From Chytriomyces cf. hyalinus JEL632 (lineage: Eukaryota > Chytridiomycota > Chytridiomycetes > Chytridiales > Chytriomycetaceae): a stretch of 64,000 bases of DNA. The position numbers and the translations under genes were made by a program. The stretch lies in NCBI GenBank assembly GCA_025435555.1, contig JAIWWG010000047.1:186001-250000 (forward strand), written 5' to 3'. This document shows, one piece after another, positions 1 to 64,000 of the stretch. Under the pieces are notes generated by a model that saw nothing but the letters and a program-made list of their open reading frames with translations, had not been told where the DNA came from and made no database searches. How positions within the stretch are numbered: the first letter of the stretch is position 1; each line of letters begins with the position of its first letter.

Positions 1-1076
1 CAGTTGCATTCAAACTCAACGCCACCAGGGGCGTGAACGAAGCACCACCCATCCAACTCATCACTTCACCAACACGCTTCTCTATTGTTCATCTGGAGGC
101 TGAAACCATCCCATTGCCCATTCCAGCGCGGCCGTGGTACCGACCCCATTCAATTCCATCGTCATGGACTGAAGACGATGCTGATTTTGGAATCTCGTCT
201 GATATCGTTGCTGGATTTGATTTTCAAGGTCTGGTGGTTGAGGCGGGTGCCACATATGCCAACATCTCAATCGACTCGCAACTTGATGCCGTCAATAATA
301 CTTTCTGGAGTCCATTCATCACCGATACAGTTAAATATTTCGTGCAGAGATACAATTATGAGCAAAACGTATCATCCATCCCAAGCGATTTGCCATCTGC
401 ACCGAGACCCGTCACTCTTCGCCAGCAGTCTTTGCCCACTCAATGGTTTCCATTTATTGGTTTCTGGAAATGGAACATTCCAATGTGGGAGTACTTCCGA
501 ATCGACCTCGCGGCAATCCCAACTCTGTTTGAAGATCAGCCCTCAAGCTCCCCAACTTTTATCGAAAAACTGAACCTGACACTGTCGGAACCTGTTTCTG
601 TGGAACAAGTGCCCGTGTCCGTGCCAGGATCGCCGCTGCCCGTTCTGATTTACGTGGTCAATGCAAGTTTCGACTTTACGAACCCGACCGATAACGTGCT
701 GAGGGTGGATGAGACGGGTCTCAAACTGCATGCAGTCATTTCACACCGTGGTGTTGAGATGTTGCGCGCCTGGATCCAGATTCCTGTGATTGCGCATGAC
801 CGTAACGTGCGCGCACTGCACATCCATGCCGAGAGTATTGCTGGGAATGGGGGAACAGTTGCTTTAATGGAGTGGTTTGGCTTGTACGCGGAGGGAGTGG
901 ACACGAAGGTGCAGGTGCATTCGATTGGCTTTGACTATGCCATTCGTTTGGATGATGGTAGACTGGGCTGGATTGATGATATGGTGCGGAGTTGGGTGCT
1001 GGACGTATTTGTGAAGGGTGCAGTTGAGGAGGACGACTGGATGGCCAAGGTCCAGAGAACACAATTGAGGAGGTGA
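1..1076 (+). CDS. C-terminal part of a large DUF3712/LEA2-like protein (5' partial)
   Basis: The frame is open from the first base of the window (codons in frame from position 3) and ends at TGA 1074-1076, so only the last ~358 residues are present and the start lies outside. The visible part is a beta-rich, non-repetitive sequence with several N-x-S/T sites (for example NASFDF, NLTLS), which suggests a lumenal or extracellular domain. It resembles the repeated LEA2/DUF3712 modules of large fungal vacuolar-membrane proteins (yeast Tag1 type). That assignment is by general character, not a diagnostic motif. No intron is needed in this part. An alternative is an unrelated secreted beta-sandwich protein. 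Confidence 0.6.
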   Translation, partial: VAFKLNATRGVNEAPPIQLITSPTRFSIVHLEAETIPLPIPARPWYRPHSIPSSWTEDDADFGISSDIVAGFDFQGLVVEAGATYANISIDSQLDAVNNTFWSPFITDTVKYFVQRYNYEQNVSSIPSDLPSAPRPVTLRQQSLPTQWFPFIGFWKWNIPMWEYFRIDLAAIPTLFEDQPSSSPTFIEKLNLTLSEPVSVEQVPVSVPGSPLPVLIYVVNASFDFTNPTDNVLRVDETGLKLHAVISHRGVEMLRAWIQIPVIAHDRNVRALHIHAESIAGNGGTVALMEWFGLYAEGVDTKVQVHSIGFDYAIRLDDGRLGWIDDMVRSWVLDVFVKGAVEEDDWMAKVQRTQLRR

Positions 1077-1693
1077 AGGCCGTTCTGTCCATCTCTCTTC
1101 TCTTGTCATTGTCACTGTAGCTGAATATATCCTGATGCGAAGGAGAGTAGAGAGAAGTAAAAGATGGCAATGTAAAAATTGAAACCTTGGATTCAAGTGA
1201 TAGAGCTTGAGTAATCGAGGCTATCTGCGACTATGTTGACCACATAATACCGGTCAGCTTTCTCTCATATATCTAGTTTATGGAGTACATCATGGCAATA
1301 TGCGCAACTGCTGTGTGCTTATGAGAAGGTACCCGAAGAATGCCTCATCTTTTTTGTGGGGTTCAAATCAAGGGTTATGCTTGAGCGCCTCCCAAGCCTT
1401 TCCTGGGATACATGCGGCAACGACTGACGTGTACTTCATTTGCCATCAGTTCCTGCACAAGCTTCTTCAGACGGATGTACAAACTTCCCTCAGCCCACTT
1501 GGAGGGAGACATGGAGCATCAATTATCCATCATCACATGGGAATACAGCCATATTGTATTCCACTCTTGCACTGCTAAATAATACACATTACCAAAACAT
1601 GAACACTAACGAACAATTCAAACGCAAAGAGACACACACGACTGAAATCAAACATGAAACAATCCTTGCGCAAGCAGACCAGCTATTACCCTC
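1077..1693. other. Convergent intergenic region
   Basis: About 0.6 kb lies between the stop codons of two convergent genes. It is AT-richer than its neighbours and holds only short, unconserved-looking open frames. I see no RNA gene or repeat in it. Confidence 0.5.
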
Positions 1694-2621
1694 TCAATCC
1701 TTGTACAACACAATCTTCTGAAGCAAGACGGCATACTTACGGTGGTTTACACGTGATGCAACAGGGCCAGGGCGTCCGTGATGGCCGCAGTCGTGCTCTT
1801 TGGGTCTTTTATCGGCATCGTGCGACATGCCATGTCCACCGTGGTGCACGTCGCCGTCTCTTGCATGTCTCTTGTCGTCGTCACCTCTTTCACCAAACAG
1901 CTGCTTGTTTTCCTTGGCAATCCAGTGCGCTTTTTCATGGGCTGCATCCTCGTTGTTGTCATCGTCATCCCCATGATCACCGTCGTGTTCATGGCCCTTC
2001 TTTTTTCCAAAAGCAATCAGAGCGTACGCAATACGCGTGCCATCCTCAGCCTCGTTGAAGTCCTTCACCATATCGACACACGCCGGTCCAAACACAGCAA
2101 CACCGTCGTTTACAGAATCTGGTTCACAGCGCGTAAAGTGCGACGAGTGGTTGAGAGCACCGGGATGATCCTCATGGCTGGCACGGGTGTATTTGTGGAA
2201 GCGGAGGGAGATGGTGTCCTCAGCAAGCGCGTCAGTGTAGTGAAGCACGATGGAGGAAGGTGGTACTTCGACGGTGCCGTTTGTTTCGAGCCACAGGTGT
2301 TCGCTCCAGTGCGGGTTGCCAGACCTGATTTGTAATGTTATCTCAGCCCTTTTCAGACACGCACATTTCGACATGTGAGTATCTTACCAGTGACCATGAT
2401 GGAAGATGTGATGGATTGCGATAAAGATGGCGCCTACAATGAACAGGACTGCGTGTTTGCAGTGCCCGCCTCTGGTGGCTAAAAAAGTCACGGTGAGTCA
2501 GGCGGCGCAGCGCTCAAAAACGTCAGAGACGCTCACCAGCAGCTATTGGGCAACAGGACTTCTTCTTCTCGGTAGTTGCAGACAGAAGGCTCTGCTTCTC
2601 AACGTCTTCTGTTGGGTTCAT
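1694..2621 (-). CDS. Single-pass membrane protein with His/Asp-rich tail (hypothetical)
   Basis: Three exons join in phase: 2621-2537, 2478-2388 and 2348-1694, with donors GTGAGC and GTAAGA. The ~276-residue product starts with a short hydrophilic Cys/Lys segment (KKKSCC), followed by one hydrophobic helix (HAVLFIVGAIFIAIHH). Next comes a beta-rich domain of ~100 residues with N-x-T/S sites. The C-terminal third is extremely rich in His and Asp (HEHDGDHGDDDDNN, later HHGGHGMSHD), a composition seen in metal-binding or metal-buffering segments. The topology suggests a type II membrane protein with its C-terminus in the lumen or outside. I do not recognise the family; the metal-binding idea is inference from composition only. 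Confidence 0.65.
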
Positions 2622-3202
2622 ATCGTTCGCCCTTTGTTTTGAAAGTGTTTTTTTAAGATTTATGGGAAGAGTTGATTCCCACGCTTTCAGGATCATTCTC
2701 ATATTGCCTCATTTCCATCTGTGACACAACAATGCAGCAAAGATGTCATCACTGGCGCGGAATTTCTAAACCACGATTCATTGTTTGGCAAGACCACCAG
2801 CGGTCCAAGTGGCACGGATCTCGCTCGCCCTGGCCGTTGCCGTTGTTGTGTGCTGCGCGTAGGCCACATCACCGGAACTGCTTAAAAGAGATCGCTTCCT
2901 TGAAAACGAGCAATTCAACCAGTTCGCGTTTATAAGAGTGATTCAGGGAAGTTCTATGCTTTGGCAACTTTGAAGCTATCGAAGTTAAAATGTGTTCCAG
3001 AATGAATGGATCTCTCCTCAGCAAGTGTTTAAAAACCCGTGATATCCCTCGGGCCTGGCTTAGATAAAGTTTTCAAGTGTCTCGGCTGTGCTAGCATTGT
3101 TTTCCTTGTTTGAAACTTGGGATGTTTGGCATTGTTGTCCAACGTCTTTCCGAATTCTTCGCAATAAATATCCAACGCTTAGCTCACGCGCCTCCGCCAC
3201 AT
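2622..3202. other. Divergent intergenic/promoter region
   Basis: About 0.58 kb separates the start of the His/Asp-rich protein gene (-) from the acyltransferase gene (+). An in-frame upstream ATG for the acyltransferase occurs at 3122. No clear TATA box or repeat is seen. Confidence 0.4.
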
Positions 3203-4569
3203 ATGGACAATGCTGCCCCGCCAGACAACACAGCACCCACCGTGTCAAGCTACACGAAGCCAAAGTGGACCGTGTTTGCGTGTCTCCGCATTGCGTTCTT
3301 TACGCTCTTTGCAACGCTCTTTTTCATGAACTTGTCCATCATGCTGGCACTTGCAACGCCGCTTGCACTTGTTCCGTCCGCATTCCGTGTTGTCTCCCGC
3401 TTTGGTATCCGTGCCGTTGCCTCTTGGGTCGTGATGTTGGCGTGGATTCTGTGTGGGAAGCAAACGATCGTGCTCTCTGGTGATTGGAAGAAACTGCCTG
3501 AGTTGAAACGCATCCTTTTATTTGGCAACCATCAAACTTTCCTTGACTGGTTTTATTTGGGCATATTGGGGTAACTTGTGTTTTGTTCGTTTGCTCATTA
3601 TTTTATAAGGCGCTTGTGTTGCTGACGCTTGAAATCCGCGATTTTCCTTCCAGATGGTATACCAACAACACAAGCGGAATCAAGTTCATCATACTCGACA
3701 TATTCCGCCACGTCCCATTCTTTGGATGGACAGGCTACCTTTGCGACCTCATTTTCGTAGTTCAAAAATGGGATGTGGACGAACCCCGCATTTCAAAGGT
3801 CCTAACACCTCTACCAACTCGCCCGAAAGATCCGCTATGGCTCATCATATTCCCCGAGGGCGGGTTTCCAAACGAATTCAACTTCAACGTTGCCAAGAAA
3901 TACATTCAAAAGGTGTCGGAATCGAATGCCGCAGAAGATGGAGACGCGTATGTTCCACCCTTGCCTGTACACCTTGTCCTACCAAAATCAAAAGGTCTGC
4001 GAACGTGCATTCAAAAACTGAACCCACCGCCAAAGGACCCGTTACCAGAACAAAAGAAAACGGCCAAACCATCGCCCGTGGACACATTTGTGGATTTCAC
4101 GATTGGATTCATACCCACATACACGTACCAAGAAGACGGGATTTCTCCAAATGAAGCTTTGGCCCCGCTCCATGTCTTTGGAATGGGAGGTAAATCGGCA
4201 GTTTTGAACAAGGTCTGCATTGACATTCGGGTTCTCCCAACACAAACTTCATCTGCCTTGGCCTCATTGAATGATAATGAGTTTGATTATTGGCTCAAGA
4301 AGCTGTGGGAGGGAAAAGACGCCATGCTGGGTCATTTTAAGAGTAGCGGGACATTTGCTGGGTACTCATGCGAGCATTACGGAACGGAAGGGTTGGTGCT
4401 AGAAGAAGGTGTTGAAGGAGGTGGTTTCGCAGTCATCAAGGAAGATATGGTAGAGTTCAAAGTGATTCCTCATGGAACCGATGTGTTGAATGTATTTGTG
4501 GGGACTTTTTCCATGTGGATAGTGGCTTCTATTGCGGTGGGGTTGTATCTGTTGTTGAAACCTTATTAG
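3203..4569 (+). CDS. 1-acyl-glycerophosphate acyltransferase family protein (LPLAT)
   Basis: Transfers acyl groups from acyl-CoA to lysophospholipids in the ER or a related membrane. Two exons, 3203-3570 and 3654-4569 (intron 83 nt, GTAACT..CCAG), give 427 residues. The acyltransferase block I is NHQTFLDW (residues 109-116, H and D of the HX4D motif) and block III is FPEGG (189-193). Hydrophobic helices lie at about 22-60 and at the C-terminus (WIVASIAVGLYLLL). This layout resembles LCLAT1/Cst26-type enzymes that act on lysophosphatidylinositol or lysophosphatidate. The exact acceptor cannot be told from sequence. An in-frame ATG at 3122 would add 27 residues; I prefer 3203 because the extra segment looks non-conserved. 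It converges with the chitin synthase gene, 269 bp away. Confidence 0.88.
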
Positions 4570-4838
4570 GCATGCATATATATTGACGTAAATACTGAGA
4601 ATATCTGAAAGGTTCCCAACTAATGAAGATGATGCAAAAGACATTGGGAATGCTTTCAGCTTCCTGATCAATACATAGTGCGCGGACGGACAAGGAACCA
4701 CACGTTGCGAAATGCTGAATGGCGACTCAAGATTCAAGGGATGATCTTGAAAATAAATTATTGACACTTAAGTTGTTTCCTATAAATAAACTGCCCATCC
4801 AAACTCTGACTATATACAAATGAAGAATGGATGCAAGA

Positions 4839-7550
4839 CTAAACGATGTGCGGATACGCCCTTGGTCCATACCCAACGCGATGACCTCCTTCTCGCGTCG
4901 TACTTAAATCACTTGAGCTTGAAGCAAGCGAAACAAGAAACACGGGAGAGTCTTTCGACACAGTGGTTTTTGTGTCTACACTCACAAGTGTTGACTCTCT
5001 GGAAATTGTTGATGAAGCATGTGGATTGCCATCACCAGTGGCATTTGCTGGTGCACCGAACGGAGGAAACCTTGATCTTTCTTGTGAAACACAGACATGA
5101 TCTGGTTCAAGAATTATGGTTTGATCATTGAAAATGTTTTCCGGAGCTTGTTGATCCCATTCAGTTTTCCTTCAAAAAAGAAACAGTTCAACTCCAAAAC
5201 AGGTATTAAACGAGTATCGTACTCACGTTTTAAAAGCTACACCAACCAACTTGGATTCATGAGAAACTCTTAAATCTTCTGTCGGCCTGTGAGTGTCACC
5301 CTGAATCTTTCTCGTTTCACCCCACCCATAGTCGTCGATATTCCAAAACGCCCACAAGGGTAACAGCACTGTCCAAACAGGCAAACTGAAGAAGTAAACA
5401 ATCATCCATAGGATGCTGATTGGGTTGCAGGACAGAATCGACATCAAGATTCCAGGCAGAAAGAGGATGGAAGATGTGATGCAGACAGGTACCAAGGGCA
5501 CAGATCCGGACATGGCCGCCATCACCATTTGAGTTACAAAAAGTGGAAATGCAGCAGGAAGCACAACCGTTCCAATGAATTCGAGCTTTTGAAGTATTTG
5601 ATGGCCGTTAAGATTTTGACGCCGAAAAATGGGAGCTGTACTAACCAAGACAAGAAACCGCATTCCACAGCAAAATGCGCCACACAAATCCCTCATTTGC
5701 ATCAGCTCTATTAAATTATGCACAGTTGAATTGATCCATCGTCTACGTTGCGACATCAAAGTCCTCAAGGTTTCTGGAACAACAGTCCAACACAGTGCGC
5801 GCCGTACAAAAACAAGCTTGCGGTTCGGAAATGTTCTCAGCATGAGCGTGGTGAGATAGCGGTCTTCCCCGAGAAGCATCAAGTTTTTTTTATGCAGCGA
5901 GTGGATGTGACGTTCCCCATATTCATGCAAAATGTCGGGATTGCACAAGACAGGAACTGTCCATGCACCGCGCGGTCCTTTTCCTACTTTGATCCTGTAG
6001 AGCGCAAAACATCCCGGTAAACAGGTGACTCCTCCAAACGCAGATTCAAACGCCTTTCCCCAATGGTGCGACAGAAAGTACTCAAACACCTGAATTGCGG
6101 TGACCCATGACGCAAGCTTGTTTGAAATCTGAGTTTCGCCACACGCTCCGATTATTCGATCATCTGCATTCATTGCCTCCATCAAGTAATGCAAAGAACG
6201 CTTTTCAACCACAGTGTCTGCATCCACCATCAAAACAAAATGAAAGGATTCGATGGACACATTAACTGGTGTTATTCGATTAATTTGGATCATCAGCTCA
6301 TGGTCGAGAGCTGTCATTGTGTCATCCATGAGCGCATGCGAGAGCAGATTCATCAAGATCATTTGCGAGTCGCGTTTGCCGCGATTTCCAATTTTTTTAG
6401 CTTCACCTTCGCCAAGTTCGTCAAAGGATCCGCATTTCACAACAGCAATCATCGGGATGGGAACCTGATTCGCACCGATAAAATATCCAGAATAGACTCG
6501 TGCGTGGTTCACGCGCTTTCTTCCAGAACAGACGGAGATGTACGCTTTCGGAAGTGGCTCGTCGGAAAAAGTAGTCATGGACATGAGATTCAAGATTGCG
6601 CTGGGCGTTGATTCGGTATTTCCGGCGCCAGTGACAAGTCCATCGGCCACGACAAATAGCAGCTTGCCCGAGTCTGGATAATCCGTTGAAGCGAGAGATT
6701 CCAGAGTCTGCCGAATGCTTGCCTCGCTCTCCGAATAGCAGGTCACTTGGAAAATGATGGGAGGATTTGCAGTGCTGCGCGTGCGTTTTGATGCGTCATT
6801 CAGAAGGAGCCGTTCTTGCAATTTCGAACGTGATTTCTTTTTGTGAACACCAGTGCTCAACCCCAGGTGAAATGCTGCGGCAATGACCAACTTCACGCCA
6901 ATGACAGTCATGATGAGTGCAAAGGATGCAACTTGGAGCGTGTGGATGATGGCGCACCCAATATATTCGGTGCGAATAAAACCCACAGAATACGTGTGAA
7001 GCAGACAAGCTGTTGCGCTTTTGAGCTCACTGCGGCTGTTGAGCAATAACGTTGCATCGCGTCCAGCGATGTTTGATAGCGCTGAAATCACAGAAGGTGA
7101 AAAGACATATCGGCTTTGGTCCATCAATGCGGCCGTGAGATTGAACAGGACGCCGTTGAAGATGGCAAAATGGTTTGATGTTTCCAAATGAGCCCATTCA
7201 TACAACACCCGCTTTTTTGAAGCATTGGGCACAGCTGCAAGGAGTGATGAAGCAAAGCATGCGCTCGAAGCGCAAGAACTTGAACTGGCAGCAGTAAAAG
7301 CATCGCATGCAGTGCTCGTTGCATCGAACTGAATTGAAATGTCCGTGCCGCGCACGTTGTCACTCACATTGAATAACGCGCGAATTGCATCGAATTGAAT
7401 GTATTCGCCGTATATTCGGACGCCATTCCATGGAATTGCTTGGTCCGGCCTAGGACTCGTTGCCATCAACGACGGACACAGCAACGGCGGGCCTGCAGAC
7501 ACAAACACAAACATTGCGAGCGCAGTGAGTGCAAAGATCCAATGCAGCAT
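4839..7550 (-). CDS. Chitin synthase, division 2, with cytochrome b5-like N-terminus
   Basis: Polymerises UDP-N-acetylglucosamine into chitin at the plasma membrane. Exons 7550-5646, 5585-5227 and 5169-4839 give ~864 residues. A signal/anchor (residues 1-20) precedes a b5-like lumenal domain (~30-120) and a TM helix near 197-228. The catalytic motifs are CYSE 271-274, VDADT 442-446, LPGCFALYR 511-519, GEDRYLT 561-567 and QRRRW 601-605. Three or more TM helices follow, ending in FWNIDDYGWGETR, a hallmark of this class. The first intron (5586-5645) is 60 nt with no stop, so retention would stay in frame. A strong donor (GTGAGTACG) overlaps the apparent stop at 5223-5225. Splicing there adds a 110-codon exon encoding a Ser/Thr-rich tail that ends at 4839. 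No myosin motor is present, so class IV-like is most likely. Confidence 0.9.
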
Positions 7551-7962
7551 CTTATTTTCAGTGACTGGAGTCAGTTGTGCTGTCCTTTGACTTTAAGCAG
7601 AAACAGTCACCTTTTCACACAGCACATGAGTAGTCGAGCCGCTTTCAGACACATCTACTCTTCCAGGTGCGAAGGTTTCGCTGGGACCAAAGTCCTTGCG
7701 GTATGTTGATGCGCCAGCGACGCGCTTCCTGTTCTGCGGATGCATTTATTAGCAAGTACTTTTTTTTTTTGCGTTTGCCCGTCAGTTTTCGCCGGTTGCA
7801 CGCACAAAACAATCGCAATTACTAGCGCATTCGCAGTGCGTGTCTGATTCGATGAAACTGTTTTGTCCAAATTGTGTTTGTTTCACTTCTTTGGTAATCG
7901 ACAATTTTCAGCGTCTTATAAAAGGCGGTTTCACACTCTGCGCTTCTTCCTCATCTCAAACA
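7551..7962. promoter_or_regulatory. Divergent promoter, chitin synthase / Kre9-like gene
   Basis: This 412 bp stretch separates two cell-wall genes that are transcribed away from each other. A perfect TATAAAAG lies at 7917-7924, 39 bp before the ATG of the Kre9-like gene. The chitin synthase side has no equally clear TATA. Shared control of two wall genes is possible but is inference from layout. Confidence 0.55.
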
Positions 7963-8553
7963 ATGCTCAGAATCATCCTTGCCGTCTTTGCTGCTGTCGT
8001 CTCTGTCGTTGCCCAGACATCGGCACCGTCCGCGCCGTCCGCACCAACAACCTCAAACAGCATGGTCCTCATTTCTCCCAACGGAAACCTTGCCTACAAA
8101 TCCGGCGACCCCATCACAATCACCTGGAACATTAATACGGATGCCGCTGCATGGAGAAACACTCAAGTCACGTTTGAAATAGCCGACGCTTCCCAAGGTG
8201 CCAACAAGGTCACGCCCTTTGCCATGCTGAACGGTACCGCCAACATTGGAGACTTGCAGATGCAAAGTACCATCCCAAGTAACATTCCAGCGGGAGGTGC
8301 TTACTGTGTTCGTGCGGATGTTCGTGGTACCAGTGGGTTCACATACTTCTTCTCGCCAAACTTTCCCATCAACCAAGCGCTTGGTGCTGCCGCACCGACC
8401 ACTGCTGCTGCCGCCCCTGCTGGCGCTGCCTCAGCCACTGCCAAGGCTGCAGCTGTCAGCCCGACATCCGTGGCCGCAGTTACTTCCAAACCCAGTAACG
8501 CCGAACGGCTCGTCATCTCCCTCGTTGCGATTGTTGGCTTGTTTGTCCTGTAA
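7963..8553 (+). CDS. Kre9/Knh1-like GPI-anchored secreted protein
   Basis: A 196-residue intronless gene. A classical signal peptide (MLRIILAVFAAVVSVVAQ) precedes a Ser/Ala/Pro linker and a domain of about 100 residues. That domain has the signature ISPNG...YKSGDPITITWN typical of the Kre9/Knh1 N-terminal fold of fungal Ser/Thr-rich wall proteins. A low-complexity Ala/Thr/Pro stretch and a C-terminal hydrophobic tail (LVISLVAIVGLFVL) follow, as in GPI-anchor signals. The likely location is the plasma-membrane outer face or the cell wall, with a role in wall structure inferred from the family. The start is the first ATG after the TATA box. Confidence 0.85.
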   Translation: MLRIILAVFAAVVSVVAQTSAPSAPSAPTTSNSMVLISPNGNLAYKSGDPITITWNINTDAAAWRNTQVTFEIADASQGANKVTPFAMLNGTANIGDLQMQSTIPSNIPAGGAYCVRADVRGTSGFTYFFSPNFPINQALGAAAPTTAAAAPAGAASATAKAAAVSPTSVAAVTSKPSNAERLVISLVAIVGLFVL

Positions 8554-9333
8554 AGGAACCACATCTTCATGTACAGAATGTGATTCTTGGCTAGCTTTTA
8601 GTTTCTTGCCTCGAAACGACGTGTATCAATGCGCTCTTATGTGTGACAACTTAGACGAAATAAATGAGGCGTTCATTGCACAAATACGCCGTGTGAGGTA
8701 TGTTTCGAATGGCACAGCGGGGACACGTACGCGAAGAGAATTACTGAGAATTACTGCTGATGATTCTTTTTTGTGGGGGGATGAAACCTGCAGAGACGCG
8801 GTAATTTATTGACGCGAATGTCGAGGCACTCATTATAGGCTCTAGTTTTGGCGCAGCATCAGCAGACAGTGTGTGTCTGGTCGCTGAATGTCAAGCGGGG
8901 CATTGGGCTTCGTTGTCATTCACTATCAGTCTTTTTTTTTTTTTTTTTTTTTTTTGGCTTTTATCAGCTGCAGGCTTTCCTGAGCACAGCGAACGGGACT
9001 TGCCAGCGGAAGTTGAATGTTTCAGGTATCTACCTACAGGGTGTCAGCCCATCGTCAGATTCCTCAACCGTGCGCGGTATATGTAACTGAACAAGAGGGA
9101 ATCCTTGACTCTTCCGGTTGTCCCCTCCGTCATAAGGTATCAGACGGCATATGCTCAAACTTGCTTCCAGTCATCTTTATTATTGGTGAATTATTAACGA
9201 GAAGTTGACCTGTAGTAGTTAACTTACTTTCTTACCCCCCACATCAAAACACGGATGTAAAAAAAAAAGAACAGGAACAGGAGCAGTGCAAGCATCGACA
9301 CACCAACATCGCAAATCACTCACTTTCCCCACT
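8554..9333. other. Convergent intergenic region with poly-T tract
   Basis: About 0.78 kb lies between convergent genes. It contains an uninterrupted run of 24 T at 8932-8955 and no convincing open frame. Nothing else was recognised. Confidence 0.5.
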
Positions 9334-10634
9334 TCACTTCTTCTTGGCAGTCTTTTTCAGGTGCTCAGGAATCCATTCGTCATCCAATTCCTCCTTCTTT
9401 TTGGCAGCTTCTGCTTTCAACTCCGCAGATGTCAACTTCACTTTCTTGGCAGCAGCAGCTGTGGCAGATGACGCTCCGGATGATGAGGTTGAGTTGGTCG
9501 ATGCGGCGGCTGTTGGGAAGTACACTGAGATGAGGTACTTTCCTCCATAGTAAACAAAAGCGCCGAATGCAGCAAGGACTGAAAGGCTGAGCGTAATAAA
9601 ACAATGTCAGTATCACCCTCTACGATCATAAAAACCACTAAATCATTACCCTGACAAGTCGAAGATGAAATCAGATGGAATGATTTGAACAGGTCCCTCG
9701 AACGCAACCACGCGAAGTGGCGCTTCATCCTAACGGTACATAAAAAGGAGGTTCCGCATTTGTTTTAGCCATGGCGTAAGGTTTTCGAAATGAGCAATCA
9801 TGCATACAGAGTCAAAGTAGTCCACGTTCACAACAAGAATAAGTTCCTGAGCCTCCATTTCTGGGTTGAAACGGAGAGGGAGCGAAGTCTGCTGCTTTGG
9901 TTCAAGGCGAACGTTGACGCGGGTTTGTTGGATCTGTATTTTCGCGCGATGTGAAACAGTTTGGCGATGTTGAAAGCTGAGTTAGTTATTACGCATCCCA
10001 TTCCAGATGATTCGGGTACAATTGAAGGGAGTCCATTCGCGAGATCCTGTCGCACTTTTCACTTTTTCGGCCGTTGAATAATCCTTTCCTATCGGTTTTT
10101 AAACGATACGGCCATCCACCGTCGGCCACTGATCATTGAATAGAGATGGACGAGGTGCGTTATTTAATAGAAACTGCGACAGCACCTCGTGAATTGGCTT
10201 TGAAGTGTTTGACGAGTATGCAAAGTAACCCCCGATAGCGTAGACCCCGGTGGCTTGCTTAGCCTTGTTCGTGACGCCAACAACCACCTCGGTTTGCTCG
10301 CCAGAGACAAACTCTGCCGAACGGTAAATTAAATTGGGTGCTATATTTCAAACAGTCAATATAAGATGCGTACTGCGACTGTCTGCCTCTTTTCCCTTTG
10401 GGAACACGACATCGAATGAGAGATATTCGGTGGAGCGTTGAGCGCCGCCGTTACGCATAATCTCCTTGTTCATGGATACGAGGAAATCATCTTTCTGCTC
10501 CCTCTGAGCAAACACTGGAAACAGAGAGTCCATCAGGAGCGCCGAATATTAATTGAAGTCAAATGCGTATCGAAGTCCCCACCAACAGCGAACAGCGTGA
10601 CAAAGGCAAGCAGCGACTGCAACAGCTTGTTCAT
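9334..10634 (-). CDS. SSR1: TRAP-alpha (signal sequence receptor subunit alpha) homologue
   Basis: Subunit of the translocon-associated protein complex in the ER membrane. Exon 1 (10634-10583) encodes a signal peptide (MNKLLQSLLAFVTLFAV) and exon 2 is 10514-10374. The lumenal beta domain contains EVVVGVTNKAKQATG (TRAP-alpha-like LVGFTNKG) and later LILVVNVDYFDS. A TM helix (LSVLAAFGAFVYYG) and a cytosolic Lys-rich tail with LDDEWIPEHL follow, the last matching the WIPxxxL tail of animal TRAP-alpha. Resolved 3' exons are 9808 upward to about 9900, 9729-9650 and 9586-9334. The intron after exon 2 is either 60 nt (10314-10373) or 33 nt (10341-10373). The junctions between ~9900 and 10110 are not certain; a small exon at about 9978-10043 fits the phase. 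It starts 44 bp from the divergent TBL1-like gene. Confidence 0.82.
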
Positions 10635-10678
10635 TTTTAATGGATATTTCAGGGTAAATAAATTTAGTGCGGAAAAAC

Positions 10679-12962
10679 ATGGCCATCACCTCTGACGATG
10701 TCAACTACCTAGTGTACCGCTATCTGCTCGAGAGCGGTTAGCTGCTGCGTATTTTAGTTCTCTTGTCTGGTGGGATTCTCTGACTTTGCACGCTTCAGGC
10801 TTCTCGCACTCCACCTTTGCCTTCAGCCAAGAAGCCTCGGTCCACACTCGAGGTACGTTTACGCTGAGATTCGAACATACCATCGAAGCAAATCACCGAA
10901 TAATCACACCATGCTAGACTACATTGCATCTCTCACAAACGCGGGCACGAGACACGAATCACAAGCTATAAAACCATCTCGTGTGCCGCCGGGAGCCCTC
11001 ATATACTATTTGCAGAAAGGACTTCAGTACGAAGAAGTGGAGACGCACACAATGGAGGTGTGTTTGCTGCCCTCAGTTTTTTTTATTGACGACCAGTCCA
11101 TACTGACCGCCGTCGCTTTCTTTGGCTCCACGCTGTTTTTCTTTCCATATCGCTATTCCCGTGCAAAGGATGGAGTCACCATGACCAAATGCTCGGCACC
11201 CTTTTCTCTCACGCATCCACATGAATGTGTCATCAACGAATCAAGCTCACACGATGACCAATCAGACGCAGCAAACGCAGATAAATCAGACACAAGTAAA
11301 CAGAACTCGAAAAAGTTGAATGCGACTGCCAATGTTCGAAAAGAAGATTCGCTGCTTTCAAAGCGGGAACGGAAGGAAGCGAAACGCGCGGAGCGTGAAA
11401 AGAAGGCAAGGAAAGAGAGCTCCAGCGGCGTCGCAACTGCAATGGAGGGAATAAGTAAGTGTATAATTTCAATTTTGAACGTTCTCTTTTCACCTTTTGT
11501 TTGGATGTTCCGTTAAATCGAGTTGCTCCTTTTGACAGCCACTGCCGAAGAAGATGAATCACTTCTGCAAACCGCTTCAGATGTCACCATCTACAAGCCA
11601 ACTATTGACCCTGCTCGTCCTGTTGGTGCCGTGTATTGCGTGGGGTGGAATCCGCGTTTCATGCTGCTGGCTGCTGGGTAAAATCGTTGCGGCGGTTGTG
11701 TTTTGCATTCGGTGGTGACCCCTTTCACTCTTGACCCAGATCTCAGGATGGACGGATTCGACTTTGGCGTGTGCCCCCAGACTCGTCGGAAGGGATCATG
11801 ACAGATTGCGCTGTCACACTGGATCACGCCAGCGCGGATGAAGAAAACGGAGTCACGTGTCTTGATTGGCATCCACAAGGGTTGATGATTGCCACTGGAT
11901 CTGTCGGTGGAAGCGTGAAAATATGGCAAAAATCAGGTGCCCATCTCCGTTGTTTCCAATACTATACCTCACTAAAGCCACAATGCAAATGCACAGGCGA
12001 CTTAAAGCACACACTGGCACGTCATAAGGGCACCGTATTTTCTCTGCGATTTAACAAAAAGGGGGATTTGTTGGGCACGGTCTCATCTGACGCGACTGTC
12101 ATTATATGGGACTCTGCAACTGGCGAATTGCGTCAACAATTTGAGTGTCACGAAAGTCCCGTTTTGGATATTGACTGGAAAGATGATATTACCTTTGCGA
12201 CGTGCAGCAGCGACAAATATGTGTATGTTTGCAGAATGGGAATGCTGGAACCATTGCGGGTGTTTTCTGGCCATGGGGTAAGCTGATTTCATGAAACAGG
12301 TGAAGTAACTAAGATCAAACCAATGTTTGTCAGGCGGAAGTTAATGCAATTCAATGGGATGCGACCAACCAACTTTTGGCATCATGCAGTGATGACGGCA
12401 CCATCAAAGTCTGGGCGATGGAGACTAACGCACCCCTTTTCAACCTGACGGGCCACAAGCAAGAAGTATTTTGCCTCCGTTGGGCGCCAAACAATCCATC
12501 AGCTGCAAATGCGACTGGATCTACGTCAGGAGTAACAGCAACAACGCTTGGATTCCCACAAAACCGTATGCTTGCAAGCGGCAGTTTCGACAATGCAATC
12601 CGCATTTGGGACGCCACGAGCGGACGATGCGTGCAAATTCTCGAGCGTCATACTCTGCAAGTCAGCGCGCTGTGTTTCAGTGCAGATGGGTGTTTCTTGG
12701 CGAGTGGTGGGTTTGATAATGTATTCAATGTGTGGCGCACGCGAGATTGGGCGCTTGTCAAAAGTTTTAAAGGGAATGGAAATGTGTTTGAAGTTGCGTG
12801 GGGTGTGAAAGGGGATAAGGTGTCAGTATGTTTCCATGATGGCGTGGTGAGTGCTTGTTTTCTTGATTTTTGATTCAGTATTGGGTGAAGATTATTGGTT
12901 AAACCACATCTACTGTGCAGGTTGCGGTTGTGCATTTGGCAGGATTACGAGACAAGCAGTGA
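10679..12962 (+). CDS. TBL1/Sif2-type LisH-WD40 repeat protein
   Basis: Homologue of TBL1X/TBL1XR1 and yeast Sif2, scaffolds of NCoR/SMRT or Set3-type histone deacetylase corepressors in the nucleus. Nine exons join in phase: 10679-10736, 10799-10852, 10966-11057, 11169-11454, 11539-11677, 11740-11936, 11997-12277, 12334-12846 and 12921-12962. They give ~553 residues. The N-terminus is a LisH motif (SDDVNYLVYRYLLESGFSHS) followed by VPPGALIYYLQKGLQYEE, as in TBL1. A Lys/Glu-rich linker (KRERKEAKRAER) comes next. About seven WD repeats follow, with GDLKHTLARHKGTVF, SPVLDIDWKDDITFATC and AEVNAIQWDATNQLLASCSD matching TBL1 blade by blade. The last exon replaces the usual VLDL end by VAVVHLAG. 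Confidence 0.93.
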
Positions 12963-13363
12963 CGTGTTTTCCCAATTGCACGCGCTGTTAACTTCACTCA
13001 TAGTTTTGTATAAACGAGAAATACACAATCTTTTCCTCAAAGTAGGACGTGGAGTCAGTGCAATCGATGTGTTCATGTATTGGACAAGTAGCAATTTAAA
13101 TTAAGTCTAGAGTCACTCGATCTTTGCAATATTACACTCAGAAAACTATGTACTCCTTCAGCGCAGCAAAAAGAAAAGAAAAGGGCAAGCATCAACCGAG
13201 ATGTGCGGACAGGAGCGCGGTCAGTCTGTTTCCCAGAACTGCTGGTGCATTGGAAGTTTCGCGCTTGCGAAAATAACCTTTCTCAGTTTTTCGCAAGCAA
13301 TCTCCGGGTCGCATATCGTTAGACTGGGTTTACGGAGCAACATCGTCAAGTTTAGGAATATCA
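12963..13363. other. Convergent intergenic region
   Basis: A 401 bp stretch between the stop codons of the WD40 and oxysterol-binding genes. No gene, repeat or RNA structure recognised. Confidence 0.45.
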
Positions 13364-15009
13364 TCAGCACTGAAAGAAGAAAGAAGTCACGTACTCTTCA
13401 ATGTCGAACTTCCATTCATCCCCGACTGGGACGAAAAAGCGCGAGACCCATTCGACCTTTGCATCTTCACGATTTTTACAGACTGTTCGTTGATTGTCTT
13501 CGATGGCGCTTTTTTGCTCAGTTGCGAAATCGAGGTTTCTCTCCTGAAGACCCTGGGTCACATGTTTCCACAGCCTGTTGTGGGTAAAAAAGTCAGATAT
13601 GACAAGCCTACAAAACGCGCAGACCTTCGGCTTTCAAAGGCCTCCATGTCAGATTCCGCCGCAACATTCTTTGAAAGAATTATCGCTTCATTCACAATGA
13701 ACAGACTTTCACGGTTATCAACGCTTGGTTCGCTCGCGGAAGATAGCGCGTAAGGCAACCGCGGTAACCCATTCAGAACGCCTTGAATGAACCCAGTCCG
13801 TTTCGCAACTGGTGTTCCAGAGCCCTTTGTCCGAAACAGACCGTCAGTTGAATTGCCTGTTGAATCGGTTTGTTGTTGCTGTTGCTGCGGCAATGACTGC
13901 GGCTGCGAAAGGCGCTCAACAAAGAGCGCATCCGACCATTTTCCAGACACAAGAGCAATATCAATGCCATCTGACTTTCTTTGGATGCACCCTTCCACTG
14001 CGTTCAGATTCCTCTCGCCACCCAACAAAGCCCCTGGTGACGACGCTTTAGACTTGAACTCCAAACTCGCTTGAAGCCCGGTCTCTTCACATGAAATCGT
14101 GGCCACATCGGTCAATTCCATAAACATGCGTCCAAACAGAATCCCACGCACATACACATTCGGAAACGTGATGCAATATTCTTCGTTGGATAAACTCGGA
14201 AACCGTACTCGAAAACTTCCTTGCATGAGTGTTGCGGCACTGTTTCCAAGGAACCTGCTCTTTGGGCGAAGATCTCCCGAGATGTAAATGTTGTGGTGAG
14301 GGTTGATGTACGTGTACGCGCTGATGGGTGGGTGGTGGGAAACTTGCTCGCAAACGTAGAAGCTGGTTGATTTGTCCGGGAGTGTCCATGTACATCGGAA
14401 GAATTCTCCTAGAACTGGGTTATACGGTTTTTTGACGCCCTGGAAGGTGAGGGTTGCGTTTAGCTGTCGAATTTTGCAACACGAATATCCCATCACCTTT
14501 GGTCTGATATGCCAACCAGAGAGAAAGAAACGAGTTATCGCAATGAATCGATCGACTGGGTCCTGTATTTTTGGTATTCTGTTTTCGCTTGGGTGAACAT
14601 GTGTGGGAGGCATTACGTAAGTGAGAGTGGCCAAAGTAAGCCGCACCCAATGATCAGATCCGGATGAGACATGAAATCCGTGAGTCGCTCGCACATAGAT
14701 CGCGTCTCCAGGATGAACGTGGGCAGAGTGACTCTGGATGGGAGCGATTTGCAAGGGGGCAGGAACAGTCACAACTACGGCTGTCTACCCTTCTAAACAA
14801 GAAAAGTACCTGTGCAAATCCATTCCAATCGTCAGTTGCGAAATGAGAGCGAGCAGGATCGAACGCGGCTCTTCATCCAGGACTTCGACGTCAGGCCCAG
14901 TGCTTGGTCCAGCTTCTGGCGGTGGGCCCCCTGAGTCCGAAGTTGGAGGGGAGCTGGGTACTTCAAACGGCGGGGATGTGGAGGTGGGCTGCATGATCAT
15001 ACTCTGCAT
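13364..15009 (-). CDS. Oxysterol-binding protein-related lipid transfer protein (ORP)
   Basis: Cytosolic sterol/phosphoinositide exchange protein. Five exons join in phase: 15009-14810, 14733-14617, 14578-14497, 14439-13625 and 13574-13364, giving ~474 residues. The N-terminus is Pro/Ser-rich; the ORD begins with EPRSILLALISQLTIGMDL and continues with LPTFILETRSMCERLTDF. The family signature EQVSHHPP and the lead-in KPYNPVLGEFFRC are intact. The end is RFFVPVGDEWKFDIEEY, typical of ORDs. A short poly-Gln run (QQQQQQ) interrupts the C-terminal part. There is no PH or ankyrin domain, so this is the short Kes1/Osh type. One intron (14579-14616) is only 38 nt, another (14440-14496) is 57 nt and in frame, and a third uses the weak donor GTCTGC. 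Confidence 0.92.
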
Positions 15010-15191
15010 GTTTATGGTAAGCTGTTTCAGAGTTTGAGATATTTTTGGATTCCCATCGGCACACTTCGACACTTCACGGCGACTGTCTCAACTCTTGACG
15101 CGCGTAAAACGAATAGCTTAAAGCCCCATTTCGAATCACGGCAGATTTATTCCAGGCATATTACCATGCATATTTCAAATTGGGAGAAGAG

Positions 15192-15199
15192 TATAAAAG
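15192..15199 (+). promoter_or_regulatory. TATA box of the Old Yellow Enzyme gene
   Basis: A perfect TATAAAAG lies 51 bp upstream of the ATG at 15251, in a spacing like that of the Kre9-like gene. Confidence 0.6.
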
Positions 15200-15250
15200 C
15201 GCCCCTTTCGCACCAGGGAACATTTCAAATAGAACTCAAACCCAAGAAAC

Positions 15251-16673
15251 ATGAAATTCCCAACTCTTGCAACACCGGTTCAGCTCGGTTCTCTGACTCT
15301 CAAGAACAGGTGAGACAAGTTGCATTGCTGAGAATAATCTCCCCGCGTTTCACTGACAAGTTCCTTTTCTACTCAGAGTCGTCATGGCCTCCCTTACCCG
15401 CAACCGTGCATCTCCAGGCGGAATTCCTAATGATCTCATGGCCTTGTATTACTCTCAGAGATCTACTGCCGGTTTGATCTTGTCTGAGGGAATCTTCATT
15501 GAAGAAATCGGAGGAGGTAACGATTGACAAGTGCACTGTCAACATAGCAATCTAAAACAAAATGCACCATCCACTACCCCCTTCCAGAATGGCTCAATGC
15601 GCCAGGAATCTTTACTCCTGCACAAATTAAAGGATGGCAGAAAGTCACCAACGCCGTGCACGAAAACAACAGTTTGATTTTCGCGCAAATTTGGCACATT
15701 GGCCGTGTCGCTCATCCTCACCACCAAGCGGGGCGACCAAACGTAGCCCCATCGGCTGTTAAGGCGGAAGGCGGAAAGTTCCGACTTTTGGAGGGTGCGC
15801 CTGGATACGTCACCCCAACTCCCATTGAAGATCCCTCTCATTATGTGGAAATGTACCGTCAAGCTGCGCGTGCTGCTAAAGAGGCTGGGTTTGATGGAGT
15901 TGAATTGCATGCAGCGAATGGCTGTAAGTATTTTTGAAACATCTCATTTCGAATGTTGAATGGGGTAGCAACTGATGTATCTCGTTATAGACCTTCCACA
16001 CCAATTCCTTGAATCTCACTCCAACAAGCGAAGGGATGCATGGGGTGGCAGCGTCGAAAACCGATCGCGTTTTGTGCTGGAAATCATCAAGGCCTTCATT
16101 GCCGAATGGGGAGACTCAAAACGTGTTGGCATTAAGCTCACTCCAGCTGGAGGATACAACGACATGGGTGACTCAGAGGAAGATGCCAGAAAGCAGTACA
16201 CGTACTTGGTGAGAAATCTGCATCAAGTAATTCCAGCTGTGAAATGTAACCAATGTTCCACAACAGATTCAAGAACTTGACAAACTTGACATTGGATACA
16301 TCCAACTCAGTCAAGGATTCCCGCATCCTCGAGCCAACAATCTTGTCGTGTTGGATGAATTTCGCCCACTCATCAAAAACGCGCTCGTGTTTAACAACGC
16401 TGGACTTACTGGCGAGGTTGCCGAAGATCAGGTGAACGGCAAAGGAGTTCAGGGAGGACCGATTCACGCAGCCGTATTTGGAAGAGCGTATATTGGTAAG
16501 TTGTTTGAAACACGGCGAAAATCGTTGACGACTGACAATAAATTTTTCCATTATTTTCAGGCAACCCCAATCTTCCTGAGGTGCTGCAAACTGGAGCTGA
16601 GGTCAAGAACTCTGACTACACGCTCTACTACGATACTGCTGACGACCTATCCCGAGGTTATACGGACTACTGA
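15251..16673 (+). CDS. Old Yellow Enzyme-type NADH:flavin oxidoreductase
   Basis: FMN-dependent ene-reductase of the OYE family, reducing activated C=C bonds with NAD(P)H. Six exons join in phase: 15251-15309, 15377-15516, 15588-15923, 15991-16208, 16267-16495 and 16561-16673. They give ~364 residues forming a TIM barrel. Visible family features are [23 protein letters not shown] (FMN-binding N-terminus; quoted in parts [12 protein letters not shown] and [11 protein letters not shown]), [23 protein letters not shown] (substrate His and nearby Asn) and [12 protein letters not shown]. The end GGYTDY is replaced here by DLSRGYTDY, as expected for OYE. The physiological substrate cannot be told. 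No transit peptide is seen, so it is probably cytosolic. Confidence 0.92.
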
Positions 16674-16940
16674 ATGGACAACTGTTTTCTAACTGCATCT
16701 GCATACTGACTTGAAATGGGTGTTAAAAAATAAATTGCCATCACAGCAACATGGACTTTGAATCATTCATTTTTTTGAACAACGACTCGCAGTGGACCAA
16801 GAGATGTAATTTTGATTTTTTGGAGTAATTTACCGCAAAATATAAATATTTTAATTATTTGATCCAACTCTTTCTATTAACTGAATCCCTCATTGACCCC
16901 CAAGCAAACAACATGCGGCGCAACCCAATCCGCTTTACGC

Positions 16941-18050
16941 TCATTCCATCAAATCAGCGTCGTCCTCCTCGTCATCGCCATCGTCGAAGCAATAGTCCGT
17001 GTGATAATCGATGCACTCCACGCAGTAAAACTCAGAGCAACGGGCACACTCCCGCATCAACGTCAAGCAAGATGCCTTTGTCTGGCAGCATACCAAATCG
17101 CACGCCATGCATGAATAACTCAACGGTCCCGCACAGTTGGCGCAGCTGCAAAACACGGCACCGCAGTCTTCAGCACCGCATACTACAAGTCTGGTTGAGT
17201 TGCGTGTGCAGGGGGAAGAGAATTAAGCACGAGGTATGCCAAACAATAAATCCGAAAAGAGAAAGTAAACTTACGCCTCGCTTTCAAAGACACATGGAAT
17301 GCAAGCTTCGACGCATTTACATTCGCAGAAGGCAATGTCGCCACAGCCAGGCTTCGATCCATTCGCGGCGCAATAACTTTGATCGCAAAGATCGCAAAAC
17401 GCCACCGCGTCCATCTCAGCGCATGCTTCACAGTACACCATGTCGCATTTCTTGCATCGAAGACTTGCGTTTGGGTCCGACGGACAGAGTGACAGACATG
17501 CGCTCGTTGAACAGGGTTCCAAGTGCGCACGGGAGCAATCAGAGCACAGGTATGCGGATGCCTCAACTATTTGGTGAATGAGTTCAGGTGGGAGGTGTGG
17601 TTTTCGTGATTTTTTCAAAGGGGTGCTAAAGTTTGGAGGGGCTGGAACAGTTGCAACTGAGCATGGGCTTTTGCTGGAATAAGGAGCGTATTGAGGCGAC
17701 GAGTTGCACGGGTTGATAGATTCACGAAGGGCATTGAACATGGTTGAGCGCATGTCGTTACGACGGGATTGGGCTTGCGAAGTTGTCGAGGGGCAGCGAG
17801 AGCAATTGTGCGCAGCTGGCGCGGGACCGAAGCACAGGATTGCAGTCGAAGACGTGGATACAGGCTCTTTAACCGCTGTTTGACAGTGATGATAATATAT
17901 AAACACCAGCGGTTGAGGGAGGGCAGACGCTGCTTTAATTTTTCATCACGTACCTTTCGGGCTCTTGTCTGAAACAGCCGTGTCATGGCAATGTGGGAAA
18001 GAGGGTGCTTGGTTCTCATCCTGGTCTGGCACGTCCATCACGTTGTCCAT
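16941..18050 (-). CDS. Cysteine-rich, probably zinc-binding protein (hypothetical)
   Basis: Three exons in phase (18050-17954, 17875-17275, 17190-16941) give ~315 residues. The first ~115 residues are Ser/Pro-rich and look disordered. A short helix (PPELIHQIVEASAYLC) leads into a C-terminal half packed with CxxC pairs: CSDC, CKKCDMVYCEAC, CDLCDQSYC, CECKCVEAC, CSCANC, CMACDLVCC, CARCSEFYCVEC. The tail is acidic (CFDDGDDEEDD). The pattern suggests several zinc-coordinating knuckles, perhaps a RING/B-box-like or TRIAD-like array, but the spacing does not fit one family I can name. The likely location is intracellular because there is no signal peptide. Confidence 0.75.
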
Positions 18051-18437
18051 TCAGTGGTTCGGTTTTGGGGATAGTTTTGTTATGCTGAGTTTGCAGTGAC
18101 TTTTCTTCTTTTATACTTCTTCAGCCTGTCCGAAATCCGAAAGCTGTGTCCGAATTGCAAGTTGAGTTGATTCAGTCACGTGGGTTCTGTGTGACGAACT
18201 TTGAATTTTTTTTTACTGGCCCAAGATGTCGGACACCACGGAATCTCAACTGCCTTCACGGGAAGATGATGGTCCCAGTTGACGGATTTTAGCACTCCAG
18301 TTGCTTTATGATCACAGTATCCGCCTCTTTATGGGCTGCCTTTTCTCGACATAATTGTCCTTGCGTTCGGCGCGATTCGTTCGTTCGTTCTTTGCACCAT
18401 TTTATTTCCGTACAAAAGCATATTGCTTACAATTTCA
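18051..18437. other. Intergenic region upstream of the Cys-rich gene
   Basis: A 387 bp stretch containing the 5' region of the Cys-rich gene (-) and the 3' end region of the 7-TM gene (-). No recognisable feature beyond short pyrimidine runs. Confidence 0.4.
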
Positions 18438-19362
18438 TCATAAAGCAATCGCGGATCCAGATGTGAATACTTCCGCATGTGCGTTGGACTTCCTTCCCAA
18501 ACCATTGTTCGACTTTATCGGCGTCTCTGTGCGATTACCCGCAGATTTAACGGGCCCCAAAGTTGACCGACGAAATGACTTGTTGGCATCGGTCAGCTGT
18601 CTCAGTATCAGAAATTCCAGCTTGATTTTGATCGAGTACACGGCAACTTTGAGAGCAACTTGGATCGCAAAGAGTCCCGCGTACTCTACAATCACAACGA
18701 CCAAATCCAGGATCAACACGAAAATGTTGACATACAGCGTGTGCCGCTTGACCGTCTTCATCTCATTTCCGTATCCGCGCCCAACATGAATGACATACAT
18801 CAAAGACAGAATAACTTCCTGTTATAAAGCAAACCATCATAAGCACAGAACACATCCGATTCTTTTGTCTTACTTGGATCAGAAACATGGTCACTTGGAT
18901 TTTTTCAATGACCGAGTATCCCACCACCCACGCGTCAGTCCCAATCATACGCGCTCCGAAAGTAAATGTCGTTGTGGGCAAGTGGCAAAACAAAAAGTTA
19001 AAGATGATGAGATTCCTGATCCATTGGCAATACGCTCGAGGCACATCCACGATGGTTAATCGCGAGTACAATGTCAGCGAAAAGCCTGTCACCATTGCCC
19101 ACCACCCCACAGACGATGCCACTATCGCCATGATGAGATAGTTGTTGGAATATAGCTTGTAGTAGATGAACATCCATGAGGTGGACTGCAGCAGCAATCC
19201 TGTGGCGCAAGCGAGGACCGACCAGCAGTAGAGAGTGTTGTACTTTTTGAAGGTGCTGAACGCGCATACGTACACTTCAACCGCGTTGTACATGGATATC
19301 ACGGCCCCGACAATCTGCACTACGTCCATCGCGCGGTCGGGCATTTCTTCCAGTTGGGTCAT
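18438..19362 (-). CDS. Seven-transmembrane fungal protein (hypothetical)
   Basis: Two exons in phase (19362-18874 and 18818-18438, donor GTAAGA) give 289 residues. The long 5' frame begins at a TTG; the first ATG is at 19362. About seven hydrophobic helices can be drawn, including VVQIVGAVISMYNAVEVYV, WSVLACATGLLLQSTSW, IMAIVASSVGWWAMVTGF and TLYVNIFVLILDLVVVIV. A cytosolic tail rich in Ser/Thr/Lys follows. The splice joins FLIQ to EVILSLMYVIHV inside helix 5. Layout and length resemble the orphan 7-TM proteins that are common in chytrids. It could be a receptor or sensor, but no rhodopsin or GPCR signature residue is evident. Confidence 0.78.
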
Positions 19363-19602
19363 TGCTGATGAGTGAGATAACAATGAAAGTCGGCAGGAAA
19401 AATTGTGGAAATCAAGTCGCGATCACCACGGCGACACTGGCTGTCATCGGCATGCGCACATCTCTTAAATAAACGGCTTTATTCCTAATAATTACACAGA
19501 CAATATCAGTGAGATGTTTTTCGAGATGTTCACAAGTTTTTAGTTTAAAGTTCCATGATGATAAATCCGATATATACAGAGGAGAGGATGTTGCAAGTTC
19601 AA

Positions 19603-20613
19603 CTACAGCCTGAACTTTTTACCATCAACCCCCGTTTCAGAGACACTTTCTCTACCTCTCCTCCTTTTCCCCATTATTTCTGGGAAGTAATGGGTCCAAT
19701 AGCTGGTAAAACAAGTCTCCAAACGTTCAGCCGACAAAACCTCATAGTCCAAATCTTCCAGCTCGAATTGAGTAATTCCCACTTTTGCATAACGTACAAA
19801 TAAATTGCGATCTGCAAAATTGCCCTTGAGCCCATCGAAATCGCGTTTGAATTCCATGTGACTTCTATATTCCCCACATTTCAGTCGTTCATTCATGCTG
19901 TTGAGGTCAAACAAGTTTTGACCGTCGCTAGTAGCATGATCTTTCAGGAACGCTGTTATCCATGGAATTGTGCAAGACTGTTTGAGAACAGACGCATGTC
20001 GATGATGCAGGAGCGCAGTCATGATCTTCGTCAAGTTGGTTCGGGCATTCTTTGAGAGTGCGTGGTCTGAAGCGTTGGTCTCTGCAGGAAGACTTGCAGC
20101 AGGTTTAAAGAGTTCACCCGTTCTATCGTTAGATTTTTTTGGTGACTGCTTGGGTAGACAAGGCACGTGGTTTGAAGAGGTGGTTACATGCAAGGGGTTT
20201 TGGTGCATTTTCTGGAGCGACGCAGCAGCTTCTTCCATGGACATGTTTTCTTCAAGCGGAGACGGCGGAGGCGGTGTCGCTGCAGAGTCTGTTGTCGTGG
20301 ATTGAATTGAGTCCACATCCGATATGTCGGAGTCGGAATCAAAGACGCTGGACGGACTCGATTCCCTGGGTGGCTTTGAGCGTCTAGGTATACTCGGCAC
20401 GTCTGCGGGAGGAGTGTCTAAGTCTGAGTTGTAGTCGTCTGGCTCTGTGATGGGAAAGTTGGGTGTTTAGCACGCTAAGCAGGACGGACGCAGGCTAAAC
20501 TCACGACGAAGCCGCGATTCCAGACGCAAGACCTTCGATTCAAGCTGTTGTATCTTGCGTAGTTGCGCTGAAACGGTTCGTTCCAAGAGGCCCAATCGCT
20601 TGGCAAGCGTCAT
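19603..20613 (-). CDS. Coiled-coil protein with divergent bromodomain-like region (hypothetical)
   Basis: Two exons in phase (20613-20505 and 20444-19603) give 316 residues. The N-terminus is a heptad-rich helix (LAKRLGLLERTVSAQLRK) suited to a short coiled coil. A Ser/Asp/Pro-rich linker follows. The C-terminal 120 residues contain DLNSMNERLKCGEYRSHMEF followed by KRDFDGLKGNF, which resembles helix B and C of a bromodomain (the DL..I..RL..GEY pattern) but lacks a clear acetyl-lysine-binding Asn. The end is basic (KRRRGRE, KKFRL), so nuclear localisation is plausible. I do not recognise an orthologue; the bromodomain comparison is inference from one motif. Confidence 0.7.
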
Positions 20614-20930
20614 CCTTTTTAATTTGCTTCACTTTTTATTCGTCATGCTCGGATGAATTCTCCAGACAACCTCAACCATCCATCCATCCATCCATCCATC
20701 CATAACCAACCAACTAACCAACCATGCGCGTTTAGCATCCGAGTCTCTCTATAACGACCAACTCTCTGTCTCCTTTCGATGTGGCTTCCTCACTTCTTCA
20801 TCTCGATGTGAGAATTAGCCCCACCGTCAAAATTCCTCCAACTTGACGATCTGCAGCAGTCATTGCAACAATCATCGCCAACAAACTGCTTCTGTTCATC
20901 AAATTTAAGTTGCATAAAAAATAAAATCGA
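20614..20930. promoter_or_regulatory. Divergent promoter region with CCAT microsatellite
   Basis: This 317 bp stretch lies between the coiled-coil gene (-) and COA6 (+). It contains seven tandem CCAT units at 20676-20703, followed by degenerate AACC/AACT units to about 20723. Confidence 0.5.
20676..20723. repeat. CCAT microsatellite with AACC-type extension
   Basis: Seven perfect CCAT units (20676-20703) followed by imperfect AACC/AACT units, in the divergent promoter upstream of COA6. Confidence 0.85.
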
Positions 20931-21399
20931 ATGACTACAGCACCGCCGTCGAGCCAGCAAAGGCGCCAATGCTGGGCCCAGCGCGACGCCTACTTCACAT
21001 GTCTCAACAAGAACAATCTGTGGCTGAACGGATTAGAAATCACGGGCGGCCACGATGCCATTGTTGCACTGGATACAACGAAGCCGCTGGCGATCAAGTT
21101 TGAGAACGACAAGAGTCTTTCGAAAGAGGAGAAGGAGAGGCTGTTTGTGTGCAAAGAAGATGCATCCAAATTTGAGAAGGAGTGTCTGGCGTCATGGGTA
21201 AGCTGGCCTTTTTCTTTTTCCTGAGATTCTCGACCAACTGACATCGGCATCTCAGGTTTTCCATTTCAGCATGCTGCGAGTAAAGGAGCTCCAAACAAAG
21301 CACTTGGTCGAGCACCAGAAGCAGAAGGAGGACGCATTGCGGGATAAGAAAGGCTCAGACGCCTTTTGGGACAAGGTGAAACAAAAGGCCAGCTCATGA
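20931..21399 (+). CDS. COA6: Cytochrome c oxidase assembly factor 6 homologue
   Basis: Mitochondrial intermembrane-space protein that helps copper delivery to cytochrome oxidase subunit II. Two exons in phase (20931-21197 and 21256-21399) give 136 residues. The twin cysteine motifs fit COA6: C14-x9-C24 (CWAQRDAYFTC) and C74-x10-C85 (CKEDASKFEKEC), followed by LASWVFHFSMLRV. A charged helical tail rich in Lys/Gln/Glu ends the protein. There is no N-terminal presequence, consistent with Mia40-dependent import. The insertion between the two motifs is somewhat longer than in the human protein. Confidence 0.9.
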
Positions 21400-22272
21400 T
21401 CAGTTTCATCGATGTCGAGCCAAGCAAGTTCATCAATTGGAACTGTATCTGGGGTTTGCATTGACTTTGGAAAGTTCGTGTTCGATGACTGGATAATGCG
21501 ACTGACGCGGATTCAATAAAGCATCTTGACCATGCAACGCCGTAGCAGCTGCATGTCTGCCGCAAGTGAATTGAAACATGCACTGAATCGAACTGTGAGT
21601 CTTTTGCGCGAATAATCGATGCACGCAAAAGACGCGAATGGATAAAAGTGTGCACTTTCTGTGCGTGCGAGGATTGCGATCAGACTCCTGGATCTTTCCA
21701 TTGAACTTGGATTATTGGAATCGCCATATCTTGGCTGTCTCTATTGCGGGAATCTGACAATTGTGAAATGTCGACCAGAAACTTGAGACAGATCGCGCCA
21801 GTATTCATTCGAACGCCAATCGCCAAGAAATGCATCAATTTAAACGCGAGCAAACCTTGGAGAAGAATATTATCCCATTGATCCCAAGAGGGTGGCTCGA
21901 GACAACAGTTGATATCAAGGATCAAACACTCGCAGCAGCGATGTCAATGCCAAGTTTCGATATTGCAGCTCTTTAAGTTGTGGAGGTTTCCTGGCGCTGT
22001 TCAAAAGAGATTGGCGTCCCATAAACAGCAAATTCTTGCAAATCTGGGTGCTTCAAGAATACGCGTCTCCAAGTGCCATCAAAACACATCCAAGATTTCA
22101 ATTCTTTCAATGTCAATTTAAACACGCCGACATCATCCTCAAAAGTACAAAAGTTCCGGGCGACTGAAAACATTCTTGGGCTTATGGCACAATATTAGCC
22201 TGTGTCCGGGCCGACTTTTCTGCACTCGAGCTTCCTGTTTACAATAAAAATTTGTCACGTAATTTTTGAACC
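21400..22272. other. Region with broken minus-strand open frames, possible decayed gene
   Basis: Between COA6 and the FAM184-like gene the minus strand holds a series of protein-like frames in different phases. One starts at ATG 22173 (VFKLTLKELKSWMCFDGTW), a second at about 21950 (LKELQYRNLALTSLLRVFDP) and a third over 21925-21680 (DQWDNILLQGLLAFKLMHF). No GT..AG introns join them cleanly. This looks like either a degraded gene or an unresolved multi-exon gene of unknown family. Confidence 0.3.
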
Positions 22273-25200
22273 ATGTCTTCAGTCGCTTCAACACGGCGGA
22301 CATCCAAAATGCCCAACAGCAGAGGCGGAGGATCCGTGCCTGACAAGACGGTTGAAAAGGGCGTCATTGCGCCGCCTGAAGGTCTCCAACACCTCTGCTT
22401 TTTACAGTGGACAACTTACTCAACTTTGCCAATCCCGCACCTCGAATCCGATCACCGCGCAAAACGCCAACAACAAAAGTCGTGTTCAAAATGTCCAAGA
22501 AGATTGCGCAGCTGACAAAGGTCATTTACTATCTCAACACCAAAAACGAGGATCACAATGTCGAAATCCAAAGTTTGATTGACGCGTACGAGGACGAGCT
22601 GACTGAGGTTTTTGTTTATTCAAAACTTGGCGTTTTATGTTTAAGTGTATTGGCTGATGTGCTTGCTGCGACACATTTGCGCAATTTCTTTGAAAGACAA
22701 TCAAAGATGGGACTCTTCAAATCGAAACCATGAAAAACCAACTTCGCGACGCGCAGGAAAATTCCAAATTATGCGAAGAAACAATCGATGTGCGTACCTC
22801 GCGAATATTGGGGCAAATCACGCTCCACACCTTCGCTTTCTGAAACAACGACAACAACAACTACAGGCACATGTTCGGACGATTGATTCTCAGTTGCAAG
22901 AGCTACGGGATTGCTACCATCGAGAAGAAGAAATGAAGGAGTTAATGGAGGGCGTAAGCACGTGAGTGAAGCATTCAACCAGTCCACCAAAAAAGACATT
23001 GAAAACCCGTTTTATTTTTTGCAGCGACGCAGACCGAAAAATCCGATCCAACTTGGTAGATATGCACGAACTCACAAAATCGCAAGAGATTGTACAAGAA
23101 GAAAAAACGCAAGCTCGTTTAAACGAACTGACGCAAGCCCACGAACTCGAACTGGACCAGCTTCGCCTTGAAAATGAATCGACGGTCAAAGCATGCATGG
23201 AAGACTATAAGAGCGTGCAGGGGCTGTTGAAGGATACCGTGAATACCATGAACCGACAGGTTTTTCGCGGAGAGTTTTCGCCTTAAGTACAACAACGGTT
23301 ACTAAAGCCTCCGTTTCCTTCTCCCGCAGATGGAGGAGGAGCGGAAGCAGTTCACGTCGGAGAAGGAACGTATGGCGAAAGACCACGAGCACAAAATTGC
23401 GGAGATTGAGACTGAAAATGCGGAGAAACAACGGCAAACTCTCGAAGAACTGGAGCATGTTTGACTTCTTTCTTTCCTTGAATGTGCGTACTGTTGCTCA
23501 AGTGTCGCTGTCGCAGATTACGAAGCGGTACAAAGAAGTCGCCGAGAATTTGGAAAGCCTCCAGACCCGCTTTAAAAGGCAAGTATGGATTCCTCAACCA
23601 AAAAAAAAATCTTCTCAAATCCAGCGATTGATGGACTTGCTTTTCAGTCAGAAAATCCAGCTGGACGAAGCCACCGAAAGCTTGGAACAAAGAACCATCG
23701 AAGTCAGTGATTTGAGGTCAAAGGTCAAGGCATCCGATGAAATTATCAGCGCTATGAAGATGGTAACAGAAGCGCGTTGCTGTAATTCAATTATCCCTGC
23801 TTATAGAAAATATACCAGGATCTGGATGTAACAAGCAAAAGTCTTGAGGATACCAGTAAGAGGCCCCGCCAGTGGCACATCAGAATACCCGATTAACCCG
23901 TTGTGCAATGGTGTACAATTTGCATTTCTTCAGCCGATAAACTAAACGTCACTCAAGCCGAGCTTCAATCGAAAACCACCGAACTCGTCGCAAAGTCCAT
24001 CACTGCAAAAGAACTCAAAGAAAAACTGGACACAATCTCGGTTGAACTTGAAGCGACAGTCGCAAACTTTGAATCGGCACAATTGTTACGTATCCTCGGA
24101 TGATTTATATTTGTGTTTGACATGGCGGAAATTAACCCGTCGGTCACTTAAATCTGGTTAACAGTACCATCAATGATTTGACGCTGGCAAACTTTGAAAC
24201 AAACCGGGCGAAAGCCGATCTCGAAGTTCAAAAAGTTGAAACCGGTCAATAACTCTTTTCGTTAGAATCGAATACAAACAGCCTTTTAACCCTCCTTGCA
24301 TGCCTTTCAGAGCGGAAATTGGTGTTGAAGGAAGAAGAGATCCGACAGCTTGCTTTGGAAATGAACGAGGTGCGGTAAAAGCAAAACGGAAAAGCAAATA
24401 TGCGCATTATCACAATCATACTAACCTTCTTTTTGGTTCTTTTCATCCGCAGCGTCGCGAGCATGAACTGGAAGATCAAAAGAATGGCCTGACTGACATG
24501 TTTGAGGAAAAACTGAGTCACACCATTGATATCATGAACCAGGAAAGGACAGAAATGATTGAGAAGAAGGATGCGGTGAGATTTCTGTGTTTTTGTTGTA
24601 TTTTCCCTCCCGACTTAAACGTTCAAAAACAGGAAATGACAGAAACGCTTGAAAAACACACGAAATCAATCGAAGAATGGAATGAACGACTCGTTCAGCA
24701 AAAAGCGGCGGCAGCAGAGCAGCAGGCCTTCATGCAGGTACCAGTCCCCTTGGGAAAGCCTGCGCATTTTTGGACCCCTGAGAAAACTGCAACCACAACC
24801 AACAGGACCAACTGGATAAAATGGAAGAAGCCAAAAATCTTGTCAAAGAAAAGTACGAGTCCAGTTTGAAAGTGATTCAGGAGAAAGTAAACGAAATTCA
24901 AGGGCACTTGTCGACAATCCAGGTGGGGTGTGATATTTCATGCAAACCTCTACCTATGCCAGTTTTTTAATTCGGCTTTAAAAACTAGACCCTTCAAAAC
25001 GCGATAAAAGCCCTGGAGGCTGATAAAGCGGACCTGTTTCAAAAAATGGTCAAAATCGACGATCAGATTCGAGGAGAAATGAATGACCGATTTCGAAGAG
25101 AGAAGATGGAAATGACCCAGGCTTGGTACGGCCACATTCCGTAAATCATTCTTCACTGACGGTTGCATGGCAGGGAAACAATGCATGCGACAGAAATGCA

Positions 25201-27035
25201 AAATCTTCGAGACACGTTGACATCTCACCATCACTATGAGCTCATGGTAAAAATCATAACTGACTCTGCGCCACCAGCGTGCTGAATCTCGTCTTTAAAC
25301 AAAATTGCAGACGGCAATCGAAAAGACAGAAACAGACTACAAAGAGCAAATTACAGTTCTCAGCACTGAGCACTCAATCCGCACAGAGGAATGGGAAAAC
25401 CAAAAGATTGAACTTCAGGATAAAATGATGGGCTTTGAAATCTGCATCAAGATGCAGAGCAAGGCCATGGTTGATTTGAAAGAGGTTTGTAGCTTCTTCT
25501 CTATTCTCACGCAGCTCTCTTTTCATGCATTTTGGTTCAGGACCACACCCGTCAAATTGCCAAACTTATCGACGACCACGCGAAACTAATGGAACAAGAG
25601 CGCAAAAATTTCGAATACGAACTCACCGCAAAGGAAACTCAACTCAAAGTCGCATCCACCATCGCGCTTGGGAACTTGGAAAAGCGGCACGCCGTTATCT
25701 TGGAAGAACTTGAAGCCGAGCACAAACGTAGCATGGACGATGTCAAAAATACAAACACCAAAAATGCACTCGCTGCCAAAAAGGTGCGTTTTTTTTTTAT
25801 ACAACCCAGGGTGGACTTGCCACGAAAGACAACGTCTTCAACACACAGGACGCGGAAAACAAACTAAACGCGGAAATTGCGCGGCTTAAAGCCATCCACG
25901 ATCAAGAAATGGAAGCGCAGGAATTGGTTGCCACAGAAAACTTGGCCAAAACCATTCTTTCAATGAACATGAAGCGGATAGGAGAACTCAAAGATCTTGG
26001 CGATGCGCACCAGCTTTCAGTGGATGCTCTCAACACAAAGATACTCGAATTAAATCAGGAGATTTTACGGCAAACGGTGAGTTTTTTACTTGTTAGCGCT
26101 GTGAGCACACGATTTACAACGTCAAATCTGGCCAGAATGTGGAGGAAAATCTTTTAAAGCAAGTGGAAGGTTTGGAAGCCACCATTTCAGACTTGGAAGA
26201 CGAAATTAGACAAAAGAAACACGAAATTGCGCAACTCAAGTAATTGCCGATTGTTCTGTGATTTGTCACTGTATTTATTCCAACAACAAATGCAGGGAAA
26301 GACACGAAGAATCGCTTGAAGCGCAGTACAACGAATTGATTCGCGAACACGAAGCCAACATCGCCGGTCTCAACGAAGATCACATTCAAGAGGCTCAAAA
26401 AATGATTACAGAATTCCAACACGTTCAAGACTTTCTGAAAAAGCAAATAGCAAACCAGTTGAAACTGTGAGGCAGCGAGACTTGGGTTTTACTTTCATTT
26501 CTCTGACATTTTTATCCGCCAGGTTGGAAGAAGCTGATGTCAAATACATAAATCGTGAGCCAAGGGACGTGGATGTTGCAAAGATTGCCGAGCTTGAAGA
26601 GGATATTCGCCGAAGAAAACGAAAAGCTCACGCTCTGATGGTACGCCACAGTCATGGCGAGTAGTGCTTGGTTATCAAATTAACACCGCTTTTCATGATT
26701 TGCAGGAGGAGCTGGAGTACTGCAAACTGGAACTTTCAAATCGAGAAGCGAATTTCAACAAAATATTCAACAAAAATCCGCTTGTGGGCGTGATTCAGCC
26801 GATAGGAATGGGAAAGGTAGCGTCCTCTTTTGCGACGATTTATTTATTGTGGTTGACATGACATTGCGTTCCTTCTTTTTTGAAGGACAGGAAACCGCCG
26901 CCGAAAAAGAGCAACTCCATGTCGAAGCTACCACCTCTGCCCTTGTACTCACCGTCCATGACACCGCTCCCGCCTGCACTCCAATCTGTTCCCATCGCCA
27001 GAATGGCAACTGCAGCAAAATCCGAGTCCTTTTGA
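22273..27035 (+). CDS. FAM184-type long coiled-coil protein
   Basis: About 25 exons encode a roughly 1,050-1,100-residue coiled-coil protein. Two blocks identify it. The N-terminal MSKKIAQLTKVIYYLNTKNE matches FAM184A/B, and near the C-terminus LELSNREANFNKIFN is followed by VGVIQP, the FAM184 signature. Between them lie heptads rich in Glu/Lys/Gln. The last exon is Pro/Ser/Lys-rich and ends at TGA 27033-27035. Most introns are 45-90 nt. The first inferred intron (22382-22407) would be only 26 nt, and the intron at 23579-23647 uses a GC donor. The start at 22273 depends on that 26-nt junction. The function of FAM184 proteins is not established. Very high intron density sets this gene apart from its neighbours. 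Confidence 0.85.
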
Positions 27036-27620
27036 CCAACCACCTCAAGGGAAAAATTGGTTGAGGAAGTTTTTTATGATCAGATGCCCCGTTTTTTTTT
27101 ATGCGTGAGCAATTGTACAGTAAGAATAATAGACGCTTATGCATCGTTAAAAGGATATTAGTTGAGCCGATATTTTTGAATTCGGAAGCCCCCAAGGCTG
27201 CGCACCCTTTTGTGGGGGAAGTGCACTCCCATCTTCATTGCCTTGTCGCATCTGCAGCCCCAGTTCTCGATGCGTTTAAAACAATAGAGCCTCATTTCAC
27301 GTGATTCTATACCCCCGCTGTGAGGAAATAAGGTTTAAATATGCAGATATTATCTCTTCTCGCAACTGGCGAGTTTCAAGCTCAACCTCTCCAATAACTA
27401 CAACACCGTATAAATATGTAGCATGGAGTTTTAAGTCAGATATTTGGCGTTTTAAGCAAAGTTCATGCAGTGTTATGCGTTAAGGTTTCAAATAAGAACT
27501 TTATTCCCTGTCGTCACATCAACACATATACCAAATCCATTCGTATCATCCAGTCTCTTTTAAACAACGTGTTCTACAAAGTTCTTGTCTTCCAGTTATC
27601 CGTCAACACAGCGCAGTTCA
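27036..27620. other. Convergent intergenic region
   Basis: A 585 bp AT-rich stretch between the stop codons of the FAM184-like gene and SEC31. No open frame of note, no repeat. Confidence 0.45.
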
Positions 27621-30600
27621 TTAAAACCGACCTCCGTATGGACTCAAGGAAGCTGGTGGTGGTGGCGGCGGTAATTGCGCACCAGAAGAAGCAGATCCGT
27701 ACTGCCCATTCAAAGAAGAAGACGGTGGTGGTGGAGCGTTTGCATATCCTGCCGGCGGCGCACTGACGTATCCAGACTGTGGAGGGGCATTCCCATATCC
27801 AGAGGATCCAAGTGCGGCGTTTCCGTAACCAGGATTTGCGTACGCGTTCATTTGTCCCGATGGGTAATTTGAATTCGCCTGCGGGGGAGGACGAGGAGCT
27901 GCACCCGGTCCGTTGCTTGGAACTCCTCGAGGAGGCATCATACCCGCGCCAGCACCGCCACCGTGCGGCGCTGAAGCTGCTGTAGGTGGAGGTGGGATGG
28001 GTGTTGTCCCAGCGGGTGGTGCGCCGTGCGGGTTTCCGGGAGCCGCATGAGGGGCAGCGGATCGTGCGTTACCTCCATAAGGTGCTGCATTTGCCTTAGG
28101 TGGTGGAGGCAGTGGTGCGCTGCCCCCTCCGTACGGCATGGACGAGGCAGGCGGAGGCGGAGGCAGTACTCCTGCTGCTTTAGGAGGCGGCGCGCCGTAA
28201 GAAGGACCGGATTGCTGTCCATATGGAGATGCCAAAGTTGGTGACGCGACCGCCTGTGGTGGTGGAGGCATTCGTTGTTGCTGCTGTTGATGCTGCTGCT
28301 GCTGCTGCTGCTGGGGTAACTGTTGGGACTGCATTTTGTCAAGCTCGCTTCGTTCAAGAGTATCAATCACGCGTTTCACTCCAACAATCCAGCTGGATGT
28401 GGCAGTGAAGCGTGTTGTCATCAATTCGACTTGCAATTTATGAGCTGCCGAGTATTCTCCCGCCTGCAAGGCTGTGGAAATGGATGAAACATGCAAAACA
28501 ATTAGAGGAGGCTTGAATTTTCAGTTTGCCTGAATTCATACCTTTTACCAACATCTGCAATTTTCCAACTATATCATCTGCGACCTCCGCGTTGTTGAGT
28601 TGATCAAACAGATTAAGCACCTTCTTTTCCGTATCTTCCCATTCTCTCTTTTGTTGAGGCTAGAAAAAAGCACCATCAGCAACCGCGAACATGCAGATTC
28701 AACAAACAATACGTTGACGGTGAAGAGCCAAACGAAAATCAATACTCACGTTGATTTTCGTTGCCTTGCACATTGCCATCAAAGTGTCCAAACCAGTAAC
28801 GATGGGCATCTGCGCAGGTTTGATGTGGGCGCGGTCTCCAGAAGCTGTGTTTGTGCAAATCAAAAATAAGACGATTTATGAAAAACGTGACGCCTGCTGA
28901 TATATCTGACTCACAATGACGCTGTGGTCCAGCAGGTGTAATAGGTTGAGACGCGGTTTGTGGCGGTACAGATGAGCTGGGTGGCGGCGCTGTGACTTGC
29001 CCAGGGAAAGCGTTGTAGGTCGCGCTCTGTTGAACGGGTTGCGGTGCCGCAAATGTGTGGGTAAACGAGGTGCTCCTTATTGCGCCAGGAGGAGCTACTG
29101 GTGGGTATCCAGCAGCAGAGGGGACAGTTGGTGGGGGCCGCGCAAAAGCGGATAGGGGACCCTGAGATTGATATCCTGTATGCGCGGCAGGGGGTGGAGG
29201 TGGTTGAAATCCTGCTGAGGCAGGTGGAGGAGGAGGCAACGCTGCCTGGTACCCTGCAGTCACAGGTGGAGGAGGTGGTGGCGCTGAATCGGCACCGTAA
29301 CCTGCATGGCCGAATGAGTTTTGGGACGGGTATCCATATTGATTGTACTGGTTCCCTGGGTTCGAATAGGTTGGGCTCATTTGCGGGTATCCCGATTGGG
29401 GGGGTGGAGGTGCAAAATTTGGGCGAGCGGTTGAGGGCTGGCCATACTGGTTTCCGTTCAGTTGTTGATGCTGTTGCTGCTGAGACGGCTGATAGGCACC
29501 TCCGTAGGGTAGAGCATTATTTCCGTATTGGTTGTATCCAGACGCACTTGGATACCTTGCCGCTGACGGTGGGGCAGCACCATATCCGTAATCTTGCGCT
29601 TGTACTGGAGCTGGGGCAGGCGCTGCGGGTCTGAGTAAATCCACAACCTCAAATGGAGCTTGAGCTTGGTACACGCCCGCTGCCTCTCGCACAAGACCGC
29701 TGTTCAAAACACGGTCCCTCAACAAATCAACTGCACTTGAATCCACTTTGCCTGAATGGAAGGAAAGCGGGACGAGCTGAAGTGTCTGCCAGGCAAGAGA
29801 CACAAGCCCTTGAGATGCCGCCACTTGCGCGTACTCAACATACCGCTGATACAAAGCTTCCAGGGAGTATTGACTGGAAGGATCATGCTCGGCAGATATC
29901 TCAGGGTCCACAAACTCAATCGCCCGTCGAAACACGTGAACTTTCTCAATCAAACTCTGTAAAGCAAGCGCATGACCAGACTTTTGAGAAGTCAGGAGCG
30001 ACTTCGCGTTCTTGACCGTTGACAGAAGTTTCTCTTCCTCTGATTCGCGAAGAGCCCACAGGTGAAGGACTTGCGGTAAGTCACCAGCCACCAAGTAGCA
30101 CAACACGGCCGCAGATTTTTTTTCCTCTCGTCCCTTCCAGTCCATTGTTTTTAAACTGCTCGAAGTTGTTGGAGCCAATGCAATTGCTTCCAACCTCCTT
30201 CCCAGCTGACTAAACAGTGCCGAAAGATCCTCTGCTTTTGCGTAAGTGCAGATCAGAGCAAGCAAATCTTTCCAGTCCGCATCGCTACCAGGCCCATCTA
30301 TGTGAGCATGCTCAACCAAATCGCGCAAGTCTCCTTCCACAATGTTATGCAAAACGCGCATGTAACTTTTCTCCTTTTTGACGTGTTTGAAATACTGTTG
30401 CTGGGCAAATGACAGAAGATCCTGTCCACCGCACCCTGCAAACATGAGAGCATCCGAGTATCTGTTGGCGCCAATACAAATTCGAACGGCCGTCTCAAAT
30501 TTTCCAAGAACAAGCGCCTTCATCACAAGTGCATCCGTATCGGCGTTTTCTCCTGGAGCATTGCTGTATAATTTGAATGGAGTAGCCGGTTCGACCGGTT

Positions 30601-32564
30601 TCGTGGGTGGAATTGCGGCGGTAGCTTGCTTCGTCTGAGAAGCAATGAGTGCGAAATCGTCCACTTCTCCAGTATCTCCAATGACACCACCCTCAATCAT
30701 CTGCTGCCCGATTGTCTCATCCACAACAGCAACGGGTTCTGGTTCCGTGGACACAAGCAACTTCGCCAACAGTGCAGCCAGCTTATCCGTTGATGCAACG
30801 TCCGCCTTGTCAAATCCGAGAAATTGTAGCACCAGTTCACGAGATCCCGTCTCGAACATGACTCCCAAGAATCTCCACATGTCTCGATCCTTTTCACTCA
30901 AAACTGAACTTTCAGGGGCGGCCATAGATTGACAAAAGTCAATCCATTCTTGTACATTTGCACCGCCTGGGAGTGACGCATCGGCTCGGTGCACTCGCTG
31001 TTCTAGTTCTGAGGCCCGAGCAACAAACGCAGGCTCAGAGACCACATTCTGAATCGCCACGGTCCGCTTTACAGTTCCATCCGGCTGCCTTTTGTTGACA
31101 AAAGAAACCAACCGATTTCCAAATCCCCAAGAACATCCCACAGGTCTTTTTAGCCATTTGGGTGCGAACGGCAATGTGAACGAATGATCAGAGACGAAGC
31201 TATCTTGGTGCTGTAAATTGTCACCCAAGCTTCCAAAACCACCCCCCGTGATAAAGTCATGCGGGTCCTGCGAAAGCGCAGCTGTAGTTGTTGATGTTGG
31301 TTGGGCGTTCGCAGCTGAAGAGTCGTTCGCATGGGAGTCACCAGCTCTCGCTTGTAAGCTGTGAACACTCACAATTCCATCGAATCCAGCTATTGCGACC
31401 AGATCGGGATTTCTCGGGCACCAGTTTGCTTCAAATGTCCAATTGCTGCTGTGGTGGACGTCGCCAATCATTGTCGCTGTGGATGGATTCCATAGCACGG
31501 TTCGATTATCTTTTCCACAACTGAGGAGGAGATCGCTATCTTTGGGGCACCATGCAAGGTTCAGGATACCCTTTGAGTGACCTGTAAGCACTTTTTCTGG
31601 AGCGCGCGAGTTTCGCAGGTCCCACATAAGGATAACGGGGTTCGCATCGTCGTCACTCGCAGTCACGATTTGTGTTGGCTTATGAATTACGGTTATTGGC
31701 AAATGAAAAGGCAAAGCTCATACGCCAGAAAAATAACTAACGCTGTCCGGATTCCAGGCAATTGAGGAAATCTGCTTCCTGCCACCTGGATGTGAAAATG
31801 CGGCGATTTCGTTTCGGTTTCTGAGGTCCCAAATGACCGTGTTTCCGTTGTTACTTGCACTGGCGAGAATGTAATGGTACATCCGATTCCATGCAACTGC
31901 TGTTATATCTTCAAGTCTGTTCGATCGCGCACCAGGGCTATAGGGTTTTGCAGGGTTCGTCAAGTCCCACACAAACAGCTGAAATGGACCAATGAATATG
32001 AACCACGTAAATTGGACTGAACCAAACCACTGAAAAACGTAGTCAACTAACCTCCCCATCAGCAGCGCCTGAAGCAATAAATTTTGAGTCTACAGCGTTG
32101 AAGTCCAGACCTCGAACTGGGCCCTTGTGTTTGACGGGTTTCATGATCAACGGGTCCTTTCCAGCGACACTGTCGATGATGGTGCGCGCGTCCCATAGAC
32201 ATAGATCTCCATTCTCTAAACCACCTGCGATAATGCCCATGGGGTTCTTTGCGAAGTCGATGCCTGGACCCCATGCAATGCGGTTGAATCTGATTGAGTT
32301 GTCGTCGGATCAGACAACTGCCCAGCTGACACGTAATATCACGAGTGTCAAGAATTGATACCTGGCGGTGGAAGGCACAGAGCCAACCTTTTTGAATGCC
32401 TTGTCTGAGAGAGGGTCGAACAATTCGAGCGTGGTTGCTGTCGAGAAATCTTTGTCGAGCGCTCCGGCGACAGTGGCGACGGCAAGGAGCGGTGTCGATG
32501 TTGCGTTGGGAACCGCGGGCGACCAAGCGATTGTGCCGGTCTTTCGCTCGCGTGTGAGGTGCAT
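27621..32564 (-). CDS. SEC31: COPII outer coat protein Sec31
   Basis: Forms the outer cage of COPII vesicles with Sec13 at ER exit sites. Seven exons join in phase: 32564-32362, 32289-32052, 31978-31742, 31678-28915, 28844-28750, 28659-28542 and 28471-27621. They give ~1,501 residues. The N-terminus is a WD40 propeller (FNRIAWGPG, GLENGDLCLWDA, GPVRGLDFN, HYILASASNNGNTVIWDLRN, SDDDANPVILMWDLRN). An alpha-solenoid follows with WSWGF-like GCSWGFGNRLVSF. A long Pro/Gly/Gln/Tyr-rich linker (many PPPPP and GY units) and the conserved C-terminal helical region (LQMLVKALQAGEYSAAHKLQ, SSWIVGVKRVI) come next. Unusually, another ~180 residues of poly-Gln and Gly/Tyr/Pro-rich sequence follow this helical region. 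Confidence 0.95.
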
Positions 32565-32913
32565 GTTATTTACTTTTCTTTCTCCACTTCCTTTATATTA
32601 ATACATCGCTGATGATTGGCAGTCACTTCAACGTCATGGCTGGATGATTTTCACAGATGCTGATCAACTTACGACCCACTACAGCCTTATCACAACTCCA
32701 TTATTGCTTGTAACTCTCTACCTTGACCTGAGTACTATCTATCGTTGAAGCAATCTATCGCACTAGAGTCTGTACTGCCGATCCTACTATGTCCCTCGCA
32801 ATACATGTAATCCTGTAAAGTTGTCAGGAACTGACCTACTTTCAATGATCAAGATGTTGGTGCAGATCAATCCAGCTTTACGTGCTGCACTCTTGCCGCG
32901 TGCTCGGAGCAGT
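32565..32913. other. SEC31 upstream region
   Basis: This 349 bp stretch holds the SEC31 5' region and the 3' end region of the next minus-strand gene. No TATA box recognised. Confidence 0.4.
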
Positions 32914-33445
32914 TCATCGAAAATTGCAGGCGAAGCAAACACAGCCAGCGACGATCAACGGCTTCTGACGCATTTGGTTCCTGCAGCTTGGTGTACATCT
33001 TTTTTTGAAGGTGCTTTCATCAGCGACTGTTCAAGGGATGATGATTGAGGATAATCAAATCAAATAATTGATGAGCAGTGTGATCTTTTTGCACTCAGCT
33101 ACCCTGCAGTATTATGGTAGCCTCGATGTGCTGGACCAGTTGGTCCACGGGGATTTCCTTGCCGCACACGGTCCCTTTCATCGAATCCAAAACAAGTTCT
33201 TCGATGGGCAACTCCGATGTGGGCCTGTATATGATTTGAATCGCGAGATGTTCAATGTTTGCAATGCTCCACTTGCTCCTTGTGCAACCGAAGGTGACCA
33301 ACAGAAGAATGTTCCCGCCAAACAACCTCCCGAAAGGTTGTGGTGGACTGTCGCCGGCACAACTGCTGAATCCACTTTGACGTGCTGGTTTAATCGGGGA
33401 AATATCGTGAAGCAGCTGTAAACAAAAAGGCTTGAGAATTTTCAT
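32914..33445 (-). CDS. Small hypothetical protein
   Basis: Two exons in phase (33445-33103 and 33026-32914, intron 76 nt, GTAGCT..ACAG) give 151 residues. The central part (SIANIEHLAIQIIYRPTSE, then ELVLDSMKGTVCGKEIPVD) alternates hydrophobic and charged residues like a folded domain. The C-terminus contains several Cys (CTPSCRNQ, CVCFACNF). A frame of similar length exists on the plus strand (33068-33421), but it is poorer in secondary-structure-like patterning, so I chose the minus strand. No family recognised. Confidence 0.4.
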
Positions 33446-33533
33446 AATTCAGTTTCTTTTTGGTTTCATGCGGACCAATGCCGCCGCAAAAGCGAAGACA
33501 AACGGCAGAGAAAAGCACAAGCAGATCCGCAGT

Positions 33534-35580
33534 TCATCGATTCTCCCGATCGAGAATGCGCTTCATATACGCGTCCTCCTTTAGAGCAACCACCAAATCA
33601 TTTTCAGACACGTTCAACTTAATCCTTTGAAAAGGGTCGCCAAACTTTCCTCCAGTTTCCATCAAAATCAGTCGAGTCGAATATAGATGCATGCAGATAC
33701 GCTGCAATAAATGCGTGTCGGGTAATTTTATCGATAACGGCTGGCAATACGCTTTATGCTCGTCGGCGATCTAAAAATATTGTATTTGATTTAGTTTGCG
33801 GTAACAGCAAAAACTCTTGCATAGCCCATGACATACATCTCCAAAACTCGCGTCCAATTCTCCAGTTTTTCGCATCGTTTTACGAATCGCAAGTAAAAAC
33901 ATTTGTTGATGCAAAGAACTGTTTCGAATGAAGGGCACAACAGTCGGATTGAAGAGGTCGTTGATTACGTCACGGATGAGTTGGATCGTCACATGCGGGT
34001 AACCTGTCGATGGGTTCATGTATGCTTTAACTGCTTCCGGTCCCATGTTTTTCTTTTCTTCGAGCGACTCGATCGCTTTTCTGTTGGTGATACATGAAGC
34101 TAGTTGTTAGGGAACATGGTTCTGAAAACAGAGGACGTCTGACCTGCAGATATCCAACGCTCGTCTTGCGTCTCCACTCATTCCAGCAACCTTCTTCGCG
34201 CAAAAGACGACTGCATCCTGATTAATTAATCCGCCCGTCCCAACGCGACTTTCAATAATTTCAACAAGCTCGGCGTTTGTGTAAGCATTAAAACCAAGAC
34301 GGGTTCCTCCCACACGACTATTGATTTTATGGCTGAAAACTCGCTCCGGGAGATCCATGGTATTTGCAATGGCAATCATAATCAGTGGGCTGTCAGCGAG
34401 GCGTGGCCAATTGAAGAGGTTGTAAATGACGGTTTGTTTTGTTGTGACGAGGAGGTCCAATTCGTCCACCATTAGAACACTTTTTCGACCACACATTCAG
34501 TTAGTCGCGAAAAATTGAGAACTAGGGCTGAAATGAGCTTCATACATTGGTACAGCGTCCCTTTGCGCAGGTTTTCGAAAGAAATCTTGCAGCAAGTCAC
34601 ACGCATGCTTCGCAGAAACTTTGGGCCACTTTGGAAACAATGCCTCCCATATCGCACAGTAAGCTTGATTTGGGTCCGTTAATTTCATGCCATTAATGTC
34701 GATAAATGTAAACTTTGGAAGAGACTGCAAAAACCATGTCAGCACTATGATCGACACCTCTCCGGACCAATGTGATGTTTACCTCTTCTTCAACTTGCTC
34801 TTTCAAAGTTTTCACAACTTGTCGAACGGTGGCAGTTTTGCCAGTCCCCGGAACGCCAGAGATATCTGCGACAAAGAATTCAGCGGACGCAAGAAGTATT
34901 TCAAACAACGCAACTTACAGATACATTCGCCTCCACCTTTTTCAATGGCTGAGGTTAAAAAGGTATAAACTTGCTCAAACTGTGAATCTCTGCATGGCAA
35001 GTCATCTGGGACATGCGATACATGCAACAGGTCGCGCATTTGCGCGTAATCATCTGTTGCGATAACTCGCGCTTGTTTCCGCTTTGGTAAATTCACTTTG
35101 AGTGCACGCGGCGTTGCTCGTTTTTTTGGAGTTGTTTTTGACGAATCGCGCTTACGTTTCTTTGGGGTGTTGTGGTTCTCCTCTGGTGGGGAAGGAGAAA
35201 AGAACAAGATGAGAACATTGATATTCATGCGAGGAAGCGAAAAGTGTGGATATCTAACCATCTTCTGAATGCTCAGAGTCATCAGAGCTGGATGATTCTG
35301 ACTCAGATTCAGCCTCGGAGCCACTTGATGAATCGTCAGAAGATTCCACGTTCTCTACAAAGCAATCTTCGTCACTCTCCACTGCCTCGTCCAGGACAAC
35401 CCGGACTTCCTTCTTCGCAGCCTTAGTCTTCGCAACAGGAGTGGGAGCATTTCTCCGTCGGTTCTGCAGTGCGGTATCCTGCTTCGCACTCGCTTTCAAC
35501 TTGCTGACCTTGTTTCCCATATCTTTCTGTGCGCTGCAGCTTCGTGTTTGGTATCTTGTTCGCGGCGGCGTTTGTGTCAT
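33534..35580 (-). CDS. ORC1: Origin recognition complex subunit 1
   Basis: AAA+ ATPase of the origin recognition complex, needed to load MCM helicase. Seven exons join in phase: 35580-35259, 35182-34919, 34865-34783, 34724-34546, 34479-34144, 34080-33837 and 33770-33534. They give ~554 residues. The N-terminal ~170 residues are disordered and acidic (long Ser/Glu/Asp run) then basic (PKKRKRD). Walker A is GVPGTGKT (199-206) and Walker B is VLMVDELD (284-291). TKQTVIYNLFNWP, GTRLGFNAY and GDARRALDICR follow, then the winged-helix end (IKLNVSENDLVVALKED). The N-terminal BAH domain of animal and yeast Orc1 is absent, so the protein is shorter than usual. The true start of the long 5' frame is ATG 35580. 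Confidence 0.95.
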
Positions 35581-35662
35581 TTCCCTCAAAGAAAAATGCG
35601 TCCGAATTTCACTGTTTTTTTTTACTTTCCGTATATTTTATTTATTTACCATTTTCCATAAT

Positions 35663-36913
35663 TTACATGTTTGACACACTGTTTGCTTCGGTTTCGCTCC
35701 GAATCTGCTGCCACAAAAACGTTTGTATTCGCTGCGCGTTCTCTGGTATTCTTAAATCATTCCCTTGCAACGAAATCATGTCCAGCTCCTCCAACTGCCC
35801 CAATTCGACAGGAATTTCGCCCTGCATCTGATTCTCATGAAGCAGCAAGTACCGCAAGTGTTCAAGATTGCCAAATGTGCATGGAATAGATCCCTCAAGC
35901 AGGTTTCGACTGAAATCCAGATAATACGCGTTCCGCAAATTTCCAACTTGTGGGGGCAGATTGCCATTAAGCTCGTTGTTTCCAAGATCGAGCAAAGTTA
36001 ATTGATCTAGTGACCCCATTTGTTGCGGTATGCTGTCCGTCAAGCGATTGTCGTTGAGTTTGAGCGAGGTCAGTTGAGATAAATCTGAAATGCCCCGTGG
36101 AATGGGTCCATCCAGCTGGTTGAAACTGAGGTTCAAAACCTTCAAATGAATCAGCTGCAAAAGCTCCGCTGGAAATGGTCCGGACAACCGGTTACACGCC
36201 AAACTCAGCGTATGCAGGTGAATCAGGTTCCCCAGGCTGGACACTACTCCGCCTTGAAGATTCATATACGTCAAGATGAGGCACTTTAGCTGCGTTAAAC
36301 CTCCGACTGCATGCGGCAACTTGCGAAACGAAACACTTGCAGAATGTCGAAACCGGGTACCCATTCGCTTTAACCGAGGGTCCTCCCATTTTATTTTCGT
36401 CAACTTGCTGAGGACCTTTTCTGCATAGTAGGACTGGTATGTTGCTGGCCACATGAACCAAAGCCTGTCGAAATCCGTCATGGCTGTATTTCTAACCGTG
36501 ACTTCCGTTGCAATGTCAGAGTCTGAATCGGATGAGTTGCTGCGTGCGCATTTGAAGGAAAGGGTCTGATCCACGGTGAAAGACAGATTTAGGGCCGCAA
36601 ATCCACGTGTGGACAGAGCCGAGTTTGTTTGACGACAAAGACGGCGGAACCTCATAACGTGGGACGGATGGATGTACGCAAATATGAACTGAATGATCTC
36701 CTGTGGAAGCAGTGTTTGGAACGGGGAAGTTGGCGTGCGGATCACAAAGTGGATGGCCTTCGAGGTTTGATCAGGTTTTAAAGCGGGTTCTTGCACAACC
36801 GCAGCAGTCACCCTCCTGCTGTAGATGGGAATGAAGGCTGCGACCAGGGTGATTGCAATGAGCGTGAAGACTACACTCAGCGACGTCGGTTCACGCCATT
36901 GCCAGTTGTTCAT
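35663..36913 (-). CDS. Membrane-anchored F-box-like / plant-type leucine-rich repeat protein
   Basis: Intronless, 416 residues. An N-terminal TM helix (SLSVVFTLIAITLVAAFIPI, ~11-30) is followed by an F-box-like segment (LLPQEIIQFIFAYIHPSHVM, ~68-87, then RFRRLCRQTN). From about residue 200 there are around eight leucine-rich repeats of the plant-specific type: LxxLxLxxNxLxGxIPxxLGxL, for example LTLLDLGNNELNGNLPPQVG and LRYLLLHENQMQGEIPVELG. LRRs of this type bind proteins or peptides. The combination of a membrane anchor with an F-box-like helix suggests membrane-proximal recognition, but the F-box match is weak. It starts 30 bp from the divergent SEC6 gene and ends 82 bp before ORC1. Confidence 0.85.
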   Translation of the reverse strand: MNNWQWREPTSLSVVFTLIAITLVAAFIPIYSRRVTAAVVQEPALKPDQTSKAIHFVIRTPTSPFQTLLPQEIIQFIFAYIHPSHVMRFRRLCRQTNSALSTRGFAALNLSFTVDQTLSFKCARSNSSDSDSDIATEVTVRNTAMTDFDRLWFMWPATYQSYYAEKVLSKLTKIKWEDPRLKRMGTRFRHSASVSFRKLPHAVGGLTQLKCLILTYMNLQGGVVSSLGNLIHLHTLSLACNRLSGPFPAELLQLIHLKVLNLSFNQLDGPIPRGISDLSQLTSLKLNDNRLTDSIPQQMGSLDQLTLLDLGNNELNGNLPPQVGNLRNAYYLDFSRNLLEGSIPCTFGNLEHLRYLLLHENQMQGEIPVELGQLEELDMISLQGNDLRIPENAQRIQTFLWQQIRSETEANSVSNM

Positions 36914-36943
36914 GAAAAGTGGCTTTTTATTTTCACAACAAAA

Positions 36944-39762
36944 ATGTTTATCGAAGAAGAAGCGCGAGCCGGCGGCGTGGCACGCATTCAGGTGTGCAGA
37001 ATTGTGAAGACAGCATGGTCAGCATATTCCACACTCTGACGAAGAACACTGTTTCAGGAGCTCCTCACACATCCAGACGACCTTGTCAACAAACTGGCGC
37101 AGCTCAAGAGAAAGTTTGCCAAAGAAAGCGCGGCTGTGGATGCGCAAGTGAAAACACTGATGGAGCAAGTTCTCAGCGACCAGAGCCTGGGACTAGCAAC
37201 ACTGTCGAAAGCGCAGGAGACAACGCGACGCGTCAAACAAGCGTGAGTTTTGTGTACGTCATCTGCAACCACCCACCCACGCATGAAAAAAAAAACAGTC
37301 TTGTCTCAATCGATGGATCTTGGGATAAAGGAAATAACATCAAAAACTACAAAGAAATCAAAAAGGTATCCTGGTCTTCTTTTCAATCTGATTATAAATC
37401 TTTTCGATCAGATTTCTCGAACACATCAAAACTTCGTTGCAACCAAAGAACTCGTCGAGCAATTCCTTCAGCTAAATGCTCAAGTGGGAAAAATTCAAAA
37501 TCTTTTGACTCAAGACGCGTCCAATCCAACTGGCCCGGCTGGTGAATTCATTCCGCTACTGCTCACGTTTAGTGAAAGCCTTCAAGTGCTGACCAGTCTG
37601 ATTGACAGATAACCTCCTTTTCCTCCACTACCAAATTCAAAACCTCGAAATACTTCGAAACTCAACACTTTCAAAATCAAAGAAAAGTCCCCCCGAAGTG
37701 ATTGAAATCCTGAATCAGTATTTTAAGCAAGTCGACTCAGTGATTGTAGCGTTTGAAGCGTATATTTGGGATGTCGGGAGAAGCACAATTGCACTTGCAA
37801 GGACAGGGCATTTTGCTGCAATCCTGAGACTCATCAAGATTGTCGAGACGGAGGAGAAAGCCGATGAATTGGCTGCCATGGCTGAAGCGACAGCGCCCGC
37901 GGAGCAGCTAGAAGCGGCAAGGCCGATGTAATTATTTGGAATGATTTCTTCCGCGCTTCCCATCTAAATTGTGTGACTGCGTTCAACTGGGATCAACTGA
38001 TACTGCTTACTTCCTTTAAACCAGCAAATCATATCGCATCAAGTATTTCGACGTTTTGGTAAAAACCATTCTCAAATTCTACAACCTTTGTATTCTCGTT
38101 TTCCTTCGAACTGACATACCCACTCACACAGCGCGAATCCATCAATGGAACCGTGCAAGAAATGTACAAAATCCAAAAACACGATTTTGCCGAACTTCCA
38201 TCTCGGATTGAGTCAATGATCGAAGACCTCATCCTCGTAAACGATGAACTTGCCAGCCGCTTCCCGAAAAAATACAACATTTTCCAATTCTTTGTGCTCG
38301 AGTATCATCGCTCCATTTATGAAATGGTCAACAACATTATCGCTGGAAAGATGGAGGCGGGATCCATCTTGATTTTACTAACACTTGTGAGGGATTATTA
38401 CACCCAAATGAGTTTGCGGTTGGAGGTTGGGGAGGAGTTGCTTGAGCCAAGGCTGCTCGATGATCGTGAGGATGATTTGATTCTGCAGTACATTGGGCTA
38501 GTGAGAGATAAATTGACAGAGTGGTGGGTGCTTGTTTTTTGACTCGGATCTTGTCTTCCCTCAACCAACGATCCTTTTTTGTGGATCCACAGGCTGAACA
38601 ACCTCCTAAATACTGAGACAAAAGACTTTTTGGAACGAAATGGACCTCCTGAATCGGATGGTAGCGGGAAATATCTCCTCTCGGGATCCGTTATAGTATT
38701 CCAAATGTTCAACCAGCAAATTGATGTCGTTTGCGGCTCAAGTAGAGGGGCACTGATGTATGATGTGAGTGAAGAACCTGCCTTTGAAACTTCAGTGGAG
38801 TCAAGTTATAAATGTAAATAATGAACAAAAATAGGTCGTTGTCGAATGCTGCAATGTGCTCGAAGAGTTCCAACAAGCCTGGACAAAAATCCTTGACTTC
38901 GAATTTGACAAATTTCTGGAAAAGGCATCCGACCTGTCAGAAGGCCTGCCAGATTATATTGTCGCGCTAGCAAACGATTTTATGAAATGCACCGAATTCT
39001 CTGAGCTCATGATCACTCGAATTGAAGGGGCAATGGACGAGCCGTTTAAATTGCAAGCTGTCGAGAGTTTGAAAACTTCGCTGGACGGGTTCATGAGGGT
39101 TGTTAAGCGGTGCTATGGGGTTCTCATTGACATTACTCTGAAAGACTGTTTACCGGCGCTGGTTCGTTTCTACTGCACAGAGTGGTACGATTTGGACTTG
39201 ATGAGACTCGTCATTGGAACGTTTGAAGATTGTGAGCACGCTTTTTTGTGGTCAAAGTAACGTGTTATGGCTCAACAACTCCCGTTTCGCAGACTTTACT
39301 GACTTTCAAGAAAAGATGCAGGATTACATATTCACCAAATACGTGAACGAGTGCCAGGACCGCTTCATTCTTCTTTACGTTGAAGCGCTGCGCAACAAAG
39401 GCGGAAAATTCAAACTTCCGCTCGCCGCTGAAAAAATGCGGGCAGATTTGGGCTTGGCAGTGGACTTTTTCTCGCGGTACAAGGCGGAGAAACGCGTGAA
39501 GGCGTCGTTTGACGTGATGAGCAAGATTATCGCGTTTGTTGAAAGCAGCGGCAGTCTTATCTTTCTGGACTTTTACACGTTTTGGAAAGCGTATCCGGAC
39601 GTGCCGATGACGTTTGTGGAGGAGATGCTGTACAAGAGAGACGACTTGGACCGTGCGCAGATTAGGGAGGTGCTGGAGCAGGCGAAGCAGAAGGTGGCCG
39701 AGGAGCGCGAGGCAATTCCAGACCTGCCGACAACGCTTTTCTCAAAGTTTTCTGCAAAGTAA
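36944..39762 (+). CDS. SEC6: Exocyst complex subunit Sec6
   Basis: Tethers secretory vesicles to the plasma membrane. Ten exons join in phase: 36944-36991, 37058-37242, 37299-37365, 37412-37541, 37609-37927, 38025-38058, 38132-38523, 38593-38764, 38835-39231 and 39293-39762. They give ~737 residues, close to the usual Sec6 length. Recognisable stretches are LTHPDDLVNKLAQLKRKFAK, ISRTHQNFVATKELVEQF, NLLFLHYQIQNLE and the C-terminal FTDFQEKMQDYIFTKYVNEC followed by FDVMSKIIAFVESSG. The fold is all-helical. The shortest exon is 34 nt. No signal peptide or TM segment. Confidence 0.95.
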
Positions 39763-40042
39763 AACGCGGTTCGGAGGTGTTAATAAATAGATCAAGAAAG
39801 ATATAGAGATTGTTAAAATAATTCAAGCTGTGAAATAAAATATATATGCAAGTGACTCACTCGCTGGTACGAACTCTGTTGTCCAGCCGCATCCACCAAC
39901 ACTCAACTCGCACACATCCAGAGAAACGTCGGAACTTCGAATGCGGTGCTTTGGCTTTTGAAACTCGGAACAGCAACGTGAATCAACGCAGCGTTCATTC
40001 AGTTTCAGTCGATTAACCTGCATCCAATCGCATCACACCCAG
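39763..40042. other. SEC6-INTS9 interval, holds the unresolved 5' end of INTS9
   Basis: The INTS9 reading frame is closed by TAA just before the acceptor at 40041-40042, so at least one upstream exon must lie here. Candidate ATGs are at 39849 and 39940. Neither gives an obvious family-like N-terminus. Confidence 0.4.
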
Positions 40043-42140
40043 AATCCTCTTTGACTGCCCATTGGTGCAGCTGGGTGAACTGAATGCATACGAACTCAAT
40101 GAGTGGGCTGACGCGGACATTGCATCGGTCGACATTATTCTGCTCTCGAACCATGGATCCTTCTTGGCATTGCCATGGATCACAGAGAATGATAAATTTA
40201 AAGGTTTGTGGAAGCTATTCCCTTCCTTGCGACAGCGCGTGTTTGATGTTGAAACCACGCACCAAAAAAAAAAAAAGGGGTCATTTATGCGTCCGACCCA
40301 GCAGCCCTGTTTGGAAAATTACGCATGGAGCAGTTTGTGCGAAGGTTTTCAATTCTTTATGTATGATTCCTACTTTTTCCTGTCTGACTGTTCGCCGCTT
40401 TCAAGTCTTCCGAAAATTCGAAACAACTCGGACGGATCCATGCGACGCTGTTATCCTCTCCGAGATGTGCATTCGTGCTTATCGAAAATTCAACGCGTTC
40501 GTTGCAATGAAATAATTGTGAGCCATCACCTTTGATCGTGTTTTAAAGAAATTTGAACAGAACCCTTCTTTTTTTTGCAGGATTTGGGCCATGTATCATT
40601 CACTGCTCTATCGTCTGGATACGCGCTGGGATCTGCAAATTGGATGATTACATACCATTTTCAAAAAGTGCGCTCAGTATTGATTGATCACTGCCGTCTC
40701 TAATCTCGTTTCAACAATAGATTTTATACCTGTCTACCAGTTGCCTGATACCAAACAAACACGCTTCTGCCCTCGACTTCCCACCACATCTTGCCGCTGA
40801 TTTCGTCTTTACCAGCAACCACCCAACTCTCAATTCCCTCAGTACATCAGATGCGCCAAATAATTTCCAACGCCAGGCTAAAATAATTTATACGCATCTT
40901 GCGCGCTCCCTCGAAACCGGTGGTGCTGTCGCATTTTTGAGTAAACCGTTTGGTTCATTTTTTGATTTGCTCGAGCTGGTGGAGCATGTATTTGCGAGTC
41001 GTGGAGTGACGGCAACCGTGCATGTTGTTTCGGGAGCAGCGTTAGAGGCGCTGAAAGTCTGCAATGTCTTGGGTGAATGGTGAGAGACGCGTTCTTCTTG
41101 TTTTGAACGCCGTTCATTTATCATCAAATCACAAGGATGAACCAAGAGCGGAAGGACACAGTCTTTCAATCGAAATTTCCGCTGGGTCATGGCGCCATGA
41201 TGGAATCGAAACGGCTTTTTCCTCACGCTTCCATGCACACTGTTTTCAAAGAGTCACCGCAAGTGATCATTTTGGATTATGCGGATCTCGATTCAGATAG
41301 CTTTGCCGCGTTTTTCAAATGGCGCAATGGTGGACGATGCACATACATTTTGACAGGTATATTCGTGTGATCTCGCTTCAGCAAGACATCCTTACTCAGG
41401 CGATTTCTCAAACAGACTCTGACAGCGTTGACCAAATCCACGCCTTCCATGCACGCTCAAAAAGTGACAACCCATTTGTGTACTGCCCGCTTGATTCGCG
41501 CACATCCGAACCTGAGTTGGCCCACATGCTCCAAAGAATCGAGCCGCGACTCGGCGTTGCCCTGTCACATCCTCCATCGCAATTCGCTTTCTTTAATGCG
41601 ATCCCACTGGGTCGGTTGTGCGTTCTTCCGCCTTCACAAGGTGGCGACGACAACGTTTTGAAATTGCCAGTCGATAACGAAAGGCATGCAGCGTTGATTT
41701 CTCGCTCAGTTGCAGTAAAATCCGAGTTTGTGCAGATTGGCAATGGGATTGAGTGTGCAGCCGTGTCAGGCATGTTGGATCTTGGGTATACAAGTGTGCT
41801 GCGGAATGCCAATGTGCATGAGATGCGAAAGCATGGAAGCATGCATGTGCGCGTGTTTTCGGTTGGAGTTTTGCAGCGGGTGGCAGATGCAGCTGTAAAA
41901 CAGGTACGTGTTCATGGTTTACTAAACATTCAGTTCCTCATGATTGTTGTTTTTCCAAATGCTCCTTAGTTGAAAGGCGTTGTGGAAAATATCTCACCAA
42001 GTGGGATGGTTGTAAATGTGGACTTGGGAAAGATTATTTTCGAGCAGCATCGTATAACGTTTGAGGCGGTGGATGAAACTATACTGGACGACTTGTGGAA
42101 CTGGATGCTCACCGTTGCCGAAGCAAATTCCATGCTTTGA
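40043..42140 (+). CDS. INTS9: Integrator complex subunit 9 (5' end unresolved)
   Basis: Metallo-beta-lactamase/beta-CASP-fold partner of the INTS11 endonuclease in the Integrator complex. Eight exons join in phase: 40043-40203, 40278-40344, 40406-40517, 40581-40667, 40721-41079, 41136-41364, 41400-41903 and 41970-42140. INTS9 hallmarks are VDIILLSNHGSFLALPWITE, GVIYASDPAALFGKLRMEQF, MRRCYPLRDVHSCLSKIQ, ALSSGYALGSANWMITYH and FVYCPLDSRTSEPEL. Catalytic zinc-binding histidines are degenerate, as in other INTS9 (LSNHGSF instead of HxHxDH). One intron (41365-41399) is only 35 nt. The first coding exon(s) could not be fixed. Integrator is lost from most fungi, so its presence points to an early-branching lineage. 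Confidence 0.9.
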
Positions 42141-42286
42141 AAGCCGATGTCGGAACGACTTGATGAACGGTGGATGTGTCAATAAACCCAGTCTTTATCG
42201 TGATTAATTTTTATTTTTACAACCGCGATGAAAAAGACTTTTTGGAGAAATGATGGGCGAGAATTTAAACTGGCAGAGTCGCTGTT

Positions 42287-43749
42287 TTACTTTGTATTTT
42301 CGCAAACGTGATTTAGGCGCATCGCATGTGACGAGTTATGTCTTTGAGTCCTGCAGTCCTTGCCATACCAGCAATTTGGACGGCTTTTAACAGCATCTGC
42401 GCACATTTTGCATTGTTGATCGAAGTTTGAAAAATTTGCGAAATTAAGGAAACCTTACCTGGAATCAAAGACGGGTCAAAATCGCGTCTAAATAAATAAC
42501 ACAACTCCAGGAAAACCCTTCCTGCGCACATTTGACACACATAATCTTCTCCAGACACTAGAGGAGCTACTCCAGCATACGCTGCCGACGCTGAAAGACC
42601 CGATGACGCAATGATTTTATAGGTTCCCGCGTCCATTTTCGAGATCCCGGAGTCAATGATCGAGCGCAGCGGAATCGAATTTGAGAAGCACATGTCTTTC
42701 AAGCATTGTCGTTCGTAATGGTTATTGTTGAATGCATTGTGAGGAATGTCACCAAACTGGAAGTCTTCGGAGAAATGCAAAAATTTGAGTGATGGGTGGG
42801 CATTTGAAAAGGACCATCTCGAATGACAGTTCAAAATAATTACCTTTCAGCTTCTTGAAGAACTCAAAGTTGACAGGACATCCCCCCGAACTCTCAAAGT
42901 ACGCGTTACAAAAGGCAGCAGAGCAGCACTTGCACTTTTGCTCATCAAGCCCGCGATCGGGCATGCACCTTCTGCAACGCGAGCAGAGAATGTGCACAGG
43001 CTGAGTGGCATCGCATTGAAACCCATCCGCAGAACTATTTGGTGGGCAATGCGGGCAAAGAGCCGGATCGTTCGAATCACTTTCACCATCATCCTCGTCG
43101 TTATCAATATCTTCATCCTCATCATCGTATTCCGCCACATAGGTGGATGCACTGACAACGAGAGGGGCGCTTCCTATTTCTCGTTCGGCATCCAATTCGC
43201 GAAGCTCGGATCTTGTTCGACTGAATGACGGATGGGATTTCAAAAATGCGTCCACAACCGAATTGAGCTGATGGTTTCGCGCAACTTGCGACACGGTCTT
43301 GCGGCAAACTGGGCAGTCTGAGTGCTGGTTCGTCCATTTGCTGATACAACCTGTTGTGCAACTCGTCAGTAGAGCAGCAAGTCAGAACATAGGCCGCAAA
43401 CGCACCAGAACAAAAGGAATGCATGCATGGAACAGCAGAAACGGCTTTGTGGAGAATGCCCCGACAGATTGCGCACCTGTGCGTGCAAAAGGGTCAGCGT
43501 CAACGCGAAAGATTCGAATAAAAACAATCGGATAACAAACGTCAAGTTTTCTTTCATTTCCATATCAGCGTCGTCGTCATCTTGAGCGGTGCTTGGAATG
43601 GGCACAGAAGAGCTTGAACTTGTGGCGACGGGCGGATCCATTCTTGTCTTCTTTGCCGGCGACTGATCCACGTCTGTAGTCCGTGTTTCGTGATCTTCAG
43701 TGCCGCTCTGCGCGGGTAACGACGGTGCAGAGTCTGTTGGGTCATTCAT
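42287..43749 (-). CDS. CHFR: CHFR-type RING E3 ubiquitin ligase with PBZ zinc finger
   Basis: Five exons join in phase: 43749-43541, 43476-43406, 43350-42844, 42764-42459 and 42396-42287, giving 400 residues. A disordered ~65-residue N-terminus leads to a C3HC4 RING (ENLTCAICRGIL, PCMHSFCSG, DCPVCRKTV). An acidic linker (YDDEDEDIDNDEDDGESD) and the CHFR Cys-rich region (CSRCRRCMPDRG, CKCCSAAFC) follow. The last exon encodes a poly(ADP-ribose)-binding zinc finger: RPNCWYGKDC then HAMRLNHVC, fitting C-x-[FY]-G-x2-C...H...H. The N-terminal FHA domain of animal CHFR is missing. The role inferred from the family is mitotic-stress checkpoint ubiquitination guided by PAR binding. It converges with INTS9, 146 bp away. 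Confidence 0.93.
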
Positions 43750-45011
43750 TTTTTTTTTTGTGTGTTATTTTTACCAAGGCTGTGCTGCACCCAAATTCGT
43801 CTGGTGTGTTTCAAGCTCAGAATCAGCGACGAAAAGAATGACCTGCGTCTGGGAAGACGTGGATTTGAAGCCGCGACAAGACCCATTGATGAGACCGGGA
43901 TTACTGGAGCATAGCATTTGATAAAATGGTGACTGCATCTGGCAGCAGGTATCGTCATTGCCATCAACACCGGACGTGTAAATAAGCATTCTTCGCACCG
44001 TCAAAACCAACAGCAACCAAAAATTATGGAAGAGCCGGTAATCCACTTATCGTTGCTGTGGAAAATAATCTGCTTTTGGTTGCAAACTATCTGGCCACTA
44101 TGTAAAGGAGTTGGTGTTGGTTATTTTGAAACGCTACCTTCATTGGCATCAGAGAACACTTCACTGCTTTGTAAAGTAGTGATACTCTTTCAGCAACTCA
44201 CTGTTTTTGTTCAGTTTAAAATAAGTTGGATTGTCTTTGTGCGCGATCGCAACAAACACATTTTGATTTATTTCTTTGAAAAACAAATGCGAAGTGTTTG
44301 TTTGGACTGTCCGCTTTAAGCAATATCCGTTTGATATTATATTATCCACGAGCAGACAGTCGAGTTTCCTGTGCACGGAATGCGTGTCGGGCCTAAAGTA
44401 TTTTACGAACATTTTGAAGTAATTTTTTCTGTCTTTCATTTTTGGATGGGACGCTTCAAACTTCGGTGCTTGCATTTTATGAACAGGCAAGAAAATATAT
44501 TTTACAGTTTGAACGCGCGCGTCTCGTCACCCAACCACAGCACACTCCAGGCAGGCACCCACAGCCACTTACATAGGAGTCTATCTGCACCTATGGAGGC
44601 CGAATAAGCCATTCGGACGTGCTTTTGAAAATATTGAGTTAAAGCAGGCGCAGCAAGAACCTCGACTCAAACCCATCTGGCCAAGAGACTCGAGTCTAGC
44701 ATGCTTAAAAAATGATAACATCTTACTTGTCATGGGAATTGCAAACTCCTTGCGGAGAAACCCGTCACAGAGTCCGAGCAAGCAACACGTTTGGTGTGCG
44801 CATACTGACGACGCTCTCTGTCAACAACCAGCTGCTGGAGTTTGGCTGAGCCCAAAGTGCGGTTGTCAACTTTGGACGCAGTATTTGTGTGCAATGATAA
44901 TGCAAAGCGCAGTCGCTTGTGCAAGAATATGTTCAGCGAATTTTTCAACATTTCATTTGTACCAAGCGCGGACATAGAAATCTGAATGGCAACCAGCCAC
45001 GTACATCCACA
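43750..45011. other. Region with possible small minus-strand gene(s), unresolved
   Basis: On the minus strand this 1.26 kb holds three protein-like frames: one starting at ATG 44975 (SLNIFLHKRLRFALSLHTN), one at 44490-44161 (RKNYFKMFVKYFRPDTHS, then NVFVAIAHKDNPTYFKLN) and one at 44046-43771. Donor-like GTAAG sites occur at about 44723 and 44570, but I could not find a single consistent exon set. This could be one multi-exon gene, two small genes, or a decayed gene. No family recognised. Confidence 0.3.
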
Positions 45012-45533
45012 TCAGCTGTCACTTCCAACTGACCAGTCCTTATCCAGCACGACCGTATAGAAACCGACAACTTGACCTGCAATGTCATCGTCTCCTTTCC
45101 TCGCTATCCAAATATGACCCACATAAGTTTCCTGCGTGTAACCCTCTCCCGGTAAAAGAGTCGCATATATGACCTCTGCTCCTTCAAAAGAACTCCAATA
45201 GATGGTGATTGTGTGGTCAAGGCTGTTTCTAAACTGCACTGATGCCGCTTCTGTTGGAACCCCGGGAGTTGGCGGAAACTTGTTGCATGGGGCAAAGATG
45301 GTAAATGGGGCGCGGCACATGGGGCAATGGCATTGGTTGTTGAGCAGGCACATTTGATAGCATCCAAAGTGCAGGATGTTTCCGCAGCATCCGAGGTTAA
45401 GTAGAGGAACGCCACCGCGCGGGAGCATTAGATCGAAGCATATGCTGCAAATGTCGGACTCGATCGCTGCAGCCATTCTTGCCTGTTCTTTAGAAATGAT
45501 GTTCGTTTGTGTTTTGACAAAGAAAATGTTCAT
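45012..45533 (-). CDS. RING finger - VHL beta-domain fusion protein
   Basis: Intronless, 173 residues. Residues 29-73 form a RING-type zinc finger: C29, C32, C49/C50, H55, C58, C62, C70 and C73 (CSIC...CCGNILHFGC...CPMC). Residues ~98-160 match the beta domain of von Hippel-Lindau protein: VQFRNS, IYWSSFEGAEVIYATLLPGE, YVGHIWIARK. The human VHL hydroxyproline-pocket residues Tyr98, Ser111, His115 and Trp117 align with Tyr123, Thr136, His140 and Trp142. The VHL alpha domain, which binds Elongin C, is absent; the protein stops 13 residues after the beta domain. It therefore looks like a self-contained E3 ligase, with RING recruiting E2 and the beta domain recognising substrate. An internal ATG at 45476 is an alternative start. 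Activity is inference. Confidence 0.85.
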   Translation of the reverse strand: MNIFFVKTQTNIISKEQARMAAAIESDICSICFDLMLPRGGVPLLNLGCCGNILHFGCYQMCLLNNQCHCPMCRAPFTIFAPCNKFPPTPGVPTEAASVQFRNSLDHTITIYWSSFEGAEVIYATLLPGEGYTQETYVGHIWIARKGDDDIAGQVVGFYTVVLDKDWSVGSDS

Positions 45534-45607
45534 TTTGGAGGCACAGAAACTTGTTGAGTTCTGTTACTATTTTATTATATCATGTGCAGAATGCAGTAAA
45601 CAAACAC

Positions 45608-48293
45608 TTATTTCCGACCAGTGGAAGGAGCTTTCAGCCTGCTACCTCCAGATGGAGCCCCAACACTTGTGCTTTTGCGCCATCTGTCCAATCCACTGGG
45701 GGCCACGTTTCCGGACAAGTCCTCGGACGACGCAGGTTTCCTCCATTTATCCAAGCTATTCACAATATTTGAGCTCCCACCGCCCCCATTATCCACAGTC
45801 TCGGCACTTTTGCGCCATCTATCTAAATTCACTGATGGTCCCATACTTGCTGATCCCCAATTCGGGCCATTTTCTCCCTCAGAAGACTGAGTTGGCTTCC
45901 TCCATTTATCCAACCCACCATTCTCCGAACCTTTCGGTTGATGTATACTCGCACGTCGATACCGATCCAGTCCACTGCTGCCAGCACTCAATGGAGAATC
46001 CGCACTTGCTCGCGATCCGGATTCTGGGCTGGTAACATTTGGGGCTCCAGTAGTGGAAGAACGATATCGGTCCAAGCCACCAGTTTTCACAGTCGTGACA
46101 GCTGAGTCTGAATGGTATCGCGAGGACATGACGCTGGGAGGGACCGCTCCACCTCCAAGTCTTGATGAAGCGCCACTTCCACCAGCAGGTGATACAGCTG
46201 CCTTACTTGCAGCGGATAGAGTTGCAGGTCGGCGTGATGAAGCCGTTGCACTCATAGAGCCTGGCTTAACACTGGAAGAGGTTGCGCGAGAAGCGGGGCT
46301 TTTCACAGGGGTGGCTGAAACACCTTCTCCAAATTCCCCATCATTGAATTTTTTGAAAGAGCGTGGCTTGTACCCGTTGGTCTGGCTCGTGTTTGCAGTG
46401 GGTGTCGAACTTAACCGAGGTGACGCGTAGGAACCGGAATTCATTGAGAGCCGGTTGGTGGACGGGCGAACTGACGAGACGCGCGATGCAACAGCGCTGC
46501 TTGTACTGGCTGCAAAATTTATCTTGGTGGGAGTTTTAGTTGGAGTGGCAGTGGCAGAGGGAGCGGCTGATGCAATTCGAGAACGGGGGCCGGGAATTGA
46601 ACTGCCTGGTTTCATAAGCCCGGTTGCTACAGCTTTGACAGTGGCACTCTGCCTCAATTTGGATGCAGGCAGCTTGGATCCACTGGAAGGCGCAGGCAGT
46701 CTCGAAATTCTGGAACCAGAACCGGATGAGCTGGCGATGCTCAAGTTGGAGTTTGTGCTAACGCGTTTGCTGGCATCTGGAAACTCCTTCTTCCCTTCTG
46801 TCAAATGAAGCAGGGTTTGAGTTGATAGGAGTGAAAATGACATCCCGCCGCCACCACTACCGGGTCCCAAAACCATCGATGGAGTGATTGTATCAAGCGA
46901 AGCGAGACTGCCGGAACGGTTGTTGCTTGAAACCTCAGAGAGGGTGTCCATACCTGAATATTTCCCATTTCCAGCAGCATCCAGAATCCGTGTGTTGTAT
47001 GCAGCCAGCATCCATAACTCATTGGAGTCGATGGCGTAATCATTGACGCGGGTTGAGGCTGTTGAAGTTGTTGGGCTCATGAGCTCTGGTGGCTGGGCGC
47101 CGACAGCTGCCTGCAGCTCGACGGCATTAAACATACATTCCAATTCTTCGGAGCGGGAAGAGTCGAATTTTACAAGATAGCTGTTGATGATGTTTGTACA
47201 GCCATGGAGGGCAAGGAATTGAAGGGGGGCGGACACAGCTTTTCCACACAGCGTGTTAATGAGCAGCTGAATGATGGATGTTGAGAGCCGTACGCATCCT
47301 GACAATGACAGATTTCGCACACTTTGGGATTGATGGCAGTTTTGAATGATTGAATACAGCGACAAGTCTGTGATCATTGAAACCAGCGACAAGTCCAAGG
47401 TTTCCAAATTGCTGCAAGATTGAGAAATGCGTATAATGCAGTCGTCTGTTAGAGACGAGCATCCCTCCAGTCTGATTGTTGCTAGCTGCGGACATGCAAG
47501 AGCAATAAAGCGGACATGGACGTCTGAAGCACCGGAATTTTTCAGGTTCAAGGTTTTCAATGGACGAGTGAATGTTTCGAGAGGGCTGAAGGATACTGGA
47601 GCCTGCGAAGGGGCAGCGCCTTCCATGACCAGTTTGGTTATATTGGGTAAAGATTCAACCAGGGTGACAGCTGAAGCCACTGTGACTAGCGAGTACGATA
47701 AATCAACCGTGGACAATTTGCGACATGAACTGCAGAGAGTTTTGATGAGCAGATCGGTTATAGGGCATTCTCTGAGTGAGAGATGGGTGAGTCTGTGAGC
47801 ATTGTCCGCCAGCGACTGAGCGAGAATGTTCGAGGCCATCGGAGCAGCGTTGAAAGAGAATGAAGTGAGCATGGGGCACAGCTGGATGAGCGTATCCACG
47901 TCCCCCATTTCGAGGTCCGCTCCCACGTGCCCGTTTCCACCCTTTTCCGAATCAAACTCCCCGTCAAATCGAATGGCACGCACAAGCATTGCATACGGCA
48001 ACATTGCGTTGCCATCGAGCAGAGTGGCCGCAATCTTCTGATTCGTGGGATCCAGAATACGGTACAACAAGCCCGCGCCTGCCTGAAGCCACCGCCGGTT
48101 CACCACCAGCAAAGACGCAATCATATGCGTGGGGATATGCTTTAAGATCTGCTGGATGGCTCGCACGGGAAGATCCCGTGAGAAGTCTGAGAGCAAGCGT
48201 TGATGATAAATGAGGTCAATGACAACTCATCAGCGGCAATGCCAGGCACTGAAACGCACCATTTACAATCATGGATCCCTGTTTCGGCACCAT
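45608..48293 (-). CDS. F-box / leucine-rich repeat protein with Ser-rich repetitive tail
   Basis: Two exons in phase: 48293-48260 and 48186-45608, giving ~870 residues. The long frame itself begins at a TTG. Splicing a 73-nt intron (GTGCGT..TCAG) adds MVPKQGSMIVN and a proper ATG. The N-terminus has an F-box-like helix set (LPVRAIQQILKHIP, LVVNRRWLQAG), then ~10 Cys-containing LRRs as in Grr1/SKP2 proteins (LATIRLEGCSSLTDDC, LETLDLSLVSMITD). About 500 residues of Ser/Ala/Pro/Thr-rich disordered sequence follow. The last ~140 residues carry six spaced copies of LD[RK][YW]R. The likely role is the substrate adaptor of an SCF ubiquitin ligase. It ends 74 bp before the start of the RING-VHL gene on the same strand. 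Confidence 0.88.
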
Positions 48294-48508
48294 CGCTCGC
48301 CTGTCCGTGTCGTTGTCGGAGTTGCGTTTTTGTCGAGACTTTCGATGGCGGAGTACGAAAATCTTCTGCGAATCCAATTTCAGCCACTAACGCACCCCTT
48401 GGTTTTATTGGGACAGGCGACCATTAAAAATACCAATTTATTCAACACAGAATATCCCAAAACTTGTGGACATTTCAAAGGCAGTCATGAGCAACCACGT
48501 TAATTTAG

Positions 48509-51500
48509 TCAAGAAAATATGTGTCCGGTTGGGACAGCCCCGTCCTCATTCGTCAGATCAGATTCATCAACGTCGACGGTTTCTTCTTCATCTTTGCTGC
48601 TACTGCCGATAGGAGCATCTCGTTCATCCAAATCATCTTGTTCGTCCAGTTCTTCTTCCCTGTGCTCACGCTCCACCAACTCATCCACTTCGTTTTCGGA
48701 ATCGGGGGTTCCAGTTTCAAAGGTTTCATGGCTTTCCCTCGCTTCATTTTGTTTTTTAGCATCCTCAGGATCCACAATGGCATCCGGTTGTATCTCGTGC
48801 TCAGAACTTGAATGCTGAGATTGAATTTCCATTGTTTCCTCTGTCATCTTTGGTGCTCCTGACGCAGTCACAGTTTCAGTTTCTACTGTCTGAGAATAGG
48901 CTACAGTTTCTACATCAACTTCCGGCTCGTAATCATCGTTAGTTGAGTCAGAGTCTGACAATTCTGAGTTTAGCTCTGCCGTGACATCTGTCGGGGTCGA
49001 TTCGTCTGCAGCAGATTCAGCAACAATCAGTTTGGCTGTTTCTTGATATTCCACCTCAGGTTCATCTGCCACTGGCATACCGGTGGGTTGTTGCGAAAGA
49101 ACGGTCTCAGCTGAAGTTGCAGGTTGAGTTGCCTCCAAAGTCGCGGTTGTCATGTGCGATGTCGTGGTCGACGCCTCCTGGGTTTCGGTTTCAAATGATT
49201 CACTGACTGTAACAGTGGGAGCCGTTGCTACAGGCGCAACAATGATTGGAGGAGGCGGAGGAGGCGGAGGAGGTCCACCCCTCACTGGAGGAGCAGCTGC
49301 AGTTGGTGATGGTTTTTGAGCAAATGTTGCGCTGGAGCTCAGGTCTGTAGCAGTTGCAATTGAAGAGTCATCAGTGTCCGATGGGACTTCAAGGACTGGC
49401 GAATTCGCAACAATCGATTCAACCATCGGTAATTCAATCGCTTCGGTAGAAAACTGGTTCTTTGCATCAACTTGGGTTCGTGTAGCGTCTATGGGATCAT
49501 CATTCAATTTTGAGGAGGCCACTGTGAGCCGTTTGTAAGCAATCAGAAAAAAAATGTAAACATTCAAGAAAGCATTACCAGCAGTGTGGGTGGAGAAGGA
49601 TTCATCATAGACAGCACCTGAATCAATCGTAGCGCTAGTCGCTTCAGTATCAGCCCGAATGTCAGCACTTCGCTCATCCGCCCCCTCCTTCGTTTCGCCA
49701 TTCGTGGAAGAATCCTGTCCCTCCAGCGTGACGTCCATTTCTTCGCTTGCTTCAAAAGAATCTTCATCATCTATCCGCACATTTTCATTCCCCTGGACTT
49801 CCTCATTCTGCAATCTCTCCAGCTCAAGTTTCCGCCTCAAGATCGCTTCCTCCTCGGCCCGTCGATCCCTGATAGCCCTTTCCTCCAAACCTTTCACCAC
49901 ATCTAACCTTTCCTGTAACCTCCTCTCAACTTGCGCCATCCGCTCCTCTTCCCACTTTTTCATTTCCTCCAGTTTCTCATTCTCAATCGCAGCCGCTTTT
50001 TCCCGCGCAATACTTTCCTGCTCCGCAACATACTTTGCAACACGCTCCCGTTCAGCTCGCTCCCAATTATTCTTCACTTTCCGATCCACATTGTCAATCG
50101 CTTTGAGCGTGGACTTGTGCACACCTGCAAGCGTGTCAGACGTCAACGGCACGATTTCAGACACAAACTTTTCGGCAGCCGTATGCCAAGCTGTCGAAAC
50201 GGATGAATAGATGGGAACTGCAAATTGGCACATGAGGCCGTCGTTGTTGGACGGGCTTGCGCAGTGCACGTTCAAGGTTGCGTACGAGATGAAACTTGTG
50301 AGGAGGAAAAATAAGATCATAAAGACAGTGTTGAAGATGGTTTCCTTTTTTGAGCTTTCCAGCTGGGATAGGATTTTCTGTTTTTGTTTTTAAAAAAAAA
50401 AAAAATGTAAGCGAAATGATGAAGCCAGAGAAGGCAGTTGCGACAAAAATTTCTTACAGCAAGTTGCATGGCAGAAACAGGACCGCCCATGGTATCAACA
50501 GGAGTCCACGGTTCAGGGTACATATCCCCACGCCCGCGATGCCCAGAGCCCGTCTCATGCACCCTCATGAGCCCCTTCATTGCAGTAGGACTCGACATGA
50601 CTGATTTAATAAAAGCAGGTGAAGAAGACGCGTCGAAAGGATTTTGCGCCTTGAGCATTTCCAACCGCTTATGAGATTCTAATTCCGCAGCCATCATTTC
50701 CGTCTGAGTCTTGTACCTCTCCATCTGCAGTTCTAGATCTCGCTCGCGTTGGGAAACTCCATAGACAGCGTTGGAAAGCTGTTGGCTTTGGGATATGGGG
50801 CTGAAAGCTGAGCCTGCGTATCCAGTGTATTGGTTCGGCATAGGGAGTCTAAGTTGCCCAAGTTGGGCCTCTACATTGAATAAGAGCTGTTCCATTTCAC
50901 TGGCGAGAAGAGCGACTTCAGAGCCACTGTTGTAGGTAGGAAGCTGTTCTGGTTCATGGTGGTATGCAGAGTCTAGCAGGGCTGCGCAAGCAAGAGAAAG
51001 CTCTGCAAACACCACTGGAAACCAAAAAAAAAAAAAAAAAAAAAGTGCATCACATCATTCAATAAAAGGTCATAAAGGGGATAAACTAAAAAAATACATC
51101 AAAAAACGGCCATTACTTGCAATATCAGCGCGAAAAGCGGCTCGTTCCACAATCTGCCCACCAGCATCTGGTGAAAAGTCCCCGCGATGAGCAAAGTCGT
51201 CCAGTGCCGTCCGCGCATTGTCTAATTCTATTCGTCCAGACTCTAAAGCGTCTGCCACAGCCGCAGGTTTATCAGGAGACTCGCTCATAAACGACATGCG
51301 CCGAGAGTGTCCCATGGGTGGCATGTTTGGAGAAATAGGGCGGTATGAGTCAGGAAACATGCGGTTCTCGAATAATGAATTATGATGCGATCGGATGGTT
51401 GCTCGCGCAACTTCTAGTTCCGCCTCCACAGTGAGCAATTTCGCCTTCATGACAAAGAAGAGTTCCTCTTTTTCTTGATCACTGTAAACAACGCGAAGGT

Positions 51501-53496
51501 AGCCAGCGTTGTTTGCAGCGGCATCGGAAAAAGAGCCATCATCCAACGCAACGCCGTCTTCCATAGATGCACGCAATGCTGCTATCCGAGATTTGGCAAT
51601 GCTCACTTTTTCAGTCATCAAAGCCACAAGCGCCTCAGTCTTCCGTGAGGCTGCCAGTTCATTCTTAAGCTCCAAAACCCGTTCTTGATCTTTCGAAATC
51701 GTTTCCCTCGCCTCATCTACATCTTGTTGCAATTCCGTCAGCTGGACAGCCAGAGAATCCCGTTCACCCGTCAAGGCCTCGCATTGACCGCCCCACACAG
51801 CTTCAACCTCACTGATGCGTTGCGCAGCAATTTCCTCGGGTATACCGGCAATCACAGTCTGTTTGTTGGCGTCAACACCAGAAACAACAGCATTCGCGCC
51901 CAACGAGCTGGTAACTTCCACGTCGAGTCTCAAAAAACCGTTTGAATCCACGCAGCCAGGAACTTGGTCAAGGCCCAATAGACTCGGCCAACCCGTGCTC
52001 AAGTTTGTAGCGTTGAAAATAAAACCTCCTGTCAGAGTTTTTACCGACACGTGTGACGGGCTGTGTGTGTATCCGTACTCTCCTTGTGGACTCGCGATTT
52101 TCAGGGTGAAGCTGCTGATGCTGCGAGTCCATGATAAAGTTTCAAATTCTGTTTGAGTTAGAACGGGTTGCAAGAATCCAGCAAGCTGTCCTTCTTCGTA
52201 ATTGGCAGTGAGGTTAATGTTCCAAGGGCTGTCGTCGGGTCCAAAAGTTGGAGACAAGAGACTTTCAAATCCGTTTGAAAGATGAGTTTCAAATTGCGGG
52301 ATGGCCCAACTGAACGTCTGTGTAGTCCATGGAACGGACGTCATTGATTCTACACTTGCCGATAAAATGAGCGAACCGGTTTGAGGGTCGACAGCTGAGG
52401 GCAGATATTCATCCAAATGCATAAGAGTTGTGAATCCCCAGCCAGGCACGCTTGCAGAGAAGCCGTTGAATTCATGTTCAACGGAAGTGTCCTGGATCAA
52501 CACATCTTCGGGAACTTCCTCGTCCGCATGGGAAGGAAGCATGGTGTAAGAGAAACTTTCTTCCGGCTCGGACGAGTAAGGATTCACATCAACGGGCTTG
52601 TGCACACGAAATGTGAATCGTCTCACGGGCCGAAACCAATCCTCCTTTGCAGCCATTTCATCCACAGTTTTCAACGGCCTCAAGAAAGCGCTTAAATAAA
52701 TTTGATCCGAGTTGTTGTTGCTCGCTGCTCCGCGCGGGTATATCACCATCTGCCACGGATGATTGGCCGACCCAAAAGGTGGGGACACAATTTTTTCGTC
52801 CGTGATGGAGTTGAAGTTTTCAATGGTCCATTTGTACGAGGCAACCAAGTTTGTGGAGATGAACGTTTCTTGGTGCGCGAGGGACAAGTCTTGGCCGCTG
52901 CCGAAACCAACCACCACGTTTTGAGTCGGTGATTCTGCATGTGTCCCATTTGGATGAGTGTAAATTGGTGTTTCGCTCGCATGTGCTGCAACGCCGTTGG
53001 GGATGACATCGGATATTGGGTGAATTGAAATGTTTGAACCAAACATGGGGTTTCCGGATGTTGCAGAGAGGGCCAGACCCGGTACTCTGGGAGAAGCACC
53101 GCTCTTGGAACTGCTTGAACGCCTTTGATCGTGTGTTGTTGGGTATCCCAGGCTGGAGTTATTTGGAATTGGGGCAGATTCCAAGGAAACCCATGTCTTT
53201 TGCTCTTCAATTGAGAACCAGCAAAAGAGTTTAGAAATTGAAGGGAGAATTAAGATGCATGGGGCAAAAGATGTGCGTTATTCACCAATTGCAGTCGGAG
53301 GAGGAGGGGCAAACGAAACACTTTGTTTCACATCCGCGTTGTTCTGCTCGTACATTGACAGTTCATCTCGGTAAGAGTTGTTGTAGTAGTCGTCATCGCC
53401 AAAGTCCATTGCAAATCCGGCTCCTCCTTCGGGATCGATGAATGTTTCTTGTTTGCCATCTTGCGATGGAATATCGGTGCTGATCTGCGCGGACAT
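48509..53496 (-). CDS. Large double-MATH-domain membrane protein
   Basis: Five exons in phase: 53496-53286, 53204-51117, 51014-50458, 50377-49579 and 49521-48509, giving ~1,555 residues. Two MATH/TRAF-like domains are seen: ASYKWTIENFNSITDEKIVS with FGSANHPWQMVIYP, and QTFSWAIPQFETH with FGPDDSPWNINL. A long coiled coil, a TM helix (FMILFFLLTSFISYATL), a charged coiled coil (EEERMAQVERRLQERLD) and an acidic Glu/Asp/Thr-rich tail with a Pro run complete it. Fungal proteins called 'MATH and UCH domain protein' have a similar layout, but I see no UCH catalytic Cys/His here. The intron 51015-51116 has a 21-nt poly-T tract beside its 3' splice site. MATH domains often recognise substrates for ubiquitin ligases; the role here is unknown. 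Confidence 0.85.
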
Positions 53497-53825
53497 GTGC
53501 GTTGGAGTGAGTGCAAGTCGACAATGAGATTGACCGATTTCACTTTTTTTTTATATTTAAAATTTAATATTTACGGACCACTATAAGCGCAGGGAGGCGC
53601 GACATGCCAGCTGAGGGAGGCAAGTCGTTCAACCTTTATTCGTTTGGATTCCTTTAGTTATTCGTGAGTTGAATGTATGGCGAAAACTAGGTTTATTACG
53701 TGGGTTGTTGTTCTACTTCAAAACATGCCGTTCATGCGATATACGGTTAAAAGAGAGGGCGAAAGGGGGGACGGAGAGTGATATTAAAATATTAGCAAGA
53801 GCCCAAATAGAACCCGTGAGAAGCT

Positions 53826-54701
53826 TCAGTGCGTCACAATACGCATGTGGCGGCGCAGCTCTTGGGCTCGACGGTACGCTGCCCCACAGCCTGGTTCCAG
53901 ACAGCAAAAAGGCTTGTTTGGACTATGTGTGACTAAGTGAGACTCAAGATGGTGCTTTCTTTTGAACGTCTTGACGCAGTTTGGCATTGTGCACACGTAC
54001 TTGCCCAGCCGCTGCTGCTGCTGCTGCTGCAGAGACTCGCCGCTGGTTGAGTTTGTTTCGCAGTCCGCCTCAGGGATGGGTGGGGCGGAGGGACTGATGT
54101 GCTGCTGAAACTGATGTTGCGTTTGTTGGACGTATGGGTGCTGGCGCTGGAGTTGCTGATAATGGGGCTGGTGGTGGCCAATGTGGGCGTGCGTCATGTT
54201 CATTCTGTGAGGGTTGAGTGGAGACACGGGCCGAGGAATATCAGAGATGTACGAAGGTGGCTGCTTGGCAAAGGCCGTGACTGGCTTTGGGAACTGGTAG
54301 GTGGCATGAAGAGATACTGAAGAAGGAAGTGCGGTGGAAGGGTATCCGATAATTGGACTTGTGCTCTGACTCTGGTTGTTGTGATTTTGGACTTGGCTTT
54401 GCTGGTAGCTGACGCTCACGATGCTCGTCCTCCGGCTGCTTTGAAGAACAAAAGGCGACTGGAGACTAGGTGTGCCTGGCGGGGACGCATATTCTTTGAA
54501 CATTTCGCTGATGCTGGGAAGTTGGATATGCTGGTTGTGGATGGGGTGTTGTTGTGATGACACGGCTGGAAAGATTGGGGAAAGCTTTTGCACTGGAGGA
54601 AGGAGGGTGGCAACGTTCATGGAGGCGGGCAGACTGTCTGATAGATGTTCCGGCTGGTGCATTACGGTGACGGCGTCGAGGAGGGCATTCAAAGCAGCCA
54701 T
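53826..54701 (-). CDS. C2H2 zinc finger transcription factor
   Basis: Intronless, 291 residues. The first ~230 residues are disordered, rich in Gln, Ser, Pro and His, with two poly-Gln stretches. The C-terminus has two C2H2 fingers: YVCTMPNCVKTFKRKHHLES with HLVTH, and FCCLEPGCGAAYRRAQELRR with HMRIVTH, the second ending exactly at the stop codon. Finger spacing is C-x4-C-x12-H-x3/4-H. This resembles fungal two-finger regulators of the Msn/Mig type. The target is unknown. Confidence 0.88.
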   Translation of the reverse strand: MAALNALLDAVTVMHQPEHLSDSLPASMNVATLLPPVQKLSPIFPAVSSQQHPIHNQHIQLPSISEMFKEYASPPGTPSLQSPFVLQSSRRTSIVSVSYQQSQVQNHNNQSQSTSPIIGYPSTALPSSVSLHATYQFPKPVTAFAKQPPSYISDIPRPVSPLNPHRMNMTHAHIGHHQPHYQQLQRQHPYVQQTQHQFQQHISPSAPPIPEADCETNSTSGESLQQQQQQRLGKYVCTMPNCVKTFKRKHHLESHLVTHSPNKPFCCLEPGCGAAYRRAQELRRHMRIVTH

Positions 54702-56451
54702 GTTGTAGTGTTTGCAGGTATGATGTAGGAGAAGGAGGCTGTAGCTGCTGGGGAAGGGGTAGGGTGTTGGGATATAGAATGGATGGACGGGGGGGTCTGT
54801 TTTGTAAAACGAAAGATGGGCTGCTTCTGACTGTTAAATACAGACAGACAGACTGGACGGGATGGCACCTTAATATACAAATTTTGGTTGGTTGGAATAT
54901 GAGATTTCTCATTCAAAATGAAGGATTTTCTTCTGTTTGAAATGTTCGTGATGATAAATGCAAATTGGGGATTAAAATAAAAAATAAAAAAAGTGACGTT
55001 CGTTTTTTGGTATAATAGGCTAGGCGCAATTACGAAGCAGCGCAGAGAGTGAAAAACAATGTGTACTGTACATACATTTTATTGTCGCGGAAACCTTTTT
55101 TGTTTTTGTTTTGACAAAAACTATTTTGTTTCTATTTGCGTCTTTTACTTAAGTATCTTCTGTTTCCGTCTATCATGTTCTATTCATTCTTTTCTCTCTC
55201 TTTCTATCCATCCCATCCATCCATCCATACATACATACATACATACATACATACATCCATCCATCCATTCATCATGCTCCATTCATTATTCACGCCATCA
55301 TCTCGCTCTCTTCCTTCCATATACATCCGCATCAACAAAAGTGTGTCATCAATCACCATACACAAATTTTGAGGGCGTTCTGTGCGACCTTTCAAATCCC
55401 GATGAATGGCACACGAGACACAAAACAGTGCCTCTCCAATCGAAAACAAAAAATGGAATTTGACAAGGTCCGACAGATTGTTTTACAAGAAACGGGAGTG
55501 GATAAAAACATGTGTATTGCGAATGTATATTGTCATCAATGGCTGCTGCTCATCCGGTCCGGTGCGGTCCGTCCGGTTCAATCGGCGGTAGTGACAGAGA
55601 GAGACGACAACACGGAGAGTAAGGTCACTTCCAAGTGTGTTGGTGTTGTCGCCCATTCATACGGATCACGGTTGCTTGACATGCATGCATGCGTGTGATT
55701 CCGGAGAATAGTCTACACTTGTCTTATTTGTAAAGAGCCCAGCCCGTTGTGGTGGTTCTTTGGCAATGAATCCTTTGGAAATAAAAGGTCCGCATTTCCT
55801 GCTTAAATGAAACAAGCCGAAAAGATGACCCTATTTAAAGTAAGTCATGGTTGGTCAAAGTGTTTGGGGATAGTCCATCCAATGTCCAAAGCGCAAACAC
55901 AATTGAAGAAAGCTTGGCGTGTTCTTGTTGTTGTTGTGAACCGACCGATGCTTGCTCTGATTTGTAAGGGTGCATTATCAATCGAAATTGCACTTGTTGT
56001 GGCGTTCAAATTGAGTGGCGTTGAAGTGGAAGAAGAATGACTGTTTGTGAGTCACTGATGCGTCGAGGTCTGATGACCTGATTATGACTCACTGGCCACG
56101 CACGCGCTTCTCACAGGTTCAACTGACACTTTATATTTATCGTAAATATTTATATTTATGCCATTCAGTAAATAAAATGAGGAAATGAGGAAAATGAGGA
56201 AACAGCCCATCCCATCGCATCGCATCGCATCGCATGCAGGAACTTTCACTGCCAACTCCGACCGAGGCCAATAATTACATTTTTAAAAACGAGCAGCAGC
56301 ACAGCAATAGCAACCATCAGAATGAATGAACGAATCTGTCACTTGCCCCCGACATGGAATTTTGGACCTGGGGACCGCTTTAACGAGCATCGGTCGCACG
56401 TAAGATGTATATTTTGAATTTATAAGCAAATTTTACGTAAATTTAGATTAC
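54702..56451. other. Long divergent intergenic region with simple repeats
   Basis: This 1.75 kb lies between the C2H2 gene (-) and the CRAL-TRIO gene (+). It contains a CCAT/CATA microsatellite (55213-55273), near-identical GAGGAAA units at 56178-56202 and CGCAT units at 56216-56235. A 79-codon frame (55801-56040, +) has no convincing features. The length fits a large regulatory region for the C2H2 factor. Confidence 0.5.
55213..55273. repeat. CCAT / CATA compound microsatellite
   Basis: Three or more CCAT units, then about eight CATA units, then CCAT units again, with few interruptions. Confidence 0.85.
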
Positions 56452-57427
56452 ATGACAGGACTCCGTGTCGCCAACATGACCCCAACTCCGATCCCCATTC
56501 TGACTGCACCTTCCTCGTACGCATCCGCCACCTACGACCCCTTCCATGGTCTAAGCGAATCCGAAGCCATGTCGTTGAAAGCGTTCCGCGCTGAACATCT
56601 TGCCACTGTCATGCGCGGCCTGACCGGAACAGCACTGGACAATGAGGACGAGTGGACCAACGACGAGTGTCTGCTTCTATTTCTCAAGGCGGGAAAGTTT
56701 GAACTGGACGTGGCCGTGTCGCGACTTGCAGCAACAATGCAATGGTTGGTTTGATTTCAACGACGGACAACCTCGCAAACTAACCCCCCATGTGCGTTTT
56801 TTGCAATGATTCCCCAGGAGGAGAGACTTTAGACCCACCGAAATCGATCCGGCCGTCGTTGCTCCGCACTGCAAATTCGGTGACCAATTCCTTACTGGTT
56901 TCGACAAACACGGCCGTCCCATCATGTACACCCGCCCAAAGCACGGATACCTGCACAACAAGGACCCTGAAGGCTCGATCCGATACTCTCTGCTCCTGAT
57001 TGAAAAGGCAATCAAAATCATGCCAAAGGGTGTCACGAAATTGACCGTCATTACCGATTTCGAAGGATCCACAATGTTTAATGGATTTGCGTCGGCCATT
57101 TACCTCAAGTTTCTCAATATTCTTGCTACGCATTACCCCGAGCGTCTCGGCGTTGCAATCTGCATTCGTCCGACTTGGTATCTCTCATTCTTGTACGGAG
57201 TGATTGCCCCATTCATGGACCCCATCACGAAAAAGAAACTCGTCTTTATCAAAGACGCATCTCAATCCGCTTCAAAGCCGCCTGCCATGGACAATGACGA
57301 AGTCGGGGGTTGGAGAGACTCAATTTTCGAGTTTGTCGATGTGGACCAGTTGAGGGGAGAATATGGCGGGGATCACCACTTTAATTTCGATTATGATATT
57401 TACTGGGAAGCCTTTACAAAGCTTTAA
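56452..57427 (+). CDS. CRAL-TRIO (Sec14-like) lipid-binding protein
   Basis: Two exons in phase (56452-56744 and 56818-57427) give 300 residues. The CRAL-TRIO N-terminal helices include DECLLLFLKAGKFELDVAVS (the FLRA-like motif) and WRRDFRP. The lipid-binding core has FDKHGRPIMYTRP, TVITDFEGSTMFNG, HYPERLGVAICIRP and FMDPITKKKLVFI, all in the family order. The likely role is cytosolic phosphatidylinositol/phosphatidylcholine exchange. A second in-frame ATG at 56476 is an alternative start. Confidence 0.92.
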
Positions 57428-57504
57428 TGTTTTGTTCAAACGTAGATAAACGGTAACATTCTTTCGAAAACGATAATGGGAAAAGGCGGATTTTTTGCGT
57501 CTAT

Positions 57505-58238
57505 TCATGGGAATGTAAACTTTTCCCGCAGTCGTATGCACGCTCGAAAGTCGGCATAAATCGTTCCAAACACTTGCTGAACCCATGCGCGATACTCGTA
57601 ATCAGAAATAAGGACATTGTAATCGAAATGCGCCAAAATCTACCAACAAAAAAAGAAACAGCCGGTTAAATAATCCAGCACCACGATTTTACAAAAAAAT
57701 CAAAATCAAAAGAGCCAACCTTGCGTTCTGTCGAATCCATATCAGCAAGAGACACGCCACGAATTCGAAGCCGCTCGCAGATTTCCACCCAATGCTCATT
57801 CCTCCCTCCCAACGTATCATTGTGCCACTTGTGAGCAATCGCCAAAGCACACACAATCACTCGCTTGACTTGAAACGGTGGAGGAGTCAGCCCTTTACAA
57901 GGAACAAATGCAGACGTGTGAGTGTCCAGGTAGATGCTCTTGACGTAAAACAGTGCTAGCAAAACAGTGCTTGGGTCCAATGCGTCATGAAGGATAAGTT
58001 TTGGTGCCCATGTGGACAAGTGTCTCCATGGAAGTGGGTGGTTCAGTTCGAGATGTTGCGGGTTCCTAGTGATGCGCCAAAGAACAAAGCATAGAAAGTC
58101 CGGGCTCATTTTGCGAGCGGTTTCCAATGTTCCTGAAGGAGACATTTTTGGTGATGATTGCAGTTGCTGCAGATGAAAAGATGCTATGATAGTTTGTAGG
58201 ACGGTAGGACTGCTTGAGTTTTTGTATGCGTTGAACAT
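57505..58238 (-). CDS. Cyclin-like protein
   Basis: Two exons in phase (58238-57720 and 57639-57505, intron 80 nt) give 216-217 residues. The helical core reads STVLLALFYVKSIYLDTH, then VKRVIVCALAIAHKWHNDTL, WVEICERLRIRGVS and MDSTERKILAHFDYNVLIS. This order (YIDR-like, KW/KF after a long helix, ER.IL..LDY..) is typical of the N-terminal cyclin box of PCL/PHO80-type cyclins. The kinase partner is unknown. An in-frame-independent upstream ATG (58246) is an unlikely start. Confidence 0.8.
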
Positions 58239-58428
58239 GTCGCATCGTAACGTGTCGTGTCATTCAAAAAAGCATCTGCAGGGTGCAAACAAGGGGAAAA
58301 CAAGGCATGCAATGACTAGCTAGCTTCATTGCTTGCGGAAACAGTGAATGACCCAGTATCCTTTTTTTTCCCCCTTCATTTCGGGATTGTCTGTGCTTGT
58401 TTACTTTTTTGCAATATAAACAAAAAAA

Positions 58429-61400
58429 TGACCTTCAGCCACGCAGTCTTTGAATCGCGACCATCGACTCAACCCGACCCATACCTTATCGCGCGAATTC
58501 CCCTCCATCAAACGGCCAATGAACCTACTCGATCGCCTCATGACGCTCCGCTGTCAGCTACAGCCGCCGCCGTCAAGCTCGCGTCAACCATCAAACGCGG
58601 CCGAATCGTTCACGCGCATATTTACCCACAGATTTCGAATCTCGTACCGCTTGAATGGGAGCAAAATCTGGTCCATCAAGCCATCGAAACATCAAACCCA
58701 ACAACATCTGCAGAAAGCATTACAGATCGTGAACCAGGTTTGAACACCAAAAAAAAACTCTGTGCGAAAAGCATGCGCCATTTTCAACTCAGCACCACTT
58801 AAACATGAATTACACAGACGCATGGATAAAAGACTTGACTGTGCAAAAAACGTGCCGCAACCTACCCAAACCCGAAGACTACCCTATTCGAATTCACATT
58901 CATCCTTTGGAATTACTCTCAGATTCTTTATACGCGCAATGTCATCGCATCACGCTCAAATCCCCGATCCGAGATGCCTTCTTTCATTGGACGTTTCTGT
59001 GCCACCAATTCAATTTCCGGACAATGGCAAGAAGCTTTGGATGGAAAGTTCAAAATGATGGCGGCAGTGGTGTTGAGAATGAGTCATTTGCCGCGTTTGG
59101 AGAGCTTGTGAAAGCGAGGATACGAGATTGCTTTCATTACCCGGACAGGTTTTCATTTAGCAAAATCCAAATAGTTTTCTATTTTTATTTTGAAATGTTA
59201 ACAATTTGGTCTACCCACCAGATTCCCTCTCCATGTGGAAGTCGTTGATCCAGAAAACCTTTTATTACTGACATTCTCCGAAATCCGCGCTGGATACAGA
59301 AAAGTCACGCTCCTCTCACTCGAATTTGTCCCATCTCCATGGTTTGAAGTCATATCAGATTTACGCCGCGACTACAAAAGAACGCGGCGCCATTATTCCG
59401 AGTTGCATAATACCCTTGTTCAGTCGCTGGACTTTGTGTTGAGGCATCAACCGGCGCTGCTTGTTTCTGGTGGTGTTCCGGATCCGTTGGAGCCGCAGCA
59501 GTTAAAGCCGTGGAAAGATTTGGTTGCTGATTTGTTGGAAAGCAAGTTTTTGGAGAAGGGGAAAGAAGCGCGATTGTTGCAAAGTGATGAAAAGATTGTA
59601 CGAAAAAAGTTGTTTGTGTTGCTGACTTTGCCGAAACATGAATCGCTCGAAGGTGATTCAGTTCATTTTGCTTTTGATTTACAGTTTTTTTTCGAAAGCG
59701 TTGAACGCTGATGTTTCTCGACAGTGGTTGCGGTGAAATCCATGAAGATGAATGTTCAAGGGTACGAGCGAAATGAAGATGCAAAGCGGCTGAGGTTGAC
59801 GTTCACGTTTTACGCCAAGGTGAGGAGGTTTTTGGGATCACTCAAGTCAGACAGAAATGAGTGACGCATGTTTCTCACATTTGAAGAGATTCAAGCAAGA
59901 ACCTCCTTCCTCATACATAATCACAATCACTGCCGCCGAAGACGTATTCTTCACTTTCACCTCAAAAGAAATCACGCCAGCCGTGTTTCATGCAATGACA
60001 TCCAGCATGAACCTCCACCATCACATTGAAGTGCCAGATCGAATGCATGTCCAACACCAAGGTACCAAACTCGACCATGATCGCCTTGAAGTGCGTCAAA
60101 GCGAGCGACGCAAGATTTTGGGGTTTCATCCAACAGAAGGTGTCGCTGGTGGAGTCGTGGGTGTTTTGGCGGACGATCTGTTGCAGCATTGCGAGAACGA
60201 GCCCGACCGTTATAGCGCCGTGTTCAAAATTCGGAATCGCACTGTGAATCATGTTTTGGATCAAAGTGACCATACCAGTGTCAAAGAAGCTCGCCGGAAA
60301 TTCATCAACAAGGGTCCAAATGAAATTGTGAGGACTTGGAAAATGGAGGATGCCGATGGTACAGCTGTGACTACTGCCACTGGAGTAGCATCGCCGACCA
60401 AGGAGGAGAATGTTGCGGACCATTTGCAAATGAAATTTAATCACTTGCACACGCTGACTTCGAGGAATCCGCCGCAGCTTCGAAAGGCGTATCTCGAATT
60501 CACGGAAACCTGCATGTTTCGCAGCCGGAAACTGATGATTGTGGAGTTTTCAGAAAGTCACAGACAAGTTTTGCAAGAAGAGATTCGAGAGCGTTACGAC
60601 AAATTGCAGGTGGCTGCTGACATTTGGGTTTTTTATGCATGTTTTTGTCTCACTCATCAATGCTATTTTCACTGATTTTTTAAAAACAGACAGAAATTGA
60701 TTCGGTGCAGTACAGATTAGACGCTCTTTACGATACTGTCCGACGAAAGAACCCGTCTCTTTTGGCTTCTTTAACGGAGGCGATCACTCAAAATCAAAAT
60801 CACGCGCCAACACCTGATCTCCCTCAGCAACCGACAAGCCTTAAAGACAAGCACACTCGAGATGAAGACAACATACACAACACGACCACTGCTAAAAGCT
60901 TGCATACCCGAACTCGAGGGAGCGCAGTCGCAACAACACCGCGTCTAGTAAATTACGCGGATCCCGGACTGGAAATCAGCATTCTCAACAGAATGGCTGC
61001 TGCCAGAAACCAGCACCCTCCTCCACGCCCTATCAGCCCTTCCCGGATCCCTGTTGGAACCCAAAGACAGGCAGAGTCGCCAAATCATTCCCAAAAGACT
61101 CCCACGTTCTTGAAACTCCGGTCCACACAAAATAGCGGGACTAGCAGGAATATCAAACTGAAGTCTGAGCGGAAACGAACACCATCTCCTCCAAAACGCT
61201 CGCCATCAGCATTTCGCAGTACAAGCCCTGTTGCAAACGAAAAGACTTTGTTTTCCAATGTTCCAACGGCGAATCTGTTCAATGAATTTACAAAATCCGA
61301 AGGCTCTGCAACAAGATCTCATGCCGCGTCCCCCACCTTGGTGGACTCAATGCATGCAGTCAGTCCTACAGTTTATTCAGGTGGGGCGGTTGAGTTTGGT

Positions 61401-61589
61401 TTAAAAAGTGGGAGAAACTCGGCATTGTCTTCAGGACGTGGTGGTGGTGGTCGAGATTCACGGCTGTCTTTCAGAAGCTTCAACAGTAGACCTGTTTTTC
61501 GAGCATCTGTATCTTCGCGCGAGGAGCAGGTATCATCAGCAAGCGTGAGGCCATGGCCATCAGTGTTCTCGCCAGGGTTGAAACCATAA
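58429..61589 (+). CDS. Large multi-exon protein of unknown family
   Basis: At least seven exons. Secure parts are ~58790-59151 (DAWIKDLTVQKTCRNLPKPE), 59221-59656 (ENLLLLTFSEIRAGYRKVTL), a short exon to 59819 (MNVQGYERNEDAKRLRLTFT), 59887-60607 (SSYIITITAAEDVFFTFTSK) and 60691-61589. The start is most likely ATG 58429. To reach the downstream frame it needs a 43-nt intron (GTCCAT..TGCAG) at about 58669-58711, then a second intron. Two alternative frames there look equally protein-like, so the first ~100 residues are unsure. The last ~250 residues are Ser/Arg/Pro-rich and disordered (KRTPSPPKRSPSAF). The central part looks like mixed alpha/beta domains, but I recognise no family. Confidence 0.65.
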
Positions 61590-61630
61590 AAAGTGAATAA
61601 ATAAAGTGACAAATCCAGAGAAAAAAAGAA

Positions 61631-62211
61631 ATGGCCAAGGACCACAAGAAACAGTTCAAGCAGAGCAGCAAACACCGCAGCAAGCAAGTGACGGGTGCAG
61701 ATGCGCTTGTGCGAATGAATTACTTGTACCAAGCGTCGTCGCTGTTCTCCCAGGGCGCATCCCCGTCTCTTTCGCGGTTCTACGCCCAATCCATGAAAAC
61801 GGTTGCTGCCAGGATGGTGCTGCGAATGTAAGGCGTCGGATTTCGAATGCTTGGGCAGGCTCCCCTCGATGTGGTTTCTGTTGCTCATGCAAATGAATAA
61901 CAGGGATCCGCAGATAAAACGGACCATCTGCAAGGGCTGCTGCTCGCTGTTGATCCCAGGCATGAATGCTCATGTCGAGACAAAAGGTGATTTGCTTTAT
62001 TCTGCGTTCTTGAAAGACGTGAGCCTCAATCCATATGAGCATGACAGATTCCAATACCGGGGTTCCGCACGTGGTCACCACCACATGCACACTGTGCAGC
62101 AGGACAAAAAACTTGCCCGTCACATCTAGTCACACACTGTTCATAGAGCGTGCGGGTGTGGTTGTTGTCTCCAAGGAGGAAACATCCGAAGACACAAGTT
62201 TAAAAACCTGA
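61631..62211 (+). CDS. RPP21: Ribonuclease P/MRP subunit Rpp21/Rpr2
   Basis: Zinc-binding subunit of nuclear RNase P, needed for tRNA 5' processing. Three exons in phase (61631-61827, 61904-61986, 62048-62211) give 147 residues. The basic N-terminus is followed by the helix pair MNYLYQASSLFS and LSRFYAQSMKTVAARMVLRM, typical of the family. Zinc ligands are C75 and C78 (TICKGCC) and C107 and C110 (TTCTLCSRTK), preceded by SLLIPGMNAHVE. It starts only 41 bp after the stop codon of the previous gene on the same strand. The tail after the last Cys pair (34 residues) is not conserved. Confidence 0.92.
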
Positions 62212-63715
62212 ATTTCAAATCGCCAACGCGGCAAATCCCATCTGTCGGCAGCCACCCGAATTGCAATAAACGCAGCCTCAAGTCGCTGTCGGAAAGTGCG
62301 AATTAAAAATCTATTTATGTTTGGTGTCAAGTCAGGTGTTCAAATAAAATTGACTCCGCCCCAAAGCCATGTTCACCTGCACGTGAACTCCGACGTCTCT
62401 CCGCCAGGCAACGCGCTAACGCGCTCACCATAAGCTCAATAAAGCTCTGAGTTATGCACCCGTGCAACTCCGTGCAACGGATCATTTCATGAACAAACAT
62501 CAAAACGAGGATCAGCCCGAGAGAACATCAGCACATTTGCTTTTGCAACCAAAAATATAACCGCACTCTATCAACATACTGAATCTGCTTTGAAAGCTGC
62601 GAGCGTTTGATCGTGAGAATAGTTGCCGAAATGTGTCAATTTTACCTTTCACCCCACTCACTGCAACGCGTTGCTTTGCCCTATTGCACGTATTCAATCC
62701 TTGCCATGCCGTGTCTGAGTTTGGTTATTCCAAGACTGCCTGTGATGAACCAATCTCAGAGCCAGAAGTTTTTCAAGGACGACCCGCCTTTCCACAGGTA
62801 TTCAACCTAGCAAGTTTCTGCATTCGGCGCTGGAAACGCGGCTTCATCAGTTTCTAAGGCTGTTGGCGAAATACACAGCCCACAAGGCTGCAAGAGTGAA
62901 TCTCAGCCCTTATTCAAGTCTGAAGCACCCACGTCAGCTGAGCGTGAGTATACTTGTCACTCCCCCTCTGAACAGTCCGTCGAACCTTATTCAATCTCTA
63001 AGCGTCGTTCCCCCCGTTGGACGTGACATGAGCGTGCGAGATTTCAGCGGCAAGCCCGCGGCAACCCAACCACGAAGACCACTTCAGTTTGAAGTGGGGA
63101 CGATAAAGACGATCGGACTTGCGGAGATACGATTATCCGGTGTCCGGTAAAGCATTTTTGAGGAACGATCACATTAATCGCACGTGGTCGCGCTCTCCGA
63201 CTCTTATCCCTTTGGTCTGAAAGCTTCCTGGGATGCAGGTCCACATTTCGGCGGTTGCGAGCATGTGCGGACATGAGGGTGGGGGTGATATGGACCCTCA
63301 GTGCTTGCAGCCACAGGGAGAGAATGCAAGCACGTTACGGAATGTAAGACACTTGCTTTAAAGGGAAGGGGGTGCGCAAATCAAGAAGCAGCAAATTTGT
63401 CAGACGCCGTTTATTTTGTTACATCACGTGGCACTTGACCCAAACGCGGAACGCGTAACCGAGCAACAGCGCGTGCATTTTTTAGCAAGGTTTCAGGCGC
63501 GACGGTCGGCACCTACAGCGCCCCAACTCGCCATGTTCGTTTGAGAGAAAGCAAACGTAAAAATGCATAAATTGGGGGCATTGCCCAATCAAAAATCAAA
63601 ATTCATGTTACACAAGAGTGTTTCTTTCGGCCAAGGCATTCAAACCCAGCCCGACAAAAACAAAAAAGAGCTGCAACGAAATCAACCCAAAAAAAACTGA
63701 ACACACAAAAAACAC
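62212..63715. other. Gene-poor intergenic region
   Basis: About 1.5 kb without a supported gene. Short frames (for example 62863-63150, +) lack splice context and family features. No tRNA-like fold or tandem repeat was recognised by eye. The length may reflect a large upstream region for the open frame at 63716. Confidence 0.45.
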
Positions 63716-64000
63716 ATGCACCAGCCACACATCATCCCTTCATCTGCATCCTTCTCCCTCGATCTGCTCGTGGCCGCCGCGACCATGCATGCTGCTCCTG
63801 TCGCGGAGAGTGGCTTCAACTTCAAGCACCAGCAGCCATGTCCGACGGTCTCCTCGCACCCCATGTCCATCAGCAATCTTGCATTTGATTACCAAGACAC
63901 ATCCGACTCCACAACTGCCATGCCACCGCGAACTGAACAATCAGCTAGTCCAGCGTGGCCGAGTTCCCACAAGCTGCTGCCAACCCTTATTTCGCCGCCG
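63716..64000 (+). CDS. 5' part of a Pro/Ser/His-rich protein, truncated by window end
   Basis: From ATG 63716 the frame stays open for 95 codons to the last base. The sequence (MHQPHIIPSSASFSLDLLVA, later LLPTLISPP) is low-complexity and resembles the disordered N-terminal half of the C2H2 factor at 53826-54701, which also has an LLPP..L..IFP motif. It is probably the activation region of another regulator. The minus-strand frames here are shadows. The DNA-binding part would lie beyond the window. Confidence 0.5.
   Translation, partial: MHQPHIIPSSASFSLDLLVAAATMHAAPVAESGFNFKHQQPCPTVSSHPMSISNLAFDYQDTSDSTTAMPPRTEQSASPAWPSSHKLLPTLISPP

What the first reader, a model, noticed from the sequence alone, without database searches (positions are those of the whole stretch)
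45012..45533. RING finger fused to a VHL beta domain that keeps the hydroxyproline pocket
In animals VHL is only the substrate receptor: its beta domain binds hydroxylated HIF and its alpha domain binds Elongin C, which links to Cul2 and the RING protein Rbx1. Here one 173-residue protein has a RING finger (C29-C73) directly followed by a VHL beta domain, and no alpha domain. The human pocket residues Tyr98, Ser111, His115 and Trp117 align with Tyr123, Thr136, His140 and Trp142 (only Ser to Thr). This suggests a one-piece ligase for a hydroxyprolyl or similar substrate, independent of Elongin and cullin. It may be a lineage-specific fusion or an ancestral arrangement.
Basis: partly seen in the sequence, partly recalled or inferred. 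Interest (0 to 1): 0.88.

Follow-up and report, generated by a model that had tools for sequence, protein, structure and literature searches.

The report
RING finger joined to VHL domain
A fungus-like genome encodes one small protein that joins a ubiquitin-ligase RING finger to the binding half of the tumour suppressor VHL; it looks like a one-piece ligase, but the pocket said to mark it as a hydroxyproline reader is shared by many bacterial proteins, so what it binds is still open.

Summary
Minus strand 45533-45012 holds one 173-aa frame with a RING-like finger (C29-C73) and, 21 residues on, a VHL beta domain (PF01847, 31.8 bits, cut-off 21); no alpha domain was seen. The RING is an unusual 'CC' type, like RBBP6, with eight candidate zinc ligands, but scores below Pfam's cut-off.

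The 'kept hydroxyproline pocket' (Tyr, Ser/Thr, His, Trp) is the family consensus: 40 of 57 profile-found bacterial domains carry all four, and no RING family appeared in 54 bacterial ORFs scanned (21 of the 54 are cut by locus ends). By identity the domain is no closer to human VHL than to many bacterial ones, so an 'ancestral arrangement' is not shown. The genome does encode possible writers of cytosolic hydroxyproline (a PhyA/PHD-like hydroxylase fused to a GlcNAc transferase; an Ofd1 homologue). Best reading: a single-chain RING ligase with a VHL-type recognition domain, ligand unknown.

The parts
45012..45533 (-). Whole ORF, 173 aa, ATG at 45533 to TGA at 45012; an inner Met20 is an alternative start
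   Evidence: upstream in-frame stop
45315..45449 (-). RING-like finger, C29 to C73: C-x2-C-x16-CC-x4-H-x2-C-x11-C-x2-C-R
   Evidence: zf-RING_2 18 and 20.2 bits, below the cut-off of 27.3; ligand spacing; match to an own-genome RING-like frame
45252..45314 (-). Linker, residues 74-94
   Evidence: translation
45087..45251 (-). VHL beta domain, Pfam match residues 95-149; the domain probably runs on to about residue 160 (inferred)
   Evidence: PF01847 31.8 bits over a cut-off of 21; human VHL E=0.00044; bacterial-row profile 58.0 bits
45108..45197 (-). Pocket positions W113, Y123, T136, H140, W142 (human W88, Y98, S111, H115, W117)
   Evidence: human pocket roles from passages of PMC9528729

Best explanation
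A single-chain RING-type ubiquitin ligase. The N-terminal RING (CC type) would recruit a charged E2, and the C-terminal VHL beta domain would hold the substrate (or an adaptor) directly, in place of the Elongin C-Cul2-Rbx1 bridge of animal VHL. Shown: the ORF, the VHL domain by profile, eight candidate zinc ligands in RING order, no alpha domain seen. Inferred: zinc binding, E2 binding (I31, P71 and Arg74 after the last Cys are usual E2-facing features, from general knowledge), ligase activity, the VHL domain as substrate site. Open: the ligand, which may or may not contain hydroxyproline.
For: One uninterrupted frame with both domains 21 residues apart. VHL profile well over the cut-off and far from shuffles. 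RING ligand spacing close to RBBP6, whose C-X2-C-X11-C-C-X-[NS]-X2-C-X2-C-X12-C-X2-C pattern a passage of PMC1360078 calls C4C4 or C3NC4; that passage also says that C4C4-type CNOT4 has ligase activity. An own-genome RING-like relative with a normal CGH. Eukaryotic surroundings: chitin synthase, oxysterol-binding, F-box/LRR and MATH genes in the window, so not bacterial contamination.
Against: The RING is below Pfam's cut-off; the canonical His is Asn52 and the usual helix Trp position is Cys62. No structure could be predicted. No second species with the fusion was seen, and none could be looked for among eukaryotes; phages and viral contigs gave none. No expression evidence; coding statistics weak. 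In bacteria the same domain sits in proteins with no RING match.
Confidence: 0.6

Rival explanations
1. Special case of the best reading (its odds lie inside the 0.6): the VHL pocket reads a hydroxylated proline, so ubiquitination depends on a prolyl hydroxylase and on oxygen. Candidate writers are the PhyA/PHD-like hydroxylase fused to a GlcNAc transferase (Skp1-type) and the Ofd1 homologue.
For: The core pocket residues are kept, Ser to Thr keeping the hydroxyl, and so are F76=F101, F91=F116, L101=L126 and Y112=Y137 (alignment); the roles of these residues are given in passages of PMC9528729. A frame on the same contig has the second half of a 2OG-oxygenase domain, matching PHD2 at E=1.1e-8, followed by PF11397 GlcNAc transferase at 9.2e-36; an Ofd1 homologue has PF10637; five of six Skp1-like loci read TPEEEEQ at the place that PhyA modifies in Dictyostelium (place recalled), the sixth TPEQEEQ. 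[quoted passage not shown]
Against: The same pocket is the family consensus in bacteria (40 of 57 profile-found domains). Residues that flank the peptide differ (P86 to I111, P99 to A124, R107 to Y132, I109 to Q134). In the Skp1 pathway the hydroxyproline is expected to carry a sugar. The search for the HIF family found nothing, but its control rang nowhere, so that is no evidence either way.
Confidence: 0.2
2. The RING half is a zinc-binding, dimerisation or E2-blocking module without ligase activity, and the protein is an adaptor or inhibitor.
For: Non-canonical RING under the Pfam cut-off; Asn at the usual fourth ligand; no Trp in the E2 helix position (sequence).
Against: CC-type RING CNOT4 is reported to have ligase activity (PMC1360078 passage); Arg74 at the usual linchpin place (recalled feature).
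Confidence: 0.18
3. A private fusion under little constraint, or not expressed.
For: Seen in one genome only, with no other eukaryote searchable; weak coding statistics; the neighbouring gene on the same strand ends only 74 bases before this ATG, leaving little room for a promoter.
Against: Full frame with no stop; all eight RING ligand candidates and the core VHL residues intact.
Confidence: 0.12
4. It still works with a cullin complex, through some other contact to Elongin C, and the RING is an extra.
For: The genome has an Elongin C homologue (two exons, 57% and 71% identity) and 39 cullin matches, exon by exon.
Against: No alpha domain or BC-box was seen (by eye).
Confidence: 0.04

Closest known systems
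Animal pVHL (substrate receptor of CRL2-VHL)
   Same: VHL beta domain with W88, Y98, S/T111, H115, W117 in place
   Different: No alpha domain seen; own RING; 34.7% identity over 49 aligned positions, exceeded by 20 of 57 profile-found bacterial domains
Bacterial VHL-beta proteins (Planctomycetota, Myxococcota, Cyanobacteriota, Actinomycetota and others)
   Same: Same domain, same pocket consensus; nearest single row Actinokineospora L061, 48% over 50 positions
   Different: No RING family in 54 ORFs scanned; 19 match DPPIV_N and 17 Peptidase_S9
RBBP6/CNOT4-type CC RING fingers
   Same: CC pair, Asn two residues after it, spacing of the other ligands
   Different: His55 where RBBP6 has Cys; longer first loop (16 against 11); the match to human RBBP6 itself is weak (E=0.53)
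One-chain RING ligases with a beta-sandwich substrate domain (SIAH, TRIM-SPRY; recalled, not tested)
   Same: Architecture: RING plus beta-rich recognition domain
   Different: Unrelated recognition domain

Membership tests
VHL beta domain family (PF01847) | Profile score over the curated cut-off | tested here: met
   31.8 bits against 21; 58.0 bits with a profile of bacterial rows
VHL beta domain family (PF01847) | Residues nearly invariant in the bacterial survey: N78, W88, S/T111, H115, W117 | tested here: met
   N103, W113, T136, H140, W142
VHL beta domain family (PF01847) | Beta-sandwich fold | not testable with these tools
   structure prediction not accepted
pVHL, receptor of an Elongin-cullin ligase | Alpha domain with BC-box that binds Elongin C | tested here: not met
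   no such Pfam family at E<=1; the ORF ends soon after the beta domain; downstream frames read by eye only, so a spliced extra exon is not strictly excluded
pVHL, receptor of an Elongin-cullin ligase | Closest kinship to animal VHL | tested here: inconclusive
   human 49th of 108 rows by identity, below 20 of 57 profile-found domains; tree of 52 columns unresolved, one animal sequence only
Hydroxyproline reader | Core pocket residues | tested here: met
   W113, Y123, T136, H140, W142, but not specific: 40 of 57 bacterial domains have Y, S/T, H, W
Hydroxyproline reader | Binds Hyp over Pro | not testable with these tools
   needs a binding assay
RING finger ubiquitin ligase | Eight zinc ligands in RING order and spacing | tested here: met
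   C29 C32 C49 C50 H55 C58 C70 C73, CC-type spacing; which residues bind zinc is inferred
RING finger ubiquitin ligase | Score over the Pfam cut-off for a RING model | tested here: not met
   18 and 20.2 bits against 27.3
RING finger ubiquitin ligase | E2-dependent ubiquitin transfer | not testable with these tools
   needs an in vitro assay

The most novel reading that the evidence does not exclude
A flagellated fungus has a one-polypeptide, oxygen-gated ubiquitin ligase: a RING joined to a VHL-type pocket that reads hydroxyproline made by a PHD-like enzyme (PhyA-Gnt1 type or Ofd1). Bolder still: the VHL pocket is an ancient prolyl or hydroxyprolyl-binding module, used in bacteria beside prolyl-oligopeptidase domains, and wired to ubiquitin at least twice, once by an alpha domain in animals and once by a RING here.
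Probability: 0.15. Interest if true: 0.88.

Novelty: new variant of a known kind. Interest (0 to 1): 0.5.

Why it matters
If the fusion is active, it would be a one-piece form of what animals build from several proteins, and a simple system in which to ask what VHL domains bound before HIF existed. The wider point is that VHL beta domains, pocket included, are spread through bacteria and in Planctomycetota often sit beside prolyl-peptidase domains. That makes the original ligand of the pocket a testable question, and it warns against reading the pocket residues alone as proof of oxygen sensing.

Tried and rejected
Rejected: 'pocket kept, therefore hydroxyproline ligase' (family consensus in bacteria). 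Rejected: bacterial contamination (eukaryotic genes around it). Rejected: read-on from the upstream LRR gene (it ends in a stop 74 bases before the ATG). Not shown: orthology to animal VHL. No viral or phage relative found (window queries; bacterial VHL queries; the scans of viral contigs rest on short peptide patterns). Papers: no RING-VHL fusion, VHL in chytrids or prokaryotic origin of VHL came up (0 papers; 25 of 1,415 listed; 9 papers; 10 of 147 listed, none of those ten holding 'VHL domain'; 0; 0); the library holds open-licence PMC papers only, so this does not show that none is in print. The HIF family search in the own genome says nothing, because its control rang nowhere. The crude signal-peptide count (73 of 118 bacterial ORFs, 110 of them distinct) has no negative control and is only a hint.

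Biases to know: the genome contigs set (50 loci, 49 unique domains) was fetched with a pattern that fixes T, H and W or F and was drawn partly from the window, so only the 57 profile-found domains carry the pocket claim. They come from 56 loci: of the 28 matches, the centre genome's own (L074) was left out and L091 gave no alignment row; of the 58 matches, only the best 30 that were given as loci were used. Rows that repeat a domain were dropped (61 rows to 57). The alignment came from an iterated profile whose seed held the window and a human stretch. The tree has 52 columns for 109 rows, including pattern-found ones, and one animal sequence. The ten ORFs were my choice, not a random draw.

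Full report
What is there. The minus strand 45533-45012 encodes 173 residues in one frame. Residues 29-73 form a RING-like finger, residues 95-149 match the Pfam VHL beta domain at 31.8 bits (cut-off 21), and phmmer finds human VHL at E=0.00044. A profile of 57 bacterial VHL rows gives the window protein 58.0 bits; the best of 998 shuffles reaches 8.7. So the VHL domain is not chance. Ten codons separate the ATG from an in-frame stop, and the gene upstream on the same strand ends 74 bases before the ATG. Coding statistics favour this frame over the five others but are weak.

The RING. Pfam's zf-RING_2 reaches only 18 bits (20.2 for the fragment) against a cut-off of 27.3. The pattern is C-x2-C-x16-CC-x4-H-x2-C-x11-C-x2-C-R. 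Where normal RINGs have CGH, this has CCGN. RBBP6 has the same CCGN (typed from recall, confirmed against the PDB), and a passage of PMC1360078 describes that type as C4C4 or C3NC4 and notes that C4C4-type CNOT4 has ligase activity. A RING-like frame elsewhere in the genome is 40% identical over residues 16-64 and has the normal CGH; by eye it continues after an intron into a vWA-like stretch. It too is below the Pfam cut-off, with 24.2 bits for the part before the intron. I take the window RING as a likely but unproven ligase RING.

The pocket. Passages of PMC9528729 list Trp88, Tyr98, His110, Ser111, His115 and Trp117 as the human hydroxyproline site, His110 acting through its backbone. The window has Trp113, Tyr123, Glu135, Thr136, His140 and Trp142. 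To ask whether that is special, I collected bacterial VHL domains: 23 of 282 genomes in the phylum of a Labilithrix MAG and 42 of 294 in the phylum of a Mariniblastus MAG have a match over the Pfam cut-off. Of 54 ORFs scanned with Pfam, none lists a RING family; 19 match DPPIV_N and 17 Peptidase_S9 (21 of the 54 touch a locus end, so further domains may be missed). Ten Planctomycetota ORFs that I chose all have DPPIV_N, eight of them also Peptidase_S9. So the pocket is the family signature. Its conservation may mean a shared old ligand or a structural core; either way it does not single out this protein. Of the residues around the hydroxyproline site in human VHL, F76, F91, L101 and Y112 are kept, while P86, P99, R107 and I109 become I111, A124, Y132 and Q134 (alignment); N67 and R69 lie before the aligned part.

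Kinship. By identity human VHL ranks 49th of 108 rows against the window (34.7% over 49 positions; bacterial median 33.3%; best 48%, Actinokineospora). Part of those rows were fetched with a pattern drawn partly from the window; of the 57 profile-found domains alone, 20 exceed human VHL, the best at 41%. In a 52-column tree the window sits by the Actinokineospora row (98/63) and human VHL by four Planctomycetota domains (96/75), neither strongly supported; all four of those neighbours lie in ORFs with DPPIV_N. That bacteria hold VHL domains is in print (PMC9002001, abstract in a listing and passages), though that paper reads its protein as a tumour suppressor, which I do not follow.

The rest of the genome. 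The genome (37.8 Mb in 242 contigs) has one VHL match, an Elongin C homologue, 39 cullin matches exon by exon, six Skp1-type matches, 14 chitin-synthase N-terminal matches and radial spoke 3. These searches read six frames without introns, so counts are lower bounds. It has four 2OG-oxygenase matches: an Ofd1 homologue (PF10637); a frame with the second half of an oxygenase domain, resembling PHD2 at E=1.1e-8, joined to a GlcNAc transferase, PF11397; and two others not identified further. [quoted passage not shown] So cytosolic hydroxyproline is likely in this organism (inference), but nothing links it to the RING-VHL protein.

Mechanism. Most likely a one-piece RING ligase with a VHL-type recognition domain (0.6, ligand open). 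An oxygen-gated hydroxyproline ligase is a special case at about 0.2. Passages of PMC9618697 and PMC5800844 differ on how far VHL reaches outside or at the base of animals; domain-only hits such as this one may be one reason (inference).

Limits.

Noticed in passing
L004:349-1704 (G000:C185, about 121.0-122.4 kb, about 64 kb before the window starts): Second half of a PHD2/PhyA-like 2OG-oxygenase domain in one frame with a GlcNAc transferase (PF11397), like the Skp1-modifying PhyA-Gnt1 arrangement; five of six Skp1-type loci read TPEEEEQ.
   Followed up: partly
L107, L108, L110, L112, L113, L116, L118, L119, L120, L127 (Planctomycetota): VHL beta domains sit in ORFs with DPPIV_N (10 of 10 chosen) and Peptidase_S9 (8 of 10) (19 and 17 of 54). 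A VHL pocket beside a prolyl-peptidase hints at an old proline-type ligand; human VHL falls nearest to four of these in a weakly supported tree.
   Followed up: partly
window 45608-48124, minus: 838-aa protein with a weak LRR match whose C-terminal part repeats a short motif LD[RK][WY]R six times; function unknown.
   Followed up: no
L018:1480-1659, minus (G000:C208:112776-112919): RING-like frame cut by an intron, with a vWA-like stretch downstream by eye; nearest RING relative of the window protein in this genome.
   Followed up: partly
G000:C182 about 40-43 kb and G000:C215 about 1-4 kb: Skp1-type copies lie in clusters on two contigs: two matches on C182 and three on C215.
   Followed up: no
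window 51070-53046, minus, and 35663-36913, minus: A MATH-domain gene and an F-box/LRR gene, two more possible ubiquitin-pathway adaptors in the same window.
   Followed up: no
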